A stretch of DNA of 64,000 nt, taken from NCBI RefSeq assembly GCF_009834565.1, contig NZ_CP019428.1:5518001-5582000 (forward strand), given 5' to 3'. The notes beneath the pieces are model-generated. The model was given only the letters and a program-made list of their open reading frames with translations, was not told where the DNA came from and did not search any database. The stretch is from Pseudomonas sp. R76 (lineage in GTDB: Bacteria; Pseudomonadota; Gammaproteobacteria; Pseudomonadales; Pseudomonadaceae). Positions 1-64,000 of the stretch are shown one piece after another; position 1 is the first letter of the stretch, and each line of letters opens with the position of its first letter. The translations under genes were made by a program, and so were the position numbers.

Positions 1-7
1 GCCTACC

Positions 8-1723
8 ATGCGTACCAGTCAATATTTGCTCGCCACACAGAAAGAAACGCCTTCCGACGCGGTTGTGATCAGCCACCAGCTGATGCTGCGCGCCGGCATG
101 ATCCGCAAGCTGGCCTCCGGCCTGTACACCTGGCTGCCCATGGGCTTGAAGGTGATGCGCAAGGTCGAAGCCATCGTTCGCGAAGAAATGAACGCCGCCG
201 GCTCTCTGGAAGTGTTGATGCCGAGCACCCAACCGGCTGAGTTGTGGCAGGAATCCGGGCGCTGGGAAGAGTACGGCCCTGAATTGCTGCGCTTCAAGGA
301 CCGTCATGGCCGCGATTTCTGCGCCGGCCCGACCCACGAAGAAGTGATCACCGACCTGATGCGCAACGAGCTGAGCAGCTACAAACAGCTGCCGCTGAAC
401 CTGTATCAGATCCAGACCAAATTCCGTGACGAAATCCGCCCACGCTTCGGTTTGATGCGCGGCCGCGAATTCATCATGAAGGACGCCTATTCGTTCCACG
501 CCGACCAAGCCTCCCTGCAGGTCACCTACGACCGCATGCACCAGGCCTACTGCAACGTGTTTACGCGCCTGGGCCTGAAATTCCGCCCGGTTGAAGCGGA
601 CAACGGTTCCATCGGCGGCGCCGGTTCCCACGAATTCCACGTGCTGGCCGAGTCCGGCGAAGACGATATCGTCTTCAGCAACGGTTCCGACTACGCGGCG
701 AACATCGAGAAAGCCGAAGCTGTGCCACGCGAGACCTCCCGCCCGGCACCGACTGAAGAGCTGCGCCTGGTGGACACACCAGAGACCAAGACCATCGCGG
801 CCCTGGTGGAAAAATTCAATCTGCCGATTGAAAAGACCATCAAGACCCTGATCGTGCGCGCCGAGGAAGAAGGCAAGCTGATCGCCCTGGTCATCCGTGG
901 CGACCATGAGCTCAACGAAATCAAGGCCGCCCAGCAACCTGGCGTGGCCAGCCCGCTGGTCATGGCCACCGATGCCGAACTGCGCGACGCGATTGGCGCC
1001 GGTGCCGGTTCGCTCGGCCCGCTGAACCTGCCGCTGCCAATTATCATCGACCGTTCGGTCGAGCTGATGAGCGACTTCGCTATCGGCGCGAACATCGACG
1101 ACAAGCACTACTTCGGCGTGAACTGGGAACGTGACCTGCCGGTGCCAACCGTGGCCGACCTGCGTAACGTGGTTGCAGGCGACCAAAGCCCGGACGGCAA
1201 GGGCACCCTGGAAATCAAGCGCGGCATCGAGGTCGGGCACATCTTCCAGCTGGGCAACAAGTACAGCAAGGCGATGAAGTGCGAAGTGCTGGGCGAGAAC
1301 GGCAAGCCGATCACCCTGGACATGGGCTGCTACGGCATTGGCGTATCCCGCGTGGTTGCCGCTGCCATCGAGCAGAACAACGACGAGAAAGGCATCATCT
1401 GGAGTGACGCCCTGGCGCCGTTCCAGGTGGCGTTGGTGCCGCTGCGTTATGAAACCGAGCAAGTTCGCGAAGCCACCGACAAACTGTATGCCGAACTGAC
1501 GGCCGCCGGTTTTGAAGTGCTGCTGGATGACCGGGACAAGAAAACCAGCCCGGGCATCAAGTTCGCCGACATGGAACTGATTGGCATCCCGCACCGGATC
1601 GTGGTCAGTGACCGCGGCCTGGCCGATGGCAATCTGGAATACAAAAGCCGGACCGAAGCCGAAGCCCAACCGTTGCCGGTGGCTGACGTGCTGTCTTTCC
1701 TTCAGGCGCGTATTCGTCGCTGA
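8..1723 (+). CDS. proS: Prolyl-tRNA synthetase, bacterial type with editing insertion
   Basis: Class II aminoacyl-tRNA synthetase that charges tRNA-Pro with proline in the cytoplasm. The 571-residue length fits the bacterial form. Motif 2 (FRDEIRPR, residues 139-146) and motif 3 (GCYGIGVSR, about 440-448) are intact. The stretch at about 225-400 between them is the INS editing domain that clears mischarged alanyl-tRNA-Pro, and the anticodon-binding domain occupies about 470-571. The ATG at base 8 gives the usual MRTSQYLL start, so the gene is complete although its promoter lies outside the window. A lipoprotein gene follows 20 bases later on the same strand and may be cotranscribed. Confidence 0.98.
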
Positions 1724-1743
1724 AAACCAGATCAAGAGAAGTC

Positions 1744-2697
1744 ATGTTCAAGCGAAACACCAGAGCCCTGGGGGGCGCCGCCTTGTGCGGCGCCCTGCTG
1801 GTCAGCGGCTGCGCCAACCAGATGTCGCAACGCAGTGAGCACGAGGAGCGGGTCGAGCGCAAATTGCTCGACCACAGCCTGCAGATCGATGTAGGTGAAC
1901 CCAAAGTGCTCGAACTGCCGCAACGCCGGGTTCGCATTCACGAGCAGAAGACCTTTGAGGTCACCGAATACGAAGTCACCCGCCGTTACGATCGCTACAC
2001 ACCCTACCAACCCTGGCGCAAAATCTACGAAATGCCCCTGGGCGCGGTCGCTTTAGTGGCGGGCGCGGGTGCCAACGTGGCGAATATCTTCGCCCTCGGC
2101 AACCTGCCCACCAGCATGACCCGCGACTGGCTGAGCTACGGCGTGGACGGCATCAACCCGTTCATGAACGTGCAATCCCACGGCCGTGCGCAACAGAACC
2201 TGGCGGGTATCGATGAAGTCCAGCGCGACAAACGCACGGAGTATTCGAGCCTGCCGTGGAGCGAACGCCCGGTACAGGTCACCGCCGGCAAGCAAACCCA
2301 TGAGCTGACCACCGACCGTAATGGCGTCCTGCGCCTGAACCTGTTGGACAGCCCATTCGCCGAACAGGACCTGAACCGCATCAGCACCTTGAAGATCAGC
2401 GTGGAAGATGGCCAGGACGACGTCCATTCGGACTCGACCCTGGCGATCAGCAACACCCTGCGCGGCAAGTTGCTGGAAGCCCATGGCCTGATTTACGACG
2501 ACCTGGAAGACGATGAAGTCAACCAGTGGGTGCACCGGGTCAAGCGCCTGTCGGAGCTGGGCCTGGAGGAGGAAGCCAGTGAACTGGAGCAGAGCCTGAT
2601 CGAACTGACCCGCAATGATCCGGAGTTACAGCAGGAATTCCTGCAGGCACTGACCAAGGATGCGGGGCGGCTCGTCGCAGACCCGGGCGCTCACTGA
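1744..2697 (+). CDS. Predicted outer-membrane or periplasmic lipoprotein of unknown function
   Basis: Protein of 317 residues with a lipoprotein signal peptide: basic N-terminus MFKRNTR, a hydrophobic run, then the lipobox LVSGC with Cys at residue 23. The mature part is soluble and charged. It has a short hydrophobic glycine/alanine-rich segment near residues 100-120 that could touch the membrane, and an acidic helical C-terminus. No enzymatic motif was recognised. It begins 20 bases after proS on the same strand and is followed by a REPIN, so it probably ends the proS transcription unit. The lipobox and the frame are directly visible; the function is unknown. Confidence 0.85.
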   Translation: MFKRNTRALGGAALCGALLVSGCANQMSQRSEHEERVERKLLDHSLQIDVGEPKVLELPQRRVRIHEQKTFEVTEYEVTRRYDRYTPYQPWRKIYEMPLGAVALVAGAGANVANIFALGNLPTSMTRDWLSYGVDGINPFMNVQSHGRAQQNLAGIDEVQRDKRTEYSSLPWSERPVQVTAGKQTHELTTDRNGVLRLNLLDSPFAEQDLNRISTLKISVEDGQDDVHSDSTLAISNTLRGKLLEAHGLIYDDLEDDEVNQWVHRVKRLSELGLEEEASELEQSLIELTRNDPELQQEFLQALTKDAGRLVADPGAH

Positions 2698-2723
2698 GAT
2701 TCCAGGCTGGATGAAAATCCAAA

Positions 2724-2812
2724 TGTGGGAGCTGGCTTGCCTGCGATAGCGGTGTATCAGTTAAAGCATCAATAACTGACCCTCTGCTATCGCAGGCAAG
2801 CCAGCTCCCACA
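2724..2812. repeat. REPIN: two inverted REP sequences
   Basis: A REP (tgtgggagctggcttgcctg at its left end) and its inverted copy at the right end are separated by a short spacer, so the whole can fold into a long hairpin. It lies between the convergent ends of the lipoprotein gene and dinB, a typical intergenic REPIN position, and may also act as a transcription barrier. Confidence 0.95.
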
Positions 2813-2826
2813 GTTTTTTCCGGTTT

Positions 2827-3885
2827 CTACCAGGGAAACTGAAGCTGCTCATTACCACTGCTCAAATCCAGCAACCGCACCCCAATCCCCAGCAACCGCA
2901 CCGGCTTGCCGCCCCGATTGAACGCCTGGGTCAACAGCTGTTGATAACTTTCCAGGTCCCGCCCTGCCCCGGCCTGCTCCAAGGTGGTCTGGGTAAAGTC
3001 ATGAAACTTCACTTTGACGAACGGCTTGCCCGCGCGATAGCTGCTGTCGATGCGCGCCATGCGCCCGGCCAGGGTTTCCATCAGCTCGGGGAGCTTTGCC
3101 AGGCAACTTGAGAGATCAGGCAGGTCCACATCGTAGGTGTTTTCCACACTGATGGATTGCCGACGGCTGTCGTTCTGCACCACACGGTCATCAATCCCAC
3201 GCGCCAGGCTCCACAGGCGCTCGCCAAAACTGCCGAATTCACGCACCAGCGCCAGTTTGTTCCAGTCACGCAACTGCAGGCAGTCTTCAATGCCCAGGCG
3301 CGCCAGCTTGTCGGCGGTGACCTTGCCGACGCCGTGCAGCTTTTTCACCGGCAACTGGGAGACAAAGTCTTCGATCTGATCCGGGGTAATCACAAACAGG
3401 CCGTTGGGTTTTTTCCAGTCGCTGGCGATCTTGGCCAGGAACTTGTTCGGCGCAACGCCTGCGGACACGGTGATGTGCAACTGGTTGGAAACCCGACGGC
3501 GAATGTCCTGGGCAATACGCGTGGCGCTACCGCCGAAATGCGGGCTGTCGGAAACATCCAGGTAGGCTTCATCCAGCGACAGCGGTTCGATCAGGTCGGT
3601 GTAGTCACGAAAGATCGTCTGGATTTCCTTCGACGCTTCCTTATAAGCATCCATGCGCGGCTTGACGATGGTCAGGTCCGGGCACAGCTTCAAGGCGTGG
3701 CGTGACGACATGGCCGAACGCACCCCGTACGCCCGCGCCTCATAGTTGCAGGTGGCGATCACCCCTCGCCTGTCCGCCGAACCGCCAACGGCCAGAGGCT
3801 TTTGTGCCAGGCTCGGGTCGTCGCGCATCTCGATGGCGGCGTAGAAGCAATCACAGTCGACGTGGATGATTTTGCGCTGCGTCAT
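2827..3885 (-). CDS. dinB: DNA polymerase IV (Y-family translesion polymerase)
   Basis: Error-prone polymerase for lesion bypass in the SOS response. The start used is the ATG at 3885, giving MTQRKIIHVDCDCFYAA and 352 residues, almost the family length; an in-frame start 20 codons upstream would add residues not typical of DinB. Catalytic acidic residues sit in HVDCD (D10) and SLDEA (residues 103-107). Finger, palm and thumb are followed by the little-finger domain at about 240-345. The extreme C-terminus does not end in an obvious canonical beta-clamp motif but is close to family length. A perfect LexA-type box lies 48 bases upstream, supporting SOS control. Confidence 0.97.
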   Translation of the reverse strand: MTQRKIIHVDCDCFYAAIEMRDDPSLAQKPLAVGGSADRRGVIATCNYEARAYGVRSAMSSRHALKLCPDLTIVKPRMDAYKEASKEIQTIFRDYTDLIEPLSLDEAYLDVSDSPHFGGSATRIAQDIRRRVSNQLHITVSAGVAPNKFLAKIASDWKKPNGLFVITPDQIEDFVSQLPVKKLHGVGKVTADKLARLGIEDCLQLRDWNKLALVREFGSFGERLWSLARGIDDRVVQNDSRRQSISVENTYDVDLPDLSSCLAKLPELMETLAGRMARIDSSYRAGKPFVKVKFHDFTQTTLEQAGAGRDLESYQQLLTQAFNRGGKPVRLLGIGVRLLDLSSGNEQLQFPW

Positions 3886-3932
3886 ATAAACAGAGGGTGT
3901 AATCCAACGGGTGGCCAGTATCGCACTCACCC

Positions 3933-3948
3933 CTGTATATAGCACCAG
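3933..3948 (-). promoter_or_regulatory. LexA (SOS) box of dinB
   Basis: CTGTATATAGCACCAG matches the CTG-N10-CAG LexA pattern and is close to the E. coli consensus CTGTATATATATACAG. It lies 48 bases upstream of the dinB start and overlaps a TATA-rich stretch that could be the -10 region, as expected for repression by LexA. Confidence 0.85.
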
Positions 3949-4124
3949 TAGTTTGATTCTTCCGCTTGAGTGGTAGGAAATTTCACAGATGAATTTATTT
4001 TCTCAATCGAAATCAGCCTTCCGATAGAGCCGAAACCCACGGCCAGACTGGCCCCGAGCCGTTCCAAACCCCGTCTTGGAGAGCTAAACGATTGAACCAC
4101 AAGCGCTTTTCTTCAATTCACAGG

Positions 4125-4152
4125 TTGACACATCTGCGTTCCTCTGTAGAAT
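4125..4152 (+). promoter_or_regulatory. Promoter of the first initiator tRNA gene
   Basis: A -35 box TTGACA (4125-4130) and a -10 box TAGAAT (4147-4152) are separated by 16 bases. The tRNA begins 13 bases after the -10 box. The same arrangement is repeated ahead of the second tRNA. Confidence 0.85.
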
Positions 4153-4165
4153 GCCGACACACAGG

Positions 4166-4242
<77 letters not shown>

Positions 4243-4248
4243 AACATC

Positions 4249-4281
4249 AAAAAAGGCTACTCGAAAGGGTGGCCTTTTTTG
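4249..4281 (+). terminator. Intrinsic terminator of tRNA-fMet copy 1
   Basis: An A-rich arm and a T-rich arm flank a short stem (aaaaaaggc ... ggcctttttt) seven bases after the CCA end. It is symmetrical enough to work in both directions. Confidence 0.85.
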
Positions 4282-4409
4282 TGCGTGCCTGTTTTTGCTA
4301 TGTATGAAAATTGTAAGACAAAAAAGTCTTTGCCCTTCGCGCACTTACCGTGCGTAGCCGGTTCAAAACAGCTATTTCACACTAATTTGACCCATCAGCC
4401 CATTAACGG

Positions 4410-4437
4410 TTGACACCCCGCCGCTGGGCTGTAGAAT
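4410..4437 (+). promoter_or_regulatory. Promoter of the second initiator tRNA gene
   Basis: TTGACA (4410-4415), a 16-base spacer and TAGAAT (4432-4437), with the same geometry as the first copy. The tRNA starts 13 bases downstream. Confidence 0.85.
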
Positions 4438-4449
4438 GCCGCCCACAGA

Positions 4450-4526
<77 letters not shown>

Positions 4527-4532
4527 AACATC

Positions 4533-4565
4533 AAAAAAGGCTACTCGAAAGAGTGGCCTTTTTTG
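4533..4565 (+). terminator. Intrinsic terminator of tRNA-fMet copy 2
   Basis: Same hairpin and T-run as copy 1, with one base changed in the loop. The roughly 240 bases from here to mprF hold AT-rich sequence but no promoter I can define with confidence. Confidence 0.85.
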
Positions 4566-4805
4566 TATCCGGTGAAAAAGTTCTTCTGAAACAATGGCAT
4601 GGCATCTTTCATGAAACCCTGCGCGGTTTGTTGAGTCCATGTCTTTGCAAGCTATGCTCAATGCTCAAGCGCTATCCTCTACGACCAATGGCCGCAGTCG
4701 CCGCACCCGGCGATACGCGTTAATATTTGTAATTATTTTGTCCATAGGGATTGGTAACTTGGCTGGATACCTCCATCCTGTCGCGCACAATCCACGAGGT
4801 GATTG

Positions 4806-7448
4806 ATGCGCGCCAACTCGTCTGAACCACAAGACACCGTCACAGCGACACAACCGATTCCACCCACCCGTTTGCGCTGGCTGGATCTGTTGAGTAAATA
4901 CCGTCAGCCCATTGGGTTGGCCGTTACTCTGTTGCTGTTCGCAATCGCCCTGATCGCCTGCCGACACCTGTTGCTGGAGCTGGACCTGTACGCCCTCCAC
5001 GACTCGATCCTGGAAGTGCCCAAGCCTGCCCTGCTCGGCGCGTTTGCGGCGGCGGTCGCCGGTTTCATCATTCTGCTCGGTTATGAATTCTCCGGCGCAC
5101 GCTATGCCGGGGTGAAACTGCCGGCCAAGACCCTGGCGATGGGCGGCTTCACAGCCTTCGCCATCGGCAACGCAATTGGTCTGTCGATGCTCTCGGGCGG
5201 GTCGGTGCGTTACCGTCTCTATGCACGCCATGGCATCGGCGCTGCCGAAGTCGCCCACATGACCGTGTTCGCCAGCCTGGCCCTGGGCACCGCCCTGCCG
5301 CCACTGGCCGCGTTGGCCACCCTGAGTAATTTGCCAGCCGCCTCTACTTACCTGCATTTGTCCCAAGGATTGCTCGGCGGCATCGCCGCTGCAGTACTCG
5401 TGCTGTCCGCCGCGCTATGCATCGGCATTTATCGCCGTCGCCTGCCGGAGCAGCCCTACCCCGACAACCTGCTGGTCAAGGCCGGGCGCCGTACCCTGCG
5501 CCTGCCCGGTCGGCGCCTGACGTTCCTGCAACTGATCATCACCGCGCTGGACGTCGCCGCTGCCGCCACCGTCCTTTATATGTTGCTGCCGGAAGCACCG
5601 CCGTTCGGCCCGTTCCTGCTGGTGTACCTGCTGGCCCTGGCCGCCGGTGTGCTCAGCCATGTACCGGGTGGCGTGGGTGTATTCGAGGCGATTCTGCTCG
5701 CCGCCTTCGCCGACAAGCTCGGCGCCGCGCCATTGGCCGCCGCCCTGCTCTTGTACCGCATGATCTACGTGGTGCTGCCGCTGCTGATCGCCTGCGTGTT
5801 CCTGCTGGTCAACGAGGCCCAGCGCCTGTTCCAGACCCAGCAAAGCCTGCGGGTTGCCTCAGGCCTGGCCGCACCGGTGCTGGCCGTGCTGGTTTTTTTG
5901 TCCGGCGTGGTCTTGCTGTTTTCCGGCGCAACGCCGGAAATCGACTCACGCCTGGAAAACATCGGCTTCCTGATTCCCCACCGCCTGATTGACGCCTCGC
6001 ACTTTGGCGCCAGCTTGATCGGCGTGTTGTGCCTGTTGCTCGCCCAGGGTTTGCGTCGGCGGTTGTCGGCCGCCTGGATGCTGACCATGGTGCTGCTGCT
6101 GACCGGTGCCCTGCTCTCGCTGCTCAAAGGCTTCGACTGGGAAGAAGCCAGCCTGATGATCATGACGGCAGTGCTGCTGGCGATCTTCCGGCGTTCGTTC
6201 TACCGCGCCAGCCGCCTGACCGAACTGCCGTTCTCGCCGCTGTACCTGGTGGCCAGCGTCTGCGTGCTGGGCGCCTCCATCTGGCTGCTGCTGTTTGCCT
6301 ATCAAGACGTGCCGTACAGCCATCAACTGTGGTGGCAGTTCACCCTGGACGCCAACGCCCCACGCGGCCTGCGCTCGCTGCTGGGCGCGGCGGTGCTGTT
6401 GGTGATCGTGTCGCTGACCTGGCTGCTGCGCACCGCGCGCCCGGTGATCCACCTGCCGACGCCGGACGAACTGGAGCGCGCCACCAAGATCCTGATGGCC
6501 TCGTCCCAGCCCGACGGCGGCCTGGCGCTGACCGGCGACAAAGCATTGCTGTTCCACCCTAACGACGAAGCCTTCCTGATGTACGCGCGTCGCGGGCGCA
6601 GCCTGGTGGCCTTGTATGACCCGATCGGCCCGACTCAACCACGCGCCGAAATGATCTGGCAGTTCCGTGACCTGTGTGACATCCACCACGCACGCCCGGT
6701 TTTCTACCAGGTCCGCGCCGAGAACCTGCCGTACTACATGGACATCGGCCTCACCGCGATCAAGCTGGGCGAAGAAGCCCGCGTCGACCTGAAACGCTTT
6801 GACCTGGAAGCCAAGGGCAAAGAGATGAAGGATTTGCGCTACACCTGGAACCGTGGCACCCGGGACGGCTTGTCCCTGGAGATCTTCGACCCGGGCCAGG
6901 CGCCGATGGATGAACTCAAGGTCATCTCCGATGCCTGGTTGACCGGCAAGAACGTACGGGAAAAGGGCTTTTCCCTGGGCCGTTTCAGCGACGACTACCT
7001 CAAGCACTTTCGCATTGCGATCATTCGCTTCGAAGGGCGCCCGGTGGCCTTCGCCAACCTGCTCGAGACCTACAACCACGACCTGGCCAGTCTCGACCTG
7101 ATGCGTGCGCACCCGGACGCGCCGAAGCTGACCATGGAATTCATGATGGTTGGCCTGATTCAACATTATAAGAACCACGACTACGCCCGCTTCAGCCTCG
7201 GCATGGTGCCGTTGTCGGGCCTGCAACCACGCCGTGGCGCGCCGTTGACCCAACGCTTGGGCTCGATGGTGTTCCGCCGGGGCGAGCAGCTGTATAACTT
7301 CCAAGGTTTGCGCCGCTTCAAAGATAAGTTCCAGCCTGACTGGGAACCCCGTTATATGGCCGTGCCCGCAGGACTTGATCCGCTGGTGGCACTGGCCGAT
7401 ACCGCCGCCCTGATTGCGGGCGGCTTGACTGGATTGGTGAAACGCTGA
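4806..7448 (+). CDS. mprF: Bifunctional aminoacyl-phosphatidylglycerol synthase/flippase (MprF)
   Basis: Inner-membrane enzyme of 880 residues that transfers an amino acid from aminoacyl-tRNA to phosphatidylglycerol and flips the product, lowering envelope charge and helping resist cationic peptides and acid. The N-terminal two thirds contains many hydrophobic segments (flippase and synthase membrane domain, about 30-540). The C-terminal part (about 560-870) is the soluble DUF2156 GNAT-like synthase. The ATG at 4806 is preceded by GAGGTGA at good spacing; a TTG directly before it is unlikely to be the start. It overlaps acvB by one base. The P. aeruginosa homologue makes alanyl-phosphatidylglycerol; substrate choice here is inferred. 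Confidence 0.95.
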   Translation: MRANSSEPQDTVTATQPIPPTRLRWLDLLSKYRQPIGLAVTLLLFAIALIACRHLLLELDLYALHDSILEVPKPALLGAFAAAVAGFIILLGYEFSGARYAGVKLPAKTLAMGGFTAFAIGNAIGLSMLSGGSVRYRLYARHGIGAAEVAHMTVFASLALGTALPPLAALATLSNLPAASTYLHLSQGLLGGIAAAVLVLSAALCIGIYRRRLPEQPYPDNLLVKAGRRTLRLPGRRLTFLQLIITALDVAAAATVLYMLLPEAPPFGPFLLVYLLALAAGVLSHVPGGVGVFEAILLAAFADKLGAAPLAAALLLYRMIYVVLPLLIACVFLLVNEAQRLFQTQQSLRVASGLAAPVLAVLVFLSGVVLLFSGATPEIDSRLENIGFLIPHRLIDASHFGASLIGVLCLLLAQGLRRRLSAAWMLTMVLLLTGALLSLLKGFDWEEASLMIMTAVLLAIFRRSFYRASRLTELPFSPLYLVASVCVLGASIWLLLFAYQDVPYSHQLWWQFTLDANAPRGLRSLLGAAVLLVIVSLTWLLRTARPVIHLPTPDELERATKILMASSQPDGGLALTGDKALLFHPNDEAFLMYARRGRSLVALYDPIGPTQPRAEMIWQFRDLCDIHHARPVFYQVRAENLPYYMDIGLTAIKLGEEARVDLKRFDLEAKGKEMKDLRYTWNRGTRDGLSLEIFDPGQAPMDELKVISDAWLTGKNVREKGFSLGRFSDDYLKHFRIAIIRFEGRPVAFANLLETYNHDLASLDLMRAHPDAPKLTMEFMMVGLIQHYKNHDYARFSLGMVPLSGLQPRRGAPLTQRLGSMVFRRGEQLYNFQGLRRFKDKFQPDWEPRYMAVPAGLDPLVALADTAALIAGGLTGLVKR

Positions 7449-8734
7449 TGATTCGACGCTCCTGGCGGTATGTATTGGCCTTTGTAGTGCTGCTCGCGCT
7501 GATCGCGGCGGGTGGCTTTTGGTACTGGAACCGCCCTGCCCCGCAACCGACCCTGGAACAACTGCCCCAGGCCGACGGTTCGGTGATGACCCGTGTCACC
7601 CCTGCCGGTTCGGCAAAAGCCCGTGTGGCTGTGGCCGTATTGGCCGATGCAACCTTGACCGACAGCCAGCTGATTGCCCTGAGCCAGGGCGGCTCTGCGC
7701 AAATCGTTCAAGTGATCCTGCCCAAAGACGACTGCAAGTTGCAGGAACAAGCGCTGCAAAGCGCCCTGGGCCAGCTTAAAGGCCCGGCGACGCTGGTCAG
7801 CGGCATCGGCCCTGGCGCAAGCCTGGCATGGCGCTGGTTGGCCGCACAGAGCGACGACAAGGCCAACGCCATCTCGGTCGGCTTCGCCATGACCCAGGAA
7901 GGCTGCAAGGACCCACTGCCGAAAACCGCCGCCCACGGCAATTGGCTGGTGGCATGGAACGACAACCCTGACGACGATGCCGCCAGTTTCGTGCGCGACA
8001 CCCCGCGCGCCACCACCAGCATCAGCGACTACGACATTCATTACCCGCAAGTGCTGAACAACGAACTGCGCAAGCAGCTGGTGGGTTCGGACAACGGCGG
8101 CCTGGCGATTCCTGTGGTTGAAGTACCGGCGGGCCAAGCCAAGGACACCGTCACCCTGTTCCTCTCCGGTGATGGCGGCTGGCGCGACCTGGACCGCGAC
8201 GTGGCCGGTGAAATGGCCAAGATCGGCTACCCGGTGGTGGGCATCGACACCCTGCGCTACTACTGGCAGCACAAGACCCCGGAACAGAGCGCCAAAGACC
8301 TCACCGAGTTGATGCAGCACTACCGGCAGAAATGGGGCACCAAGCGCTTCGTGCTGACCGGCTACTCGTTCGGCGCCGACGTACTGCCCGCGATCTACAA
8401 CCGCATGCCGGAAAACGAACAACAGCGTGTGGACGCGATCATCCTGCTGGCCTTCGCGCGTACCGGCAGCTTTGAGATCGAAGTGGAAGGCTGGCTGGGC
8501 AACGCCGGCAAAGAAGCCGCGACCGGCCCGGAAATGGCCAAGCTGCCGGCTGACAAAGTGGTGTGCATCTATGGCGCCGAAGAAGTCGACGATAGTGGCT
8601 GCACCGACAAGACGGCGGTTGGCGAGGCGGTGAAACTGCCGGGCGGGCATCACTTTGATGAGAACTACCCGGCGCTGGCACAGCGCTTGGTGGACATCAT
8701 CGTGAAGCATCAGGCCAAGGATAAGGCCGAGTAA
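7448..8734 (+). CDS. acvB: AcvB/VirJ-family periplasmic serine hydrolase
   Basis: Protein of 428 residues with an N-terminal membrane anchor or signal segment (residues 8-27), a VirJ-like first half and an alpha/beta-hydrolase second half. The nucleophile elbow GYSFG places Ser at residue 307. Its start codon overlaps the mprF stop (TGATG), so translation is coupled. In P. aeruginosa the gene in this position encodes a periplasmic hydrolase that removes the aminoacyl group from alanyl-phosphatidylglycerol; the same role is inferred here from family and context. A REPIN follows the stop. Confidence 0.9.
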   Translation: MIRRSWRYVLAFVVLLALIAAGGFWYWNRPAPQPTLEQLPQADGSVMTRVTPAGSAKARVAVAVLADATLTDSQLIALSQGGSAQIVQVILPKDDCKLQEQALQSALGQLKGPATLVSGIGPGASLAWRWLAAQSDDKANAISVGFAMTQEGCKDPLPKTAAHGNWLVAWNDNPDDDAASFVRDTPRATTSISDYDIHYPQVLNNELRKQLVGSDNGGLAIPVVEVPAGQAKDTVTLFLSGDGGWRDLDRDVAGEMAKIGYPVVGIDTLRYYWQHKTPEQSAKDLTELMQHYRQKWGTKRFVLTGYSFGADVLPAIYNRMPENEQQRVDAIILLAFARTGSFEIEVEGWLGNAGKEAATGPEMAKLPADKVVCIYGAEEVDDSGCTDKTAVGEAVKLPGGHHFDENYPALAQRLVDIIVKHQAKDKAE

Positions 8735-8769
8735 CTCCGGCCGCCCACAAAACTAAAGGTGGGCACTTC

Positions 8770-8856
8770 TGTGGGAGCTGGCTTGCCTGCGATAGCATCA
8801 CCTCGGTGCAACTGAAAAACCGAGGTGCCTGTATCGCAGGCAAGCCAGCTCCCACA
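8770..8856. repeat. REPIN between acvB and recJ
   Basis: Inverted REP pair with the core gggagctggcttgcctgcga and a palindromic spacer containing acctcggtg and cgaggt. It sits between convergent genes. Confidence 0.95.
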
Positions 8857-8881
8857 TTTGTTTTGTGGTGGGGGCTGAGTT

Positions 8882-10591
8882 TTAGCGCGGTTCGATATGC
8901 GCAATCATCAACTGCACAGTTTCATTCCCACGAAACTCGTTCACGTCCAGCTTGTAGGCCAACTCCACCCAACGCACCGTCGGGTTCGGCCAGACTTCAC
9001 GGTCTACACCAAACGCAATGCCATCGAGCTTCACTGACCCGCATTCGCTCTTGAGCACTACCTTCAGGTGCCGCTCCCCCACGACGCGCTGCTCGACCAA
9101 CTGAAACACGCCGTGAAACAACGGCTCTGGAAAGTGCTGCCCCCACGGCCCGGCATCCCGCAAGGCGCGCGCCAGTTCCAGGTGAAACTCTTCCACCGCC
9201 AACGTACCGTCAGACAGCAGTCGGCCAGTCAGGTCTTCTTCACGCAGTTGCCGACGCACTTCAGCGTCGAAGGCTTCGGCAAACAGTGGGAAGTTTTCTT
9301 CGGGCAAGGTCAAGCCAGCCGCCATCGCGTGGCCGCCGTATTTGGCGATCAGGTTGGGATGCTGGCTCGCCACGACCGCCAGGGCGTCACGGATATGAAA
9401 ACCCTGCACAGAGCGCCCTGAGCCCTTGAGCAGGCCATCACCGGCGTCGGCAAAGGCGATGGTCGGGCGGAAATAGCGCTCTTTCATCCGCGACGCCAGA
9501 ATGCCGATCACACCCTGGTGCCATTCCGGGTCGAACAGGCACAAGCCGTAAGGCATCGACTCCACCGGCAAGTCCTTGAGCTGGGCGAGCGCCTCGCGCT
9601 GCATGCCCTGTTCGATGGATTTGCGGTCCTGGTTCATGCCGTCCAGTTGCGCCGCCATTTCCCGCGCGGCAGCGACGTCGGTAGTGAGCAGGCATTCGAT
9701 GCCCAGGCTCATATCGTCCAGGCGCCCGGCGGCGTTCAGGCGTGGCCCGAGGATAAAGCCGAGGTCGGTGGAGGTGATGCGCGCGTGATCGCGCTTGGCG
9801 ACTTCAAGGATCGCCTTGATCCCCGGCCGCGCACGGCCGGCGCGAATACGTTCCAGGCCTTGATGGACGAGGATGCGGTTGTTGGCGTCCAGGGGCACCA
9901 CGTCGGCGACGCTGCCCAAGGCCACCAGGTCAAGCAATTCGCCGATGTTCGGCTGAGGCTTGCTGTCATACCAACCCAGGCTGCGCAACCGCGCGCGCAA
10001 GGCCATCAGCACGTAAAAGATCACGCCTACACCGGCCAGCGCCTTGCTGGGGAACTCACAGCCGGGCTGGTTCGGGTTGACGATGGCATCTGCCGCCGGC
10101 AACTCATCACCCGGCAAGTGGTGGTCGGTGACCAACACCTTCAACCCCGCCGCTTTGGCCGCCGCTACGCCTTCGACGCTGGAGATGCCGTTGTCCACGG
10201 TGATCAGCAACTGCGGCTCGCGCTGCAGCGCCACCGCGACGATTTCCGGGGTCAGGCCGTAGCCGTACTCAAAGCGGTTAGGCACCAGGTAGTCGACATG
10301 GGCCGCGCCGAGCAACCGCAGGCCCAGGGTGCCCACGGTGCTGGCTGTGGCGCCGTCGGCGTCGAAGTCACCGACGATCAGGATGCGCTGGCGCTGCTCC
10401 AAGGCCACCACCAGCAGGTCCACCGCTGCATCAATCCCCTTGAGCTGCTGGTAAGGAATCAACCGCGCAAGGCTCTTGTCCAGCTCGGCCTCCGACTGCA
10501 CACCGCGTGCAGCGTAGAGACGGGTCAACAGCGGTGGCAATTCACCGAGAAACGGCAGGACAGCAGGCAACGGGCGAGGATCGATACGCAT
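8882..10591 (-). CDS. recJ: Single-stranded-DNA-specific 5'-3' exonuclease RecJ
   Basis: DHH-superfamily exonuclease of 569 residues used in mismatch repair and RecFOR recombination. The metal-binding motifs DFDADG (residues 75-80) and DHH (156-158) are intact, followed by the DHHA1 domain (about 350-450) and the C-terminal OB fold (about 460-569). The ATG at 10591 gives MRIDPRPLP, the usual start. Its upstream region carries a degenerate cluster of REP sequences, then yaeQ in the same orientation. Confidence 0.97.
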   Translation of the reverse strand: MRIDPRPLPAVLPFLGELPPLLTRLYAARGVQSEAELDKSLARLIPYQQLKGIDAAVDLLVVALEQRQRILIVGDFDADGATASTVGTLGLRLLGAAHVDYLVPNRFEYGYGLTPEIVAVALQREPQLLITVDNGISSVEGVAAAKAAGLKVLVTDHHLPGDELPAADAIVNPNQPGCEFPSKALAGVGVIFYVLMALRARLRSLGWYDSKPQPNIGELLDLVALGSVADVVPLDANNRILVHQGLERIRAGRARPGIKAILEVAKRDHARITSTDLGFILGPRLNAAGRLDDMSLGIECLLTTDVAAAREMAAQLDGMNQDRKSIEQGMQREALAQLKDLPVESMPYGLCLFDPEWHQGVIGILASRMKERYFRPTIAFADAGDGLLKGSGRSVQGFHIRDALAVVASQHPNLIAKYGGHAMAAGLTLPEENFPLFAEAFDAEVRRQLREEDLTGRLLSDGTLAVEEFHLELARALRDAGPWGQHFPEPLFHGVFQLVEQRVVGERHLKVVLKSECGSVKLDGIAFGVDREVWPNPTVRWVELAYKLDVNEFRGNETVQLMIAHIEPR

Positions 10592-10658
10592 GGGGTGACG
10601 GAAACTTCTCTTCTAGTACAACGGTTAAACAACAATGCTGAAAACAACATGGATCAAC

Positions 10659-10810
10659 TGTGGGATCTGGCTTGTGGAGAGCTGGCTTGTGTGGGAGCTG
10701 GCTTGCCTGCGATGCAGGCACCTCGGACTATCAGTCACACCGAGGCGATGCTTTCGCGAGCAAGCCCGCTCCCACACAAGCCCGGCTCCCACATCAAGCC
10801 CGCTCCCACA
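10659..10810. repeat. Degenerate REP cluster upstream of recJ
   Basis: At least six full or partial REP cores are packed in about 150 bases: broken copies at the left, one inverted pair at about 10690-10777, then extra reversed half copies at the right. The right arm is the cgcgagcaagcccgctccca subtype, so the pair is a hybrid of two REP subtypes. Confidence 0.85.
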
Positions 10811-10829
10811 CAAGCCGGCACCTACAGGG

Positions 10830-11372
10830 TCAACCGCGCTCGCCGGCCAGCCATTCCAGCTGGACTTCGTGCTGGCCACGGTCGTCAGTCACAAAAACCG
10901 TGCCTTCGCTGATCATCACGTCCCACTTGATCACCCGTGGCATGTCCTTGGCCAGGGTTTCCAGGATTTCCTGCGGCACGGCGGCGATGTGCACATTTTT
11001 CAGGTTTTTCGCCACCGGCACTACTTTGCCTTCCCAGACGCGCAGGCTGCCATAGGCCAGCAACGTGGTGCGTTCGGTGCGACGGGAACACCAGGTCAGG
11101 CGGTCCGCATCCGGCTGGCCGACTTCGATCCAGTGCAGGACGCGGTCATCCAGGCTTTTTTCCCACAAGGCTGGTTCGTCTACATCTGACAGGCCACGAC
11201 CAAAAGCCAGCTGCTCGTTGTAGAAAAGGGCGTAGGCCAGCAGGCGCACAGTCATGCGCTCTTCGGTTTCCGAAGGGTGGCGGGCGATGGTCTGTTTGAC
11301 GCTCTCGTACACCGAACGATCGAGGTCGGTGAGGTTGAGTTCGAATTTGTAGGTCGTGGACGGCTGGGCCAT
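10830..11372 (-). CDS. YaeQ family protein
   Basis: Protein of 180 residues matching the YaeQ family (MAQPSTTYKFELNLTDLDR start, GLSDVDEPALW, DWxEVGQPDADR-like segment). The family has a PD-(D/E)XK nuclease-like fold, and a role in transcription elongation has been suggested for relatives but is not firmly established. It is cytoplasmic with no signal peptide. It is transcribed away from the CoA-transferase gene and towards recJ. Confidence 0.92.
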   Translation of the reverse strand: MAQPSTTYKFELNLTDLDRSVYESVKQTIARHPSETEERMTVRLLAYALFYNEQLAFGRGLSDVDEPALWEKSLDDRVLHWIEVGQPDADRLTWCSRRTERTTLLAYGSLRVWEGKVVPVAKNLKNVHIAAVPQEILETLAKDMPRVIKWDVMISEGTVFVTDDRGQHEVQLEWLAGERG

Positions 11373-11521
11373 GAACGGGCTTCTAGAGACAGGGAAAGGC
11401 GGCCAGTCTAACCGATGGTGGGGCCAATCAACGAATACTGCACTGCATCATCCTTATCCCTGGGCCGCTCGCCTATGTTAAAAGGCATCACACCACCGCC
11501 CTGCGCTTGCTAAGGATCCTC

Positions 11522-12721
11522 ATGTCGTTTAATGCCAAACCGCTTGCCGGCCTGAAAGTCATCGAACTGGGCACCTTGATCGCCGGCCCGTTTGCGTCAC
11601 GTATTTGTGCCGAGTTCGGGGCCGAAGTGATCAAGGTCGAATCCCCGGACGGCGGCGACCCACTGCGCAAATGGCGCAAGCTGTATGAAGGCACGTCACT
11701 GTGGTGGTTCGTGCAGGCACGTAACAAAAAGTCGCTGACACTCAATCTCAAGCATCCGGATGGCCTGGCGATCCTCAAACAGTTGCTGGCGGATGCCGAC
11801 ATCCTGATCGAGAACTTTCGCCCCGGCGTGCTGGAAAAACTCGGCCTGAGCTGGGAAACCCTGCATGCCCTGAATCCCAAGCTGGTGATGGTGCGTCTTT
11901 CAGGTTTTGGCCAGACCGGGCCGATGAAGGACCAGCCGGGGTTTGGTGCGGTGGGCGAATCGATGGGCGGCTTGCGCTATATCACCGGTTTCGAAGACCG
12001 ACCGCCGGTGCGCACCGGGATTTCCATCGGCGATTCGATTGCCGCCTTGTGGGCGGTGATCGGCGCGCTGATGGCGCTGCGTCATCGTGAAGTCAACGGC
12101 GGCCTGGGCCAGGTGGTGGATGTGGCGCTGTATGAAGCCATTTTCGCCATGATGGAAAGCATGATCCCGGAGTTCGATGTGTTCGGTTTTATCCGCGAGC
12201 GCACCGGCAACATCATGCCCGGCATCACGCCGTCGTCGATCCATACCAGCGCCGATGGCAAGCATGTGCAGATCGGTGCCAACGGTGATGCGATCTTCAA
12301 GCGTTTCATGAGCGCGATCGGCCGTGAGGACTTGGCCAATGACGCGCAACTGGCCAGCAATGATGGGCGCGATAGCCGCCGCGATGAGCTGTACGGCGTG
12401 ATCGACCGCTGGGTCAATTCGCTGCCGCTGGACCAGGTCGTCGAGCAGCTCAACACGGCAGACGTGCCCGCCAGCCGCATCTACAGCGCTGAAGACATGC
12501 TTGGCGACCCTCAGTTTCTGGCGCGGGAAATGTTTCTCAAGGCCCAGTTACCGGGCGGCAAGGACTTCAAGATGCCGGGGATTGTGCCCAAGCTCTCGGA
12601 CACCCCCGGCAGTTGTGAATGGGTCGGCCCGCAGTTGGGCGAGCACAACAGCGTGGTGCTCAACGCGTTGGGCTATGACGCGCCAGCCATTACCCGCTTG
12701 CGTGAGGATGGCGCGATCTGA
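11522..12721 (+). CDS. Family III (CaiB/BaiF) CoA-transferase
   Basis: Cytoplasmic enzyme of 399 residues that moves CoA between an acyl-CoA donor and a carboxylic acid; the substrate cannot be read from the sequence. The N-terminal LAGLKVIELGTLIAGPFASR and the segment IENFRPGVLEKLGL are family hallmarks, and the catalytic Asp is expected in the VDVALYEAIFAMME region neighbourhood typical of the fold. The ATG at 11522 follows AAGGA at good spacing. The stop overlaps the start of the next gene (TGATG), so the two are translated together. Confidence 0.92.
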   Translation: MSFNAKPLAGLKVIELGTLIAGPFASRICAEFGAEVIKVESPDGGDPLRKWRKLYEGTSLWWFVQARNKKSLTLNLKHPDGLAILKQLLADADILIENFRPGVLEKLGLSWETLHALNPKLVMVRLSGFGQTGPMKDQPGFGAVGESMGGLRYITGFEDRPPVRTGISIGDSIAALWAVIGALMALRHREVNGGLGQVVDVALYEAIFAMMESMIPEFDVFGFIRERTGNIMPGITPSSIHTSADGKHVQIGANGDAIFKRFMSAIGREDLANDAQLASNDGRDSRRDELYGVIDRWVNSLPLDQVVEQLNTADVPASRIYSAEDMLGDPQFLAREMFLKAQLPGGKDFKMPGIVPKLSDTPGSCEWVGPQLGEHNSVVLNALGYDAPAITRLREDGAI

Positions 12722-13605
12722 TGGCTCGTCCGCGCAAGCGCCGGCTCATCCATCTGTACCTCGCCGGCGCGATGTTCGGCGTATGGCCATTCTTTGCGCA
12801 CGCCGAGGAAACCTTGATTTGGCTGCTGCGTGACTTGCCGCCCATCACCATTTTCGAGGGCCCTCAGAAAGGCCAAGGGGCGCTGGACCAGTTGCTGCCG
12901 ATACTCAGCGAGCGCCTGCCGGAATACCGCCACACGGTCATGCACGTCAACCGTGCGCGCGGCATTCAAATGTTGCGCTCGCCCTCCCTCACCTGCGACC
13001 CGTCGCTGTTGTGGACCGCGGAACGCGCCAAGTACGTGGTGTTTTCCAAACAGGCATTTGTGGCGGTGGCCAATGGGGTGACCATCCGACGCAGCCAGCA
13101 GCAAGCACTGGCGCCGTTTATCGTCGAGGGCCAATTCGACCTGCAAGCCTTTCTCGACTCCCATAAGGCACGGATCGGCGCAACCGCCGAGCGCAGCTAT
13201 GGCCCTGTGATCGATGAACAGCTCAAAGGCGTTGACTCACACACCTTGGCACTCCATTACGGCAATGACGCCCTTGGGAGCCTGCTGCAAATGCAGCGCT
13301 TGGGGCGATTGGAAGCGGTGTTGGGCTATTGGCCAGAAATTCGCTATCACGCCAAGCAACAGGGCATCGCCGCACAAGACCTGATGTTCTACACCATCAA
13401 AGGCTCAGCGCCTTACCAGCGCACGCATATCGGTTGCTCGGACACGCCGCAAGGCCGCCGGGCCATGACGCGCATTGACCAGGTACTACGCGAGATCCCA
13501 CAGGCGCAACTGCAGCAATCCTACGCCTCATGGTTGGACCCGGGCATGCGTGAACAGTATTTGCGCGACAACCCGAGGTTTTTCCAGGATTCCCCCGAGC
13601 CCTGA
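12721..13605 (+). CDS. TIGR02285-type periplasmic solute-binding-like protein
   Basis: Protein of 294 residues with a signal peptide (basic MARPRKRR, hydrophobic LYLAGAMFGVWPFFAHA, cleavage near residue 28). The mature part resembles family 3 extracellular solute-binding proteins without a transport partner nearby. It overlaps the CoA-transferase gene by one base. The same pair is, as I recall, often adjacent in Pseudomonas; a functional link is inferred from overlap only. The ligand is unknown. Confidence 0.8.
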   Translation: MARPRKRRLIHLYLAGAMFGVWPFFAHAEETLIWLLRDLPPITIFEGPQKGQGALDQLLPILSERLPEYRHTVMHVNRARGIQMLRSPSLTCDPSLLWTAERAKYVVFSKQAFVAVANGVTIRRSQQQALAPFIVEGQFDLQAFLDSHKARIGATAERSYGPVIDEQLKGVDSHTLALHYGNDALGSLLQMQRLGRLEAVLGYWPEIRYHAKQQGIAAQDLMFYTIKGSAPYQRTHIGCSDTPQGRRAMTRIDQVLREIPQAQLQQSYASWLDPGMREQYLRDNPRFFQDSPEP

Positions 13606-13636
13606 GCAGCCACAGGGTAAATCGCAGGCAAAAAGA

Positions 13637-13668
13637 AACCCCGAAGAGTGGGGAGACACTTCGGGGTT
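13637..13668. terminator. Hairpin with T-rich tail on the minus strand
   Basis: A 10-bp perfect stem (aaccccgaag / cttcggggtt) with a 12-base loop. On the minus strand it is followed by tttcttttt, so it could end transcription of the DUF3509 gene; on the plus strand no T-run follows. It lies 32 bases after the stop of the plus-strand gene. Confidence 0.6.
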
Positions 13669-13787
13669 AAACGTGGCCTACAAAGACCAGTACAACAAGC
13701 CACAAACACCGGAGCACAATGTTTGCTCTTGCTGTTACAAAATCTGACCGGCCATGCTGTAGGAAGTTTCGCCGATTAAATTTTTCT

Positions 13788-14072
13788 TCATGCGACGGCA
13801 GCGCCACGCGTCTGTGCAGCGTTACGCAGGGCCGCGATGACCGAGGGTTCCAGGCGACCTTCGGCGATTTTCAGGTCGCGCAACAGGCAATCCACCACAT
13901 CCACCAAAACGCGCTTGTCGGTCAATTGTGCGCGGTCGACTTCACGCTCGACAACGATGGCACCGGCCGGATTCTTCACGGTCACCAGGCACTCGTCCTG
14001 CACACCCGAGGTGGTCAACGTAACCTGATAAGGGCTCAGTGCTTCTTCGAGCAATAGGCTGATATTTTCCAT
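13788..14072 (-). CDS. DUF3509 family small protein
   Basis: Protein of 94 residues from the ATG at 14072 (MENISLLLEEALSPYQVTL). A GTG four codons upstream is possible but less likely. The sequence resembles the Pseudomonas DUF3509 family: an N-terminal helix, a beta-rich middle (VTVKNPAGAIVVEREVDRAQL) and a C-terminal helix. It has no signal peptide and no known function. It is a single gene in its own transcription unit between the binding-like protein and thrC. Confidence 0.8.
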   Translation of the reverse strand: MENISLLLEEALSPYQVTLTTSGVQDECLVTVKNPAGAIVVEREVDRAQLTDKRVLVDVVDCLLRDLKIAEGRLEPSVIAALRNAAQTRGAAVA

Positions 14073-14224
14073 CTCGATCACCACTCAATAGTTCGGGAAC
14101 AATCGTTTCAACGGCAGCTGCCTCTATCCTAAGTGACTGGTTATGTCGTAGGAAAGTTCGCTTTATCGTCTTTACGCGGTCGTCAGGGAGTGACGTGAAC
14201 CAGCATGCGCTTGCAACATGACAG

Positions 14225-14270
14225 ACAAAAAACGCCGCTGACCCAAGGAAGGGAAAGCGGCGTTTTTGTC
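14225..14270. terminator. Bidirectional terminator after thrC
   Basis: Stem acgccgct / agcggcgt flanked by A-run and T-run on both sides. On the minus strand it lies directly after the thrC stop and ends in TTTTTT, closing the hom-thrC unit. Confidence 0.9.
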
Positions 14271-14283
14271 TACGCGGTTCGCC

Positions 14284-15693
14284 TTACAACGGCTTGCCCC
14301 GATTCCCGTGCTGGCTGACAAACGCCTGCACTGTCTTCAGGTCATTGGCCAGCACCGTGCAACGCTCTTCACGTTCGAACAGGTCAGCCAAGTGCTCCGG
14401 CAATTCCAGCGCCTTGCCCACACCAGCCTTCTCCACCGCTTCCGGGAACTTGACCGGGTGAGCGGTGCCGAGGATCACCATCGGAATGTCCAGGCTACGA
14501 CGGCATTCGCGCGCAGCCTTCACGCCGATAGCGGTGTGCGGGTCGAGCAGCTCGCCGGTCTGGGCGTAGACTTCGGCGATGGTTTCGCAGGTCTGTGCAT
14601 CGTCCACGGCCAGGGAATCGAACAGCTTACGGGTTTCGGTCCAGCGCTCTTGCTCGACACTGAAACCGCCACCGCTCTTGAAGCTGTTCATCAGCTCGGC
14701 CAAGGCAGCACCGTTGCGACCATGCATGTCGAACAGCAGGCGTTCGAAGTTCGACGAGACCATGATGTCCATCGACGGCGACAGCGTCGCGTGCAGGGTT
14801 TCCTTGACGTACTGGTTGCCGCTCATGAAGCGGTGCAGGATGTCGTTGCGGTTGGTGGCGACGATCAACTGGTTGATCGGCAGGCCCATGTTGCGCGCCA
14901 GGTAACCGGCGAAGATGTCGCCGAAGTTGCCGGTCGGCACCGAGAACGACACCGAACGCGCCGGGCCGCCCAGCTGCAGCGCTGCATGGAAGTAGTAAAC
15001 GATCTGGGCCATGATCCGCGCCCAGTTGATCGAGTTCACCGCCACCAGGCGCATGCCTTTCAGGAAGCTCTGGTCGGCGAAGCTGTTCTTGACCATTTCC
15101 TGGCAGTCATCGAAGTTGCCTTCGATGGCGATGTTGTGGATGTTCTCACCAAAAATGGTGGTCATCTGGCGACGCTGTACTTCCGACACGCGCTTGTGCG
15201 GGTGCAGGATAAAGATGTCGACGTTTTCGCAGTGCTTGCAACCTTCGATGGCCGCCGAGCCGGTATCACCCGAGGTGGCACCGATGATCACCACGCGCTC
15301 GCCGCGTTTTTCCAGTACGTAATCCAGCAGACGACCGAGCAGTTGCAGAGCGAAGTCCTTGAACGCCAGGGTCGGCCCGTGGAACAGCTCAAGCACCCAC
15401 TCGTTGCCATTCAGCTGACGCAATGGCGCGATGGCGCTGTGGGAAAACACGCCGTACGTCTCTTCCAGGATCTTTTTGAAGTCTGCATCCGGAATGCTGC
15501 CGGTGACGAACGGGCGCATCACGCGGAACGCCAGTTCGTGGTACGGCAGGCCGGCCCAGGAAGCGATTTCTTCCTGGGTGAAGCGTGGCAGGTTTTCCGG
15601 CACGTACAGACCGCCGTCAGTGGCAAGGCCTGCCAGCAAAACGTCTTCGAAATTCAGGGCCGGTGCCTGGCCGCGGGTGCTGATGTAACGCAT
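14284..15693 (-). CDS. thrC: Threonine synthase
   Basis: PLP-dependent enzyme that converts O-phosphohomoserine to threonine, the last step of threonine biosynthesis. It has 469 residues. The PLP lysine lies in GPTLAFKDFALQL, and the phosphate-binding stretch GATSGDTGSAAIEG is intact. The ATG at 15693 gives MRYISTRGQAP, the usual start. It is 67 bases after hom on the same strand, forming the hom-thrC operon, and is closed by a strong terminator. Confidence 0.98.
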   Translation of the reverse strand: MRYISTRGQAPALNFEDVLLAGLATDGGLYVPENLPRFTQEEIASWAGLPYHELAFRVMRPFVTGSIPDADFKKILEETYGVFSHSAIAPLRQLNGNEWVLELFHGPTLAFKDFALQLLGRLLDYVLEKRGERVVIIGATSGDTGSAAIEGCKHCENVDIFILHPHKRVSEVQRRQMTTIFGENIHNIAIEGNFDDCQEMVKNSFADQSFLKGMRLVAVNSINWARIMAQIVYYFHAALQLGGPARSVSFSVPTGNFGDIFAGYLARNMGLPINQLIVATNRNDILHRFMSGNQYVKETLHATLSPSMDIMVSSNFERLLFDMHGRNGAALAELMNSFKSGGGFSVEQERWTETRKLFDSLAVDDAQTCETIAEVYAQTGELLDPHTAIGVKAARECRRSLDIPMVILGTAHPVKFPEAVEKAGVGKALELPEHLADLFEREERCTVLANDLKTVQAFVSQHGNRGKPL

Positions 15694-15760
15694 GACTGGC
15701 TCCTATAAAACATTCTCGAACAGAGGCCGCCGAATGCGCGGGGCCCCTGGAACAAATCGG

Positions 15761-17065
15761 TTAGTTCAAGTGCTCGACGCGAATCCGCACCACCGGGCCG
15801 ACCACACCTTGCAGGGCTTCGAGGGCGGCGATGGCATCGTTCATGTGCTGCTCGAGCACGCGGTGGGTCAGCAGGATCATCGGCACCTGGCCGTTTTGTT
15901 CCTCGACTTCCTTCTGCATGATCGACTCGATGTTGATACCGCGCTCCGACAGGATGCTCGCCACCTGGGCCAACACGCCCGGATGATCCTGGGCCTGGAT
16001 GCGCAGGTAGTAGGCGCTTTCGCATGCTTCAATCGGCAAGATCGGGTGAGCCGACAGCGAATCGGGCTGGAAGGCCAGGTGCGGTACACGGTTTTCCGGG
16101 TCGCTGGTCATGGCGCGAACCACGTCCACCAGGTCGGCGATCACCGACGAAGCAGTTGGCTCCATGCCGGCGCCCGCGCCGTAGAACAATGTAGAACCGG
16201 CAGCATCGCCGTTGACCATCACCGCGTTCATCACGCCATTGACGTTGGCGATCAGGCGGTCGGCCGGGATCAGCGTCGGGTGCACACGCAGCTCGATACC
16301 GGCCGGTGTGCTGCGCGCCACGCCCAAGTGCTTGATGCGGTAGCCCAGCGCTTCGGCGTAGTTCACGTCCGCAGTGGTCAGCTTGGTGATGCCTTCGGTG
16401 TAGGCCTTGTCGAACTGCAGCGGGATGCCAAAGGCGATGGACGCCAGGATGGTCAATTTGTGCGCAGCGTCGATGCCTTCCACGTCGAAGGTCGGGTCGG
16501 CTTCGGCGTAGCCCAGGGCCTGGGCTTCGGCCAGCACGTCTTCGAAGGTACGGCCCTTCTCGCGCATTTCGGTGAGGATGAAGTTACCGGTGCCGTTGAT
16601 GATGCCGGCCACCCAGTTGATGCGGTTGGCGGACAGGCCTTCACGAATCGCCTTGATCACCGGGATGCCACCAGCCACGGCGGCTTCGAACGCAACGATC
16701 ACGCCCTTCTCACGGGCCTTGGCGAAGATCTCGTTGCCGTGCACGGCAATCAGCGCCTTGTTGGCGGTGACCACGTGCTTGCCGTTCTCGATGGCCAGCA
16801 ACACCAGGTCACGGGCCACTGTGTAGCCGCCAACCAGCTCGATGACGATATCGATTTCAGGGTTGGTGGCCACGGCGAAGACATCGTTGGTAATCGCAAT
16901 ACCGGTCGTTTGGAACTGAGGCTTTGGCGAACGCGTGGCAATTTGCGCCACTTCAATCCCGCGCCCTGCACGGCGGGAAATTTCTTCAGCGTTACGCTGA
17001 AGTACGTTGAAGGTGCCGCCACCGACGGTCCCTAACCCACAGATGCCTACTTTGACCGGTTTCAC
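15761..17065 (-). CDS. hom: Homoserine dehydrogenase
   Basis: NAD(P)-dependent enzyme that reduces aspartate semialdehyde to homoserine, the branch point to threonine and methionine. The Rossmann motif GICGLGTVGGG is at residues 7-17. The catalytic domain covers about 130-330 and a C-terminal ACT domain (about 350-430) gives threonine feedback. I chose the GTG at 17065 (MKPVKVGICG, 434 residues) because GGGGAG (17073-17078) lies 7 bases before it and the P. aeruginosa protein starts the same way. An ATG 15 bases upstream lacks a Shine-Dalgarno. Three tandem hairpins lie between dsbC and this start. Confidence 0.96.
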   Translation of the reverse strand: MKPVKVGICGLGTVGGGTFNVLQRNAEEISRRAGRGIEVAQIATRSPKPQFQTTGIAITNDVFAVATNPEIDIVIELVGGYTVARDLVLLAIENGKHVVTANKALIAVHGNEIFAKAREKGVIVAFEAAVAGGIPVIKAIREGLSANRINWVAGIINGTGNFILTEMREKGRTFEDVLAEAQALGYAEADPTFDVEGIDAAHKLTILASIAFGIPLQFDKAYTEGITKLTTADVNYAEALGYRIKHLGVARSTPAGIELRVHPTLIPADRLIANVNGVMNAVMVNGDAAGSTLFYGAGAGMEPTASSVIADLVDVVRAMTSDPENRVPHLAFQPDSLSAHPILPIEACESAYYLRIQAQDHPGVLAQVASILSERGINIESIMQKEVEEQNGQVPMILLTHRVLEQHMNDAIAALEALQGVVGPVVRIRVEHLN

Positions 17066-17085
17066 TGAAGAACTCCCCATGAAAC

Positions 17086-17165
17086 GGCCGACTCAAGGTC
17101 GGCCGTGGAAAACAGCCGCACAACTGCGGCTCTCAATTAATGACCCGCCGACTGTTCGGCGGGCC
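17086..17165 (-). other. Three tandem perfect hairpins in the hom leader
   Basis: Reading towards hom: a 10-bp stem (17142-17165, core CCCGCCGA), a 7-bp stem AGCCGCA/TGCGGCT (17114-17131) followed by GTTTT, and a 7-bp stem GGCCGAC/GTCGGCC (17086-17104). All end 8 bases before the hom Shine-Dalgarno. They fill most of the 121-base dsbC-hom gap. They may attenuate or stabilise the message; no leader peptide rich in threonine or isoleucine codons was seen. Confidence 0.7.
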
Positions 17166-17186
17166 ATGATCGTCAAGGCTCGACGA

Positions 17187-17924
17187 TTACTGCTTACTCG
17201 CACCCAGTGCCAGTTTGGCAACTTGTGGCGCCGGCTGGTAGCCCGGAATCACTTGGCCGTCAGCCAAAACGATGGCCGGCGTACCGTTCACACCAATCGA
17301 CTGGCCCAAGGCGAACTGCTTGGAAACCGGGTTGGCGCATTTGGCGGACTTGATTTCCTTGCCATCGACCATTTTGTCCATGGCGGCTTTCTTGTCGGCC
17401 GAGCACCAGACTGCCTGCAATTGCTCGTCACCCGGTGAACCCAGGCCCTGGCGCGGGAACGCTACGTAGCGCACTTCCACGCCCAGCTTGTTCAGCGCAG
17501 GCACTTCGGCGTGCAGCTTGTGGCAGTACGGGCAGGTGGTGTCGGTGAACACGGTGATGTGGGTCTTGGTCTCGCCGATGGCCGGGTAAACCACGGTTTC
17601 AGCCACCGGAATACCGTTGATCAGCTTCGACACGCCCAGGCGCTCGGCTTTCTCGGTGAGGTTGACCGGCTTGCCATCTTTCAATTGGAACAGGTAGCCC
17701 TGGACGATGTACTGGCCATCGGCACTGGCGTACAGCACGCGGCTGCCGTTGAGCTTGACTTCATACAGGCCGGCCATCGGGCTGGCACTGATGCTTTCGA
17801 TGGGTGTGTCGAGCTGCAGGTTGGCCAGGCTCTTGCGAATCGTTTGCTCGGCGGCGTCGTCGGCGACAACAAAGGTGGAAACCAACGCAATCGCTGCGGC
17901 GGCAATAATCTGGGTCAAGCGCAT
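17187..17924 (-). CDS. dsbC: Thiol:disulfide interchange protein DsbC
   Basis: Periplasmic disulfide isomerase of 245 residues. The start at 17924 (MRLTQIIAAAAIALVS) follows AGGAG at good spacing and gives a clear signal peptide ending near VVADD. The N-terminal dimerisation domain (about 25-80) precedes the thioredoxin fold with active site CPYC at residues 131-134. It lies between xerD and hom on the same strand, the order recalled from P. aeruginosa. Confidence 0.97.
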   Translation of the reverse strand: MRLTQIIAAAAIALVSTFVVADDAAEQTIRKSLANLQLDTPIESISASPMAGLYEVKLNGSRVLYASADGQYIVQGYLFQLKDGKPVNLTEKAERLGVSKLINGIPVAETVVYPAIGETKTHITVFTDTTCPYCHKLHAEVPALNKLGVEVRYVAFPRQGLGSPGDEQLQAVWCSADKKAAMDKMVDGKEIKSAKCANPVSKQFALGQSIGVNGTPAIVLADGQVIPGYQPAPQVAKLALGASKQ

Positions 17925-18075
17925 GGGAACTCCTGAAGGCAGATGCAGGGACGGGAAGGAACACCGGTCTGAAAACACGGGCTGAGGCCGTCCCCTTTGC
18001 TAACCGGCAAAGCCTACCACAGTTGGGCCACAGGGCAGACTGCGGCGGGTAAATTGGGCCGTTTCCCACGTAATT

Positions 18076-18972
18076 TCATCCGCGCGGATGATGCTTGGCG
18101 TGCATATCCTGCAAGCGCGCCCGCGCGACATGCGTGTAGATCTGGGTGGTGGATAAGTCGCTGTGCCCGAGCAGCATTTGCACGACGCGCAGATCCGCAC
18201 CGTGGTTGAGCAAATGGGTGGCAAACGCGTGACGCAATGTGTGCGGCGAGAGCGCCTTGCCGATCCCGGCCACTTTGGCCTGGTGCTTGATACGGTGCCA
18301 GAAGGTCTGGCGGGTCATCTGCTCGCCGCGCAGGCTGGGGAACAGCACATCGCTGGGCCGCCCACCGAGCAATTCGCCACGGGCATCACGCATGTAGCGC
18401 TCGACCCACACAATCGCCTCCTCCCCCATCGGCACCAACCGTTCCTTGCTGCCCTTGCCCATCACGCGCAGCACGCCCTGGCGCAGGTTGACTTGCTCCA
18501 GGGTCAGGCTGATCAGCTCGGTCACGCGCAGGCCGCAGGCGTAGAGCACTTCCAACATGGCACGGTCGCGCTGGCCAATGGCTTCGCTCAAGTCGGGCGC
18601 AGCGAGCAAGGCGTCGACGTCGGCTTCCGACAGGGATTTGGGCAATGGCCTGCCGAGTTGCGGCATATCGATTTGCAGGGTCGGGTCGATAGCGATCAAC
18701 TTTTCGCGCAGCAAATAACGATAAAAGCCACGCACACCCGAGAGGAATCGCGCGGTGGAACGTGGCTTGTAGTTCTGCTCCAGGCGCCAGGCCAGGTGAT
18801 CGAGGATCAACTCGCGACCGGCATTGATCAATTCGAGGTTTTTCTCCTGCAACCAGCCATTGAACAGGGCCAGGTCGCTGCGATAGGCCTGGCGAGTGTT
18901 GTCTGACAGGCCTTTTTCCAGCCAGAGTGCGTCAAGGAAGCGGTCGATCAGAGGGTGGTCAATGGCGGGCAT
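18076..18972 (-). CDS. xerD: Site-specific tyrosine recombinase XerD
   Basis: Recombinase that, with XerC, resolves chromosome dimers at dif under FtsK control. The 298-residue length is normal. The SAM-like N-terminal domain covers about 5-90 and the catalytic domain about 110-290. Catalytic residues are visible as R149 (ACGLRVTEL), H244 and R247 (HTLRH), H270 (LLGHSDLSTT) and Y279. The housekeeping context (dsbC-hom-thrC downstream) argues against a phage or integron integrase. Confidence 0.97.
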   Translation of the reverse strand: MPAIDHPLIDRFLDALWLEKGLSDNTRQAYRSDLALFNGWLQEKNLELINAGRELILDHLAWRLEQNYKPRSTARFLSGVRGFYRYLLREKLIAIDPTLQIDMPQLGRPLPKSLSEADVDALLAAPDLSEAIGQRDRAMLEVLYACGLRVTELISLTLEQVNLRQGVLRVMGKGSKERLVPMGEEAIVWVERYMRDARGELLGGRPSDVLFPSLRGEQMTRQTFWHRIKHQAKVAGIGKALSPHTLRHAFATHLLNHGADLRVVQMLLGHSDLSTTQIYTHVARARLQDMHAKHHPRG

Positions 18973-19010
18973 AGAGGCTCGGGCTAATTACTGGAGTGTC
19001 TGGTAGATCC

Positions 19011-19108
19011 TATCGCAGGCAAGCCAGCTCCCACATGGGTTTTGTGTTTTGCCTGATAGCAGGATCAACACCGAACAAATCTGTGGGAGCTGGCTTGCCT
19101 GCGATAGC
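19011..19108. repeat. Outward-facing REP doublet between xerD and the thioesterase gene
   Basis: Two REP cores in back-to-back orientation (19011-19035 and 19082-19108) separated by about 45 bases, the reverse arrangement of the REPINs elsewhere in the window. Confidence 0.9.
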
Positions 19109-19125
19109 CGCGACTCGGTACCGGA

Positions 19126-19539
19126 TCAGTCTACAAACCCGGGCAATACCGGCACCGGGCGCTTGTCGGCATCGATCGCGACAAAGCTGAACACACCCTG
19201 GATGGCTTTTTCGCGGCCATCGGCACTCATGCTTTCGACGAACACTTCCACTTCAACCTTGAGGCTGGTATTGCCCACTTTGATCACGCGGCCGATCAGT
19301 TCGACGATGGAGCCGGCCGGGATTGCATGGTTGAAGTCGATGCGGTCGGTAGACACCGTCACCAGCGGCAACCGGCAAAACCGCGTGGCGGTGATGAACG
19401 ACACTTCGTCCATCCAGGCCAACGCAGTGCCGCCGAACAGGGTGTTGTGGTGGTTGGTGGTCGGCGGGAACACGGCCTTGGTCACGTGGGTCACGGACAG
19501 GTCGGTACGACGCTGGATTTCTTCGAGGCGGGTGGTCAT
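19126..19539 (-). CDS. Hotdog-fold acyl-CoA thioesterase
   Basis: Protein of 137 residues of the YciA/Acot-type thioesterase family, hydrolysing acyl-CoA to free acid and CoA. The segment NHHNTLFGGTALAWMDEVSFITA holds the family's Asn/Gly helix and catalytic Asp region, and RIDFNHAIPAGSIVEL is the typical second strand-helix pair. It is cytoplasmic and stands alone between xerD and rplS. Chain-length preference cannot be read. Confidence 0.92.
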   Translation of the reverse strand: MTTRLEEIQRRTDLSVTHVTKAVFPPTTNHHNTLFGGTALAWMDEVSFITATRFCRLPLVTVSTDRIDFNHAIPAGSIVELIGRVIKVGNTSLKVEVEVFVESMSADGREKAIQGVFSFVAIDADKRPVPVLPGFVD

Positions 19540-19574
19540 GGGGAATTACCGGCAAATTGACAAATTTCAGGCAC

Positions 19575-19602
19575 AAAAAAGCAGCCCGTAGGCTGCTTTT
19601 TT
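19575..19602. terminator. Terminator of the rpsP-rplS operon
   Basis: Stem aaaaaagcagcc / ggctgctttttt with a short loop. It lies about 20 bases beyond the rplS stop on the minus strand and is symmetrical. Confidence 0.92.
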
Positions 19603-19621
19603 CTGCATCGGGAAGCTGGAC

Positions 19622-19972
19622 TTAAGCCAGTTTTTCCTTGATGCGAGCTGCTTTACCGGACAGGTCACGCAGGTAGTACAGCTTGGCTTTACGTACGTCA
19701 CCGCGACGCTTAACGGCCATGCTGTCGATTTGCGGGCTGTAGGTCTGGAAAGTACGCTCTACGCCAACACCGTTGGAGATTTTACGAACAGTGAAAGCAC
19801 TGTTCACACCACGGTTACGCTTGGCGATTACCACGCCTTCGAACGCTTGCAGACGCGAACGGTCGCCTTCCTTCACTTTCACCTGAACGACAATAGTGTC
19901 GCCTGGGGCAAAGGTAGGGATCTCTTTGGTCATCTGCTCTGCTTCGAGTGCAAGGATGATTTTGTTAGTCAT
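19622..19972 (-). CDS. rplS: 50S ribosomal protein L19
   Basis: Ribosomal protein of 116 residues at the 30S-50S interface. The pattern [20 protein letters not shown] and the C-terminal [17 protein letters not shown] are typical. It is the last gene of rpsP-rimM-trmD-rplS and is followed by a strong terminator. Confidence 0.98.
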
Positions 19973-20017
19973 GCTGTGCTCCTAAGGTAAGTCGTCGGAC
20001 CTACCATCGATACGTTG

Positions 20018-20770
20018 TTAACTATCGTCCCGCGCGAGGATGTATTCCTCGAGCAGCTTCTTCTCTTCTCCAGAAAGCGAGCGGCTTTCCAGAAGATCGG
20101 CGCGTCGTTCATAGGTCCGACCAAGGGACTGCTGTAAACGCCAACGCCGGATGTGTGCGTGATTGCCACTTAGCAATACGTCGGGAACACGCTGATCCGC
20201 ATACACCTCCGGTCGGGTGTAGTGCGGGCAATCCAGCAAACCATCCGTGAAGGAATCTTCCTCCGCGGAGTCCGCATGCCCTAAAGCTCCAGGCAGCAGT
20301 CGTGTAACCGCATCTATCAGGACCATCGCCGGCAGCTCGCCGCCAGACAGGACATAGTCCCCAATCGACCACTCTTCATCGACATGAGCTTCAATAAACC
20401 GCTCGTCAATGCCTTCATAGCGACCGGCAATCAGGATCAGTGCTTCCTCATTCGCCAGTTCGCGTACCGCAGCCTGTTTCAGCTGACGGCCTTGAGGGGA
20501 CAGGTAAATCACCTTCGCCTTCTCCCCGGCGGCGGCCTTGGCCTGAACCAACGCGTCTTCCAGGGGCTTGATCTTCATCACCATGCCCGGGCCACCGCCA
20601 AATGGGCGATCGTCCACAGTGTGATGTCGATCCGTCGTGTAGTCTCGCGGGTTCCAACAGGTAAGCTGCAACAGCCCCTGTTTCACCGCCCGACTGGTGA
20701 TGCCGTACTCGCTGATGGCGGAGAACATCTCGGGAAACAAACTGATCACTTCAATGCGCAAATTAGCCAC
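20018..20770 (-). CDS. trmD: tRNA (guanine-N1)-methyltransferase TrmD
   Basis: SPOUT-family enzyme that methylates G37 of tRNAs next to the anticodon, preventing frameshifts. The trefoil-knot segment LSPQGRQL ... GRYEGIDER ... [10 protein letters not shown] is intact. I chose the GTG at 20770 ([16 protein letters not shown], 250 residues), three bases after the rimM stop. An alternative ATG at 20791 inside rimM has a better Shine-Dalgarno (AAGGTGGA) and would add seven residues; the choice is not certain. Confidence 0.95.
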
Positions 20771-20772
20771 GC

Positions 20773-21309
20773 TTAGAAGTCCGCGTCCCATTCCACCTTC
20801 ATCTCGCCCGCTGCCAGGTCGACGGCCAACACACATTGCTCGGTATACGGCAACAGGCGTTCGCGATCATCCAGGCTGCCAGCGCAAGGCTTGACCACCA
20901 TTACATCATTGGCGCCGGTTTCCAGAAGATGATCGATTTTCCCGAGCAATTGCCCGAGTTGATCAATAACCTTCAGACCTTCCAGCTGGTACCAGTAGTA
21001 CTCGCCGTCGGTCAATTCAGGGAACAGGTTGCGCGGCACGCAGATCTCATAACCGGCCAGAAGACGCGCTTCTTCACGATCATCAAGACCCTTGAGCTTT
21101 GCGACCAGGAACTTATCGCTCCCGCGCCCACTGACCAGCTCAACCTGTTTCACACTCCCTTCGCGCTTGAGCGTCCAGGTTTTGTACTGCAACAGGTTTT
21201 CAGTCGGATCAGTAAAGGAATACACCTTCACTTCGCCGCGAACGCCATGAACAGAGTAAATCTTGCCGATAACGATCAAATCATCAGCAACAGCTGGCGT
21301 CGCGTTCAT
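20773..21309 (-). CDS. rimM: 16S rRNA processing/ribosome maturation factor RimM
   Basis: Binds S19 and helps mature the 30S head. It has 178 residues: an N-terminal RimM beta-barrel (about 10-95) and a C-terminal PRC-barrel (about 100-178, with [15 protein letters not shown]). It lies 5 bases after rpsP and 2 bases before the trmD start used here, so the operon is tightly packed. Confidence 0.97.
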
Positions 21310-21314
21310 ATTGC

Positions 21315-21566
21315 TCAGGCTGCGGCCTTAGCCGAGTCCTTCAACAGTTTTGCTACGCGCTCGGATGGCTGTGCACCCACGCTCAGCCAGTAGGCTACGC
21401 GCTCTTGGTTCACGGACAGACGAGTTTCTTGACCACGAGCAACAGGGTTGAAGAAACCAACCTGTTCCTTGTGCGAACCGTCGCGCGGGTTGCGGCTGTC
21501 GGTTACGGTCAAGTGGTAAAACGGGCGCTTTTTGGAGCCGCCAAGGGCAAGACGGATTGTTAGCAT
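21315..21566 (-). CDS. rpsP: 30S ribosomal protein S16
   Basis: Ribosomal protein of 83 residues ([20 protein letters not shown]), first gene of rpsP-rimM-trmD-rplS. A clear promoter lies about 70 bases upstream on the same strand. Confidence 0.98.
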
Positions 21567-21638
21567 GTGAACATCGTTCCTGTAGTCGGTGCTGCAAATC
21601 TAAATGCACAGCGGGCATAGGTGCCCAAAAGGCCGCAT

Positions 21639-21666
21639 ATTCTAAGGAATATCCGGACTTTTGCAA
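21639..21666 (-). promoter_or_regulatory. Promoter of the rpsP operon
   Basis: On the minus strand, -35 TTGCAA (21661-21666) and -10 TAGAAT (21639-21644) are separated by 16 bases, leaving a leader of roughly 65 bases before rpsP. The rest of the 250-base gap to ffh holds a perfect 10-bp inverted repeat at 21788-21809, possibly the ffh transcript end. Confidence 0.75.
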
Positions 21667-21816
21667 ATGTCTTTTTCTGGCGCCTATCAGCGTGCCACTC
21701 AGATCTGCTATAGAGCCGTCGGTTAAAACGGCGAGTCAGCGCCCGCCAACGGCGGGTTTGCTGGAGATCCCACTTCCGTGTGGGTCGGAGCGCAAGCGTG
21801 CTTGCGCTCGAATACT

Positions 21817-23193
21817 TTACATTTTAGGCATGCCACCGCCGGGCAACATACCGCCCATGCCGCGCATCATCTTGGCCATTCCGCCTTTTGCGGAGAATTT
21901 CTTCATCATCTTCTGCATCTGCTTGTGCTGCTTGATCAAGCGACCGATGTCCTGCACCTGGGTGCCGGAACCCATGGCGATCCGACGTTTGCGCGAACCG
22001 CTGATCAGCTCAGGGTCGCGGCGCTCGGCCGGGGTCATGGAGTTGATGATGGCTTCCATCTGCTTGAACTGCTTCTCTGCCGCGCCCTGGGCATTGCCCA
22101 TTTGCGCCAGGTTCACTCCGCCGATGTTCGGCAGCTTGTCCATAAGGCCGCCGAGGCCGCCCATGTTCTTCATCTGTTGCAGTTGATCACGGAAGTCTTC
22201 GAGGTCGAAGCCCTTGCCCTTCTTCAGCTTCTTGGCCAGCTTATCGGCCTTGTCCTTGTCGAGCGTGGCTTCGGCCTGCTCGATCAGGCTGAGCACGTCG
22301 CCCATGCCGAGGATACGCGAGGCGATCCGCTCAGGGTGGAACGGCTCGAGCGCTTCGCTCTTCTCGCCCATACCGATGAACTTGATCGGCTTGCCGGTAA
22401 TCGCACGCACCGACAATGCCGCACCGCCACGGGCGTCGCCGTCGACCTTGGTCAGGATCACGCCGGTCAGCGGCAGTGCGTCGCCGAAGGCCTTGGCGGT
22501 GTTGGCCGCATCCTGGCCGGTCATGGCGTCAACCACGAACAGCGTTTCAACCGGGTTGATCGCGGCATGCAGCGCCTTGATCTCGCCCATCATCTCTTCA
22601 TCGATGTGCAGGCGACCGGCGGTATCGACGATGACCACGTCGATGAACTTCAGCTTGGCTTCTTTAATAGCCGCGTTGGCAATGTCGACCGGCTTCTGGC
22701 TCAGGTCGGACGGGAAGAAGGTCACGCCCACTTCGCCCGCGAGCATTTCCAGCTGCTTGATGGCCGCCGGACGGTACACGTCGGCCGACACCACCATCAC
22801 CGACTTCTTCTTGCGCTCTTTAAGGAAGCGCGCCAGCTTGCCGGCGGTGGTGGTCTTACCCGCACCCTGCAGACCGGCCATCAGCACAACGGCTGGCGGC
22901 ACGGCGCTGAGGTTCAAGTCTTCGTTGGCCGCGCCCATCAGGCTTTCGAGTTCGGCCTGCACGATCTTCACAAAGGCCTGGCCCGGCGTCAGGCTGCGGG
23001 ACACTTCAGTGCCCACGGCGCGCTCTTTGACCGAGTTGACGAAGTCCTTGACCACAGGCAAGGCAACGTCGGCTTCCAGCAACGCCATGCGCACTTCACG
23101 CAGGGTGTCTTTAATATTGTCCTCGGTCAGCTTGGCCTTGCCGGTTACATGGCGCAGCGTCTGCGAGAGACGGTCAGTCAAGTTTTCAAACAT
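21817..23193 (-). CDS. ffh: Signal recognition particle protein Ffh
   Basis: GTPase that binds signal sequences with 4.5S RNA and delivers ribosomes to FtsY. It has 458 residues: the N domain, then a G domain with GLQGAGKTTTAGKLA and DTAGR, and the methionine-rich M domain at the C-terminus ending GMLPGGGMPKM. It lies upstream of rpsP in the same direction but with a 250-base gap and its own promoter. A TATAAT on the minus strand at 23318-23323 is a likely -10 box. Confidence 0.98.
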   Translation of the reverse strand: MFENLTDRLSQTLRHVTGKAKLTEDNIKDTLREVRMALLEADVALPVVKDFVNSVKERAVGTEVSRSLTPGQAFVKIVQAELESLMGAANEDLNLSAVPPAVVLMAGLQGAGKTTTAGKLARFLKERKKKSVMVVSADVYRPAAIKQLEMLAGEVGVTFFPSDLSQKPVDIANAAIKEAKLKFIDVVIVDTAGRLHIDEEMMGEIKALHAAINPVETLFVVDAMTGQDAANTAKAFGDALPLTGVILTKVDGDARGGAALSVRAITGKPIKFIGMGEKSEALEPFHPERIASRILGMGDVLSLIEQAEATLDKDKADKLAKKLKKGKGFDLEDFRDQLQQMKNMGGLGGLMDKLPNIGGVNLAQMGNAQGAAEKQFKQMEAIINSMTPAERRDPELISGSRKRRIAMGSGTQVQDIGRLIKQHKQMQKMMKKFSAKGGMAKMMRGMGGMLPGGGMPKM

Positions 23194-23427
23194 GCGCGAT
23201 CCTTTCAGGCCCTATTCATCGAAATGCATTAGTAGACCGAGGTAGTGGCGGCCCAGGCTGGGGTAAATCGCTATTAAAAACAGCGCTCGGCGAGCCTGCG
23301 GCGTGGGCAGGTCGCGGATTATAGCGAAGACTGCGCCTGTGCACACCCGCTGTCTGGCCCGGGAGTCTTTCGTGCAGCGCAGGTGTGTGCCAAACTCAGC
23401 GCCTTTCGGGCTTGTCTATCAGGATTT

Positions 23428-24240
23428 ATGGTCCCCTTGTCACCCAGTTTGCTACCCAGCCTCGCCGCCGCCATTTTGTACGCCGCTGCGACTCTCTATC
23501 AGGGCACTCGTCTGGCCCAAGGCACAAAAGCGGACAAACGTCTGCTGGTCGGCCTGGGCGTCGTCGCCCTGCTGGCTCACGCCGCGAGCCTGTTCACCCA
23601 CTTGATGACGCCGGTTGGCCTGGGCCTGGACTTTTTCAGCGCCGCCAGCCTGATCGCCGCAGCCGTCATCGCCCTGACCCTGCTGGCCTGCTACCGCATT
23701 CCCGTCGAGAACCTGCTGGTGCTGCTATTCCCATTGGGAGTGCTCACGGTGCTGCTGGCGCAATTCACCCCGACCGGCACCGTGCAGGTGATCGACGAGG
23801 AGCCGGGCATCCTCGCGCACATTCTGTTGTCGATTCTCGCCTACGGCATGTTCACCATCGCCGTGTTCCAGGCCCTGCTCGTGCTGCTGCAGGACCATCA
23901 GCTTAAAAACAAGCACCCTTCCGGGCTGATCAAGAACTTCCCGCCGCTGCAAACCATGGAAAGCCTGCTGTTCGGCTTCCTCTGGGCCGGCTGGACGCTG
24001 CTGTCGTTGTCGCTGATTTCCGGTTGGCTGTTCGTCGAAAACCTGTTCGCCCAGCACCTGGTGCACAAAACCTTGCTGGCGTGCCTGGCCTGGATCGTTT
24101 TCAGCGTGTTGCTGTGGGGGCGTAACCGCCTCGGCTGGCGTGGGCACAAGGCGATCCGCTGGACCCTGGCCGGTTTCTGCCTGCTGATGCTGGCCTATTT
24201 CGGCAGCAAGCTGGTTCGCGAATACATCCTGCATATCTGA
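23428..24240 (+). CDS. Cytochrome c assembly (YpjD/CcsA-like) inner-membrane protein
   Basis: Polytopic membrane protein of 270 residues with about eight hydrophobic segments, of the CcmC/CcsA-related family often called YpjD. The start used is the ATG at 23428 (MVPLSPSLLPSLAAA), preceded by AGGA; upstream in-frame codons lack membrane-protein character. It is divergent from ffh and 12 bases ahead of the CorC-like gene, with which it probably forms an operon. A direct part in cytochrome c maturation is not proven for this branch. Confidence 0.88.
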   Translation: MVPLSPSLLPSLAAAILYAAATLYQGTRLAQGTKADKRLLVGLGVVALLAHAASLFTHLMTPVGLGLDFFSAASLIAAAVIALTLLACYRIPVENLLVLLFPLGVLTVLLAQFTPTGTVQVIDEEPGILAHILLSILAYGMFTIAVFQALLVLLQDHQLKNKHPSGLIKNFPPLQTMESLLFGFLWAGWTLLSLSLISGWLFVENLFAQHLVHKTLLACLAWIVFSVLLWGRNRLGWRGHKAIRWTLAGFCLLMLAYFGSKLVREYILHI

Positions 24241-24252
24241 CGGGCAGCGATC

Positions 24253-25491
24253 ATGGACAACTTGCCCCTTGGGCCGATGCTCGCGGTAATCGCCTTGCTG
24301 GTGTTATGGGCGGCGCTGTTTACCGCCATCGAGGCCGCGCAACAACACTTACTGGCCCTGCGCCCCGGCACACGCCAGGGTGACAAGGCGGCCGCCCGCC
24401 TGAATTTCCCGCGCAACAGCCTGATACTGTGCAACAGCCTGTGCCGCGCCGCCGTGGTGATTCTCTGCACCCTGCTGGCGATTTACGCCTGGGCGCAGAA
24501 CGGCCCTTGGCTCGGCTGGCTGATCTCCTGCGCGATTTTGCTGGTGCTCGCCGACTACCTGCCTCGCGCCCTCGCAATTCGCCACCCGCAAGCTGTGCTG
24601 GGTTTTGGCAACACGCTGCTGGGTGTGCCGCTGAAAATCCTTTATCCGCTGGCCTGGCTGCTCAATGGCATCAGCGTATTACTGCTGCGCCCGTTCGCAC
24701 GCAAATCCGGCGTGGTAAAAAAGAGCGACGAGCCACTGCCCGATCACGACGATGAACCGGAGCCCGAGGCCGACGAAAACCGCACGCCCGGCATGCCCGG
24801 CATCCACGCCCTGGACAACATCACGGTCAATGACATCCTGGTGCCGCGCAGCGAAGTGGACGGCATTAACCTGGATGACTCGGTCGAGGAAATCATCGAG
24901 CAACTGCGCACCTCCCAGCGTACGCGCCTGCCGGTGTTTCACAGCGACATCAACCAGGTCGAAGCGGTGCTCAATACGCGGCAGATCCAGCACCTGCTGC
25001 CCGATGCCAGCCTGACCAAAGAAGCCCTGCTCGCCGCCTGCCACGAGCCTTACTTCGTCCCGGAAAGCACACCATTGCAGCTGCAACTGCTGAACTTCCA
25101 CAAGCAGCAGCGCCGTCTTGGCATGGTGGTGGACGAATACGGCGAAGTGCTGGGCATCGTCACCCTGGAAGATATCCTCGAAGAAATCGTCGGCGAATTC
25201 GAAAGCGATCAGGCGGGAGACAACCCGCATATCGAAGCGCAACCCGACGGCCGCTACATCATCGACGGCGCCGCTTCGATCCGCGAACTCAACAAAAGCC
25301 TCGGCTGGCACCTGCCCAGCGACGGCCCCAAGACCCTCAACGGCCTGGTGACCGAAGCGCTGGAGACCATTCCGGACTGCGCGGTGTGCCTGAAAATAGG
25401 CCGCTATCGCCTGGAAATCCTCGAGACCGAGGACAACCGCGTGAGCAAGGTGCTGATCTGGCACACCAGCCGCGTGCCCGTGGCCGCCTAG
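24253..25491 (+). CDS. CorC/HlyC-type (CNNM) transporter or regulator with CBS pair
   Basis: Protein of 412 residues with an N-terminal DUF21 membrane domain (about 1-150, several hydrophobic helices), a tandem CBS pair (about 190-320; VPRSEVDGINLDDSVEEII and VDEYGEVLGIVTLEDILEEIVGEFE) and a C-terminal CorC_HlyC domain (about 330-410). Relatives act in magnesium and cobalt efflux or protect against divalent ions. It follows the YpjD-like gene by 12 bases. Confidence 0.9.
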   Translation: MDNLPLGPMLAVIALLVLWAALFTAIEAAQQHLLALRPGTRQGDKAAARLNFPRNSLILCNSLCRAAVVILCTLLAIYAWAQNGPWLGWLISCAILLVLADYLPRALAIRHPQAVLGFGNTLLGVPLKILYPLAWLLNGISVLLLRPFARKSGVVKKSDEPLPDHDDEPEPEADENRTPGMPGIHALDNITVNDILVPRSEVDGINLDDSVEEIIEQLRTSQRTRLPVFHSDINQVEAVLNTRQIQHLLPDASLTKEALLAACHEPYFVPESTPLQLQLLNFHKQQRRLGMVVDEYGEVLGIVTLEDILEEIVGEFESDQAGDNPHIEAQPDGRYIIDGAASIRELNKSLGWHLPSDGPKTLNGLVTEALETIPDCAVCLKIGRYRLEILETEDNRVSKVLIWHTSRVPVAA

Positions 25492-25530
25492 CCTCCTGGC
25501 ACAACACAATCCAATGCAGGAATTGGCTTC

Positions 25531-25617
25531 TGTGGGAGCTGGCTTGCCTGCGATGCAGGCACCTCGGTCATTCAGTTGAACTGAGGCGATGCAATCGCAG
25601 GCAAGCCAGCTCCCACA
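25531..25617. repeat. REPIN after the CorC-like gene
   Basis: Inverted pair of the gggagctggcttgcctgcga REP with a palindromic spacer (acctcggtca ... tgaggcgatg), almost the same spacer as the REPINs at 8770 and 51758. Confidence 0.95.
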
Positions 25618-25645
25618 CTTAGACTATCTGCGTGCCAGCGCCCCC

Positions 25646-25675
25646 TTGTTGGATCCGCAAACCCCTTCCTATAAT
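25646..25675 (+). promoter_or_regulatory. Promoter and long leader of the MHS transporter gene
   Basis: TTGTTG (25646-25651), an 18-base spacer and a perfect TATAAT (25670-25675). The gene starts at 25863, so the transcript would carry a leader of about 180 bases that is C-rich, has no coding frame I can support and contains several short inverted repeats. Confidence 0.7.
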
Positions 25676-25862
25676 CGGTGCGGCTTACCCAAGCCCCGCC
25701 CGACCGCGTGCTACCCGCACTCAGCGCGTCCAGGCACTGCTTTACCGTGTCTGACCGGTGTTTGCTCCCATCCCGAGCCGCCCCGCGCACACCCCTGACC
25801 CATGGGTGTTCGACCAATAATAATCCGCGTCCAAACGCGCAATGACCGTCAGGGATACCTCA

Positions 25863-27173
25863 ATGAGCACCACCTACAACGAGGCCGCGACCGCCGCCCC
25901 GCTTAACTCGACCGCACGAGTCGCAACCGCGAGCATCGTCGGCACCGCCATCGAATTCTACGATTTCTATATCTACGCCACGGCTGCTGCGCTGGTGATT
26001 GGCCCGGTGTTCTTCCCGCAGACCTCCGGCACTGCGCAGATGCTGGCGTCGTTCCTGACCTTCGGCATCGCCTTTATCGCCCGCCCGCTGGGCTCGGCCC
26101 TGTTCGGCCACTTCGGCGACCGTATCGGCCGCAAGTCGACGTTGGTCGCCTCGTTGCTGCTGATGGGCGTGTGCACCACGCTGATCGGTTTGCTGCCGGG
26201 TTACGACAGCATTGGCGCCTGGGCACCCATCCTGTTGTGCGTATTGCGTTTCGGCCAGGGCCTGGGGCTTGGCGGCGAATGGGGTGGCGCGGCGTTGCTG
26301 GCCACCGAGAACGCGCCCAAGGGCAAGCGCGCGTGGTTCGGCATGTTCCCGCAACTGGGCCCGTCGATCGGCTTTCTGGCCGCCAACGGCCTGTTCCTGA
26401 TCCTGGCCATGAGCCTCAACGACGAGCAGTTCCGCAGTTGGGGCTGGCGCATCCCATTCATCCTCAGCGCAGCGCTGGTGATGGTCGGCCTGTATGCACG
26501 ACTCAAATTGCATGAAACCCCAGTGTTCGCCAACGCCGTGGCCAAAGAAGCGCCGGTGAAAGTGCCATTGGTGGAGCTGTTCAGCCAGCATTGGCTGCCG
26601 GTGCTGCTGGGCGCCGCGTCGATGGTGGTGTGTTATGCGCTGTTCTATATCACCACCGCGTTTTCCCTGAGCTATGGCGTATCGACACTGGGCTACAGCC
26701 GCGAAATGTTCCTCGGTTTGCTGTGCTTTGCAGTGTTGTTCATGGGCCTGGCCACGCCATTGGCAGCCTTGGCCAGCGACCGCTACGGGCGCAAGCCGGT
26801 GCTGATCGTCGGCGCGATCCTGGCAATTCTGTCGGGCTTCACCATGGAGCCACTGCTGACCCATGGTTCGACTTGGGCAGTGGCATTGTTCCTGGCGCTG
26901 GAGTTGTTCCTGATGGGCGTGACCTTCGCCCCGATGGGCGCGATGTTGCCGGAACTGTTCCCGACCCGCGTGCGTTATACCGGCGCTTCGGCGGCGTATA
27001 ACCTGGGTGGGATTGTGGGTGCGTCGGCCGCGCCGTTCTTCGCGACCAAGCTGGTGGCGATGGGCGGGCTGAGTTATGTCGGCGGGTATGTATCGGCGGC
27101 AGCGTTGCTCAGCTTGATCGCTGTGCTGTGCCTGAAAGAGACGCGGGATAACGACCTGAACAAGGTCGCTTGA
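25863..27173 (+). CDS. MHS-family (metabolite:H+ symporter) major facilitator transporter
   Basis: Inner-membrane transporter of 436 residues with twelve predicted hydrophobic segments. The start [20 protein letters not shown] and the loop [19 protein letters not shown] are hallmarks of the MHS group that includes ShiA, ProP and KgtP. The start is the ATG at 25863 after CAGGGA; an ATG seven codons upstream is possible. Its substrate cannot be told from sequence. It has its own promoter and long leader and is followed by a palindromic repeat. Confidence 0.9.
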
Positions 27174-27178
27174 GCGAA

Positions 27179-27285
27179 GATCGTTCCCACGCTCTGCGTG
27201 GGAATGCAGCCCGGGGCGCTCTGCGTCCCAAAGCGTGACGCAGAGCGTCACATAAGGCATTCCCACGCAGAGCGTGGGAACGATC
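27179..27285. repeat. Long palindromic intergenic repeat, copy 1
   Basis: Both ends carry inverted copies of gatcgttcccacgctctgcg, and an inner inverted pair (gcgtgac ... gtcac region) makes a double hairpin of 107 bases. Related copies lie at 39182-39302 and 60769-60884. It is unrelated in sequence to the REP family and lies between convergent genes. Confidence 0.92.
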
Positions 27286-27294
27286 ACGGTAAAG

Positions 27295-28476
27295 TTACAG
27301 CTCGACTACAACAGCTTTGGAAGCACGAGTAGCCTTGGCCCGCGCCGCCTCAATCGACTCATCCCGCGCCAACGCCACACCCATCCGGCGCTGACCATTC
27401 ACTTCTGGCTTGCCAAACAGGCGCAACGCCGTGTCCGGCTCGCTCAAGGCCGCGCCGAGGTTGGCGAATGCGGTCTGGGTGGACTGCCCTTCCACCAGGA
27501 TCACCGCCGAAGCCGAAGGCCCGAACTGGCGAATCAGCGGAATTGGCAGGCCCAAAATGGCGCGAGCGTGCAAGGCAAACTGCGACAGGTCCTGAGAAAT
27601 CAGGGTCACCAAACCGGTGTCATGTGGGCGCGGCGACACTTCGCTGAACCACACTTGATCGCCCTTGATGAACAATTCCACGCCAAACAGACCACGGCCA
27701 CCCAGCGCCTCGGTCACGGCTTTGGCAACCCGCTCGGATTCCGCCAGGGCAATCGGGCTCATGGCTTGCGGCTGCCAGGACTCCTGATAGTCGCCTTTCT
27801 CCTGACGGTGGCCGACCGGCGCGCAGAAGGTGGTGCCGCCGATGTGGCGCACGGTCAGCAGGGTGATTTCGTAGTCGAAATCGATAAAGCCTTCGATGAT
27901 CACGCGGCCTTTACCGGCACGCCCGCCTTCCTGAGCGTAATCCCAGGCTTTCTGCACGTCATCGGCGCTGCGCAGCAGGCTCTGGCCTTTGCCCGAGGAA
28001 CTCATCACCGGCTTGACCACGCACGGGAAGCCCAGGTCTTGCACGGCCTTGCTGTAGTCTTCGAAGGTATCGGCGAAGTGGTACGGCGAGGTCGGCAGGT
28101 CCAGCTCTTCGGCAGCCAGGCGGCGAATGCCTTCACGGTTCATGGTCAGCGAGGTGGCCCGCGCGGTCGGGATCACGGTGAAGCCTTCGGCTTCCAGCTC
28201 AACCAGCGTGGCAGTGGCGATGGCTTCGATTTCCGGCACGATAAAGTGCGGTTTTTCCGCCTCGATCACGGCACGCAAGGCGGCGCCGTCGAGCATGTTG
28301 ATCACGTGGCTACGGTGCGCAACCTGCATGGCCGGCGCGTTGGCGTAGCGATCCACGGCAATCACTTCAACGCCCAGGCGTTGCAGTTCGATTACCACTT
28401 CCTTGCCCAGCTCACCGCAGCCACACAGCAAAACGCGGGTCGCGGTTGGCGACAATGGAGTTCCGATTCGGGTCAT
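27295..28476 (-). CDS. purT: Formate-dependent phosphoribosylglycinamide formyltransferase
   Basis: ATP-grasp enzyme of 393 residues that makes formyl-GAR from GAR, formate and ATP in purine synthesis, an alternative to PurN. It shows the N-terminal [19 protein letters not shown] loop, the central ATP-grasp with [14 protein letters not shown] and the C-terminal [10 protein letters not shown]. It is transcribed as a single gene ahead of the VUT gene's direction. A second purine gene, purL, and guaBA lie later in the window. Confidence 0.97.
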
Positions 28477-28545
28477 CTCAGGTCCTCAGGGGAGCGGATC
28501 ATGGGGAGAAAGGCCGGCATTTTACATGAACTGCAAGAATTGGCC

Positions 28546-29013
28546 TCAGTTGGCGACGGCGCGTTTGCGCATGCGCCAGGCCATGATCAGCCACACTACC
28601 GTGACGCCGGCGAATTTAGACACCAATGCCGTGCCCGCTACTGCCGGCGTCAGCGCGCCGATCAGGCCGAAGAAGATAAACGTATCGAGGGGAATGCTCA
28701 GCGCCGAACTTATCCACAGGCGGTCATGCAGTGGGCGCTTGGTGATGCTGAACACCAGCCAGTCGATGCACTCGGACACTGCAAATGCCGTGGCACTGGC
28801 CAGGGCAATGGCCGGGTCGGACGTGACATACGACAGCACCAGCGCCGCCAGCATGGCAATGATTGCACCGTGGCCGAAGCGGGTTTGCACCATGTCGCGC
28901 AGGATAAACACCAGGCCACCCCAGGCGGACCAGATGACATCCAGGTGCGGGGCGGTGGAAAAGGCGAAGTTGATCAGCACGACGCTGCTGATGTAGGCAA
29001 TCAGGAAGAGCAT
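28546..29013 (-). CDS. VUT family (DUF165) membrane protein
   Basis: Hydrophobic protein of 155 residues from the ATG at 29013 (MLFLIAYISSVVLINFAF), with about five membrane segments. It matches the vitamin-uptake/queuosine-precursor transporter family in layout (DPAIALASATAFAVSECIDWLVFS) but is shorter than YhhQ (about 220 residues). The substrate is therefore uncertain. It is a separate unit downstream of a REP doublet. Confidence 0.8.
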   Translation of the reverse strand: MLFLIAYISSVVLINFAFSTAPHLDVIWSAWGGLVFILRDMVQTRFGHGAIIAMLAALVLSYVTSDPAIALASATAFAVSECIDWLVFSITKRPLHDRLWISSALSIPLDTFIFFGLIGALTPAVAGTALVSKFAGVTVVWLIMAWRMRKRAVAN

Positions 29014-29080
29014 GGAGATGGACCTGTGGGTAATGCCGCACAGGGTACACAATTACAGGGATGTCGTCTGGCAGGGCCTC

Positions 29081-29156
29081 ATCGCAGGCAAGCCAGCTCC
29101 CACATTTTTGAAAGTATTCACATAGCAATTGTGGGAGCTGGCTTGCCTGCGATAGC
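29081..29156. repeat. Outward-facing REP doublet
   Basis: Two REP cores back to back, about 25 bases apart, between the VUT gene and the DUF1289 gene. Confidence 0.9.
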
Positions 29157-29162
29157 GATGGC

Positions 29163-29378
29163 TCAGGCGCCGGATTTCCCCGGCATCATCCACACCAACC
29201 CACTCGCCTTCGCCCGCTCATGACACAACCCCAACACCACCCGGCGTTCGGTATTGTCCATGCGGCTCCAGCGTGTAATTTCATCCACGGTACGCTGGCA
29301 ACCTGTGCAAATGTCATCGTCATCCAGTGCGCAGATACTCACGCACGGCGATGCAACAGGGCGTTCAATCGGGTTCAT
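29163..29378 (-). CDS. DUF1289 small cysteine protein
   Basis: Protein of 71 residues with the family pattern [28 protein letters not shown] cut here to its keys: CVSIC, ICTGC and W. The four cysteines suggest metal binding. It starts within the stop of the carbonic anhydrase gene (ATGA overlap), so translation is coupled. The function is unknown. Confidence 0.9.
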
Positions 29379-29899
29379 TCTTCCTGCTCAACCAAGTCAC
29401 GCGCATACCGCTGCGAGTTATGCACATAGTGCGCGGCGCTGGCTTCGAGCATGCGCTTCTGCGCCTCGGTGAGTTCGCGCACCACCTTGCCCGGCGAACC
29501 CATCACCAGCGAGCCATCGGGAATTTCCTTGCCTTCGCCGATCAGCGAATTGGCGCCGATGATGCAATGCTTGCCGATCTTGGCGCCATTGAGGATCACC
29601 GCGTTGATGCCGATCAGGCTGTAGTCGTCGACCGTGCAGCCGTGCAGCATGGCGTTATGGCCGATGGTCACGCCGGTGCCCAGGGTCAATGGGTAGCCCA
29701 TGTCGGTGTGCATCACGCTGCCGTCCTGCACGTTGCTGTTCTTGCCGATCAGGATCAGTTCGTTGTCGCCACGCAACACCGCGTTGAACCAGACGTTGGC
29801 GCCCTCCTCCAGCTTGACCTTGCCGACCAGCGTGGCGTTAGGCGCCACCCAGCTTTGCGGATGCGTCTCGACGCGGGCGTCGCCCAGGCGGTATTTCAT
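29375..29899 (-). CDS. Gamma-class carbonic anhydrase family protein
   Basis: Left-handed beta-helix protein of 174 residues built of hexapeptide repeats (for example [31 protein letters not shown]). The histidines expected to bind zinc are present in [14 protein letters not shown]. The family hydrates CO2 or, in some members, binds other ligands; activity is inferred. It is overlapped by the DUF1289 gene downstream and lies 36 bases after the Nudix gene on the same strand, so the three probably form one operon. Confidence 0.92.
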
Positions 29900-29935
29900 G
29901 GTGTGTCCTCACGGCGTTGCCATTCAAGCGATGGC

Positions 29936-30538
29936 TTACGTATTGATGAAGCTTTTAGGTGGGTGGTGCAGGCTGATGTTGGCGTCGTCATAGAGCAGAT
30001 TGATCAGTTCGACAATCATGATTGCCGTCAGCCCCCAGATCTTGTATTCGCCAAACCGATAGCTGGGCACATACCAACTGCGGCCCTGGTAATCGATGCG
30101 GTGAGTATGTTCGCGCGGGTCCTGGCGGAAAAACTCCAGAGGTACGCTGAAGACCGCAGCGATCTCGGCATCGTTGGCGAGGTATTCGACGTAATCGGGA
30201 ATCACGCCGACGTAGGGCGTCACGCGAATACCGTGCAGGGAAATCAACGGACTCAACGGGCCAATGACTTCCACCAGACCGGGCGGCAGGCCGATTTCTT
30301 CTTCGGCTTCGCGCAGCGCAGTAAAGATCAGGTCCGGGTCTTCGGGGTCACGCCGCCCGCCAGGAAACGCCACTTCGCCGCCATGGGTCGACAGGCCGCT
30401 GGCGCGCAGGGTCAGGATCAGCTCAGGTTCGTCGCTGCGGGTGATCGGCACCAACACGGCGGCCTCGGGGAAACGCCCGTCAGTTTCCAGTGTATGAGGG
30501 GTGTGATTGCTTACCCGGCGAAGTAGCTCGTCCAGCAT
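29936..30538 (-). CDS. Nudix hydrolase, probable CoA pyrophosphatase
   Basis: Protein of 200 residues. The Nudix box spans GGRRDPEDPD ... REAEEEIGL, preceded by THGGEVAFPGG, the signature of the CoA pyrophosphatase (NudL) branch that splits CoA into 4'-phosphopantetheine and 3',5'-ADP. It is divergent from a second Nudix gene at 30684, with the promoters in the 145 bases between. Confidence 0.9.
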   Translation of the reverse strand: MLDELLRRVSNHTPHTLETDGRFPEAAVLVPITRSDEPELILTLRASGLSTHGGEVAFPGGRRDPEDPDLIFTALREAEEEIGLPPGLVEVIGPLSPLISLHGIRVTPYVGVIPDYVEYLANDAEIAAVFSVPLEFFRQDPREHTHRIDYQGRSWYVPSYRFGEYKIWGLTAIMIVELINLLYDDANISLHHPPKSFINT

Positions 30539-30683
30539 GAGTCATCTCGGTCTGTTGGCTACCTTGCATCATGCACCAAAGCGGGCAGGCACCCAACCCC
30601 AAACCCTGCGCATGTCGCGAAACGACAACTTGCAGGGCCCTGCCCGTCAAGCCAAGATAGGCCCACTCTCCAGGAACCCCAGC

Positions 30684-31232
30684 ATGAACTTCTGCAGCCA
30701 GTGCGGTAAACCGGTCACCCAGCGCATTCCCGAAGGCGACACGCGCCTGCGTTATGTGTGTGATCACTGCTCGACCATTCATTATCAAAACCCCAATATC
30801 GTCGCCGGCACCGTGCCGGTCTGGGGCGATAAAGTGCTGCTGTGCCGCCGCGCCATCGAACCGCGCCTGGGTTACTGGACCATGCCCGCAGGCTTTATGG
30901 AAAACGGCGAGACGGTTGAACAGGCCGCCGCCCGCGAAACCCTGGAAGAAGCCTGCGCCCGCGTGCGCAACCTGAGCATTTATACGCTGATCGATGTGCC
31001 GCACATCAGCCAGGTGCATGTCTTCTACCGCGCCGAACTGGTCGACCTCGACTTTGCCGCAGGCCCCGAAAGCCTTGAAGTGAAGCTGTTCGATGAAGCC
31101 GACATCCCTTGGTCAGAGCTGGCTTTCCGCACGGTCGGGCGTACTTTAGAATACTTTTTCGCTGACCGTCGGCAGCAGGCGTTCCCGGTGCGCAGCGAAG
31201 CTGTACCGCCCATGGGCAAACCCACCGAATAA
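30684..31232 (+). CDS. Nudix hydrolase with N-terminal zinc ribbon
   Basis: Protein of 182 residues. The N-terminal CSQCGKPV ... CDHC (residues 4-33) forms a zinc ribbon as in NADH pyrophosphatase-like Nudix proteins. The Nudix box is GFMENGETVEQAAARETLEE. The substrate may be an NAD- or ADP-ribose-type nucleotide, but this is inferred from the ribbon. The start at 30684 (MNFCSQCGKP) is preceded by CCAGGAAC; longer in-frame extensions lack family similarity. Confidence 0.92.
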   Translation: MNFCSQCGKPVTQRIPEGDTRLRYVCDHCSTIHYQNPNIVAGTVPVWGDKVLLCRRAIEPRLGYWTMPAGFMENGETVEQAAARETLEEACARVRNLSIYTLIDVPHISQVHVFYRAELVDLDFAAGPESLEVKLFDEADIPWSELAFRTVGRTLEYFFADRRQQAFPVRSEAVPPMGKPTE

Positions 31233-31269
31233 AAAAACCGGCAGATAGCCTCTAAGGGAAACCGTTTTA

Positions 31270-31773
31270 ATGCGTCTGTTGCTCGCTTTGATCTGCCTGT
31301 CGTTCGCTACCTTTTCGTCGGCCTCCACGGTGGAAATCATCGGCGGCAAACCTGTGGAAAAAATCCTGGTGCTCAAGTCCGCCCACCAGTTGCAGTTGAT
31401 CAATGACGACAAGCCGCTGAAGACCTATCGCATTTCCCTCGGTAAAAACCCCAAAGGCACCAAGCTGGTTGAAGGCGACCGTCGCACGCCGGAAGGTTTC
31501 TATTGGATCGACTGGCGCAAAACCAGCGACCGCTTCAACCTGGCCATGCACATCTCCTACCCGAACATCAGCGACTCCGCGCGCGCGCGCCGCGAAGGCG
31601 TGAAACCGGGCAGCATGATCATGATCCACGGCACGCCCGACACCGAGGAATACCCGGAGCAGTGGTTCCACACCCTGGACTGGACCGACGGCTGCATCGG
31701 CATGCGCAACGTGGACATGCGCGAAGTCTGGAACCTGGTCAAAGACGGCACCATGATCGAGATTCGCCCCTAG
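31270..31773 (+). CDS. L,D-transpeptidase (YkuD) family protein
   Basis: Periplasmic enzyme of 167 residues with a signal peptide (MRLLLALICLSFATFSSAS). The YkuD domain holds the catalytic pattern HGT ... DWTDGCIGM with Cys in GCIG; the Asp before Gly is normal in the YafK-like branch. The family forms or remodels 3-3 peptidoglycan cross-links or attaches proteins to the wall. It lies 37 bases after the Nudix gene on the same strand. Confidence 0.9.
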   Translation: MRLLLALICLSFATFSSASTVEIIGGKPVEKILVLKSAHQLQLINDDKPLKTYRISLGKNPKGTKLVEGDRRTPEGFYWIDWRKTSDRFNLAMHISYPNISDSARARREGVKPGSMIMIHGTPDTEEYPEQWFHTLDWTDGCIGMRNVDMREVWNLVKDGTMIEIRP

Positions 31774-31888
31774 TTTCGTACCGTTCGTAAAATAATCTGA
31801 AAATAATTCCTGCCCCTGGCAGCGCCTGCCGGTGAATACCAGTTCACCGCGCCGGGCTGCGTAGTTCTGCGCGCGATAAAGACCTCTC

Positions 31889-31906
31889 TAATACCACTTG
31901 ATACCA
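31889..31906. promoter_or_regulatory. Operator 1 of the nag cluster
   Basis: TAATACCACTTGATACCA. The same word appears inverted 73 bases downstream at 31962-31980, so both are probable sites of the GntR regulator encoded at 32037. Confidence 0.7.
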
Positions 31907-31955
31907 GGCACCATTAAAGCGCCCACAAACCGGGATTCGCACCGTTTTGGCAGCA

Positions 31956-31984
31956 TTGACATGGTATTTAAGTGGTATTAATTT
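31956..31984 (+). promoter_or_regulatory. nag promoter with operator 2 in its spacer
   Basis: -35 TTGACA (31956-31961), a 17-base spacer and -10 TAATTT (31979-31984). The spacer and first bases of the -10 are TGGTATTTAAGTGGTATTA (31962-31980), an inverted copy of operator 1. A repressor bound there would block RNA polymerase directly. Confidence 0.8.
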
Positions 31985-32036
31985 CCGGCCACTACCGGGC
32001 GACAACACTCCAATAACCGCATCGGAACCTTCACAG

Positions 32037-32795
32037 ATGAACCCCATCCTGACGCTGCGCCCCGACGACAAACAATCCACGCCGCTGTACCTGCAGCTGG
32101 CGCGCAACCTGGAAGCGGCGATCCATGCCGGCCAGTGGAAATCCGAGCAGGCCTTGCCGTCGGAACGCGCCCTCAGCGAGCAACTGAGCATTTCGCGGGT
32201 GACCGCACGCAAAGCGCTGGAAGTGTTGTTCGCCCAAGGCCTGATTCGCCGCAGCCAAGGCTCCGGCACCTTTATCACACCGCGCCTGGAACAACCGCTG
32301 TCACGCCTGTCGGGCTTCAGCGAGATGCTGCGACTGAAAGGTTTTGTACCGACTTCGCAATGGCTGGAACGCGACATTACCCCGCCGACCCACGAAGAAC
32401 TGATCCGCCTGGGCCTGTCGCCCACCGACAAAGTCGCGCGCCTCAAACGCCTGCGTAAAGCCGATGACACGGTGATGGCGATTGAAATGACCGCCATGCC
32501 CGCCTCGGTGCTGCCGCACCCGCAAGCCATCGGCAATTCGCTGTACGAATACCTGGAAAGCATCGGCAAGCCCATCGTGCGTGCGCTGCAGCACATCCAG
32601 GCGATCAACGCCTCGGATGAGTTCGCCAAGCTGGTGGGCATCGCCCCCGGCACCGCCATGCTGCTGATGACGCGGGTCGGCTACACCGCCGACAACACGC
32701 CAATTGAAATCACCGACACCTACTGCCGCAACGACTACTACGACTTTGTCGCAGAGCTGCGCCGTCATGACTATTCCGCTGAACTGCGACGTTAG
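32037..32795 (+). CDS. nagR: GntR/HutC-family regulator of GlcNAc use (NagQ/NagR type)
   Basis: Repressor of 252 residues with an N-terminal winged helix (about 15-80; LPSERALSEQLSISRVTARKAL within it) and a C-terminal UTRA ligand domain (about 100-245). The ATG at 32037 follows a long leader holding the operator; frames extending upstream run into the promoter and are excluded. It is the first gene of the nag operon, 10 bases before nagA. Amino-sugar phosphate as inducer is inferred from family and neighbours. Confidence 0.9.
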   Translation: MNPILTLRPDDKQSTPLYLQLARNLEAAIHAGQWKSEQALPSERALSEQLSISRVTARKALEVLFAQGLIRRSQGSGTFITPRLEQPLSRLSGFSEMLRLKGFVPTSQWLERDITPPTHEELIRLGLSPTDKVARLKRLRKADDTVMAIEMTAMPASVLPHPQAIGNSLYEYLESIGKPIVRALQHIQAINASDEFAKLVGIAPGTAMLLMTRVGYTADNTPIEITDTYCRNDYYDFVAELRRHDYSAELRR

Positions 32796-32805
32796 AGAAC
32801 TGCCC

Positions 32806-33912
32806 ATGACCGAAGACAATATCCTCACGCACCACGGCTGGATTCGCGGCCGCCTGGTGCACGAACACGGCAAGGTGGTCGCCATCGAAGGCACGCCGTG
32901 CGACCCGGCCGACAACGACCTGCCCTACTTGCTGCCGGGCTTTATTGACCTGCACGTTCATGGCGGTGGCGGCAAAGACATCATGGAAGGCGTCGACGCC
33001 TTCGAGACCATCACCCGCACCCACGTGCGTTTTGGTACCACGTCATTGCTGGCGACCACCATGACGGCACCGGTGAACGAAATCTCCCGCGTGCTCGGCG
33101 AACTCGGCAGCTTCTGCGAACAACGCCCGACCGGCAGCGCCCGTGTACTCGGCGTGCACCTGGAAGGCCCCTACATCAACCCAGGCAAACTCGGCGCCCA
33201 ACCCAACTTCGCCCACACCGCGCTGATGGCCGAAGTGGAAGCCTACCTGCGCCTGGCGCCGATCCGGGTGATCACTATCGCGCCGGAAATCGCCGGGCAT
33301 GACGCCTTGATCCGCGCGCTCAGCCAACGCGGCGTGCGCATGCAGATCGGCCACACCCTGGGCAGCTATGAAGAAGGCGTCGCCGCCCTCGCCGCCGGCG
33401 CCACCAGTTTCACGCATTTGTACAACGCCATGAGCCCGCTGCATCACCGCGAGCCGGGCATCGTCGGCGCCGCGCTGGCCCACGCCAAGTACGCCGAGTT
33501 GATCCCTGACTTGCTGCACGTGCACCCCGGCGCCATGCGCGTGGCCCTGCGTGCAATCCCGTGCTTGTACTGCGTCACCGATTCAACCGCCGCCGCCGGC
33601 ATGCCCGACGGCGAATACAAGCTGGGCAGCCACACCGTGACCAAATGCCTGGGCGGCGTGCGCCTGGCGGACGGCACCTTGGCCGGCAGCACCCTGACCA
33701 TGGATCAGGCGCTGCGCAACCTGGTGAAAATCGGCCTGCCGATCAGCGAAGCCTCACAACGCCTGTCGCAATTTCCTGCGGATTACCTGGGCCTGGAAGA
33801 ACGCGGCCGCCTGCAACCCGGCAGCTTTGCCGACTGTGTGCGACTGGATCGTTCCCTGACATTGACCGACGTAATGGTCGAAGGAGAAACCATTGACTTC
33901 AAAAATGCTTGA
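32806..33912 (+). CDS. nagA: N-acetylglucosamine-6-phosphate deacetylase
   Basis: Amidohydrolase of 368 residues that removes acetate from GlcNAc-6-phosphate. It shows the metal-site FIDLHVHGGGGKD, EGPYINPGKLGA, GHTLGSYEEG, HLYNAMSPLHHREPG and the catalytic Asp in VTDSTAAAGMPDG. The start at 32806 (MTEDNILTHHGW) fits the family length. Its end overlaps the TTG start of the next gene by 20 bases. Confidence 0.97.
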   Translation: MTEDNILTHHGWIRGRLVHEHGKVVAIEGTPCDPADNDLPYLLPGFIDLHVHGGGGKDIMEGVDAFETITRTHVRFGTTSLLATTMTAPVNEISRVLGELGSFCEQRPTGSARVLGVHLEGPYINPGKLGAQPNFAHTALMAEVEAYLRLAPIRVITIAPEIAGHDALIRALSQRGVRMQIGHTLGSYEEGVAALAAGATSFTHLYNAMSPLHHREPGIVGAALAHAKYAELIPDLLHVHPGAMRVALRAIPCLYCVTDSTAAAGMPDGEYKLGSHTVTKCLGGVRLADGTLAGSTLTMDQALRNLVKIGLPISEASQRLSQFPADYLGLEERGRLQPGSFADCVRLDRSLTLTDVMVEGETIDFKNA

Positions 33913-34915
33913 GGAGGCCCTGGCCTCCTGTGACGCCGTCGCGGCACAGCTGCAACGCCTGGACCCGCTGCTGGAAGAAGTCGCCGGGCGCCTGCGCCGT
34001 CAGCCGCCGCAAGTGGCCATGACCATTGCGCGCGGCAGTTCGGACCATGCCGCCAGCTACTTTGCCTACCTGGCCATGCAGCACGTGGGCATTCCGGTGG
34101 CGTCGTTGCCGATGTCGGTGGTGACCTTGTTGCAGGCGCCGTTGAAAGTCAGCGGCCAGGTGGCGTTCGGTTTCTCGCAGTCGGGGCAAAGCCCGGACCT
34201 GGTCAACAGCCTGCGCCTGCTGCGCAAACGCGGTGCCCTGAGCATTTCGCTGGTCAACGCCGAAGAGTCACCGCTGGAAGCCGCCTGCGAATTCCACCTG
34301 CCGCTGTGCGCCGGGCCGGAACACAGCGTGGCGGCGACCAAAAGCTTTATCGCCACCCTCAGCGCCAGCGCGCAATTGATCGGCCACTGGAACCAGGAAG
34401 CCGACCTGCTGCAAGCCTGCCGCGCCTTGCCTGACGAGTTGCGTGCCGCCGCCAAGCAGGATTGGAGCACCGCCATCGACGCCCTGCGTGACAGCCAGCG
34501 CTTGATGGTGATCGGCCGGGGCGCCGGTTTTGCCATCGCCCAGGAAGCCGCGCTCAAGCTCAAGGAAACCTCGGCGATCCAGGCCGAAGCCTTCAGCAGC
34601 GCCGAAGTGCGCCACGGGCCGATGGCCTTGATCGACGAGAACTACCCGCTGCTGATTTTCGCCCCACGTGGCGCCGAGCAAGCCGGCCTGTTGAGCCTGG
34701 CCGCCGACATGCGCCAACGCGGCGCCCGTGTGCTGCTGGCCGCGCCGGACGATATCAGCGAACGCGACCTGACCCTGAGCCGCGCCGAACACCCGAGCCT
34801 GGACCCGATCCTGGCGATCCAGAGCTTTTACGTAATGGCCGCAGGCCTGGCGCAAGCCCGGGGCATGGACCCGGACCAGCCGCGTCACCTGAGCAAAGTT
34901 ACCCGCACTCACTGA
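33893..34915 (+). CDS. SIS-domain glucosamine-6-phosphate deaminase (NagB-II/AgaS type)
   Basis: Protein of 340 residues with two SIS domains (about 35-170 and 190-330), resembling the isomerase half of GlmS but without the glutaminase domain. Together with nagA it would convert glucosamine-6-phosphate to fructose-6-phosphate and ammonia. A TTG start at 33893 is supported by AAGGAG six bases upstream; the first ATG at 33905 is 18 bases away from it. It overlaps nagA by 20 bases, implying coupled translation. Confidence 0.9.
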   Translation: MTSKMLEEALASCDAVAAQLQRLDPLLEEVAGRLRRQPPQVAMTIARGSSDHAASYFAYLAMQHVGIPVASLPMSVVTLLQAPLKVSGQVAFGFSQSGQSPDLVNSLRLLRKRGALSISLVNAEESPLEAACEFHLPLCAGPEHSVAATKSFIATLSASAQLIGHWNQEADLLQACRALPDELRAAAKQDWSTAIDALRDSQRLMVIGRGAGFAIAQEAALKLKETSAIQAEAFSSAEVRHGPMALIDENYPLLIFAPRGAEQAGLLSLAADMRQRGARVLLAAPDDISERDLTLSRAEHPSLDPILAIQSFYVMAAGLAQARGMDPDQPRHLSKVTRTH

Positions 34916-34929
34916 GTCGCGTTTTCCTG

Positions 34930-37455
34930 ATGAGTACCGTGCCCATGTCCAACAAGAATAATGAATTGACCCTAAGCGCCCCACTCAGTGGCCCGGTGCT
35001 GACCCTGGGCAACGTTCCCGACGAAGTGTTCGCCAGCGGCGCGATGGGCGACGGTATGGCCATCGACCCGCTGAACGATTGCCTGCACGCACCGTGTGAC
35101 GGCGTGATCATCCACGTCGCGCGCACCGGGCATGCGCTGACCCTCCGTGCAGACAACGGCGCCGAGGTATTGATGCATGTCGGCATCGACACCGTGGAAC
35201 TGAACGGCGAAGGGTTTGCGCTGCTGGCAAAGGAAGGCGCGCGGGTCAACAAAGGCCAGGCGCTGGTGCAGTTTGATCTGGACCGCATTGCGCGCCAGTG
35301 CAAAAGCCTGGTCAGCCTGATTATCCTCACCAATGGCGAGCGCTTTGAGCTGCGCCCGGTGGCGGGAAACGCCGTCAAGGTCGGTGAGCCCTTGCTGGTG
35401 ATTGTGCCGCGCTCGGCGGCAACCCCGCTGGCGGCTGTGGATAACTCGGTCACCGAAGTGCGCGCCAGCGTGCGCATTACTCACCGTGGCGGTTTGCATG
35501 CACGCCCCGCTGCGTTGATCCGCAAAACCGCGCAAGGCTTCAGCAGCCACGCGCAGTTGCACTTTGCCGGTAAGTCGGCACCGTGCGACAGCCTGATTGG
35601 CTTGCTGGGGCTGGGCATCGGTGAAGGCGACGAAGTACGCGTCACCTGTCGCGGCAAGGATTGCGAGGCAGCGTTGCAGGCGTTGGTGGCGGCGCTGTCG
35701 GTGGCCGTCAGTGAAGAACATCACGCGCCGGTGGCCGTTGCTGCGCGCCCTGCGAACACCGAAGTTGGCGTACTGCAAGGCGTATGTGCTGCGCCCGGCC
35801 TGGTGTGTGGGCCGCTGTTCCGCTTGAGCGGTATCGAACTGCCGGCAGACACCCGCAACCATTCCGCCGACGACCAACTGCAACGCCTGGATGCGGCCCT
35901 TGAGCAAGTGCGCGGCGAGATCCGCACGACGCTGGACCACGCTCGCCAACGCAAAAACATCGATGAAGAAGAGATCTTCGCCGCCCACCTCGCCCTGCTG
36001 GAAGACCCGGCCCTGTTGGAAGCGGCCACCGCCGCCATCGAGCAAGGCAGCGCCGCCACCCACGCTTGGCGCGATGCAATCCAGGCGCAATGCGCGGTAT
36101 TGCTGGCACTCGGCAAACCGCTGTTTGCCGAACGCTCCAATGACCTGCGCGACTTGCAGCAACGGGTGCTGCGCGCACTGCTGGGCGAGGCCTGGCACTT
36201 CGAATTGCCTGCCGGGGCGATTGTCAGTGCCCATGAACTGACGCCATCCGACCTGCTGCAACTGAGCGCGCAACACGCTGCGGGCATCTGCATGGCCGAA
36301 GGCGGCGCCACCTCCCACGTGGCGATTTTGGCCCGTGGCAAAGGCCTGCCCTGCGTGGTGGCGTTGGGCGCAGAAGTGCTCGATGTGCCGCAAGGCCAAC
36401 GCGTGGTACTCGACGCGGCCAATGGTCGCCTGGAACTGGCTCCCAGCGAAGCGCGTCACGCCGAGGTGCATCAGATTCGCGACGCGCAAAAACTGCGCCG
36501 CGAGCAACAACAGGCTCAGGCGCACCAAGCGGCGCAAACTCGCGATGGCGTACGCATCGAAGTGGCCGCCAATGTCGCCTCCAGCGCCGAAGCCCAAGTG
36601 GCGTTTGAGAACGGCGCCGATGGCGTCGGCCTGCTGCGCACCGAATTCCTCTTCGTCGACCGTCGCACCGCGCCGGATGAACAGGAACAGCGCCAGGCTT
36701 ATCAAGCCGTGCTGGATGCCATGGGCGACAAGGCGGTGATCATCCGCACCATCGACGTGGGCGGCGACAAACAGCTCGACTACCTGCCGCTGCCCATCGA
36801 GGCCAACCCGGTGTTGGGCTTGCGCGGTATTCGCATGGCCCAGGTGCGTCCCGAATTGCTCGACCAGCAACTGCGCGCGCTGCTGCAAGTCAGCCCGTTG
36901 GAGCGTTGCCGCATCCTGTTGCCGATGGTCAGTGAAGTCGAAGAACTGCTGCAAATCCGCCAGCGCCTGGATGAGCTGTGCGCCGAGCTGGAGCTGACGC
37001 AACGCCCGGAGCTGGGCGTGATGATCGAAGTGCCCGCCGCCGCATTGATGGCCGAGCAACTCGCCAGGCATGCGGACTTTCTGTCCATCGGCACCAATGA
37101 CCTGTCCCAGTACACCCTGGCCATGGACCGCGACCACGCCGGCCTCGCCGCTCGCGTTGATGCGCTGCACCCGGCGCTGCTCAGGCTGATCGCGCAGACC
37201 TGCGCGGGCGCAGCTAAACACGGGCGTTGGGTCGGCGTGTGTGGCGCCCTGGCGTCCGACCCACTGGCGACGCCGGTGCTGGTCGGCCTGGGCGTCAGCG
37301 AGCTGTCGGTAAGCCCGCCGCAAATCGGAGAAATCAAGGACCGCGTCCGCCACTTGGACGCGGCTCAATGCCGGCAACTCAGCCTCGGCCTGCTCGACCT
37401 GAGCAGCGCCAAGGCGGTTCGCCAAGCCTGTCAACACCACTGGCCGCTGAGCTGA
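34930..37455 (+). CDS. nagF: EIIA-HPr-EI fusion of the GlcNAc phosphotransferase system
   Basis: Fusion of 841 residues giving all the soluble PTS phosphocarriers in one chain: EIIA-Glc-like (about 10-150, His83 in VLMHVGIDTV), HPr (about 178-260, His190 in GGLHARPAAL) and enzyme I (about 275-840, His463 in GGATSHVAIL, C-terminal PEP-binding domain with GVCGALASDP). It passes phosphate from PEP to the EIIB domain of nagE. Two start codons are possible, 34930 and 34945. It lies 14 bases after the deaminase gene. A paralogue is at 49173-51704 in the trehalose cluster. Confidence 0.95.
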   Translation: MSTVPMSNKNNELTLSAPLSGPVLTLGNVPDEVFASGAMGDGMAIDPLNDCLHAPCDGVIIHVARTGHALTLRADNGAEVLMHVGIDTVELNGEGFALLAKEGARVNKGQALVQFDLDRIARQCKSLVSLIILTNGERFELRPVAGNAVKVGEPLLVIVPRSAATPLAAVDNSVTEVRASVRITHRGGLHARPAALIRKTAQGFSSHAQLHFAGKSAPCDSLIGLLGLGIGEGDEVRVTCRGKDCEAALQALVAALSVAVSEEHHAPVAVAARPANTEVGVLQGVCAAPGLVCGPLFRLSGIELPADTRNHSADDQLQRLDAALEQVRGEIRTTLDHARQRKNIDEEEIFAAHLALLEDPALLEAATAAIEQGSAATHAWRDAIQAQCAVLLALGKPLFAERSNDLRDLQQRVLRALLGEAWHFELPAGAIVSAHELTPSDLLQLSAQHAAGICMAEGGATSHVAILARGKGLPCVVALGAEVLDVPQGQRVVLDAANGRLELAPSEARHAEVHQIRDAQKLRREQQQAQAHQAAQTRDGVRIEVAANVASSAEAQVAFENGADGVGLLRTEFLFVDRRTAPDEQEQRQAYQAVLDAMGDKAVIIRTIDVGGDKQLDYLPLPIEANPVLGLRGIRMAQVRPELLDQQLRALLQVSPLERCRILLPMVSEVEELLQIRQRLDELCAELELTQRPELGVMIEVPAAALMAEQLARHADFLSIGTNDLSQYTLAMDRDHAGLAARVDALHPALLRLIAQTCAGAAKHGRWVGVCGALASDPLATPVLVGLGVSELSVSPPQIGEIKDRVRHLDAAQCRQLSLGLLDLSSAKAVRQACQHHWPLS

Positions 37456-37481
37456 AAACAACAAGAATAGGGAGACACGCC

Positions 37482-39179
37482 ATGTACCAACATTTTATCG
37501 AAGGCTTACAACGCCTGGGCCGCGCGCTGATGCTGCCGATCGCGATCCTGCCGATCGCCGGCCTCTTGCTGCGCCTGGGCGACACCGACTTGCTCAACAT
37601 TGCGGTGATGCACGATGCCGGGCAGGCGATTTTCGCCAACCTCGCGCTGATCTTCGCCATCGGTATTGCCGTGGGGTTTGCCCGCGACAATAACGGCACG
37701 GCGGGCCTGGCCGGCGCGATTGGTTACCTGGTGATGGTCTCCACGCTCAAGGTGATGGACACCACTATCAACATGGGCATGCTCGCCGGTATCGCCAGCG
37801 GTTTGATGGCGGGCGGGCTGTATAACCGCTTCAAGGACATCAAGCTGCCGGAGTACCTCGCCTTCTTTGGTGGGCGACGCTTTGTGCCGATTGTCACCGG
37901 GTTTTCGGCGGTTGCCCTGGGCGTGATCTTTGGCCTGATCTGGCCGCCGATCCAGCACGGCATCAACAGCTTCGGCGTGCTGCTGATGGAAAGCGGCAGC
38001 TTTGGCGCCTTCGTGTTCGGCGTGTTCAACCGCCTGCTGATCGTTACCGGCCTGCACCATATCCTCAACAACATGGCGTGGTTTGTGTTCGGCACCTTCA
38101 CCGACCCGACCACCGGCGCCGTCGTCACGGGCGACCTGACCCGCTACTTCGCCGGTGACCCGAAAGGTGGCCAATTCATGACCGGCATGTTCCCGGTGAT
38201 GCTGTTCGGCCTGCCCGCCGCGTGCCTGGCGATGTACCGCAACGCGCTGCCCGAGCGCCGCAAAGTGATGGGCGGGATTTTCCTGTCAATGGCGCTGACC
38301 TCGTTTTTGACCGGCGTGACGGAGCCGATTGAATTCGCGTTCATGTTCCTGGCGCCGTTTTTGTACCTGATTCACGCAGTACTCACGGGCCTGTCGATGG
38401 CCGTGACCAACATGCTGAATATCCACCTCGGTTTTACCTTCTCCGGTGGGTTTATCGACATGGTGCTCGGCTGGGGTAAGTCCACCAACGGCTGGCTGGT
38501 GTTCCCGGTCGGGCTGGCGTACGCGGTGATCTACTACAGCGTGTTCAACTACTGCATTCGCCGCTTCAACCTGAAAACGCCGGGTCGTGAAGATATCCAG
38601 GTGGTGCAGGCTGAGGCGATGAGTGATAACCAACGGGCCGGGGCGTATATCCGTGCGCTGGGCGGTGCGGATAATTTGCTGAGTGTTGGCGCCTGCACCA
38701 CGCGTCTGCGCTTGGACATGGTGGATCGCAACAAGGCGGTGGATGCAGAGCTCAAAGCACTCGGCGCGATGGCCGTGGTTCGGCCGGGTAACGGCGGCAG
38801 CTTACAGGTGGTGGTCGGGCCGATGGCCGACAGCATTGCCGATGAGATTCGCCTGGCCATGCCGTCGTTTGTTGCCACTGCGCCGGTGGCGGTTGCGCCT
38901 GTGGATAAGCCGGTTGCGGTGAATGTGCAAGAGGCCGAGAAATGGCTGAAGGCCTTGGGTGGCCGTGAAAATGTACGGCAGCTGGACGCCGTGGCGGTGA
39001 CCCGATTGCGGGTGGAACTGGGCGATGATTCGGTGTTGTCTGAAGCTGATCTGACGGCGCTGGGTTGCCAGGGTGTGAGCCAGCTGGACAGTGGCGTTTG
39101 GCACTTGTTGATTGGTGACAAGGCCTTAGGTTTGGGTGAGGCTTTGGAGCGGTTGGTTACCCGCCCCATCAACGCCTGA
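37482..39179 (+). CDS. nagE: N-acetylglucosamine PTS permease EIICB
   Basis: Inner-membrane transporter of 565 residues that takes up and phosphorylates GlcNAc. The EIIC domain (about 1-370, GVTEPIEFAF at 278-287) precedes a first EIIB domain with active-site Cys405 in GACTTRLRL. A second EIIB-like domain (about 485-560) lacks the cysteine: the site reads DAVAVTRLRV (Val504-Ala505). The EIIA is supplied by the preceding fusion. The same cysteine-less signature occurs in the separate protein at 48892-49170. Confidence 0.95.
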   Translation: MYQHFIEGLQRLGRALMLPIAILPIAGLLLRLGDTDLLNIAVMHDAGQAIFANLALIFAIGIAVGFARDNNGTAGLAGAIGYLVMVSTLKVMDTTINMGMLAGIASGLMAGGLYNRFKDIKLPEYLAFFGGRRFVPIVTGFSAVALGVIFGLIWPPIQHGINSFGVLLMESGSFGAFVFGVFNRLLIVTGLHHILNNMAWFVFGTFTDPTTGAVVTGDLTRYFAGDPKGGQFMTGMFPVMLFGLPAACLAMYRNALPERRKVMGGIFLSMALTSFLTGVTEPIEFAFMFLAPFLYLIHAVLTGLSMAVTNMLNIHLGFTFSGGFIDMVLGWGKSTNGWLVFPVGLAYAVIYYSVFNYCIRRFNLKTPGREDIQVVQAEAMSDNQRAGAYIRALGGADNLLSVGACTTRLRLDMVDRNKAVDAELKALGAMAVVRPGNGGSLQVVVGPMADSIADEIRLAMPSFVATAPVAVAPVDKPVAVNVQEAEKWLKALGGRENVRQLDAVAVTRLRVELGDDSVLSEADLTALGCQGVSQLDSGVWHLLIGDKALGLGEALERLVTRPINA

Positions 39180-39181
39180 CC

Positions 39182-39302
39182 GATCGTTCCCACGCTCTGC
39201 GTGGGAATGCCGCCCCGGACGCTCCGCGTCCTGCTCAAGCCCTGCGCAAGGGTGACGCGGAGCGTCACAGGATGCATTCCCACGCGGAGCGTGGGAACGA
39301 TC
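39182..39302. repeat. Long palindromic intergenic repeat, copy 2
   Basis: Inverted ends gatcgttcccacgctctgcg / cgcggagcgtgggaacgatc with an inner inverted pair (gacgctccgcgtc ... gacgcggagcgtc). It lies just after the nagE stop and is 121 bases long, related to copies 1 and 3. Confidence 0.92.
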
Positions 39303-39371
39303 AAGCGGTTGGTCGGTGGCCGCGGGGTCGGCGCCAGGGTTTACAAGAGTAGCGGCGGCTCTGGCCTCTTC

Positions 39372-39450
39372 GCGAGCAAGCCCGCTCCCACATTTTGATC
39401 CCTGCCCGACGTGGCAATGCGGTCAAATGTGGGAGCGGGCTTGCTCGCGA
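39372..39450. repeat. Outward REP doublet, left flank of the accessory island
   Basis: Two REP cores of the gcgagcaagcccgctcccac subtype back to back with spacer gcccgacgtggcaatgcggt. The same 79-base element, with six differences and in the same orientation, is at 42644-42722. Confidence 0.92.
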
Positions 39451-39471
39451 ATGGGCCTCATAGACGCCCGA

Positions 39472-39735
39472 TTACTTCTGTTCAGGCACCTCAAATAGAT
39501 CCAGCACCCGATCCACCATCAACTGGATACCCTCCAGCATCCGATGAATTCCCAGCACCGCATCACGCTGCGGGCCGTCGATGTCAAAAGCCAAGTTGCC
39601 CGCCAGTGCTTGTACTGATGCCAGGTCTTGGGAGGCGTTGGCGAGCAGGGTTTCGCTGTTCAGGTTGGGCAGTACAGTGAAAATATGGTCGGTAGATTGA
39701 GAATCAGATGGAGGATTGGGACTGTCTTTGATCAT
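39472..39735 (-). CDS. DUF6124 (formerly DUF3077) family protein, cut off from its leader
   Basis: Protein of 87 residues typical of a Pseudomonas family of unknown function, with a hydrophilic N-terminus and a C-terminal helix-rich part (LLANASQDLASVQALAG, MLEGIQLMVDRVLDLFE). The coding frame is intact. Its Shine-Dalgarno AGGAG (39743-39747) can pair in a short hairpin with 39758-39763. The promoter and structured leader that should precede it now lie beyond an IS481-family insertion, at 41062-41238, so expression is probably lost or altered. Confidence 0.88.
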   Translation of the reverse strand: MIKDSPNPPSDSQSTDHIFTVLPNLNSETLLANASQDLASVQALAGNLAFDIDGPQRDAVLGIHRMLEGIQLMVDRVLDLFEVPEQK

Positions 39736-39769
39736 GGTAAAACTCCTAACAAAAATGGGAGCTGGTATG

Positions 39770-41061
39770 ACTCACCCACATGGGTTACAAATCAGTTCAC
39801 GCACATAGGTAACAGTTTTTAACTGGCAGGGTCGATTTCGTGAGGATCTGACCATGCCCTGGAAAGAGCTGAAACCTATGGACCTCAAAGTGATGTTTGT
39901 CGCTGAATACCTGACTGGAAAACACAGCCTTAGTCAGCTATGTCGAGACTATGAAATCAGCCGAAAGACTGGCTATAAGTGGGTCGAGCGATACAAAACA
40001 GAAGGCCCCGGTGGGCTTGATGAGCGTAGTCGTCGTCGGCACCACCAGACTTATGTGGTGCCTTTGGCGGTAAAGCAGGCAATTATCGAACTTCGTTCTA
40101 TAGGCGAGACAATCCCTGGTCCGAAAAAAATCCAGAGTGATTTGATAAAGCGTTTTCCGGGCCAGGATCCGCCCTCGAAAACGACTATTTATAACATCCT
40201 TAAAGCGGCTGATCTGATCACGCCGCGCCCCTTGCGGCCAAGAGTTGCTGTCTATCCAAAACCGTTACGTAAGGCAGATGTGCCTAATCAGCTTTTCAGT
40301 GCTGACTACAAAGGCCAGTACCTGACAGGCGCGGGCGTATGGTGTTATCCGCTAACAATCATGGATCATGCCAGTCGCTTCTTACTTGCCTGTCAGAGCA
40401 TGCCCAGCACCAATTTCAAGGAGACCCAAGAGACGTTCGAACGGGTGTTTCGCGAGTATGGTTTGCCTGAGCGCATCCGTACTGACAACGGAGTGCCGTT
40501 TGCCAGCACAGGGCGCGGAGGGCTGTCACAGTTGTCGATCTGGTGGCTACGGCTGGGTATCATTCCTGAGCGTATCGAGCCCGGTCGGCCAGACCAAAAT
40601 GGCCGGCACGAGCGTATGCACCGAACACTGAAAAGCACTTTGCCCAATCCACCTGCGGTTGCTTGGGAGTCTCAGCAGAAACACTTTGATCGTTTCATAC
40701 GGCACTACAATTACGAGCGAGGGCATGAAGCGCTGAGCCAGAAAACACCGGCTTCATGCTATTCACCTTCACCTCGAGCCTATCCGGAGAAACTGCCGGA
40801 GATGGGTTATGCAAGTCATATTGAGTGTTACCGGACTGACTCAAACGGGATGATTTATCGGTCAGGTCTGCGGATTTATGTGGGGCATTTACTGAAATAC
40901 CAGACTATTGGAATGGAGATGCTGAGCGACGATGTGTGGGCTGTTATTTTCGGCCCAGTGATCCTCGGACAAGTGGATGCGAGGAATGCAGACAAGGACG
41001 GCTATATTTCACTCAAAGTGTTACCTATGTGAATGCACTTTTGTGTAACCCATGTGGTTGT
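39770..41061 (+). mobile_element. IS481-family insertion sequence
   Basis: About 1.29 kb with one transposase gene. Each end carries two nested inverted repeats: outer CCACATGGGTTACA (39776-39789) matched by 41044-41057, and inner CACATAGGTAACA (39802-39814) matched by 41019-41031. Outer and inner words resemble each other, as expected for paired transposase binding sites. The boundaries given here are those that restore the interrupted leader frame; no target-site duplication was seen, so the exact ends are uncertain by several bases. Confidence 0.85.
39854..41032 (+). CDS. IS481-family transposase
   Basis: Transposase of 392 residues. An N-terminal helix-turn-helix (about 10-60, SLSQLCRDYEISRKTGYKWV) is followed by a winged helix and an integrase catalytic core. 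The DDE residues are visible as D151 (FSADYKGQ), D211 (RTDNGVPF) and E253 (GRHERMHRTL). The frame is intact and its stop overlaps the inner right repeat, so the element may still be active. Confidence 0.93.
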   Translation: MPWKELKPMDLKVMFVAEYLTGKHSLSQLCRDYEISRKTGYKWVERYKTEGPGGLDERSRRRHHQTYVVPLAVKQAIIELRSIGETIPGPKKIQSDLIKRFPGQDPPSKTTIYNILKAADLITPRPLRPRVAVYPKPLRKADVPNQLFSADYKGQYLTGAGVWCYPLTIMDHASRFLLACQSMPSTNFKETQETFERVFREYGLPERIRTDNGVPFASTGRGGLSQLSIWWLRLGIIPERIEPGRPDQNGRHERMHRTLKSTLPNPPAVAWESQQKHFDRFIRHYNYERGHEALSQKTPASCYSPSPRAYPEKLPEMGYASHIECYRTDSNGMIYRSGLRIYVGHLLKYQTIGMEMLSDDVWAVIFGPVILGQVDARNADKDGYISLKVLPM

Positions 41062-41178
41062 CCCGTACAAGCTACCGACATCACTTGCAGATGATGGGTG
41101 GCAGCTGTGTACGGGCCTGCAAGACCGAGTTGTTAGGAACCCCGGCAGACCCGAGGATCTCCCGCACACAGCCACCAT
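41062..41178 (-). pseudogene. 5' part of a 46-codon leader frame of the DUF6124 gene, split by the IS
   Basis: From ATG at 41178 (MVAVCGRSSGLPGFL) 39 codons are open up to the IS edge. Joining base 41062 to 39769 adds seven codons (HTSSHFC) and a TAG at 39746-39748 that overlaps the DUF6124 Shine-Dalgarno. The frame also encodes the RNA helices: segment A (41161-41178), B (41097-41115) and C (41062-41076). B can pair with A or with C but not with both. Whether the peptide or the RNA structure is selected is unknown. Confidence 0.6.
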
Positions 41179-41209
41179 GACTCAATAACCGCTTTATGAA
41201 AGCGGCACG

Positions 41210-41238
41210 ATTATAGGTGTGCTGTTGAGTACTAACAA
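41210..41238 (-). promoter_or_regulatory. Orphaned promoter of the DUF6124 leader
   Basis: On the minus strand, -35 TTGTTA (41233-41238), a 17-base spacer and -10 TATAAT (41210-41215). A perfect hairpin (41189-41205, stem CCGCTTT/AAAGCGG) marks the very start of the transcript. It reads into the disrupted leader and then the IS. Confidence 0.8.
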
Positions 41239-41295
41239 ACTATCGGCGGGCTTGCAGTCCCGGTCGCCACATTGGCAGCGACCCGAGAAGATTAG

Positions 41296-41337
41296 TGAGG
41301 CCAGTTCCGAGGGACAACCTGAAAGGCCTGTGGGAAA
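41296..41337. repeat. 42-bp direct repeat, copy A
   Basis: Begins tgaggccagttccgagggac. The same 42 bases with one mismatch are at 42574-42615 in the same orientation, and weaker similarity extends 20 bases further left (both start cagcgacc). The two copies flank the nucleotidyltransferase pair. Confidence 0.9.
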
Positions 41338-41365
41338 CCTCCGAGACTTGAAAATATCGCAGACA

Positions 41366-41393
41366 ATAAAAAACCCGGTCCAAGCCGGGTTGT
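41366..41393 (-). terminator. Terminator of the nucleotidyltransferase pair
   Basis: Stem aacccgg / ccgggtt with a 6-base loop; on the minus strand it ends in a T-run. It lies about 18 bases after the stop of the second gene. Confidence 0.85.
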
Positions 41394-41410
41394 TTGTTTG
41401 TGATCTATGC

Positions 41411-41863
41411 CTAAGCAGACGCCGCGCGCTGTTCGGCTTCGTAATGGCGAGTCTGGAAAGGCATCAGCGCTTGAGCCTTTAAACCCAACCCCTCACTCAG
41501 CCCCCAAGACACCGCCAGTTCATCACGACGGCTGCGCAGCGCAACGGCGCCTTGTGGCTGCACGTGTTGCTTGGCAGCAGAAGCCGAAAACAATTCAAGC
41601 GCCTTCAACGCTTCCATTACCCTGGAATCCGTCGCACATGAAAAGCGCGTAAAGCGCTCAAGCAAGTAGCCTGCGCGACGAAGCTCCACTTCACTGGAAT
41701 GTGCCTTCAGAAAAGCCCTCACCTCGCCCACAAGGTTCGCGTCCGAGTACCAGACTGCTTTCGCTGCACTGACAAGCGCGGCGTCGTCAGCCTGATTCAA
41801 AGGGCTTTTGACCAGCGTATCCAAGGCGGATGAGAGGACGGGAGCGTTAAAAGGCTTCGTCAA
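41411..41863 (-). CDS. Unrecognised helical protein coupled to a nucleotidyltransferase
   Basis: Protein of 150 residues from a TTG at 41863 (MTKPFNAPVLSSALD). The TTG is supported by GGAG seven bases upstream, and it overlaps the end of the upstream gene by 17 bases; no ATG lies near. It is predicted largely alpha-helical, with an acidic middle and a basic C-terminal third (LRSRRDEL, RHYEAEQR). It has no signal peptide or membrane segment, and I recognise no family. Coupling to a DxD nucleotidyltransferase makes an antitoxin, partner or substrate role conceivable, but nothing in the sequence proves it. Confidence 0.7.
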   Translation of the reverse strand: MTKPFNAPVLSSALDTLVKSPLNQADDAALVSAAKAVWYSDANLVGEVRAFLKAHSSEVELRRAGYLLERFTRFSCATDSRVMEALKALELFSASAAKQHVQPQGAVALRSRRDELAVSWGLSEGLGLKAQALMPFQTRHYEAEQRAASA

Positions 41864-42485
41864 CTTCAGTCTCCAGATAATCGTGCAGAATATTGGCCAG
41901 GATGGATCTAGGTGGTTCCTTGTTGCCAACATACATATCAATCGCCTGCAATGCCAGCCAACGGAACTCAGTGGTCACAATGAAGCCTGCCCTGAGCAGC
42001 GCCATGATGTCGCTTACATCCTGATCAGTCGCTCTGCCCAGTTTTGAGATCGCAATATCGATAGGCGCTGCTATGTGAAGATGCAGTGCAGACTCATCAG
42101 GAAACTCTTCGAGGGGAAGACTTCGCTCCCAGTAGTCTTCGTGAAGCGGGCCAAAACCAGTGTTGTATTGCAGATCGTAGTTCAGCTCCATGACACGGCC
42201 AGACTGCTCATCGAAAAACTCTTCTGGAAACTCCGCCAGCAATGTCCGTAAACGCAGTTTGTCTCGAGTATTCGCACAATAGATTTCTGCATCGACATCA
42301 GTGGAGACGCGGTGATGCGTATACAGATGAACAGCACAACCGCCGAACACTATGACCTTGACCGCGCCTGGTCTGGCGCCCTCAATCATCAACTCCACCT
42401 CAATGGACTTGAACATTGAAATCAACGCCTGGCCCAACGGGGTACTCGTATTTAGTCGGGGAACAACGACATTTGGAAAATCCAT
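41847..42485 (-). CDS. DUF6036-type nucleotidyltransferase-fold protein
   Basis: Protein of 212 residues with the nucleotidyltransferase signature: FGGCAVHLY with Gly-Gly at residues 48-49, then DVD at 63-65 after 13 residues, matching the hGG-x9-13-DhD pattern. A third acidic residue may lie in the strand near LNYDLQY. Related minimal nucleotidyltransferases include toxins of the AbiEii/MNT kind, but this branch is uncharacterised as far as I know. The ATG at 42485 has a weak Shine-Dalgarno. The next gene starts inside its end. Confidence 0.82.
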   Translation of the reverse strand: MDFPNVVVPRLNTSTPLGQALISMFKSIEVELMIEGARPGAVKVIVFGGCAVHLYTHHRVSTDVDAEIYCANTRDKLRLRTLLAEFPEEFFDEQSGRVMELNYDLQYNTGFGPLHEDYWERSLPLEEFPDESALHLHIAAPIDIAISKLGRATDQDVSDIMALLRAGFIVTTEFRWLALQAIDMYVGNKEPPRSILANILHDYLETEVDEAF

Positions 42486-42573
42486 TATTGAATCTCAAGC
42501 CGAGGCAAGGTTGCTGAACGGGTCTTGAGTTCAAATCCCGATCGCTGACTTTTCAGCGACCGAGCAAGGCTAT

Positions 42574-42615
42574 TGAGGCCAGTTCCGAGGGACAACCTGA
42601 AAGACCTGTGGGAAA
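42574..42615. repeat. 42-bp direct repeat, copy B
   Basis: Matches 41296-41337 at 41 of 42 positions. It lies upstream of the nucleotidyltransferase gene and directly left of the right-hand REP doublet. The 311 bases between that gene and the YqfO-like gene otherwise hold only a small hairpin (CGCTGA/TCAGCG at about 42543-42558), this repeat, the REP doublet and a terminator. Confidence 0.9.
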
Positions 42616-42643
42616 GGTCTGAGGTGCCTGTCCCGATGCCTTT

Positions 42644-42722
42644 GCGAGCAAGCCCGCTCCCACAGTTTGATCGGTGCCCGACGTGGCAATGCGGTCAAAT
42701 GTGGGAGCTGGCTTGCCTGCGA
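42644..42722. repeat. Outward REP doublet, right flank of the accessory island
   Basis: Same orientation and spacer as 39372-39450, 73 of 79 bases identical. The right core has the gctggcttgcctgcga subtype while the left flank has gcgggcttgctcgcga. Confidence 0.92.
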
Positions 42723-42743
42723 TTGGCCCGTACAGGCAACAAA

Positions 42744-42780
42744 AAACCCGCTGACCAAACTGGCCCAGCGGGTTTCTTGT
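42744..42780 (-). terminator. Terminator after the YqfO-like gene
   Basis: Ten-base stem aaacccgctg / cagcgggttt. On the minus strand it is followed by TTTTTTGTT, ending the purL-side transcripts. Confidence 0.88.
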
Positions 42781-42796
42781 TTTAACAGCCGGCGAA

Positions 42797-43108
42797 TCAA
42801 AAATCCGCCAACTGCCACACCTCATACGCCGGTGTCTCATACGGATGACTGAGTTTCAAAGCAGCCACAACCGCCACGATCAACTCATCCGCCACCACCA
42901 ACTCAACCTTCCACTCTTCAACCACTTCAACCTGGCCGACCTGCCCGAGAAACGGCTGGCTGCCGTCCAACGCGCGGAATTGGCCCTGGCCCAGCACTTG
43001 CCAGGCGCAGCTGTCGTAGTTGCCGATACGCCCGCCGCCAGCGGCGAAGACGGCGGTTTTCACCGTCTCCACATGGCTTGCGGGCACAAAGAAGCTGAGC
43101 TTGTACAC
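42797..43108 (-). CDS. YqfO/NIF3-like small protein
   Basis: Protein of 103 residues (MYKLSFFVPASHVETVKTAVF) corresponding to the YqfO insert domain of NIF3-family proteins, with a CutA/PII-like ferredoxin fold. The ending HPYETPAYEVW is typical. It lies four bases after purL on the same strand and may be cotranscribed. The function is not established. Confidence 0.9.
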   Translation of the reverse strand: MYKLSFFVPASHVETVKTAVFAAGGGRIGNYDSCAWQVLGQGQFRALDGSQPFLGQVGQVEVVEEWKVELVVADELIVAVVAALKLSHPYETPAYEVWQLADF

Positions 43109-43112
43109 CGCC

Positions 43113-46100
43113 TTAGTTCACCCACACGCGCGCGTTGCGGAACATGCGCATCCAGGCGCCGTCTTCGTTCCACTCTTCCGGGCGCCACGAGTTCTGCACG
43201 GCGCGGAACACACGCTCCGGGTGCGGCATCATGATGGTGACGCGACCGTCGCGGCTGGTAAGGCCGGTGATCCCGCGCGGCGAGCCGTTCGGGTTGGCTG
43301 GGTAGCTTTCGGTGACCTTGCCGTGGTTGTCGACGAAACGCATGGCCACGCAGCCGGACAGGTCGGCTTCGAGCAGGGCTTCTTCGCTTTCGAACTCGGC
43401 ATGACCTTCACCGTGGGCGATGGCGATTGGCATGCGCGAACCGGCCATGCCTTGCAGGAAGATCGAGTTGGACTCTTGCACCTGCACCATGGCGACACGG
43501 GCTTCGAACTGCTCGGAACGGTTACGCACAAAGTGCGGCCAGAACTCGCTGCCCGGGATCAGTTCGCTGAGGTTGGACATCATCTGGCAACCGTTGCACA
43601 CGCCCAGGGTGAAGCTGTCGTTGCGCTCGAAGAAGCCTTGGAATGCGTCGCGGGCACGGCTGTTGAACAGGGCCGATTTGGCCCAGCCTTCACCGGCACC
43701 CAACACGTCACCGTAGGAGAAACCACCGCAGGCGACAAGGCCTTTGAACTCGTTGAGGTCAACGCGACCGGCGAGGATGTCGCTCATGTGCACGTCGATC
43801 GCATTAAAGCCGGCGCGGTCGAACGCGGCCGCCATTTCCACCTGACCGTTGACGCCCTGCTCACGCAGTACGGCAACCTGTGGGCGAATGCCTTTTTTGA
43901 TGTAAGGCGCGGCGATGTCCTGGTTGACGTCGAAGCTGAGCTTGGTGCTCAGGCCCGGGTTGTCTTCTTCCAGGATCACGTCGAATTCCTGTTCGGCGCA
44001 GTCGGCGTTATCACGCAGGCGTTGGATCTGGTAGCTGGTCTCGGCCCACTGGCGTTGCAGCAAGCGGCGCTGGCCGGCAAACACGGTGTCGCCGTTGAAC
44101 GAGATGTTGATCTCGCCGTTGTTGATCGGCTGGCCGATCACCGCCACGCAATCGTCCAGGCCAGCAGCGCTGAACTGTGCGAGTACGTCCGGGGTAGCGT
44201 CCTGGCGAACCTGGATCACCGCACCCAACTCTTCGTTGAACAGGATGCCGTTGATTTCGGACGCATCCTCGGCAACGCTGTCGAGCACGATGTTCAGGCC
44301 ACAGTGACCGGCGAAAGCCATCTCGACAACGCTGGTCAGCAAACCGCCGTCGGAACGGTCGTGGTAAGCCAACAGGTGGCCGTCGGCGTTCAGGCCCTGG
44401 ATCACGGCGAAGAAGGCTTTCAGGTCTTCGGCGTCATCCACGTCCGGCGCGTGCTTGCCGAGCTTGCCGTGGGTTTGCGCGAGGATCGAGGCGCCCATGC
44501 GGTTCTGGCCACGGCCCAGGTCGATCAGGATCAGATCGGTGGTGCCTTTGTCCATGCGCAGTTGCGGGGTCAGGGTCTGGCGGATGTCGGTAACCGGCGC
44601 AAAGCCGGTGACGATCAGCGACAGCGGCGAAGTGACGCTCTTGTCGGTGCCGTCTTCGTTCCAACGGGTGGCCATGGACATGGAGTCCTTGCCCACCGGA
44701 ATAGTGATACCCAGCTCCGGGCACAGCTCCATGCCGACAGCCTTGACGGTGTCGTACAGACGCGCGTCTTCACCGGGGTGACCGGCAGCGGACATCCAGT
44801 TGGCCGACAGTTTGATGTCGGACAGCTTGCCGATGCGCGATGCAGCGATGTTGGTGAGGGTTTCACCAATGGCCATGCGGCCCGACGCCGGGGCGTCCAG
44901 CAGGGCCAGCGGCGTGCGCTCGCCCATGGCCATGGCTTCGCCGGTGTAGACGTCGAAGCTGGTGGCGGTGACGGCAACGTCAGCCACCGGCACTTGCCAT
45001 GGGCCAACCATTTGGTCACGGGCCACAAGACCGGTGATGGTGCGGTCGCCGATGGTGATCAGGAAGCTTTTGCTCGCCACGGCCGGGTGGTGCAGCACGC
45101 GCTCGATGCTGTCGGTCAGGTCGAGGCTGCTTGGGTCGAAGTCATCGCCCAACTCGGTTTCACGCACGGCCGAACGGTGCATGCGCGGGGCTTTGCCCAG
45201 CAGCACTTCGAGTGGCATGTCGACCGGGCTGTTGCCGAAGTGGCTGTCGGTCACCGTCAGCTGTGGCTCGGCAGTGGCTTCGCCGACTACCGCAAACGGG
45301 CAACGCTCACGTTCGCAGATGGCCTGGAAGCGCGCGAAGTCTTCAGGGCCAACGGCCAGTACGTAGCGTTCCTGGGACTCGTTACTCCAGATTTCGTGCG
45401 GGGCCATGCCCGGCTCGTCGTTTGGAATGTTGCGCAGTTCGAAACGGCCACCACGCTCGCCATCGTTGACCAGTTCCGGGAAGGCGTTGGACAAACCACC
45501 GGCGCCGACGTCGTGGATAAAGCTGATCGGGTTCTTGTCACCCAACTGCCAGCAACGGTCGATAACTTCCTGGCAGCGGCGTTCCATCTCTGGGTTTTCG
45601 CGCTGTACGGACGCAAAATCCAGGTCCGCCGAGCTGGTGCCGGTGGCCATGGAGGAAGCTGCGCCGCCGCCCAGGCCGATCAACATTGCCGGGCCGCCGA
45701 GGACGATCAGCTTGGAGCCGACCAGGATCTCGCCTTTCTTGACGTGCTCTTCGCGGATGTTGCCCATGCCGCCGGCCAACATGATTGGCTTGTGGTAGCC
45801 GCGCACTTCATCGCCACGCGGGGTGGTGATGGACTGCTCGAAGGTACGGAAGTAACCGGTCAGCGCCGGGCGGCCGAATTCGTTGTTGAACGCGGCGCCG
45901 CCCAGTGGGCCTTCGATCATGATGTCGAGCGCGGTTACGATGCGCTCAGGCTTGCCGTACGGCACTTCCCACGGCTGTTCGAAGCCTGGGATCTGCAGGT
46001 TGGACACGGTGAAACCGGTCAGGCCCGCCTTTGGCTTGGCGCCACGGCCGGTAGCACCTTCGTCACGGATTTCACCACCGGAACCGGTAGCGGCGCCCGG

Positions 46101-47009
46101 GAACGGGGCAATCGCGGTCGGGTGGTTGTGGGTTTCAACCTTCATCAGGATGTGCACCGGCTCCTGCACCGCGCCGTATTGGCGGGTTTCAGGGTCCGGG
46201 AAGAAACGGCCGGCGACGGAGCCGACGATCACCGAGGCGTTGTCCTTATAAGCAGAAAGAACGCCTTCGCTGTGCATCACGTAGGTGTTCTTGATCATGC
46301 CGAACAGGCTTTTTTCCTGGCTTTCGCCGTCGATGTCCCAACTGGCGTTGAAGATCTTGTGACGGCAGTGCTCGGAGTTGGCCTGCGCAAACATCATCAG
46401 CTCGATGTCGTGGGGGTTGCGCTTCAAGCCGTTGAAGGCGTTGACCAGGTAGTCGATCTCGTCTTCGGCCAGGGCCAGGCCCAGTTCGGTGTTGGCCTTC
46501 TCGAGGGCGGCACGGCCACCGCCGAGCACGTCAATCGCGGTCAGCGGTTTTGGCTCGGCATGGCTGAACAGACCGGCAGCCTGTTCCAGCTGGCTGACGA
46601 TGATCTGGGTCATGCGGTCGTGCAGGCTGCTGGCGATCAGCTCGGCGTCGGCATCGCTGAACTGGCCGGCGACGTAGAAAGCGATACCGCGCTCCAGGCG
46701 CTGGATTTTTTCCAGGCCACAGTTGCGCGCGATATCACTGGCCTTGCTCGACCAGGGCGAGATGGTGCCGAACCGTGGCAGAACCAGGAACAAGCGGCCA
46801 TTAGGCTCTTGAACGGGAACGCTTGGGCCGTACTTCAGAAGGCGTGCCAGCACTTGCTGTTCGTCGGCGGTCAATACGCCGGTAACGTCGGCGAAGTGAG
46901 CAAATTCAGCATACAAGCCTGTAACCGCTGGAACCTTTTGGCTCAGTTGCTCAAGGAGTTTGCTGTGGCGAAAGGCAGAAAGGGCAGGAGCGCCGCGCAG
47001 GATCAACAT
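43113..47009 (-). CDS. purL: Phosphoribosylformylglycinamidine synthase
   Basis: Large single-chain enzyme of 1298 residues for the fourth step of purine synthesis (FGAR to FGAM). The start at 47009 ([19 protein letters not shown]) is the family start; upstream in-frame codons are not conserved in type. The N-terminal domain, two AIRS-like ATP-binding halves and a C-terminal class I glutamine amidotransferase are in order, the last with Cys in VCNGCQMM and His-Glu in [11 protein letters not shown] likely -10 box TAGAAT lies at 47053-47058 on the minus strand. Confidence 0.98.
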
Positions 47010-47059
47010 CTTCGGGACAGCCTCGGGAAGGGGGTGTGCTTTGAGGCCGTGCATTCTAG

Positions 47060-48757
<1,698 letters not shown>

Positions 48758-48784
48758 CCCACTCTCCCAAACACCACAAAACCC

Positions 48785-48875
48785 TGTGGGAGCCGGGCTT
48801 GCCCGCGATGGCGGCCGACCAGTCAACCTATTCGTTACCTGACACACCGCTATCGCGGGCAAGCCCGCTCCCACA
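48785..48875. repeat. REPIN after mltF
   Basis: Inverted REP pair of the gcgggcaagcccgctccca subtype, between the convergent ends of mltF and the EIIB-like gene. Confidence 0.94.
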
Positions 48876-48891
48876 TTTGATTGTCGTCGCT

Positions 48892-49170
48892 TTATAAGCC
48901 GGTGAGCAGGTGCACCACGCCGCCCGTCAACACCATCACGCCCGGCACACCCGCCGCCTTCAGCGCCTGCGCATCCAGCCGCCCCGCATCCTGCAGTTGC
49001 ACACGCACCCGCGTCAGCGCCACGCGCTGTTGTGACTTGAGATTATCCGCGCCACCCAATGCCTTCAGTACATCGGCCGACAACAGGCTCGGCGTCGGCG
49101 CCGTTACCGTCTCGGCAATCAAATCCGGGGTCAGGGCTTTCCAGAACGCGCGCTGTAATTTCTCGAACAT
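48892..49170 (-). CDS. EIIB-like PTS domain protein lacking the active-site cysteine
   Basis: Protein of 92 residues folding as a glucose-type EIIB domain (VLKALGGADNLKSQQRVALT, then RVRVQLQD). The phosphorylated cysteine is replaced: where EIIB reads C-x-TR this one reads RVALTR (Val50-Ala51), and there is no cysteine anywhere in the chain. The same one-residue-longer signature is in the second EIIB domain of nagE. It starts three bases after the EIIA-HPr-EI gene ends. A structural or regulatory role is inferred; it cannot carry phosphate in the usual way. Confidence 0.85.
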   Translation of the reverse strand: MFEKLQRAFWKALTPDLIAETVTAPTPSLLSADVLKALGGADNLKSQQRVALTRVRVQLQDAGRLDAQALKAAGVPGVMVLTGGVVHLLTGL

Positions 49171-49172
49171 GC

Positions 49173-51704
49173 TCAGTGCTCCACAACAGGTGAGGTTTCA
49201 ACCGTGGCCGCGTGATACAGACGCAAGGCCTCGCGAACCTGGGCTGCTTCTTCCAGGCCCAGTACTTGGCGGGCGATGCTTTGGCAGTCCGCCAGGTCCA
49301 GCTCGCGCACGGTGGCCTTGATGGTCGGGATCAGCGGTACGCTGACTGACAACTCATCCACGCCGAGCCCGATCAACACCGGCACCGCCAGCGCTTCGGA
49401 CGCCAGCGCGCCGCACACACCGACCCATTTTCCATGGGCGTGCGCGGCCTTGACGGTGGTGGCAATCAGGCGCAACACCGAGGGGTGAAAGCTGTCGGCC
49501 TGGCTGGCCAGACGTGGGTGGTCGCGGTCCATGGCCAGGGTGTATTGGGTCAGGTCATTGGTGCCGATGGAGAAAAAATCCACGTGCGGGGCGAAGACAT
49601 CGGCCATCAAGGCCGCAGACGGCACCTCGATCATGATCCCCAGCTTCGGCAGTTCCTTGAGCCCCAGCGCCAGCGCTTCCTCTTCAAGAATCGTGCGTGC
49701 CAGGTGCAGTTCCGACAGCAGGCTGACCATCGGCAACATGATATGCAGCCGTGCGAAACCGGCGCTGGCGAGGATTGCGCGGAACTGTTCGCGCAACAGT
49801 TCCGGGCGCTCCAGGCACAGTCGAATACCGCGCAAGCCGAGGAACGGGTTGGTCTCGCTTTCCATCGGCACATAGGCCAGCGGCTTGTCGCCGCCGACGT
49901 CCAAAGTGCGCACCACCAAATTGCGCTCGGAGCCCAGGGCGCGAGCGATGGCGCTGTAGGTGCCGGCTTGTTCTTCAGGGCTGGGCGCGCGGTTGCGGTC
50001 CAGGTAGAGGAACTCCGAACGCAGCAGGCCGACGCCTTCACCGCCCAAGCTCAAGGACTGCTCCACCTCCTGCAACGAGGCGACGTTGGCCGTGACCTCG
50101 ACGTGGTGGCCGTCGCGGGTGATGGCCGGCAAAGCAGCCTGCGCCACTTCCCGCTGGCGCCGCAACACCTGCTGTTGGCGGGCAGCTTGCAGTTGCTCGA
50201 TTTCGGCCAGGTCCGGGTCCAGGTGCAGCTCGCCCTTATCGGCGTCGAGCAGCACCTGCTTGCCGTTAACCAGGGTCAGCACGTGCACCGGCACACCGCA
50301 AATCGCCGGCAGGCCGAGTGCGCGGGCGAGGATCGCGACATGGCTGGTCGCACCGCCACCGACGGTGACAAACCCCAGCACCTTGCGCGTGTCCAGGCTG
50401 GCGGTTTGCGATGGAGTCAGTTGCTCGGCAATCAGGATGGCTTGCTCGGGCAAGTCCCAGGCGCGGTCCTCGATACCGAGAATCAGCTTGAGCACGCGTT
50501 GGCCGACGTCGGCCAAGTCCGCCGCCCGTTCGGCGAGCAGCGCGTTGCCCATGCCCTGGAACAAGGTGGCGGTGGCCAGCGTGGCGCGGTTCCAGGCAAA
50601 GGCAGCGCTTTTGCCATTGGCCAGTTGGGCGTGGGCTTGTTCAAGCAAGGTGGGGTCTTCGAGCAGTTCTTGATGGGCACGGAAGATCTCGGCCTGGGCA
50701 GTGCCAGTCGCCTTGGCTTGCAGGGCTTGCAGTGCCTCGGTTGCCGCCAGCAGGCCACGCTCCAGTGCGGCACGCTCGATCGCTTCGCCAGCGCCGGCTT
50801 CGGTAATCTTCAACGCTGGCTCGGCCACTTGCACCACCTGGCCAAACGCCGAACCAGGGGAAGCACACACGCCACGCAGCAAGCTGGCCGACGACAGCGG
50901 CGCGACCGGTTCTGCCACCGCAGCAACTGCCGCGACCGTCTCGCCACAGCCTTCGGCCAGCAACGCCACCAAGGCGTTGATCGCCGCGTCGGCGTCATCA
51001 CCTGCCGCGCTCACTTGCAGCGTATCGCCCTGCGCGGTTTGCAGCGCCATGATCGCCACCAGCGACTTGGCGTTGGCGCTCTGGGTTTGCTTGTGCAGGT
51101 AAATGCTTGCATTGAAACCCTTGGCCGCCTGGGCAAACACCGCCGCAGGGCGCGCGTGCAAACCGTTGGCGTTGGGCAGGGTCAGCGGCTTGGAAAACAG
51201 CGCTTCGCCCTCCTCCTCATTCGCCGTTTCAGCTGCTTCGCCTGTTGCGACTCGCAACAGCGGCTGGCCCACATCCACCACGCCACCGTCCGGCGTCAGC
51301 AGCGTAAACGGCTCGCCGCTGACCACCAGCATCAAGGTCAGCAAACTGCGTGCATGGAGCGCCACGTAGTCGGCATCGAATTCAATCAGCGGCTGCCCGA
51401 CCGCCACGCGCTGGCCTTCCTTTACCAGCGGCGTGAAGCCTTGGCCTGCCAGGTTTACGGTGTCCAGGCCGATGTGCATCAGCACCTGGACGCCGTTGTC
51501 ATCGGTAACGCTGACCGCATGACCACTGTCCTGGATGCTGCTGATCACCCCGGCCAGCGGCGCGCAAAGCGTCTGCGAGGTGGGATCGATGCACAGGCCG
51601 TCGCCGATCATGCGACTGGCGAACACCGGGTCGGGCACCTGATCCAGCGCCAGCAGCACACCGGACAGCGGCGCCAGCAGTTCCAGGGGTTGAGTTGTGG
51701 TCAT
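49173..51704 (-). CDS. EIIA-HPr-EI fusion of the trehalose phosphotransferase system
   Basis: Fusion of 843 residues and paralogue of nagF. EIIA-Glc-like domain (about 8-150, His77 in VLMHIGLDTV), acidic linker (EEEGE), HPr (about 172-255, His183 in NGLHARPAAVF) and enzyme I (about 275-843, His455 in GGGATSHVAIL). It would phosphorylate the EIIB domain of treP, which has no EIIA of its own. It is followed by the cysteine-less EIIB-like gene and preceded by a REPIN separating it from the porin gene. Confidence 0.93.
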   Translation of the reverse strand: MTTTQPLELLAPLSGVLLALDQVPDPVFASRMIGDGLCIDPTSQTLCAPLAGVISSIQDSGHAVSVTDDNGVQVLMHIGLDTVNLAGQGFTPLVKEGQRVAVGQPLIEFDADYVALHARSLLTLMLVVSGEPFTLLTPDGGVVDVGQPLLRVATGEAAETANEEEGEALFSKPLTLPNANGLHARPAAVFAQAAKGFNASIYLHKQTQSANAKSLVAIMALQTAQGDTLQVSAAGDDADAAINALVALLAEGCGETVAAVAAVAEPVAPLSSASLLRGVCASPGSAFGQVVQVAEPALKITEAGAGEAIERAALERGLLAATEALQALQAKATGTAQAEIFRAHQELLEDPTLLEQAHAQLANGKSAAFAWNRATLATATLFQGMGNALLAERAADLADVGQRVLKLILGIEDRAWDLPEQAILIAEQLTPSQTASLDTRKVLGFVTVGGGATSHVAILARALGLPAICGVPVHVLTLVNGKQVLLDADKGELHLDPDLAEIEQLQAARQQQVLRRQREVAQAALPAITRDGHHVEVTANVASLQEVEQSLSLGGEGVGLLRSEFLYLDRNRAPSPEEQAGTYSAIARALGSERNLVVRTLDVGGDKPLAYVPMESETNPFLGLRGIRLCLERPELLREQFRAILASAGFARLHIMLPMVSLLSELHLARTILEEEALALGLKELPKLGIMIEVPSAALMADVFAPHVDFFSIGTNDLTQYTLAMDRDHPRLASQADSFHPSVLRLIATTVKAAHAHGKWVGVCGALASEALAVPVLIGLGVDELSVSVPLIPTIKATVRELDLADCQSIARQVLGLEEAAQVREALRLYHAATVETSPVVEH

Positions 51705-51757
51705 GACTTCACCTGCTGTTTTGTTCTGTAAAAATCATAGGGCGAACGACGATCAAA

Positions 51758-51844
51758 TGTGGGAGCTGGCTTGCCTGCGATGCCGGCGACTCGGTTTCTC
51801 AGTAAGACCGAGGTGTTGCTATCGCAGGCAAGCCAGCTCCCACA
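51758..51844. repeat. REPIN between the porin gene and the PTS fusion gene
   Basis: Inverted REP pair with the palindromic ctcggt/accgag spacer. It lies inside the trehalose cluster, where all genes read leftwards, and may mark a transcript end or processing site. Confidence 0.95.
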
Positions 51845-51869
51845 TAAAGCTCGTTCACTTAAATCCGAG

Positions 51870-53108
<1,239 letters not shown>

Positions 53109-53176
53109 TTATTATTGTTATTACGTGACGCGCCCCTTGTAGGAATCGGCTTGCCGACGCCTGCAAGGGAAGTGTT

Positions 53177-54823
53177 TCAGTCCTTGAGGTGCAGGACGAA
53201 GGATTCATAAGGGCGCAATACCACGGCGCCCGTACGCAATGGGCAGTCGGGGTAGTTGCTGATCAGCAGGCGTTGCTCGCTCGTCGCGTTGATGACGCCT
53301 TCGGGCAGTTGGATTTCGCAGGGCGTGCCATAGAAGTTGTTCAGCACCAGCAAGCGCTCGCCCTGCCCTTCGCGCAGGTACGCCCAAACCTGGCGATGGT
53401 CTTGCAGAAGTTGGCGATAAACGCCCTCCTGGATCAGCGGCTCGTGGCGACGCAACGCAATCAGCGCACGGTAGTGATGCAGCACCGAATCAGGGTCATC
53501 CAATTGGCTCTCGACGTTGATCTGCGCCGCGTTGGCCGGAATACCGATCCACGGTTCGCCGCTGCTGAAGCCGGCATTGGCTTCGCGGCTCCACTGCATC
53601 GGCGTGCGACCGTTGTCGCGCGACTTCTGCATGATCGCCGCCATGCTCGAGGCCTCGGGCTCACCGGCATCACGCTTGAGCCGGAAGATGTTCAAGGTCT
53701 CGACATCGCGGTACTGCTCGATCTTGTTGAAGCCAGGGTTGGTCATGCCAAGCTCTTCGCCCTGGTACACATACGGCGTGCCCTGGAGAAAGTGCAGCGC
53801 GGTGGCGAGCATCTTGGCCGAGACCACACGGTGTTCGCCGTCGTCACCGAAACGCGAGACCACCCGCGGCTGGTCGTGGTTACACCAGAACAGCGCGTTC
53901 CAGCCGCCACCGGCCTGCATGCCCAGTTGCCAGTCAGAGAAAATCTGCTTGAGCTGCAGGAAGTCGAAGTCGGCTTTCACCCACTTCTGCAGGTTCGGGT
54001 AATCGACTTTCAGGTGATGAAAGTTGAAGGTCATCGACAGCTCTTTCGACGCCGGATTCGAGTAGCGAATGCAGTGCTCCAGGCTGGTCGACGACATTTC
54101 GCCGACGTTGATCAGGTCATGCCCTTCAAAGACTTCGCGGTGCATTTGCTGCAGGTATTCGTGCACGTTCGGGCCGTCGGTGTAGAAGCGACGACCGTCA
54201 GTGTTGTCCTCGGGGAAATCGGCAGGCTTGGAGATCAGGTTGATCACGTCCAGGCGGAAACCGCCCACGCCCTTGTCGCGCCAAAAGCGCATCAGCTTGA
54301 ACACCTCGGCGCGCACCTTGGGGTTGTCCCAATTCAGGTCGGCCTGGGTGTGGTCGAACAGGTGCAGGAAGTACTGGCCGGTCTGCGCTTCGTATTCCCA
54401 GGCCGAGCCGCCGAACTTGGATTCCCAGTTGTTCGGCTGGTCGCGCCAGATGTAGAAGTCGCGGTACGGGTTGTCGAGGCTGCTGCGCGCTTGCTGGAAC
54501 CACTCATGTTCGATGGAGGTGTGGTTGACCACAATGTCGAGCATCAACTTGATGCCGCGCTTGGCCGCTTCGCTGATCAGCAGGTCGCAGTCGGCCATGG
54601 TCCCGTAGCTCGGGTCGATGGCGTAGTAGTCGCTGATGTCGTAGCCGTTGTCGCGCTGCGGCGAGCGCAGGAACGGCGTGATCCACAGGTAATCCACGCC
54701 CAGCCATTTGAGGTAATCGAGCTTGTCCACTATGCCAAGCAGGTCACCGGTGGCGTTACCCGCGTGGCTGTGGAAGCTTTTAGGGTAGATCTGGTAGATC
54801 ACCGATTGTTGCCAGTTTTGCAT
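53177..54823 (-). CDS. treC: Trehalose-6-phosphate hydrolase (GH13)
   Basis: Cytoplasmic alpha,alpha-phosphotrehalase of 548 residues that splits trehalose-6-phosphate into glucose and glucose-6-phosphate. GH13 motifs are present: DIVVNHTS, GGFRLDVINL with nucleophile D192, INVGEMSS with acid/base E242, and NHDQPRVVSRFGDD. The ATG at 54823 follows AAGGA. It lies between the porin gene and treP, from which a REP doublet separates it. Confidence 0.95.
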   Translation of the reverse strand: MQNWQQSVIYQIYPKSFHSHAGNATGDLLGIVDKLDYLKWLGVDYLWITPFLRSPQRDNGYDISDYYAIDPSYGTMADCDLLISEAAKRGIKLMLDIVVNHTSIEHEWFQQARSSLDNPYRDFYIWRDQPNNWESKFGGSAWEYEAQTGQYFLHLFDHTQADLNWDNPKVRAEVFKLMRFWRDKGVGGFRLDVINLISKPADFPEDNTDGRRFYTDGPNVHEYLQQMHREVFEGHDLINVGEMSSTSLEHCIRYSNPASKELSMTFNFHHLKVDYPNLQKWVKADFDFLQLKQIFSDWQLGMQAGGGWNALFWCNHDQPRVVSRFGDDGEHRVVSAKMLATALHFLQGTPYVYQGEELGMTNPGFNKIEQYRDVETLNIFRLKRDAGEPEASSMAAIMQKSRDNGRTPMQWSREANAGFSSGEPWIGIPANAAQINVESQLDDPDSVLHHYRALIALRRHEPLIQEGVYRQLLQDHRQVWAYLREGQGERLLVLNNFYGTPCEIQLPEGVINATSEQRLLISNYPDCPLRTGAVVLRPYESFVLHLKD

Positions 54824-54867
54824 GGTGGGTTCCTTCAATTAAATTGTGTACTGGCCGTGCGGGCCTC

Positions 54868-54937
54868 ATCGCGGGCAAGCCCGGCTCCCACAGGGGAACG
54901 CATTTCAAGTGTGGGAGCTGGCTTGCCTGCGATAGCG
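54868..54937. repeat. Outward REP doublet between treC and treP
   Basis: Two REP cores back to back with a spacer of about 20 bases; the left one is of the gcgggcaagcccggctccca subtype. Confidence 0.92.
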
Positions 54938-54942
54938 ATTGA

Positions 54943-56385
54943 TCAGGCGACCCGGTATCCAGGCCGAACAATTTTCATGCTCAACGCACAGGTCAGAACA
55001 AACGGCACCACAATCGCGATGACCATCCCGATCACAAAAACCGGGATGTACTGCGGCAGGATTGAGATAAACGCCGGCAAACCACCGACGCCGATGGCCG
55101 AGGCGGTCACCTTGTTCAACGACAGGAAAATGCTGCCCAGCGCAGAGCCCAGCAGCGCGGCATAAAACGGAAACTTGAAGCGCAGGTTCACCCCGAACAT
55201 CGCCGGTTCAGTGATGCCGAAGTAAGCGGAAATCGCCGAGGTGGACGCCATGCTTTTGTCCCGCGCATTACGGGTCATGTAGAACACGCCCAGTGCGGCG
55301 CTGCCCTGTGCGAGGTTGGACATGACGATCATCGGCCAGATAAACGTGCCGCCCTGGGTGGAGATCAGCTGCAGGTCGACGGCAAGAAACATATGGTGCA
55401 TGCCGGTGATCACCAGCGGCGCATACAGCAAGCCGAATATCGCCCCGCCGACCATCGGCGCCAGGTCAAACAGAGTGACCACGCCTTCGGTGATCAGGAT
55501 ACCGAGGTGACGCGTGACCGGGCCGATGACCGCCAGGGCCAGCACGCCGGTGACGACGATGGTGGTGATCGGCACCACCAGCAGTTGGATCGCGTTAGGC
55601 ACACGTGCCCGCAGCCATTTCTCAATGACGCTCATCACATACGCCGCCATCAGGATCGGCAGGATCTGCCCCTGATAACCGACTTTCTCGATCTTGAACC
55701 AGCCGAAGATATCGAAGTACGGCAGGCTCTGGCCGTCGAGGCCGGCGACGGCCTTGCCGTAGTTCCAGGCGTTGAGCAGGTCGGGGTGCACCAGCATCAG
55801 GCCGAGCACGATGCCGAGGATTTCGCTGCCGCCAAACCGCTTGGCTGCTGACCAACCCACCAGCGCCGGCAGGAACACAAACGAAGTGTTGGCCATCAGG
55901 TTGATCAGGCTCCACAGGCCATCCAGGTTCGGGTAGGCCTCGAGCAGCGTCTTGCCCTCGATGAACATGCCCTTGGCGCCCATCAGGTTGTTTATGCCCA
56001 TCAGCAGGCCGGCGATGATCAGCGCGGGCAGGATCGGCATGAACACGTCGGAGAACACCCGCACCAGACGCTGCATGGCGTTGGTCTTGTCGGCGCCCTT
56101 CTTCTTCACGTCGGCAATGGTGGCGGCGGCAAGGCCGGTCTGTTCGCGCAAGGCGGCGTAGACCTTTTCCACTTCGCCGGGGCCGATCACCACCTGGAAC
56201 AGGCCACCGGTGAAGAACGAACCCTTGACCAGGTCGACCTGGTTCAACGCACTGCTGTTGACCAGGCTCGGGTCCTTGAGCGCCAGGCGCAGGCGGGTCA
56301 CGCAGTGGGCAGCTTGCTCAAGGTTGTCGCTGCCCCCGAGGTTCTCGAGAATCTCGCGGGCAATAGTCGAATAGTCGTGGCTCAT
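54943..56385 (-). CDS. treP: Trehalose-specific PTS permease EIIBC
   Basis: Inner-membrane transporter of 480 residues. The EIIB domain is first (about 1-90, active Cys28 in AAHCVTRLRL), then an EIIC domain with about ten hydrophobic segments (about 105-475; GITEPAMFGV). It phosphorylates trehalose during uptake, using the EIIA-HPr-EI fusion as donor. A promoter on the minus strand (TTGATT at 56469-56474, 17 bases, TACTTT at 56446-56451) contains a TreR operator in its spacer. Confidence 0.95.
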   Translation of the reverse strand: MSHDYSTIAREILENLGGSDNLEQAAHCVTRLRLALKDPSLVNSSALNQVDLVKGSFFTGGLFQVVIGPGEVEKVYAALREQTGLAAATIADVKKKGADKTNAMQRLVRVFSDVFMPILPALIIAGLLMGINNLMGAKGMFIEGKTLLEAYPNLDGLWSLINLMANTSFVFLPALVGWSAAKRFGGSEILGIVLGLMLVHPDLLNAWNYGKAVAGLDGQSLPYFDIFGWFKIEKVGYQGQILPILMAAYVMSVIEKWLRARVPNAIQLLVVPITTIVVTGVLALAVIGPVTRHLGILITEGVVTLFDLAPMVGGAIFGLLYAPLVITGMHHMFLAVDLQLISTQGGTFIWPMIVMSNLAQGSAALGVFYMTRNARDKSMASTSAISAYFGITEPAMFGVNLRFKFPFYAALLGSALGSIFLSLNKVTASAIGVGGLPAFISILPQYIPVFVIGMVIAIVVPFVLTCALSMKIVRPGYRVA

Positions 56386-56450
56386 GCTTGGTTTCCACTT
56401 TGATTTTTTTATTTGGGGGCAGTCATTGGCAGCACGCCGAGGCCAAAAGT

Positions 56451-56466
56451 ACTCGTCTGTACGAGT
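56451..56466. promoter_or_regulatory. TreR operator 1
   Basis: ACTCGTCTGTACGAGT, a palindrome with 6-bp arms and centre CTGT. It lies in the spacer of the proposed treP promoter. Confidence 0.85.
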
Positions 56467-56476
56467 TAAATCAACA

Positions 56477-56492
56477 ACTCGTCTGTACGAGT
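56477..56492. promoter_or_regulatory. TreR operator 2
   Basis: An exact second copy of ACTCGTCTGTACGAGT, 26 bases from the first centre to centre, in the treP-treR intergenic region. Both genes could be controlled from it. Confidence 0.85.
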
Positions 56493-56637
56493 CACAAATT
56501 GTTTATATTTCTGAATTTTGAGTCAGGCATTTCCTTTTCTTCCACTGGGGTCGAATGGACAAACCTCACCTCTGCCACTAAGGTTCCTGCCTTGAACGCG
56601 CCGTTCACCTTCATCACGTCGGGCATAGAGCCAAACC

Positions 56638-57342
56638 ATGAGCAAATACAACCAGATCTATACGGATCTGCTTGCCAGCATCACCACTGAACGCCTGCAA
56701 CGCGGCACGCGCCTTCCCTCCGAAACCGAACTGATGGACGCCTACCAGGCCAGCCGTGGCACCGTGCGTCGGGCCATTGAGCAGTTGCAGGAACGTGGCT
56801 TTGCACAAAAAATCCACGGCAAGGGCACCTTTGTGTTGTCGCCAAACCCCATCGAGTTCCAACTGGGCGGCATCGTCAGCTTCCACGAAACCCACGCCGA
56901 TTTGGGCGATGACGTACGCACCGAAGTCGTCGAATTCAGCCAATTCCCACTGGAAGGTTCACTGCTGCAACACGTCGAAGCCGAACCCGGCACCCTGATC
57001 ACGCGGATAAAACGGGTACGGCGCATCGGCGGCAAACGGGTGATTCTCGACATCAACCACTTCGTCGCCGACCTGATCCCAGGCCTGGACCGCGACATCG
57101 CCGAACAGTCGATCTACGCGTTTATCGAACAGACGTTGCAGCTGCAGATCAGCTACGCGCAACGCACCATCGAGGCACTGCCGCGCAGCAAGGACGATCA
57201 GGCGCATCTGGATCTGGATGGGCAAAGCCATGTGATTGTGGTGAGCAACCAGACGTTTTTGCAGGACGGGCGGCAGTTCGAATACACCGAGTCGCGGCAT
57301 ACGCTGGATAAGTTTTACTTTTCGGATATCGCGCGGCGCTAG
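56638..57342 (+). CDS. treR: Trehalose operon repressor (GntR/UTRA)
   Basis: Regulator of 234 residues with a GntR winged helix (about 5-70; LPSETELMDAYQASRGTVRR) and a UTRA domain (about 85-230). It is divergent from treP, with two identical palindromes between them. The likely inducer is trehalose-6-phosphate, inferred from the family. Confidence 0.93.
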   Translation: MSKYNQIYTDLLASITTERLQRGTRLPSETELMDAYQASRGTVRRAIEQLQERGFAQKIHGKGTFVLSPNPIEFQLGGIVSFHETHADLGDDVRTEVVEFSQFPLEGSLLQHVEAEPGTLITRIKRVRRIGGKRVILDINHFVADLIPGLDRDIAEQSIYAFIEQTLQLQISYAQRTIEALPRSKDDQAHLDLDGQSHVIVVSNQTFLQDGRQFEYTESRHTLDKFYFSDIARR

Positions 57343-57361
57343 AAGACAAACAGAGATCAAA

Positions 57362-57451
57362 TGTGGGAGCGGGCTTGTTCGCGAATACGGTAGATCAGCC
57401 AGTAAATTTATTGACTGACACACCGCCTTCGCGGGCAAGCCCGCTCCCACA
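57362..57451. repeat. REPIN after treR
   Basis: Inverted pair of the gcgggcttgttcgcga / gcgggcaagcccgc type, between convergent treR and guaA. Confidence 0.93.
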
Positions 57452-57473
57452 TTTTGATCGCATTTCAAAACAC

Positions 57474-57500
57474 AAAACCCCGGCACATGGCCGGGGTTTT
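57474..57500. terminator. Terminator of guaBA
   Basis: Stem AAAACCCCGGC / GCCGGGGTTTT with a 5-base loop; on the minus strand it follows guaA by about 30 bases. It is symmetrical and may also serve treR. Confidence 0.92.
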
Positions 57501-57530
57501 GTTATTCAGCGTTCACCTGCTATCGCAGGG

Positions 57531-59108
57531 TCATTCCCACTCAATCGTCGCCGGCGGCTTGCTCGACACGTCATACGTAACGCGCGAAATACCCTCGATC
57601 TCATTGATGATACGGCCGCTGACGGTTTCCAGCAGTTCGTACGGCAGGTGTGCCCAACGAGCAGTCATGAAGTCGATGGTTTCTACGGCACGCAAGGCTA
57701 CAACCCACGCGTAACGACGGCCATCGCCTACCACGCCTACCGACTTAACCGGCTGGAACACCACGAAGGCCTGGCTGACTTTGTGATACCAGTCGGCCTT
57801 GCGCAGTTCTTCGATGAAGATGTGGTCGGCGCGACGCAGCAGGTCGGCGTATTCTTTCTTCACTTCACCGAGGATCCGCACGCCCAGGCCCGGGCCTGGG
57901 AATGGGTGGCGGTAGACCATGTCGTACGGCAGGCCGAGTTCCAGGCCCAGGCGGCGGACTTCGTCCTTGAACAGTTCGCGCAGCGGTTCTACCAGCTTGA
58001 GGTTCATTTCCTCAGGCAGGCCACCCACGTTGTGGTGGGACTTGATCACGTGGGCCTTGCCGCTTTTGGCGCCGGCCGACTCGATCACGTCCGGGTAGAT
58101 GGTGCCCTGGGCGAGGTACTTGATGTTGTCCAGTTTGTTGGACTGGGCATCGAATACGTCGATGAAGGTGCGGCCGATGATCTTGCGCTTCTTCTCTGGG
58201 TCGGACTCGCCGGCCAGGTTGTTGAGGAACTGGTCCTCGGCGTTGGCGCGGATCACCTTGACGCCCATGTTCTCGGCGAACATGGCCATCACTTGCTCAC
58301 CTTCGTGCAGGCGCAGCAGGCCGTTGTCGACGAACACGCAGGTCAGTTGGTCGCCGATGGCTTTGTGCAGCAGCGCGGCAACGACCGAGGAGTCAACGCC
58401 GCCGGACAGGCCGAGCAGCACATTGTCGGTGCCGACCTGGGCGCGAACCTGGGCGATGGCGTCTTCAGCGATTTTCGACGGGGTCCACAGGGCTTCACAC
58501 TCGCAGATGTCGAGGATGAAGCGCGACAGGATGCGGCCGCCTTGTTTGGTGTGGGTCACTTCCGGGTGGAACTGCACGCCGTAGTAACGACGCTCGTCGC
58601 TGAACATGCCGGCGATCGGGCAGCTCGGGGTGCTGGCCAGGATGTGGAAGTCTTCCGGCATCTTGGTGACCTTGTCACCGTGGCTCATCCACACGTCGAG
58701 GCCGAACAGGCCATCGGCGTCGATGTGGTCTTCGATACCGTCCAGCAGGCGGCTCTTGCCGACGACGTCGACACGGGCGTAACCGAATTCACGCAGCTCG
58801 GAACCTTCAACCTTGCCGCCCAGTTGCTCGGCCATGGTCTGCATGCCGTAGCAGATACCGAAGACGGGCACGCCCAGGTCGAATACGGCTTGTGGGCAGC
58901 GCGGGCTGTTGGCTTCGTGCACGGACTCGGGGCCACCGGCGAGGATGACGCCTTTAGGGGCGAATTCGCGGATCGCTTCGTCATCCATGTCGAACGGGTG
59001 CAGTTCGCAGTACACGCCGATTTCACGCACGCGGCGGGCGATCAGTTGGGTGTACTGGGAACCGAAGTCGAGGATCAGGATGCGGTGGGCGTGAATGTCG
59101 AGGGCCAT
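57531..59108 (-). CDS. guaA: GMP synthase (glutamine-hydrolysing)
   Basis: Converts XMP to GMP. It has 525 residues: a class I glutamine amidotransferase (about 1-205, Cys in FGICYGMQ), an ATP-pyrophosphatase domain with the PP-loop [12 protein letters not shown] (about 225-400), and a C-terminal dimerisation domain ending PPATIEWE. It is 81 bases after guaB; a hairpin (cggggctg / cagccccg, about 59141-59162) lies in that gap. Confidence 0.98.
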
Positions 59109-59189
59109 GAAGTCAGTCTCGTCTAATGAATCAGAAACAACTCGGGGCTGAAAGAACAGCCCCGGTTACTTAACGTTTTGCTGGAAGCC

Positions 59190-60902
<1,713 letters not shown>

Positions 60903-61451
60903 TTAAAGCTCGACTTTGACCCAACTCATCTTCTGGTCCAGCCAGTCGGCAAATTCGTCGATAAAGCTCTGCTTGAACCCCGCCTCCGCCCAGTTGTTGA
61001 AGATGAACCCCAGGTTGGAAAACCCGCATTCCTGCAGGAACAGAAACCCGTTGATGTCATCTTCATGCCCACACAGCGGGCAGGTGAAGTTGTCGGTGTG
61101 GCCGGGCATCCAGTCTTCCAGGCTTTCGAACAGCGCCTCGCCGACTTCCTTGAGGCATTCCGGGCAGCCGGCCTCTTCGAGAAAGCCTTTGGCCGGCGTG
61201 TAGATGCAGCGCTTGTAGATGATCTCCAAACCATTGATCGGCTCGTTGAACGGCAGCGCCTCCGGGTGCAGCACCACGGCGCGGGCGCCATCGGCCAGGG
61301 CATAGGCCATGCGGTTGCCGGTGCGGCCGCAAGTGGTCAGTTCTTCCTTGATGATGTTCTTGCGCACCAGCCAACGCACGATCGCCCGCGCGCGGGGTTC
61401 GTGGACGGGCAAGGTGGAGATTTTCGGGACAAGGATGCTTTGGGAGTTCAT
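60903..61451 (-). CDS. Conserved Pseudomonas protein with a CPEC/CPLC zinc-ribbon-like site
   Basis: Protein of 182 residues with no signal peptide. Residues near 95-125 carry CPECLKEV and CPLCGHEDD, which could bind a metal. The acidic, aromatic C-terminus (FADWLDQKMSWVKVEL) is unusual. I recall similar proteins labelled as sugar ABC transporter ATPases, but no Walker motifs are present, so that label is not supported. It is a single gene between a palindromic repeat and a REP doublet. The function is unknown. Confidence 0.82.
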   Translation of the reverse strand: MNSQSILVPKISTLPVHEPRARAIVRWLVRKNIIKEELTTCGRTGNRMAYALADGARAVVLHPEALPFNEPINGLEIIYKRCIYTPAKGFLEEAGCPECLKEVGEALFESLEDWMPGHTDNFTCPLCGHEDDINGFLFLQECGFSNLGFIFNNWAEAGFKQSFIDEFADWLDQKMSWVKVEL

Positions 61452-61480
61452 GGGTGTCCTGCGGTGTGGCTACTGGCCCC

Positions 61481-61544
61481 ATCGCGGGCAAGCCCGCTCC
61501 CACATTGAAATGCAATCACCTGTGGGAGCGGGCTTGCCCGCGAT
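61481..61544. repeat. Outward REP doublet
   Basis: Two gcgggcttgcccgcgat-type REP cores back to back with a spacer of about 20 bases, between two leftward genes. Confidence 0.92.
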
Positions 61545-61586
61545 GAGGCCCTGAAGGCTGGCAGCTTAATCCCTGCCCCACACAGG

Positions 61587-62354
61587 TCAAGTGCTCAAGT
61601 ACCGCCCGATCAACGCAATCCCACTGGCCAACACCAACCACGTCACCAACCGCACAAACGCCTCGCGCGACATACGCATCGTCAGTCTGCGCCCCACCCA
61701 CAGCCCCAAGGCCATCGCCGGCAACAAGCACAGCGCCAACATCAGCAGCGGCAAATCCGCGTAAACCCCGGCGATCAGGAAGAGGCTCAAGCGCACCACC
61801 GTGCTGCAACTGATCAACGCACTCTGGGTTGCCCGCGCCGCCTCCTTGGGCAAACGGCTGTTCAGGTAGATCGCATATAAAAAGCCGCCACTGCCAAACA
61901 GCGCACCAAACAACCCGCCGACGGTGCCCATGGGAATCGACCAGGCCGCCGCCAGCTGGGTTGGCCGCGCTTTCACCGCCAGGCTGTAAATCGCGTAGGC
62001 ACTGATAAACAACCCCATTAATAGCAACAACAGGTCCGAATGCAGGTTGAGCAAAAACACCACGCCCAGTGTGCAACCGATTGCCATGCACGGCAGCAAT
62101 CGCAACAGTTCGGGCTTGTTCACGTCCCGCCGCGACTGCAGCAGGTTGCCAAAGGCGGCGACAAAATCCAGCAGCACCAGCAGCGGGATGATCTTCGACA
62201 GGGGCATAAACACAATCAGGATCGGCCCCGCGACCAGCGCCGTGCCAAAGCCTGCGATGCCAAACACGATGTACGCCACGACGATGCCGAGGCCGATCAC
62301 CAGCCAATCAATGCCGCCAAACGACCACTGACTCATCAGCTCGACCGGGCTCAT
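61587..62354 (-). CDS. TauE/SafE family sulfite-exporter-like membrane protein
   Basis: Polytopic protein of 255 residues with about eight hydrophobic segments. The start used is the ATG at 62354 (MSPVELMSQWSFGGIDW) after AAGGA. Motifs typical of the TauE/SafE family include GIAGFGTALVAGP and GTVGGLFGALFGSGGFLYAIY. The family exports sulfite, sulfoacetate or related organic acids; the substrate here is unknown. It is divergent from the LysR gene 99 bases away, a usual regulator-target layout. Confidence 0.9.
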   Translation of the reverse strand: MSPVELMSQWSFGGIDWLVIGLGIVVAYIVFGIAGFGTALVAGPILIVFMPLSKIIPLLVLLDFVAAFGNLLQSRRDVNKPELLRLLPCMAIGCTLGVVFLLNLHSDLLLLLMGLFISAYAIYSLAVKARPTQLAAAWSIPMGTVGGLFGALFGSGGFLYAIYLNSRLPKEAARATQSALISCSTVVRLSLFLIAGVYADLPLLMLALCLLPAMALGLWVGRRLTMRMSREAFVRLVTWLVLASGIALIGRYLST

Positions 62355-62453
62355 GGGCAATTCCTTGAAAGAGTTGGTAATCACTTTAGCGATGAGCGAG
62401 TGTTGCGACTAATATCATCAAAGCCCTCTACCCATCTCGAAAAGGCATGACGC

Positions 62454-63344
62454 GTGATCTCCACTCGCCAATTGCGCTACTTTGTCGAAATCGCCGACAG
62501 CGGCAGCTTCAGCGCTGCGGCCGAACGCCTGTTTGTGGCGCAATCAGCGTTGAGCCGGCAGATAAAAGAGCTGGAAACCCAGCTGCAAACCCCGCTGTTC
62601 GAACGCACCGCGCGCCACCCCCGGCTGACGGCGGCCGGTGCAGCCTTCTACCCTCGGGCGCGCAACCTGTTGAGTGAATTACTCAAGGCCAGCGAAATGG
62701 CCACCCAAGTCGGCAAAGGGCAATTGGGCACGCTGCGCCTGAGCCATTCGAGCACCGTGCCGATGAGCGGCGCCTTGCTGCAAGGCATCAGCACCTGGCT
62801 GGAGCGCTGCCCCGGTGTGTCGATAGACATCGTCAAACTGTCTTCCGAAGCGCAGCTTGAGGAAATTGCCGACGGTCGCCTCGACGTCGGGCTGTTGCGC
62901 TTGCCGGTGCTGCGCCAACGCGAGGGCGTGCGGGTGGTGCCGATATACAGTGAAAAATTGCTGCTGGCGGTGCCGCCGAATCACCCGCTGGCACGCCGCA
63001 ATACGCCGGTGGAGTTGGCGCAACTCAAGGACGAAGCGTTTATCTCGATTCCCCATCCGCAGCGCGGTGGTTTGAGTTATCTGTCAGCCGAATTGTGCAT
63101 GCGCGCGGGATTCTTCCCCAAGGCCGCGCGAGTGATGTCGCGCAAGACCACGCAGTTGCAACTGATCCAGGCCGGTTTCGGTATTGCCTTGTTACCAAAA
63201 TCCATGCAGGACATTGCGCCAGCCAACGTGCACTTTTTGCCTCTGGCCGACCCGGACTGCCTCAGCACCGTGGCCCTGGCTTGCGCGCAGACGCCGAGCG
63301 CGCTGGTCGAGCAATTCTGCCAAACCTTGCACGAATGCCTATAA
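62454..63344 (+). CDS. LysR-family transcriptional regulator
   Basis: Regulator of 296 residues with an N-terminal winged helix (MISTRQLRYFVEIADSGSFS start; helix-turn-helix about 18-45, FVAQSALSRQIKELE) and a periplasmic-binding-like effector domain (about 90-290). The GTG start at 62454 follows AAAGG at eight bases. It is divergent from the TauE/SafE gene, its probable target. xseA follows 30 bases after its stop. Confidence 0.93.
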   Translation: MISTRQLRYFVEIADSGSFSAAAERLFVAQSALSRQIKELETQLQTPLFERTARHPRLTAAGAAFYPRARNLLSELLKASEMATQVGKGQLGTLRLSHSSTVPMSGALLQGISTWLERCPGVSIDIVKLSSEAQLEEIADGRLDVGLLRLPVLRQREGVRVVPIYSEKLLLAVPPNHPLARRNTPVELAQLKDEAFISIPHPQRGGLSYLSAELCMRAGFFPKAARVMSRKTTQLQLIQAGFGIALLPKSMQDIAPANVHFLPLADPDCLSTVALACAQTPSALVEQFCQTLHECL

Positions 63345-63374
63345 ACTGCCGCCCATGATTAAAGATCGCTCCTC

Positions 63375-64000
63375 ATGATTAAAGACCCGTTTGCCCGCCT
63401 GGGCCTGGACCGCGAAGTCCTGACTGTCAGCCAGCTCAACGGCCGCGCGCGGGTGTTGCTGGAAGACGTGTTCACCAATATCTGGGTCGAAGGCGAGATC
63501 TCCAACCTCGCCCGCCCGGCCTCCGGCCATGTGTATTTCACCCTCAAGGACAGCGGTGCCCAGGTGCGTTGCGCGCTGTTCCGCAACAATGCCGCGCGGG
63601 TGCGCCAGGCGTTGAAGGATGGCCTGGCGGTGAAGGTGCGCGGCAAGGTCTCGCTGTTCGAGGGCCGTGGCGATTACCAGTTGATCCTCGACACCGTGGA
63701 GCCTGCCGGTGATGGCGCGCTGCGCCTGGCCTTCGATGCCTTGAAGGAAAAGCTCAGCGCCGAAGGCCTGTTCAGCGCCGAGCGCAAGGTGCCGCTACCG
63801 GCCCATCCTCGACGCATTGGCATTATCAGTTCGCCGACGGGCGCGGTGATCCGCGACATCATCAGCGTGTTCGGCCGCAGAGCGCCGAACGTTGAGCTGA
63901 CATTGATCCCCACAGCCGTACAAGGCCGCGAAGCCGTGTCGCAGATCGTGCGTGCGCTAAAGTTGGCCGACGCGCGTGGTTTTGACGCGCTGATCCTGGC
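63375..64000 (+). CDS. xseA: Exodeoxyribonuclease VII large subunit (5' part)
   Basis: Single-strand exonuclease subunit; 208 codons are in the window and the frame is open to the edge. The N-terminal OB fold is clear (about 20-115; NIWVEGEISNLARPASGHVYF, and LKDSGAQVRCALFR). The catalytic domain begins with RRIGIISSPTGAVIRDI. The start at 63375 (MIKDPFARLGLDREVL) is preceded by a second copy of its own first bases at 63354-63365. That copy gives a seven-codon frame (MIKDRSS) whose TGA overlaps the xseA ATG. Confidence 0.95.
   Translation, partial: MIKDPFARLGLDREVLTVSQLNGRARVLLEDVFTNIWVEGEISNLARPASGHVYFTLKDSGAQVRCALFRNNAARVRQALKDGLAVKVRGKVSLFEGRGDYQLILDTVEPAGDGALRLAFDALKEKLSAEGLFSAERKVPLPAHPRRIGIISSPTGAVIRDIISVFGRRAPNVELTLIPTAVQGREAVSQIVRALKLADARGFDALIL

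Follow-up and report, generated by a model that had tools for sequence, protein, structure and literature searches.

The 64,000-nucleotide stretch of Pseudomonas sp. R76 DNA analysed here (the window) very probably contains a P1-type C4 antisense RNA unit that has been interrupted by an insertion sequence (IS), a reading to which we assign a probability of about 0.85. It is carried by the computed fold of C4 and the covariation within it, by a complementarity that is private to each C4 and its own leader, and by the position of the gene that follows. In the intact unit a single transcript would comprise a 5' hairpin, the segments a1 and b1, C4, the segments a2 and b2, the latter over the Shine-Dalgarno (SD) sequence, and finally the gene. 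C4 would be excised from this transcript, probably by RNase P as in P1 and P7, whereupon its a' segment would pair with a2 and its b' loop with b2. Pairing over the SD would be expected to switch off translation of the small downstream gene, in this case one encoding a DUF6124 protein. The upstream segments a1 and b1 could bind the same C4 and may therefore serve as a feedback site, or as a decoy that frees the gene. The original prediction was of an RNA switch controlling a widespread and uncharacterised Pseudomonas family, and this is supported, with C4 complementarity as its basis.

Layout of the window unit and its insertion sequence

The unit lies on the minus strand and is described here in that order. 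At its 5' side is a promoter-like sequence, TTGTCC-17-TAATCT (41289..41317), with a putative promoter role, the TAATCT of which aligns to CUAguCU of the Rfam a1b1 model. The c4-a1b1 element, consisting of the 5' hairpin and a1 (41243..41295), scores 34.6 bits (E 1.8e-6) against the covariance model RF03163, which is under the gathering score of 46.7. Within it a1 (CTGCAAG, 41251..41257), assigned from the sequence and the class test, is the complement of a'. It is followed by b1 (TTGTTAG, 41232..41238), a 7-nt complement of b', and by TATAAT (41210..41215), a possible promoter for C4 alone. The C4 RNA itself (41094..41182) matches RF01695 with 62.4 bits, exceeding the gathering score of 45, and has a GGT after AU (by eye) at the place where RNase P processing to about 77 nt would be expected to cut. 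Its b' loop TCCTAACAA (41130..41138) is complementary to b1 and to b2 over the SD, and its a' segment CTTGCAG (41117..41123) to both a1 and a2. The target segment a2 (CTGCAAG, 41084..41090), 5' of the SD, is now parted from the gene by the IS. Beyond the IS, b2 (TTGTTAGGA, 39744..39752) is complementary to b' over 9 nt and extends into the SD AGGAG (39747-39743). The DUF6124 gene (39472..39735, ATG at 39735) encodes 87 amino acids and matches PF19619 with 96.7 bits (gathering score 27). Complementarity in the window unit is uninterrupted over 9 nt for b'/b2 and 7 nt for a'/a2.

The IS (39764..41069, 1306 bp) is flanked by a 4-bp AGCT target-site duplication (41070..41073 and 39760..39763), its ends being deduced from five near-identical copies elsewhere in the genome and from the flanks. 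In one of the five (L087) the left flank is longer by a single C. The element is IS481-like and possesses inverted repeats; its transposase is encoded on the plus strand (ORF 39854-41032), scoring 26 bits against Pfam LZ_Tnp_IS481 (cut-off 22.2) and 209.4 against NCBIfam IS481 NF033577, under the cut-off of 224. An IS had been correctly predicted between the two halves of a leader frame, but the proposed excision of 39770-41061 misses both ends by 6-8 nt. Since the ends are at 39764 and 41069, the frame in the empty site has 40 codons and not the 46 proposed; the 18 extra bases of the longer frame are by chance a multiple of three.

C4, its promoter-like sequences and a2 now lie to one side of the IS, and b2 and the DUF6124 gene lie to the other. 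Because the unit is split in this way, the gene is presumably without its usual promoter, and b' would be the only segment by which C4 could reach it, in trans. The window unit is in this respect a natural split allele, in which C4 stands apart from its SD target.

Conserved fold and private complementarity of the C4 RNAs

RF01695 detects 37 C4 matches in this genome, of which 36 are over threshold. The fold was analysed in 16 of the 37, hand-picked for diversity and including the window C4. Among these, 95.4% of cells are paired and 13 of 27 pairs are changed on both sides; none of 500 shuffles scored as high, and sliding the structure reduced pairing to 33-40%. The double changes are confined to stems one and two, with one-sided variation only in the third stem. 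C4 has a three-stem fold with covariation.

Complementarity between C4 and leader was measured as the longest uninterrupted Watson-Crick run, using the core segments only and, for b', the SD part of the leader. The sample comprised the 35 own units with a gene; two of the 37 matches, which sit in tandem, were left out since no gene of their own follows. The mean b'/b2 run is 7.57 for cognate leaders against 4.10 for the others (highest permutation mean 5.03), and the corresponding figures are 7.03 and 4.10 for a'/a2 (5.11) and 7.00 and 4.38 for b'/b1 (5.23), each with p<=5e-5. For a'/a1 the cognate mean is 6.91 against 4.58, with a highest permutation mean of 5.34, when the leader window is set at -110..-50; at -130..-70 the values are 5.03 and 4.44. 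These results are based on 20,000 permutations that take no account of relatedness among paralogues, an effect expected to inflate the non-cognate and not the cognate figure. Ranked by run length, the cognate leader comes first, alone or tied, in 27 of 35 units for b' and 28 of 35 for a', thus not in all, and first alone in 20 and 10 units, respectively. Runs of b' reaching 7 nt are found in 23 of 35 cognate pairs against 27 of 1190 non-cognate pairs. From these counts, a is a class code common to several units and b is nearly private.

Ranking by duplex energy placed the cognate leader first in only 8/35 (b'/t2) and 5/35 (a'/t2) units, which we attribute to conserved GC-rich stem letters within the slices; it was dropped as a poor measure in favour of the core-only run length. 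A third contact, between the 3' arm of C4 and the leader just 5' of the SD, gave 5.74 against 4.98 without wobble pairs (p<=5e-5) and 6.97 against 6.36 with them (p<=2.5e-4). This contact was set aside, being weak and involving an arm that is also needed for the C4 stem.

The complementarity is repeated in a second Pseudomonas genome (G152), from which 30 loci were fetched out of 43 C4 matches and 29 were usable. Cognate and non-cognate runs here are 7.28 and 3.97 for b'/b2, 7.00 and 4.23 for a'/a2, 6.07 and 4.42 for b'/b1, and 7.21 and 4.87 for a'/a1 (p<=5e-5 in each case). Among 15 units from other genomes that have the CTGCAAG class code, b'/b2 runs are 6.27 against 4.50 (p=5e-5); the cognate a'/a2 fit is not distinguishable in this set (p=0.13) because all 15 have one a code. 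The position of the gene is also constant. A gene-start ATG is located 42-55 nt past C4 in 35/35 own units, the window unit being considered as its empty site, and the gene starts 45-55 nt past C4 in 29/30 G152 loci. The lower limit of 42 belongs to unit 5616670, in which the ATG counted is probably not the true start.

Promoters, leader frame and rival explanations

A promoter composed of TTGTTA and TATAAT with a spacing of 17 (41238-41210) had been proposed to precede the leader. Both hexamers are present, and the TTGTTA, taken as a -35 element, is at the same time part of b1. TATAAT 5' of C4 is absent from the other 34 own units, but 9 of the 15 units from other genomes have it in the form CCTATAATC (by eye). 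Given this recurrence, C4 of the window's subclass may have a promoter of its own, and the proposed promoter is plausible to that extent. Runs of at least five T between b1 and C4 occur in 18 of 35 own units. The Rfam isrK model has 18 matches in the genome (four over the gathering score), 17 of which adjoin a C4 and one of which is at a unit lacking C4. These T-runs and matches suggest that part of the units produce a short, IsrK-like leader RNA. In the window unit there is no run of five T ahead of C4, and its score against isrK RF01394 is 20.1, under the gathering score of 50. We considered an attenuator, in which C4 binding to b1 causes termination before C4. When b1 was forced unpaired in the 18 units with T-runs, terminator pairing rose in 8 and fell in 2, the mean changing from 0.59 to 0.67 with a control at 0.60. 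The result is not decisive, and the window unit is without a T-run.

The device described in the original prediction was a translated leader. In the form that fits the corrected IS ends, ribosomes translating 40 codons would open a hairpin between AGCTCC and GGAG and end on the SD, coupling the leader to DUF6124. The frame, its stop and the hairpin all exist in the empty site: the ORF begins at ATG 41178 inside C4 (41070..41178 being the part before the IS), its TAG (39748-39746) overlaps the SD, and AGCTCC (39763-39758), a possible anti-SD strand, can pair with the SD as claimed. In unit L069, whose a code is the same, the frame is likewise 40 codons long and stops 13 nt short of the gene ATG. 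There is also an experimental precedent in Salmonella Gifsy-1, where translation of the 45-aa orf45 takes place and is coupled to that of anrP downstream of it (PMC4825925) and where the published coordinates would place the orf45 AUG at the C4 AUG. Comparison of 50 units (35 own and 15 from other genomes) nevertheless argues against this reading. ATG 41178 corresponds to positions 5-7 of C4 (A-U-G), a codon that is ATG in 43/50 units, TTG or CTG in 2 and no NTG start in 5. Among the 45 units with an NTG, 12 have the stop of the frame within C4, 16 have it in the leader and 12 beyond the gene ATG, and 5 show no stop in the stretch read. Reading on to the SD from the place of the C4 ATG, frame 0 is open in 26/50 units, no more than frame +2 (26/50), with frame +1 open in 13/50. 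Stops near the SD, counted over a span from 20 nt upstream to 6 nt downstream of the A of the gene start, number 9, 9 and 12 of 50 in frames 0, +1 and +2. An SD-like motif ahead of the C4 ATG place is found in only 3/35 own units, two of which have no ATG, and relative to the C4 AUG the gene ATG lies, depending on the unit, in any of the three reading frames. Since frame 0 is no more open than frame +2 and its stops near the SD are no more frequent than those of the other frames, neither being above chance, the window frame is not evidence of coding. A leader peptide was thus rejected as a conserved mechanism on start, stop, frame and SD, the frame or the meeting of its stop with the SD being absent in 41 of 50 units. 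Pairing of the SD with an anti-SD strand as a class across paralogues is weakly indicated (run 4.26 against 3.83, p=0.0065). We regard the translated leader as very improbable for the window unit, while translational coupling may exist in single units, as the orf45-anrP precedent would allow.

Two further alternatives concern what C4 does and whether the window copy does anything at present. C4 could be functional for targets elsewhere, as a trans-acting RNA directed against phages or host mRNAs, the neighbouring gene being incidental. Such a role was proposed for the A. baumannii C4-like group by Weiss et al. 2016 (PMC5320573), and it would agree with the presence of C4 over the gathering score in four Pseudomonas phage records and with the two own tandem C4s that lack a gene. 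Against it, in two genomes b' and a' are far more complementary to the leaders next to them than to other leaders, and the gene start keeps its distance from C4 in 35/35 and 29/30 units; we consider it unlikely. A dead relic, with neither C4 nor DUF6124 expressed since the IS arrived, is a serious possibility that we rate at somewhat less than even. This alternative refers to the present state only and is compatible with the C4 unit. The insertion falls between a2 and b2, and the window C4 has the third lowest score of the 37 in the genome, as would suit a relic; on the other hand C4, its four target segments (a1, b1, a2 and b2) and the DUF6124 frame show no damage and remain matched to one another, and C4 keeps two promoter-like sequences. 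An interrupted C4 unit acting on its adjacent leader remains our preferred reading of the window.

Payload genes, spread and known systems

The position of DUF6124 genes follows that of C4 in this genome. Of 24 DUF6124 domain matches, 19 start 76-200 nt past a C4, and that of the window, beyond the IS, is the twentieth. The other four copies lack an upstream C4 match. In three of them the promoter stretch, the hairpin and a1 are present, as detected by Rfam (2047243 and 4832579) or by eye (5924980); upstream of the fourth (4252556) neither C4 nor the promoter stretch, hairpin or a1 was seen. A scan of the payloads of 10 own units found DUF3077 alone in 2, DUF3077 with DUF6124 in 1, DUF6124 in 1, Bro-N in 2 and none of these in 4. 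The DUF3077 (PF11275) payloads of sister units cross-match DUF6124 weakly, and both Pfam entries are listed as being of unknown function. One Bro-N payload, the single protein searched, matches phage anti-repressor Ant families in PHROGs. In four own units (909485, 1604986, 5616670 and 3179325; by eye) a short ORF at the C4-controlled start overlaps the next gene, an arrangement that recalls the coupling of orf45 to anrP.

The DUF6124 protein of the window is predicted to form a helical hairpin (H27-49 and H55-82; AlphaFold2 mean pLDDT 83). Its predicted structure has no PDB fold match at E<=0.001 and its sequence no PDB relative with E below 0.3, and no match was found in PADLOC or PHROGs (E<=0.1) or in NCBIfam (E<=0.01). 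Searches by tblastn gave no plasmid match and a single phage record. No phage family match was found among the flanking ORFs scanned around the unit.

C4 is widespread in the genus, being detected in 92 of 99 Pseudomonas genomes, with DUF6124 in 78. C4 occurs without DUF6124 in 14 of the 99, DUF6124 without C4 in none, and neither in 7; the copy numbers of the two are correlated (Spearman 0.887). The median C4 count is 13, counted among the best 39 scored candidates per genome (8 genomes have at least 39 candidates), and DUF6124 has a median of 5 copies and up to 43. In an order-wide sample C4 was found in 15 of 115 genomes including Pseudomonas sp. R76, the others having 1-6 copies.

The unit resembles P1/P7 C4 (immI; RF01695, RF03163) in its RNA fold, in the a' and b' segments with their a1/b1 and a2/b2 partners, in having b2 over the SD and in the gene directly downstream. 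In P1 and P7, C4 is cut from its transcript by RNase P, and the payload of the P1 immI operon is the Ant antirepressor (PMC5320573, PMC8546580, PMC12197685). In contrast, there are tens of copies per genome here, with private codes, and the payload in the window is DUF6124 and not Ant, although Bro-N or Ant-like proteins are found in some sister units. C4 has been listed for Proteobacteria and phages (Weinberg et al. 2010, PMC2864571), and Weiss et al. 2016 cite Pseudomonadales among Weinberg's predictions (PMC5320573). The C4-like Group 1 sRNAs of A. baumannii, with 21 sequences and an RNA-seq pattern consistent with RNase P processing (PMC5320573), are similar in the number of C4-like RNAs per genome and in their variable recognition loops. 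Their targets are left open in the accessible text of that paper, whereas in Pseudomonas the computed likely target is the adjacent small gene. The isrK-orf45-anrP region of Gifsy-1 (RF01394) also combines a leader RNA, a processed downstream RNA and an antirepressor-like gene in one transcript, and part of its leader pairs with the RNA that follows, positions 28 and 31 of IsrK with positions 162 and 159 of orf45; IsrK has been compared with the SeqA/CI RNA of P4 (PMC4825925). We infer that this region may itself be a C4 unit, with a1 paired to a' and with the AUG of C4 serving as the start of orf45. The window unit differs in its DUF6124 payload, its low isrK score and the lack of a T-run. 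A full-text literature search, with most subscription journals outside its scope, did not find DUF6124, and DUF3077 appeared in the accessible text of a study of furfural-tolerant P. putida. Neither a description of DUF6124 or DUF3077 C4 units nor the expansion of this known kind of RNA into private switches for DUF6124, DUF3077 and Bro-N proteins was found in the literature searched, as far as its text was accessible.

It is tempting to go further and suppose, tentatively and with more doubt than confidence, that Pseudomonas has domesticated the C4 switch. Dispersed cassettes, up to tens of them per genome, self-contained and genus-wide, would each have a private two-part address, made up of the short class code a and the nearly unique code b over the SD. 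One small protein per cassette (DUF6124, DUF3077 or Bro-N) would stay silent as long as its own C4 is free, and titration of that C4, perhaps by the a1/b1 leader RNA or by a matching target RNA from an infecting phage, would release it. If this is true, these genomes would possess an orthogonal antisense repertoire that is possibly phage-sensing. Two protein families without a known function, multicopy in a fair share of Pseudomonas genomes, gain a regulatory identity from these findings. The findings also suggest an answer, for Pseudomonas, to the question left by A. baumannii, namely that the adjacent leader is what chromosomal C4 acts on. Together, the antisense pairs computed in two genomes (35 and 29, 64 in all) may represent a natural library of orthogonal translational switches.

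Leaders of the genes downstream of C4

In the R76 genome, the units pair a C4 antisense RNA with an upstream a1b1 element and a downstream payload gene. The interval between b1 and C4 holds a run of at least five T residues in 18 of the 35 units, many of these runs are accompanied by stems, they appear terminator-like, and matches to the Rfam isrK family, the leader RNA of Salmonella Gifsy-1, fall at the leaders of units. It is possible, judging from sequence, that the T-runs and isrK matches represent an IsrK-like decoy or attenuator. The 3′ arm of C4 is complementary to the mRNA leader 5′ of the Shine-Dalgarno sequence, and this pairing may constitute an alternative stem.

On visual inspection, the units at C1 (the R76 contig) positions 909485, 1604986, 5616670 and 3179325 each open with a short ORF that extends into the beginning of the following gene, an arrangement that by eye resembles a coupled cistron. 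A tandem pair of C4 copies (C1 2201610 and 2201705) that has no gene of its own is located 5′ of a complete unit; the second of these copies scores under the gathering score.

A second a1b1-like element and the other IS copies

The window contains a second a1b1-like element (42573-42515, minus strand; 36.9 bits, under the gathering score), which is accompanied by a promoter stretch resembling that of the first unit. It lies immediately 5′ of a gene encoding a DUF6036 nucleotidyltransferase (42485-41847, minus strand), and there is no C4 match between the two. The flanks of the five other copies of the window's IS (L085-L089) are near-identical, and all five are apparently located inside one and the same repeated element.

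C4 and payload genes beyond R76

C4 matches over the gathering score are present in four Pseudomonas phage records, namely DVM-2008, vB_Pae_U10, phiAH14b and Phipami28 (L113, L114, L115 and L116, respectively), and the label is missing from the annotation tables shown for them. C4 matches were also found in two P. aeruginosa plasmid records. By eye, a DUF6124 homolog from another genome (L078) retains the promoter stretch and a1, and no C4 was seen in the stretch inspected. In R76, in other genomes and in the second Pseudomonas genome compared (G152), DUF6124 payloads have a start resembling MxKxxPxPP in common with some of those of the DUF3077 and Bro-N types, as seen partly by eye; from these sequences, it is as if the leader and the N terminus were moving as a single module.
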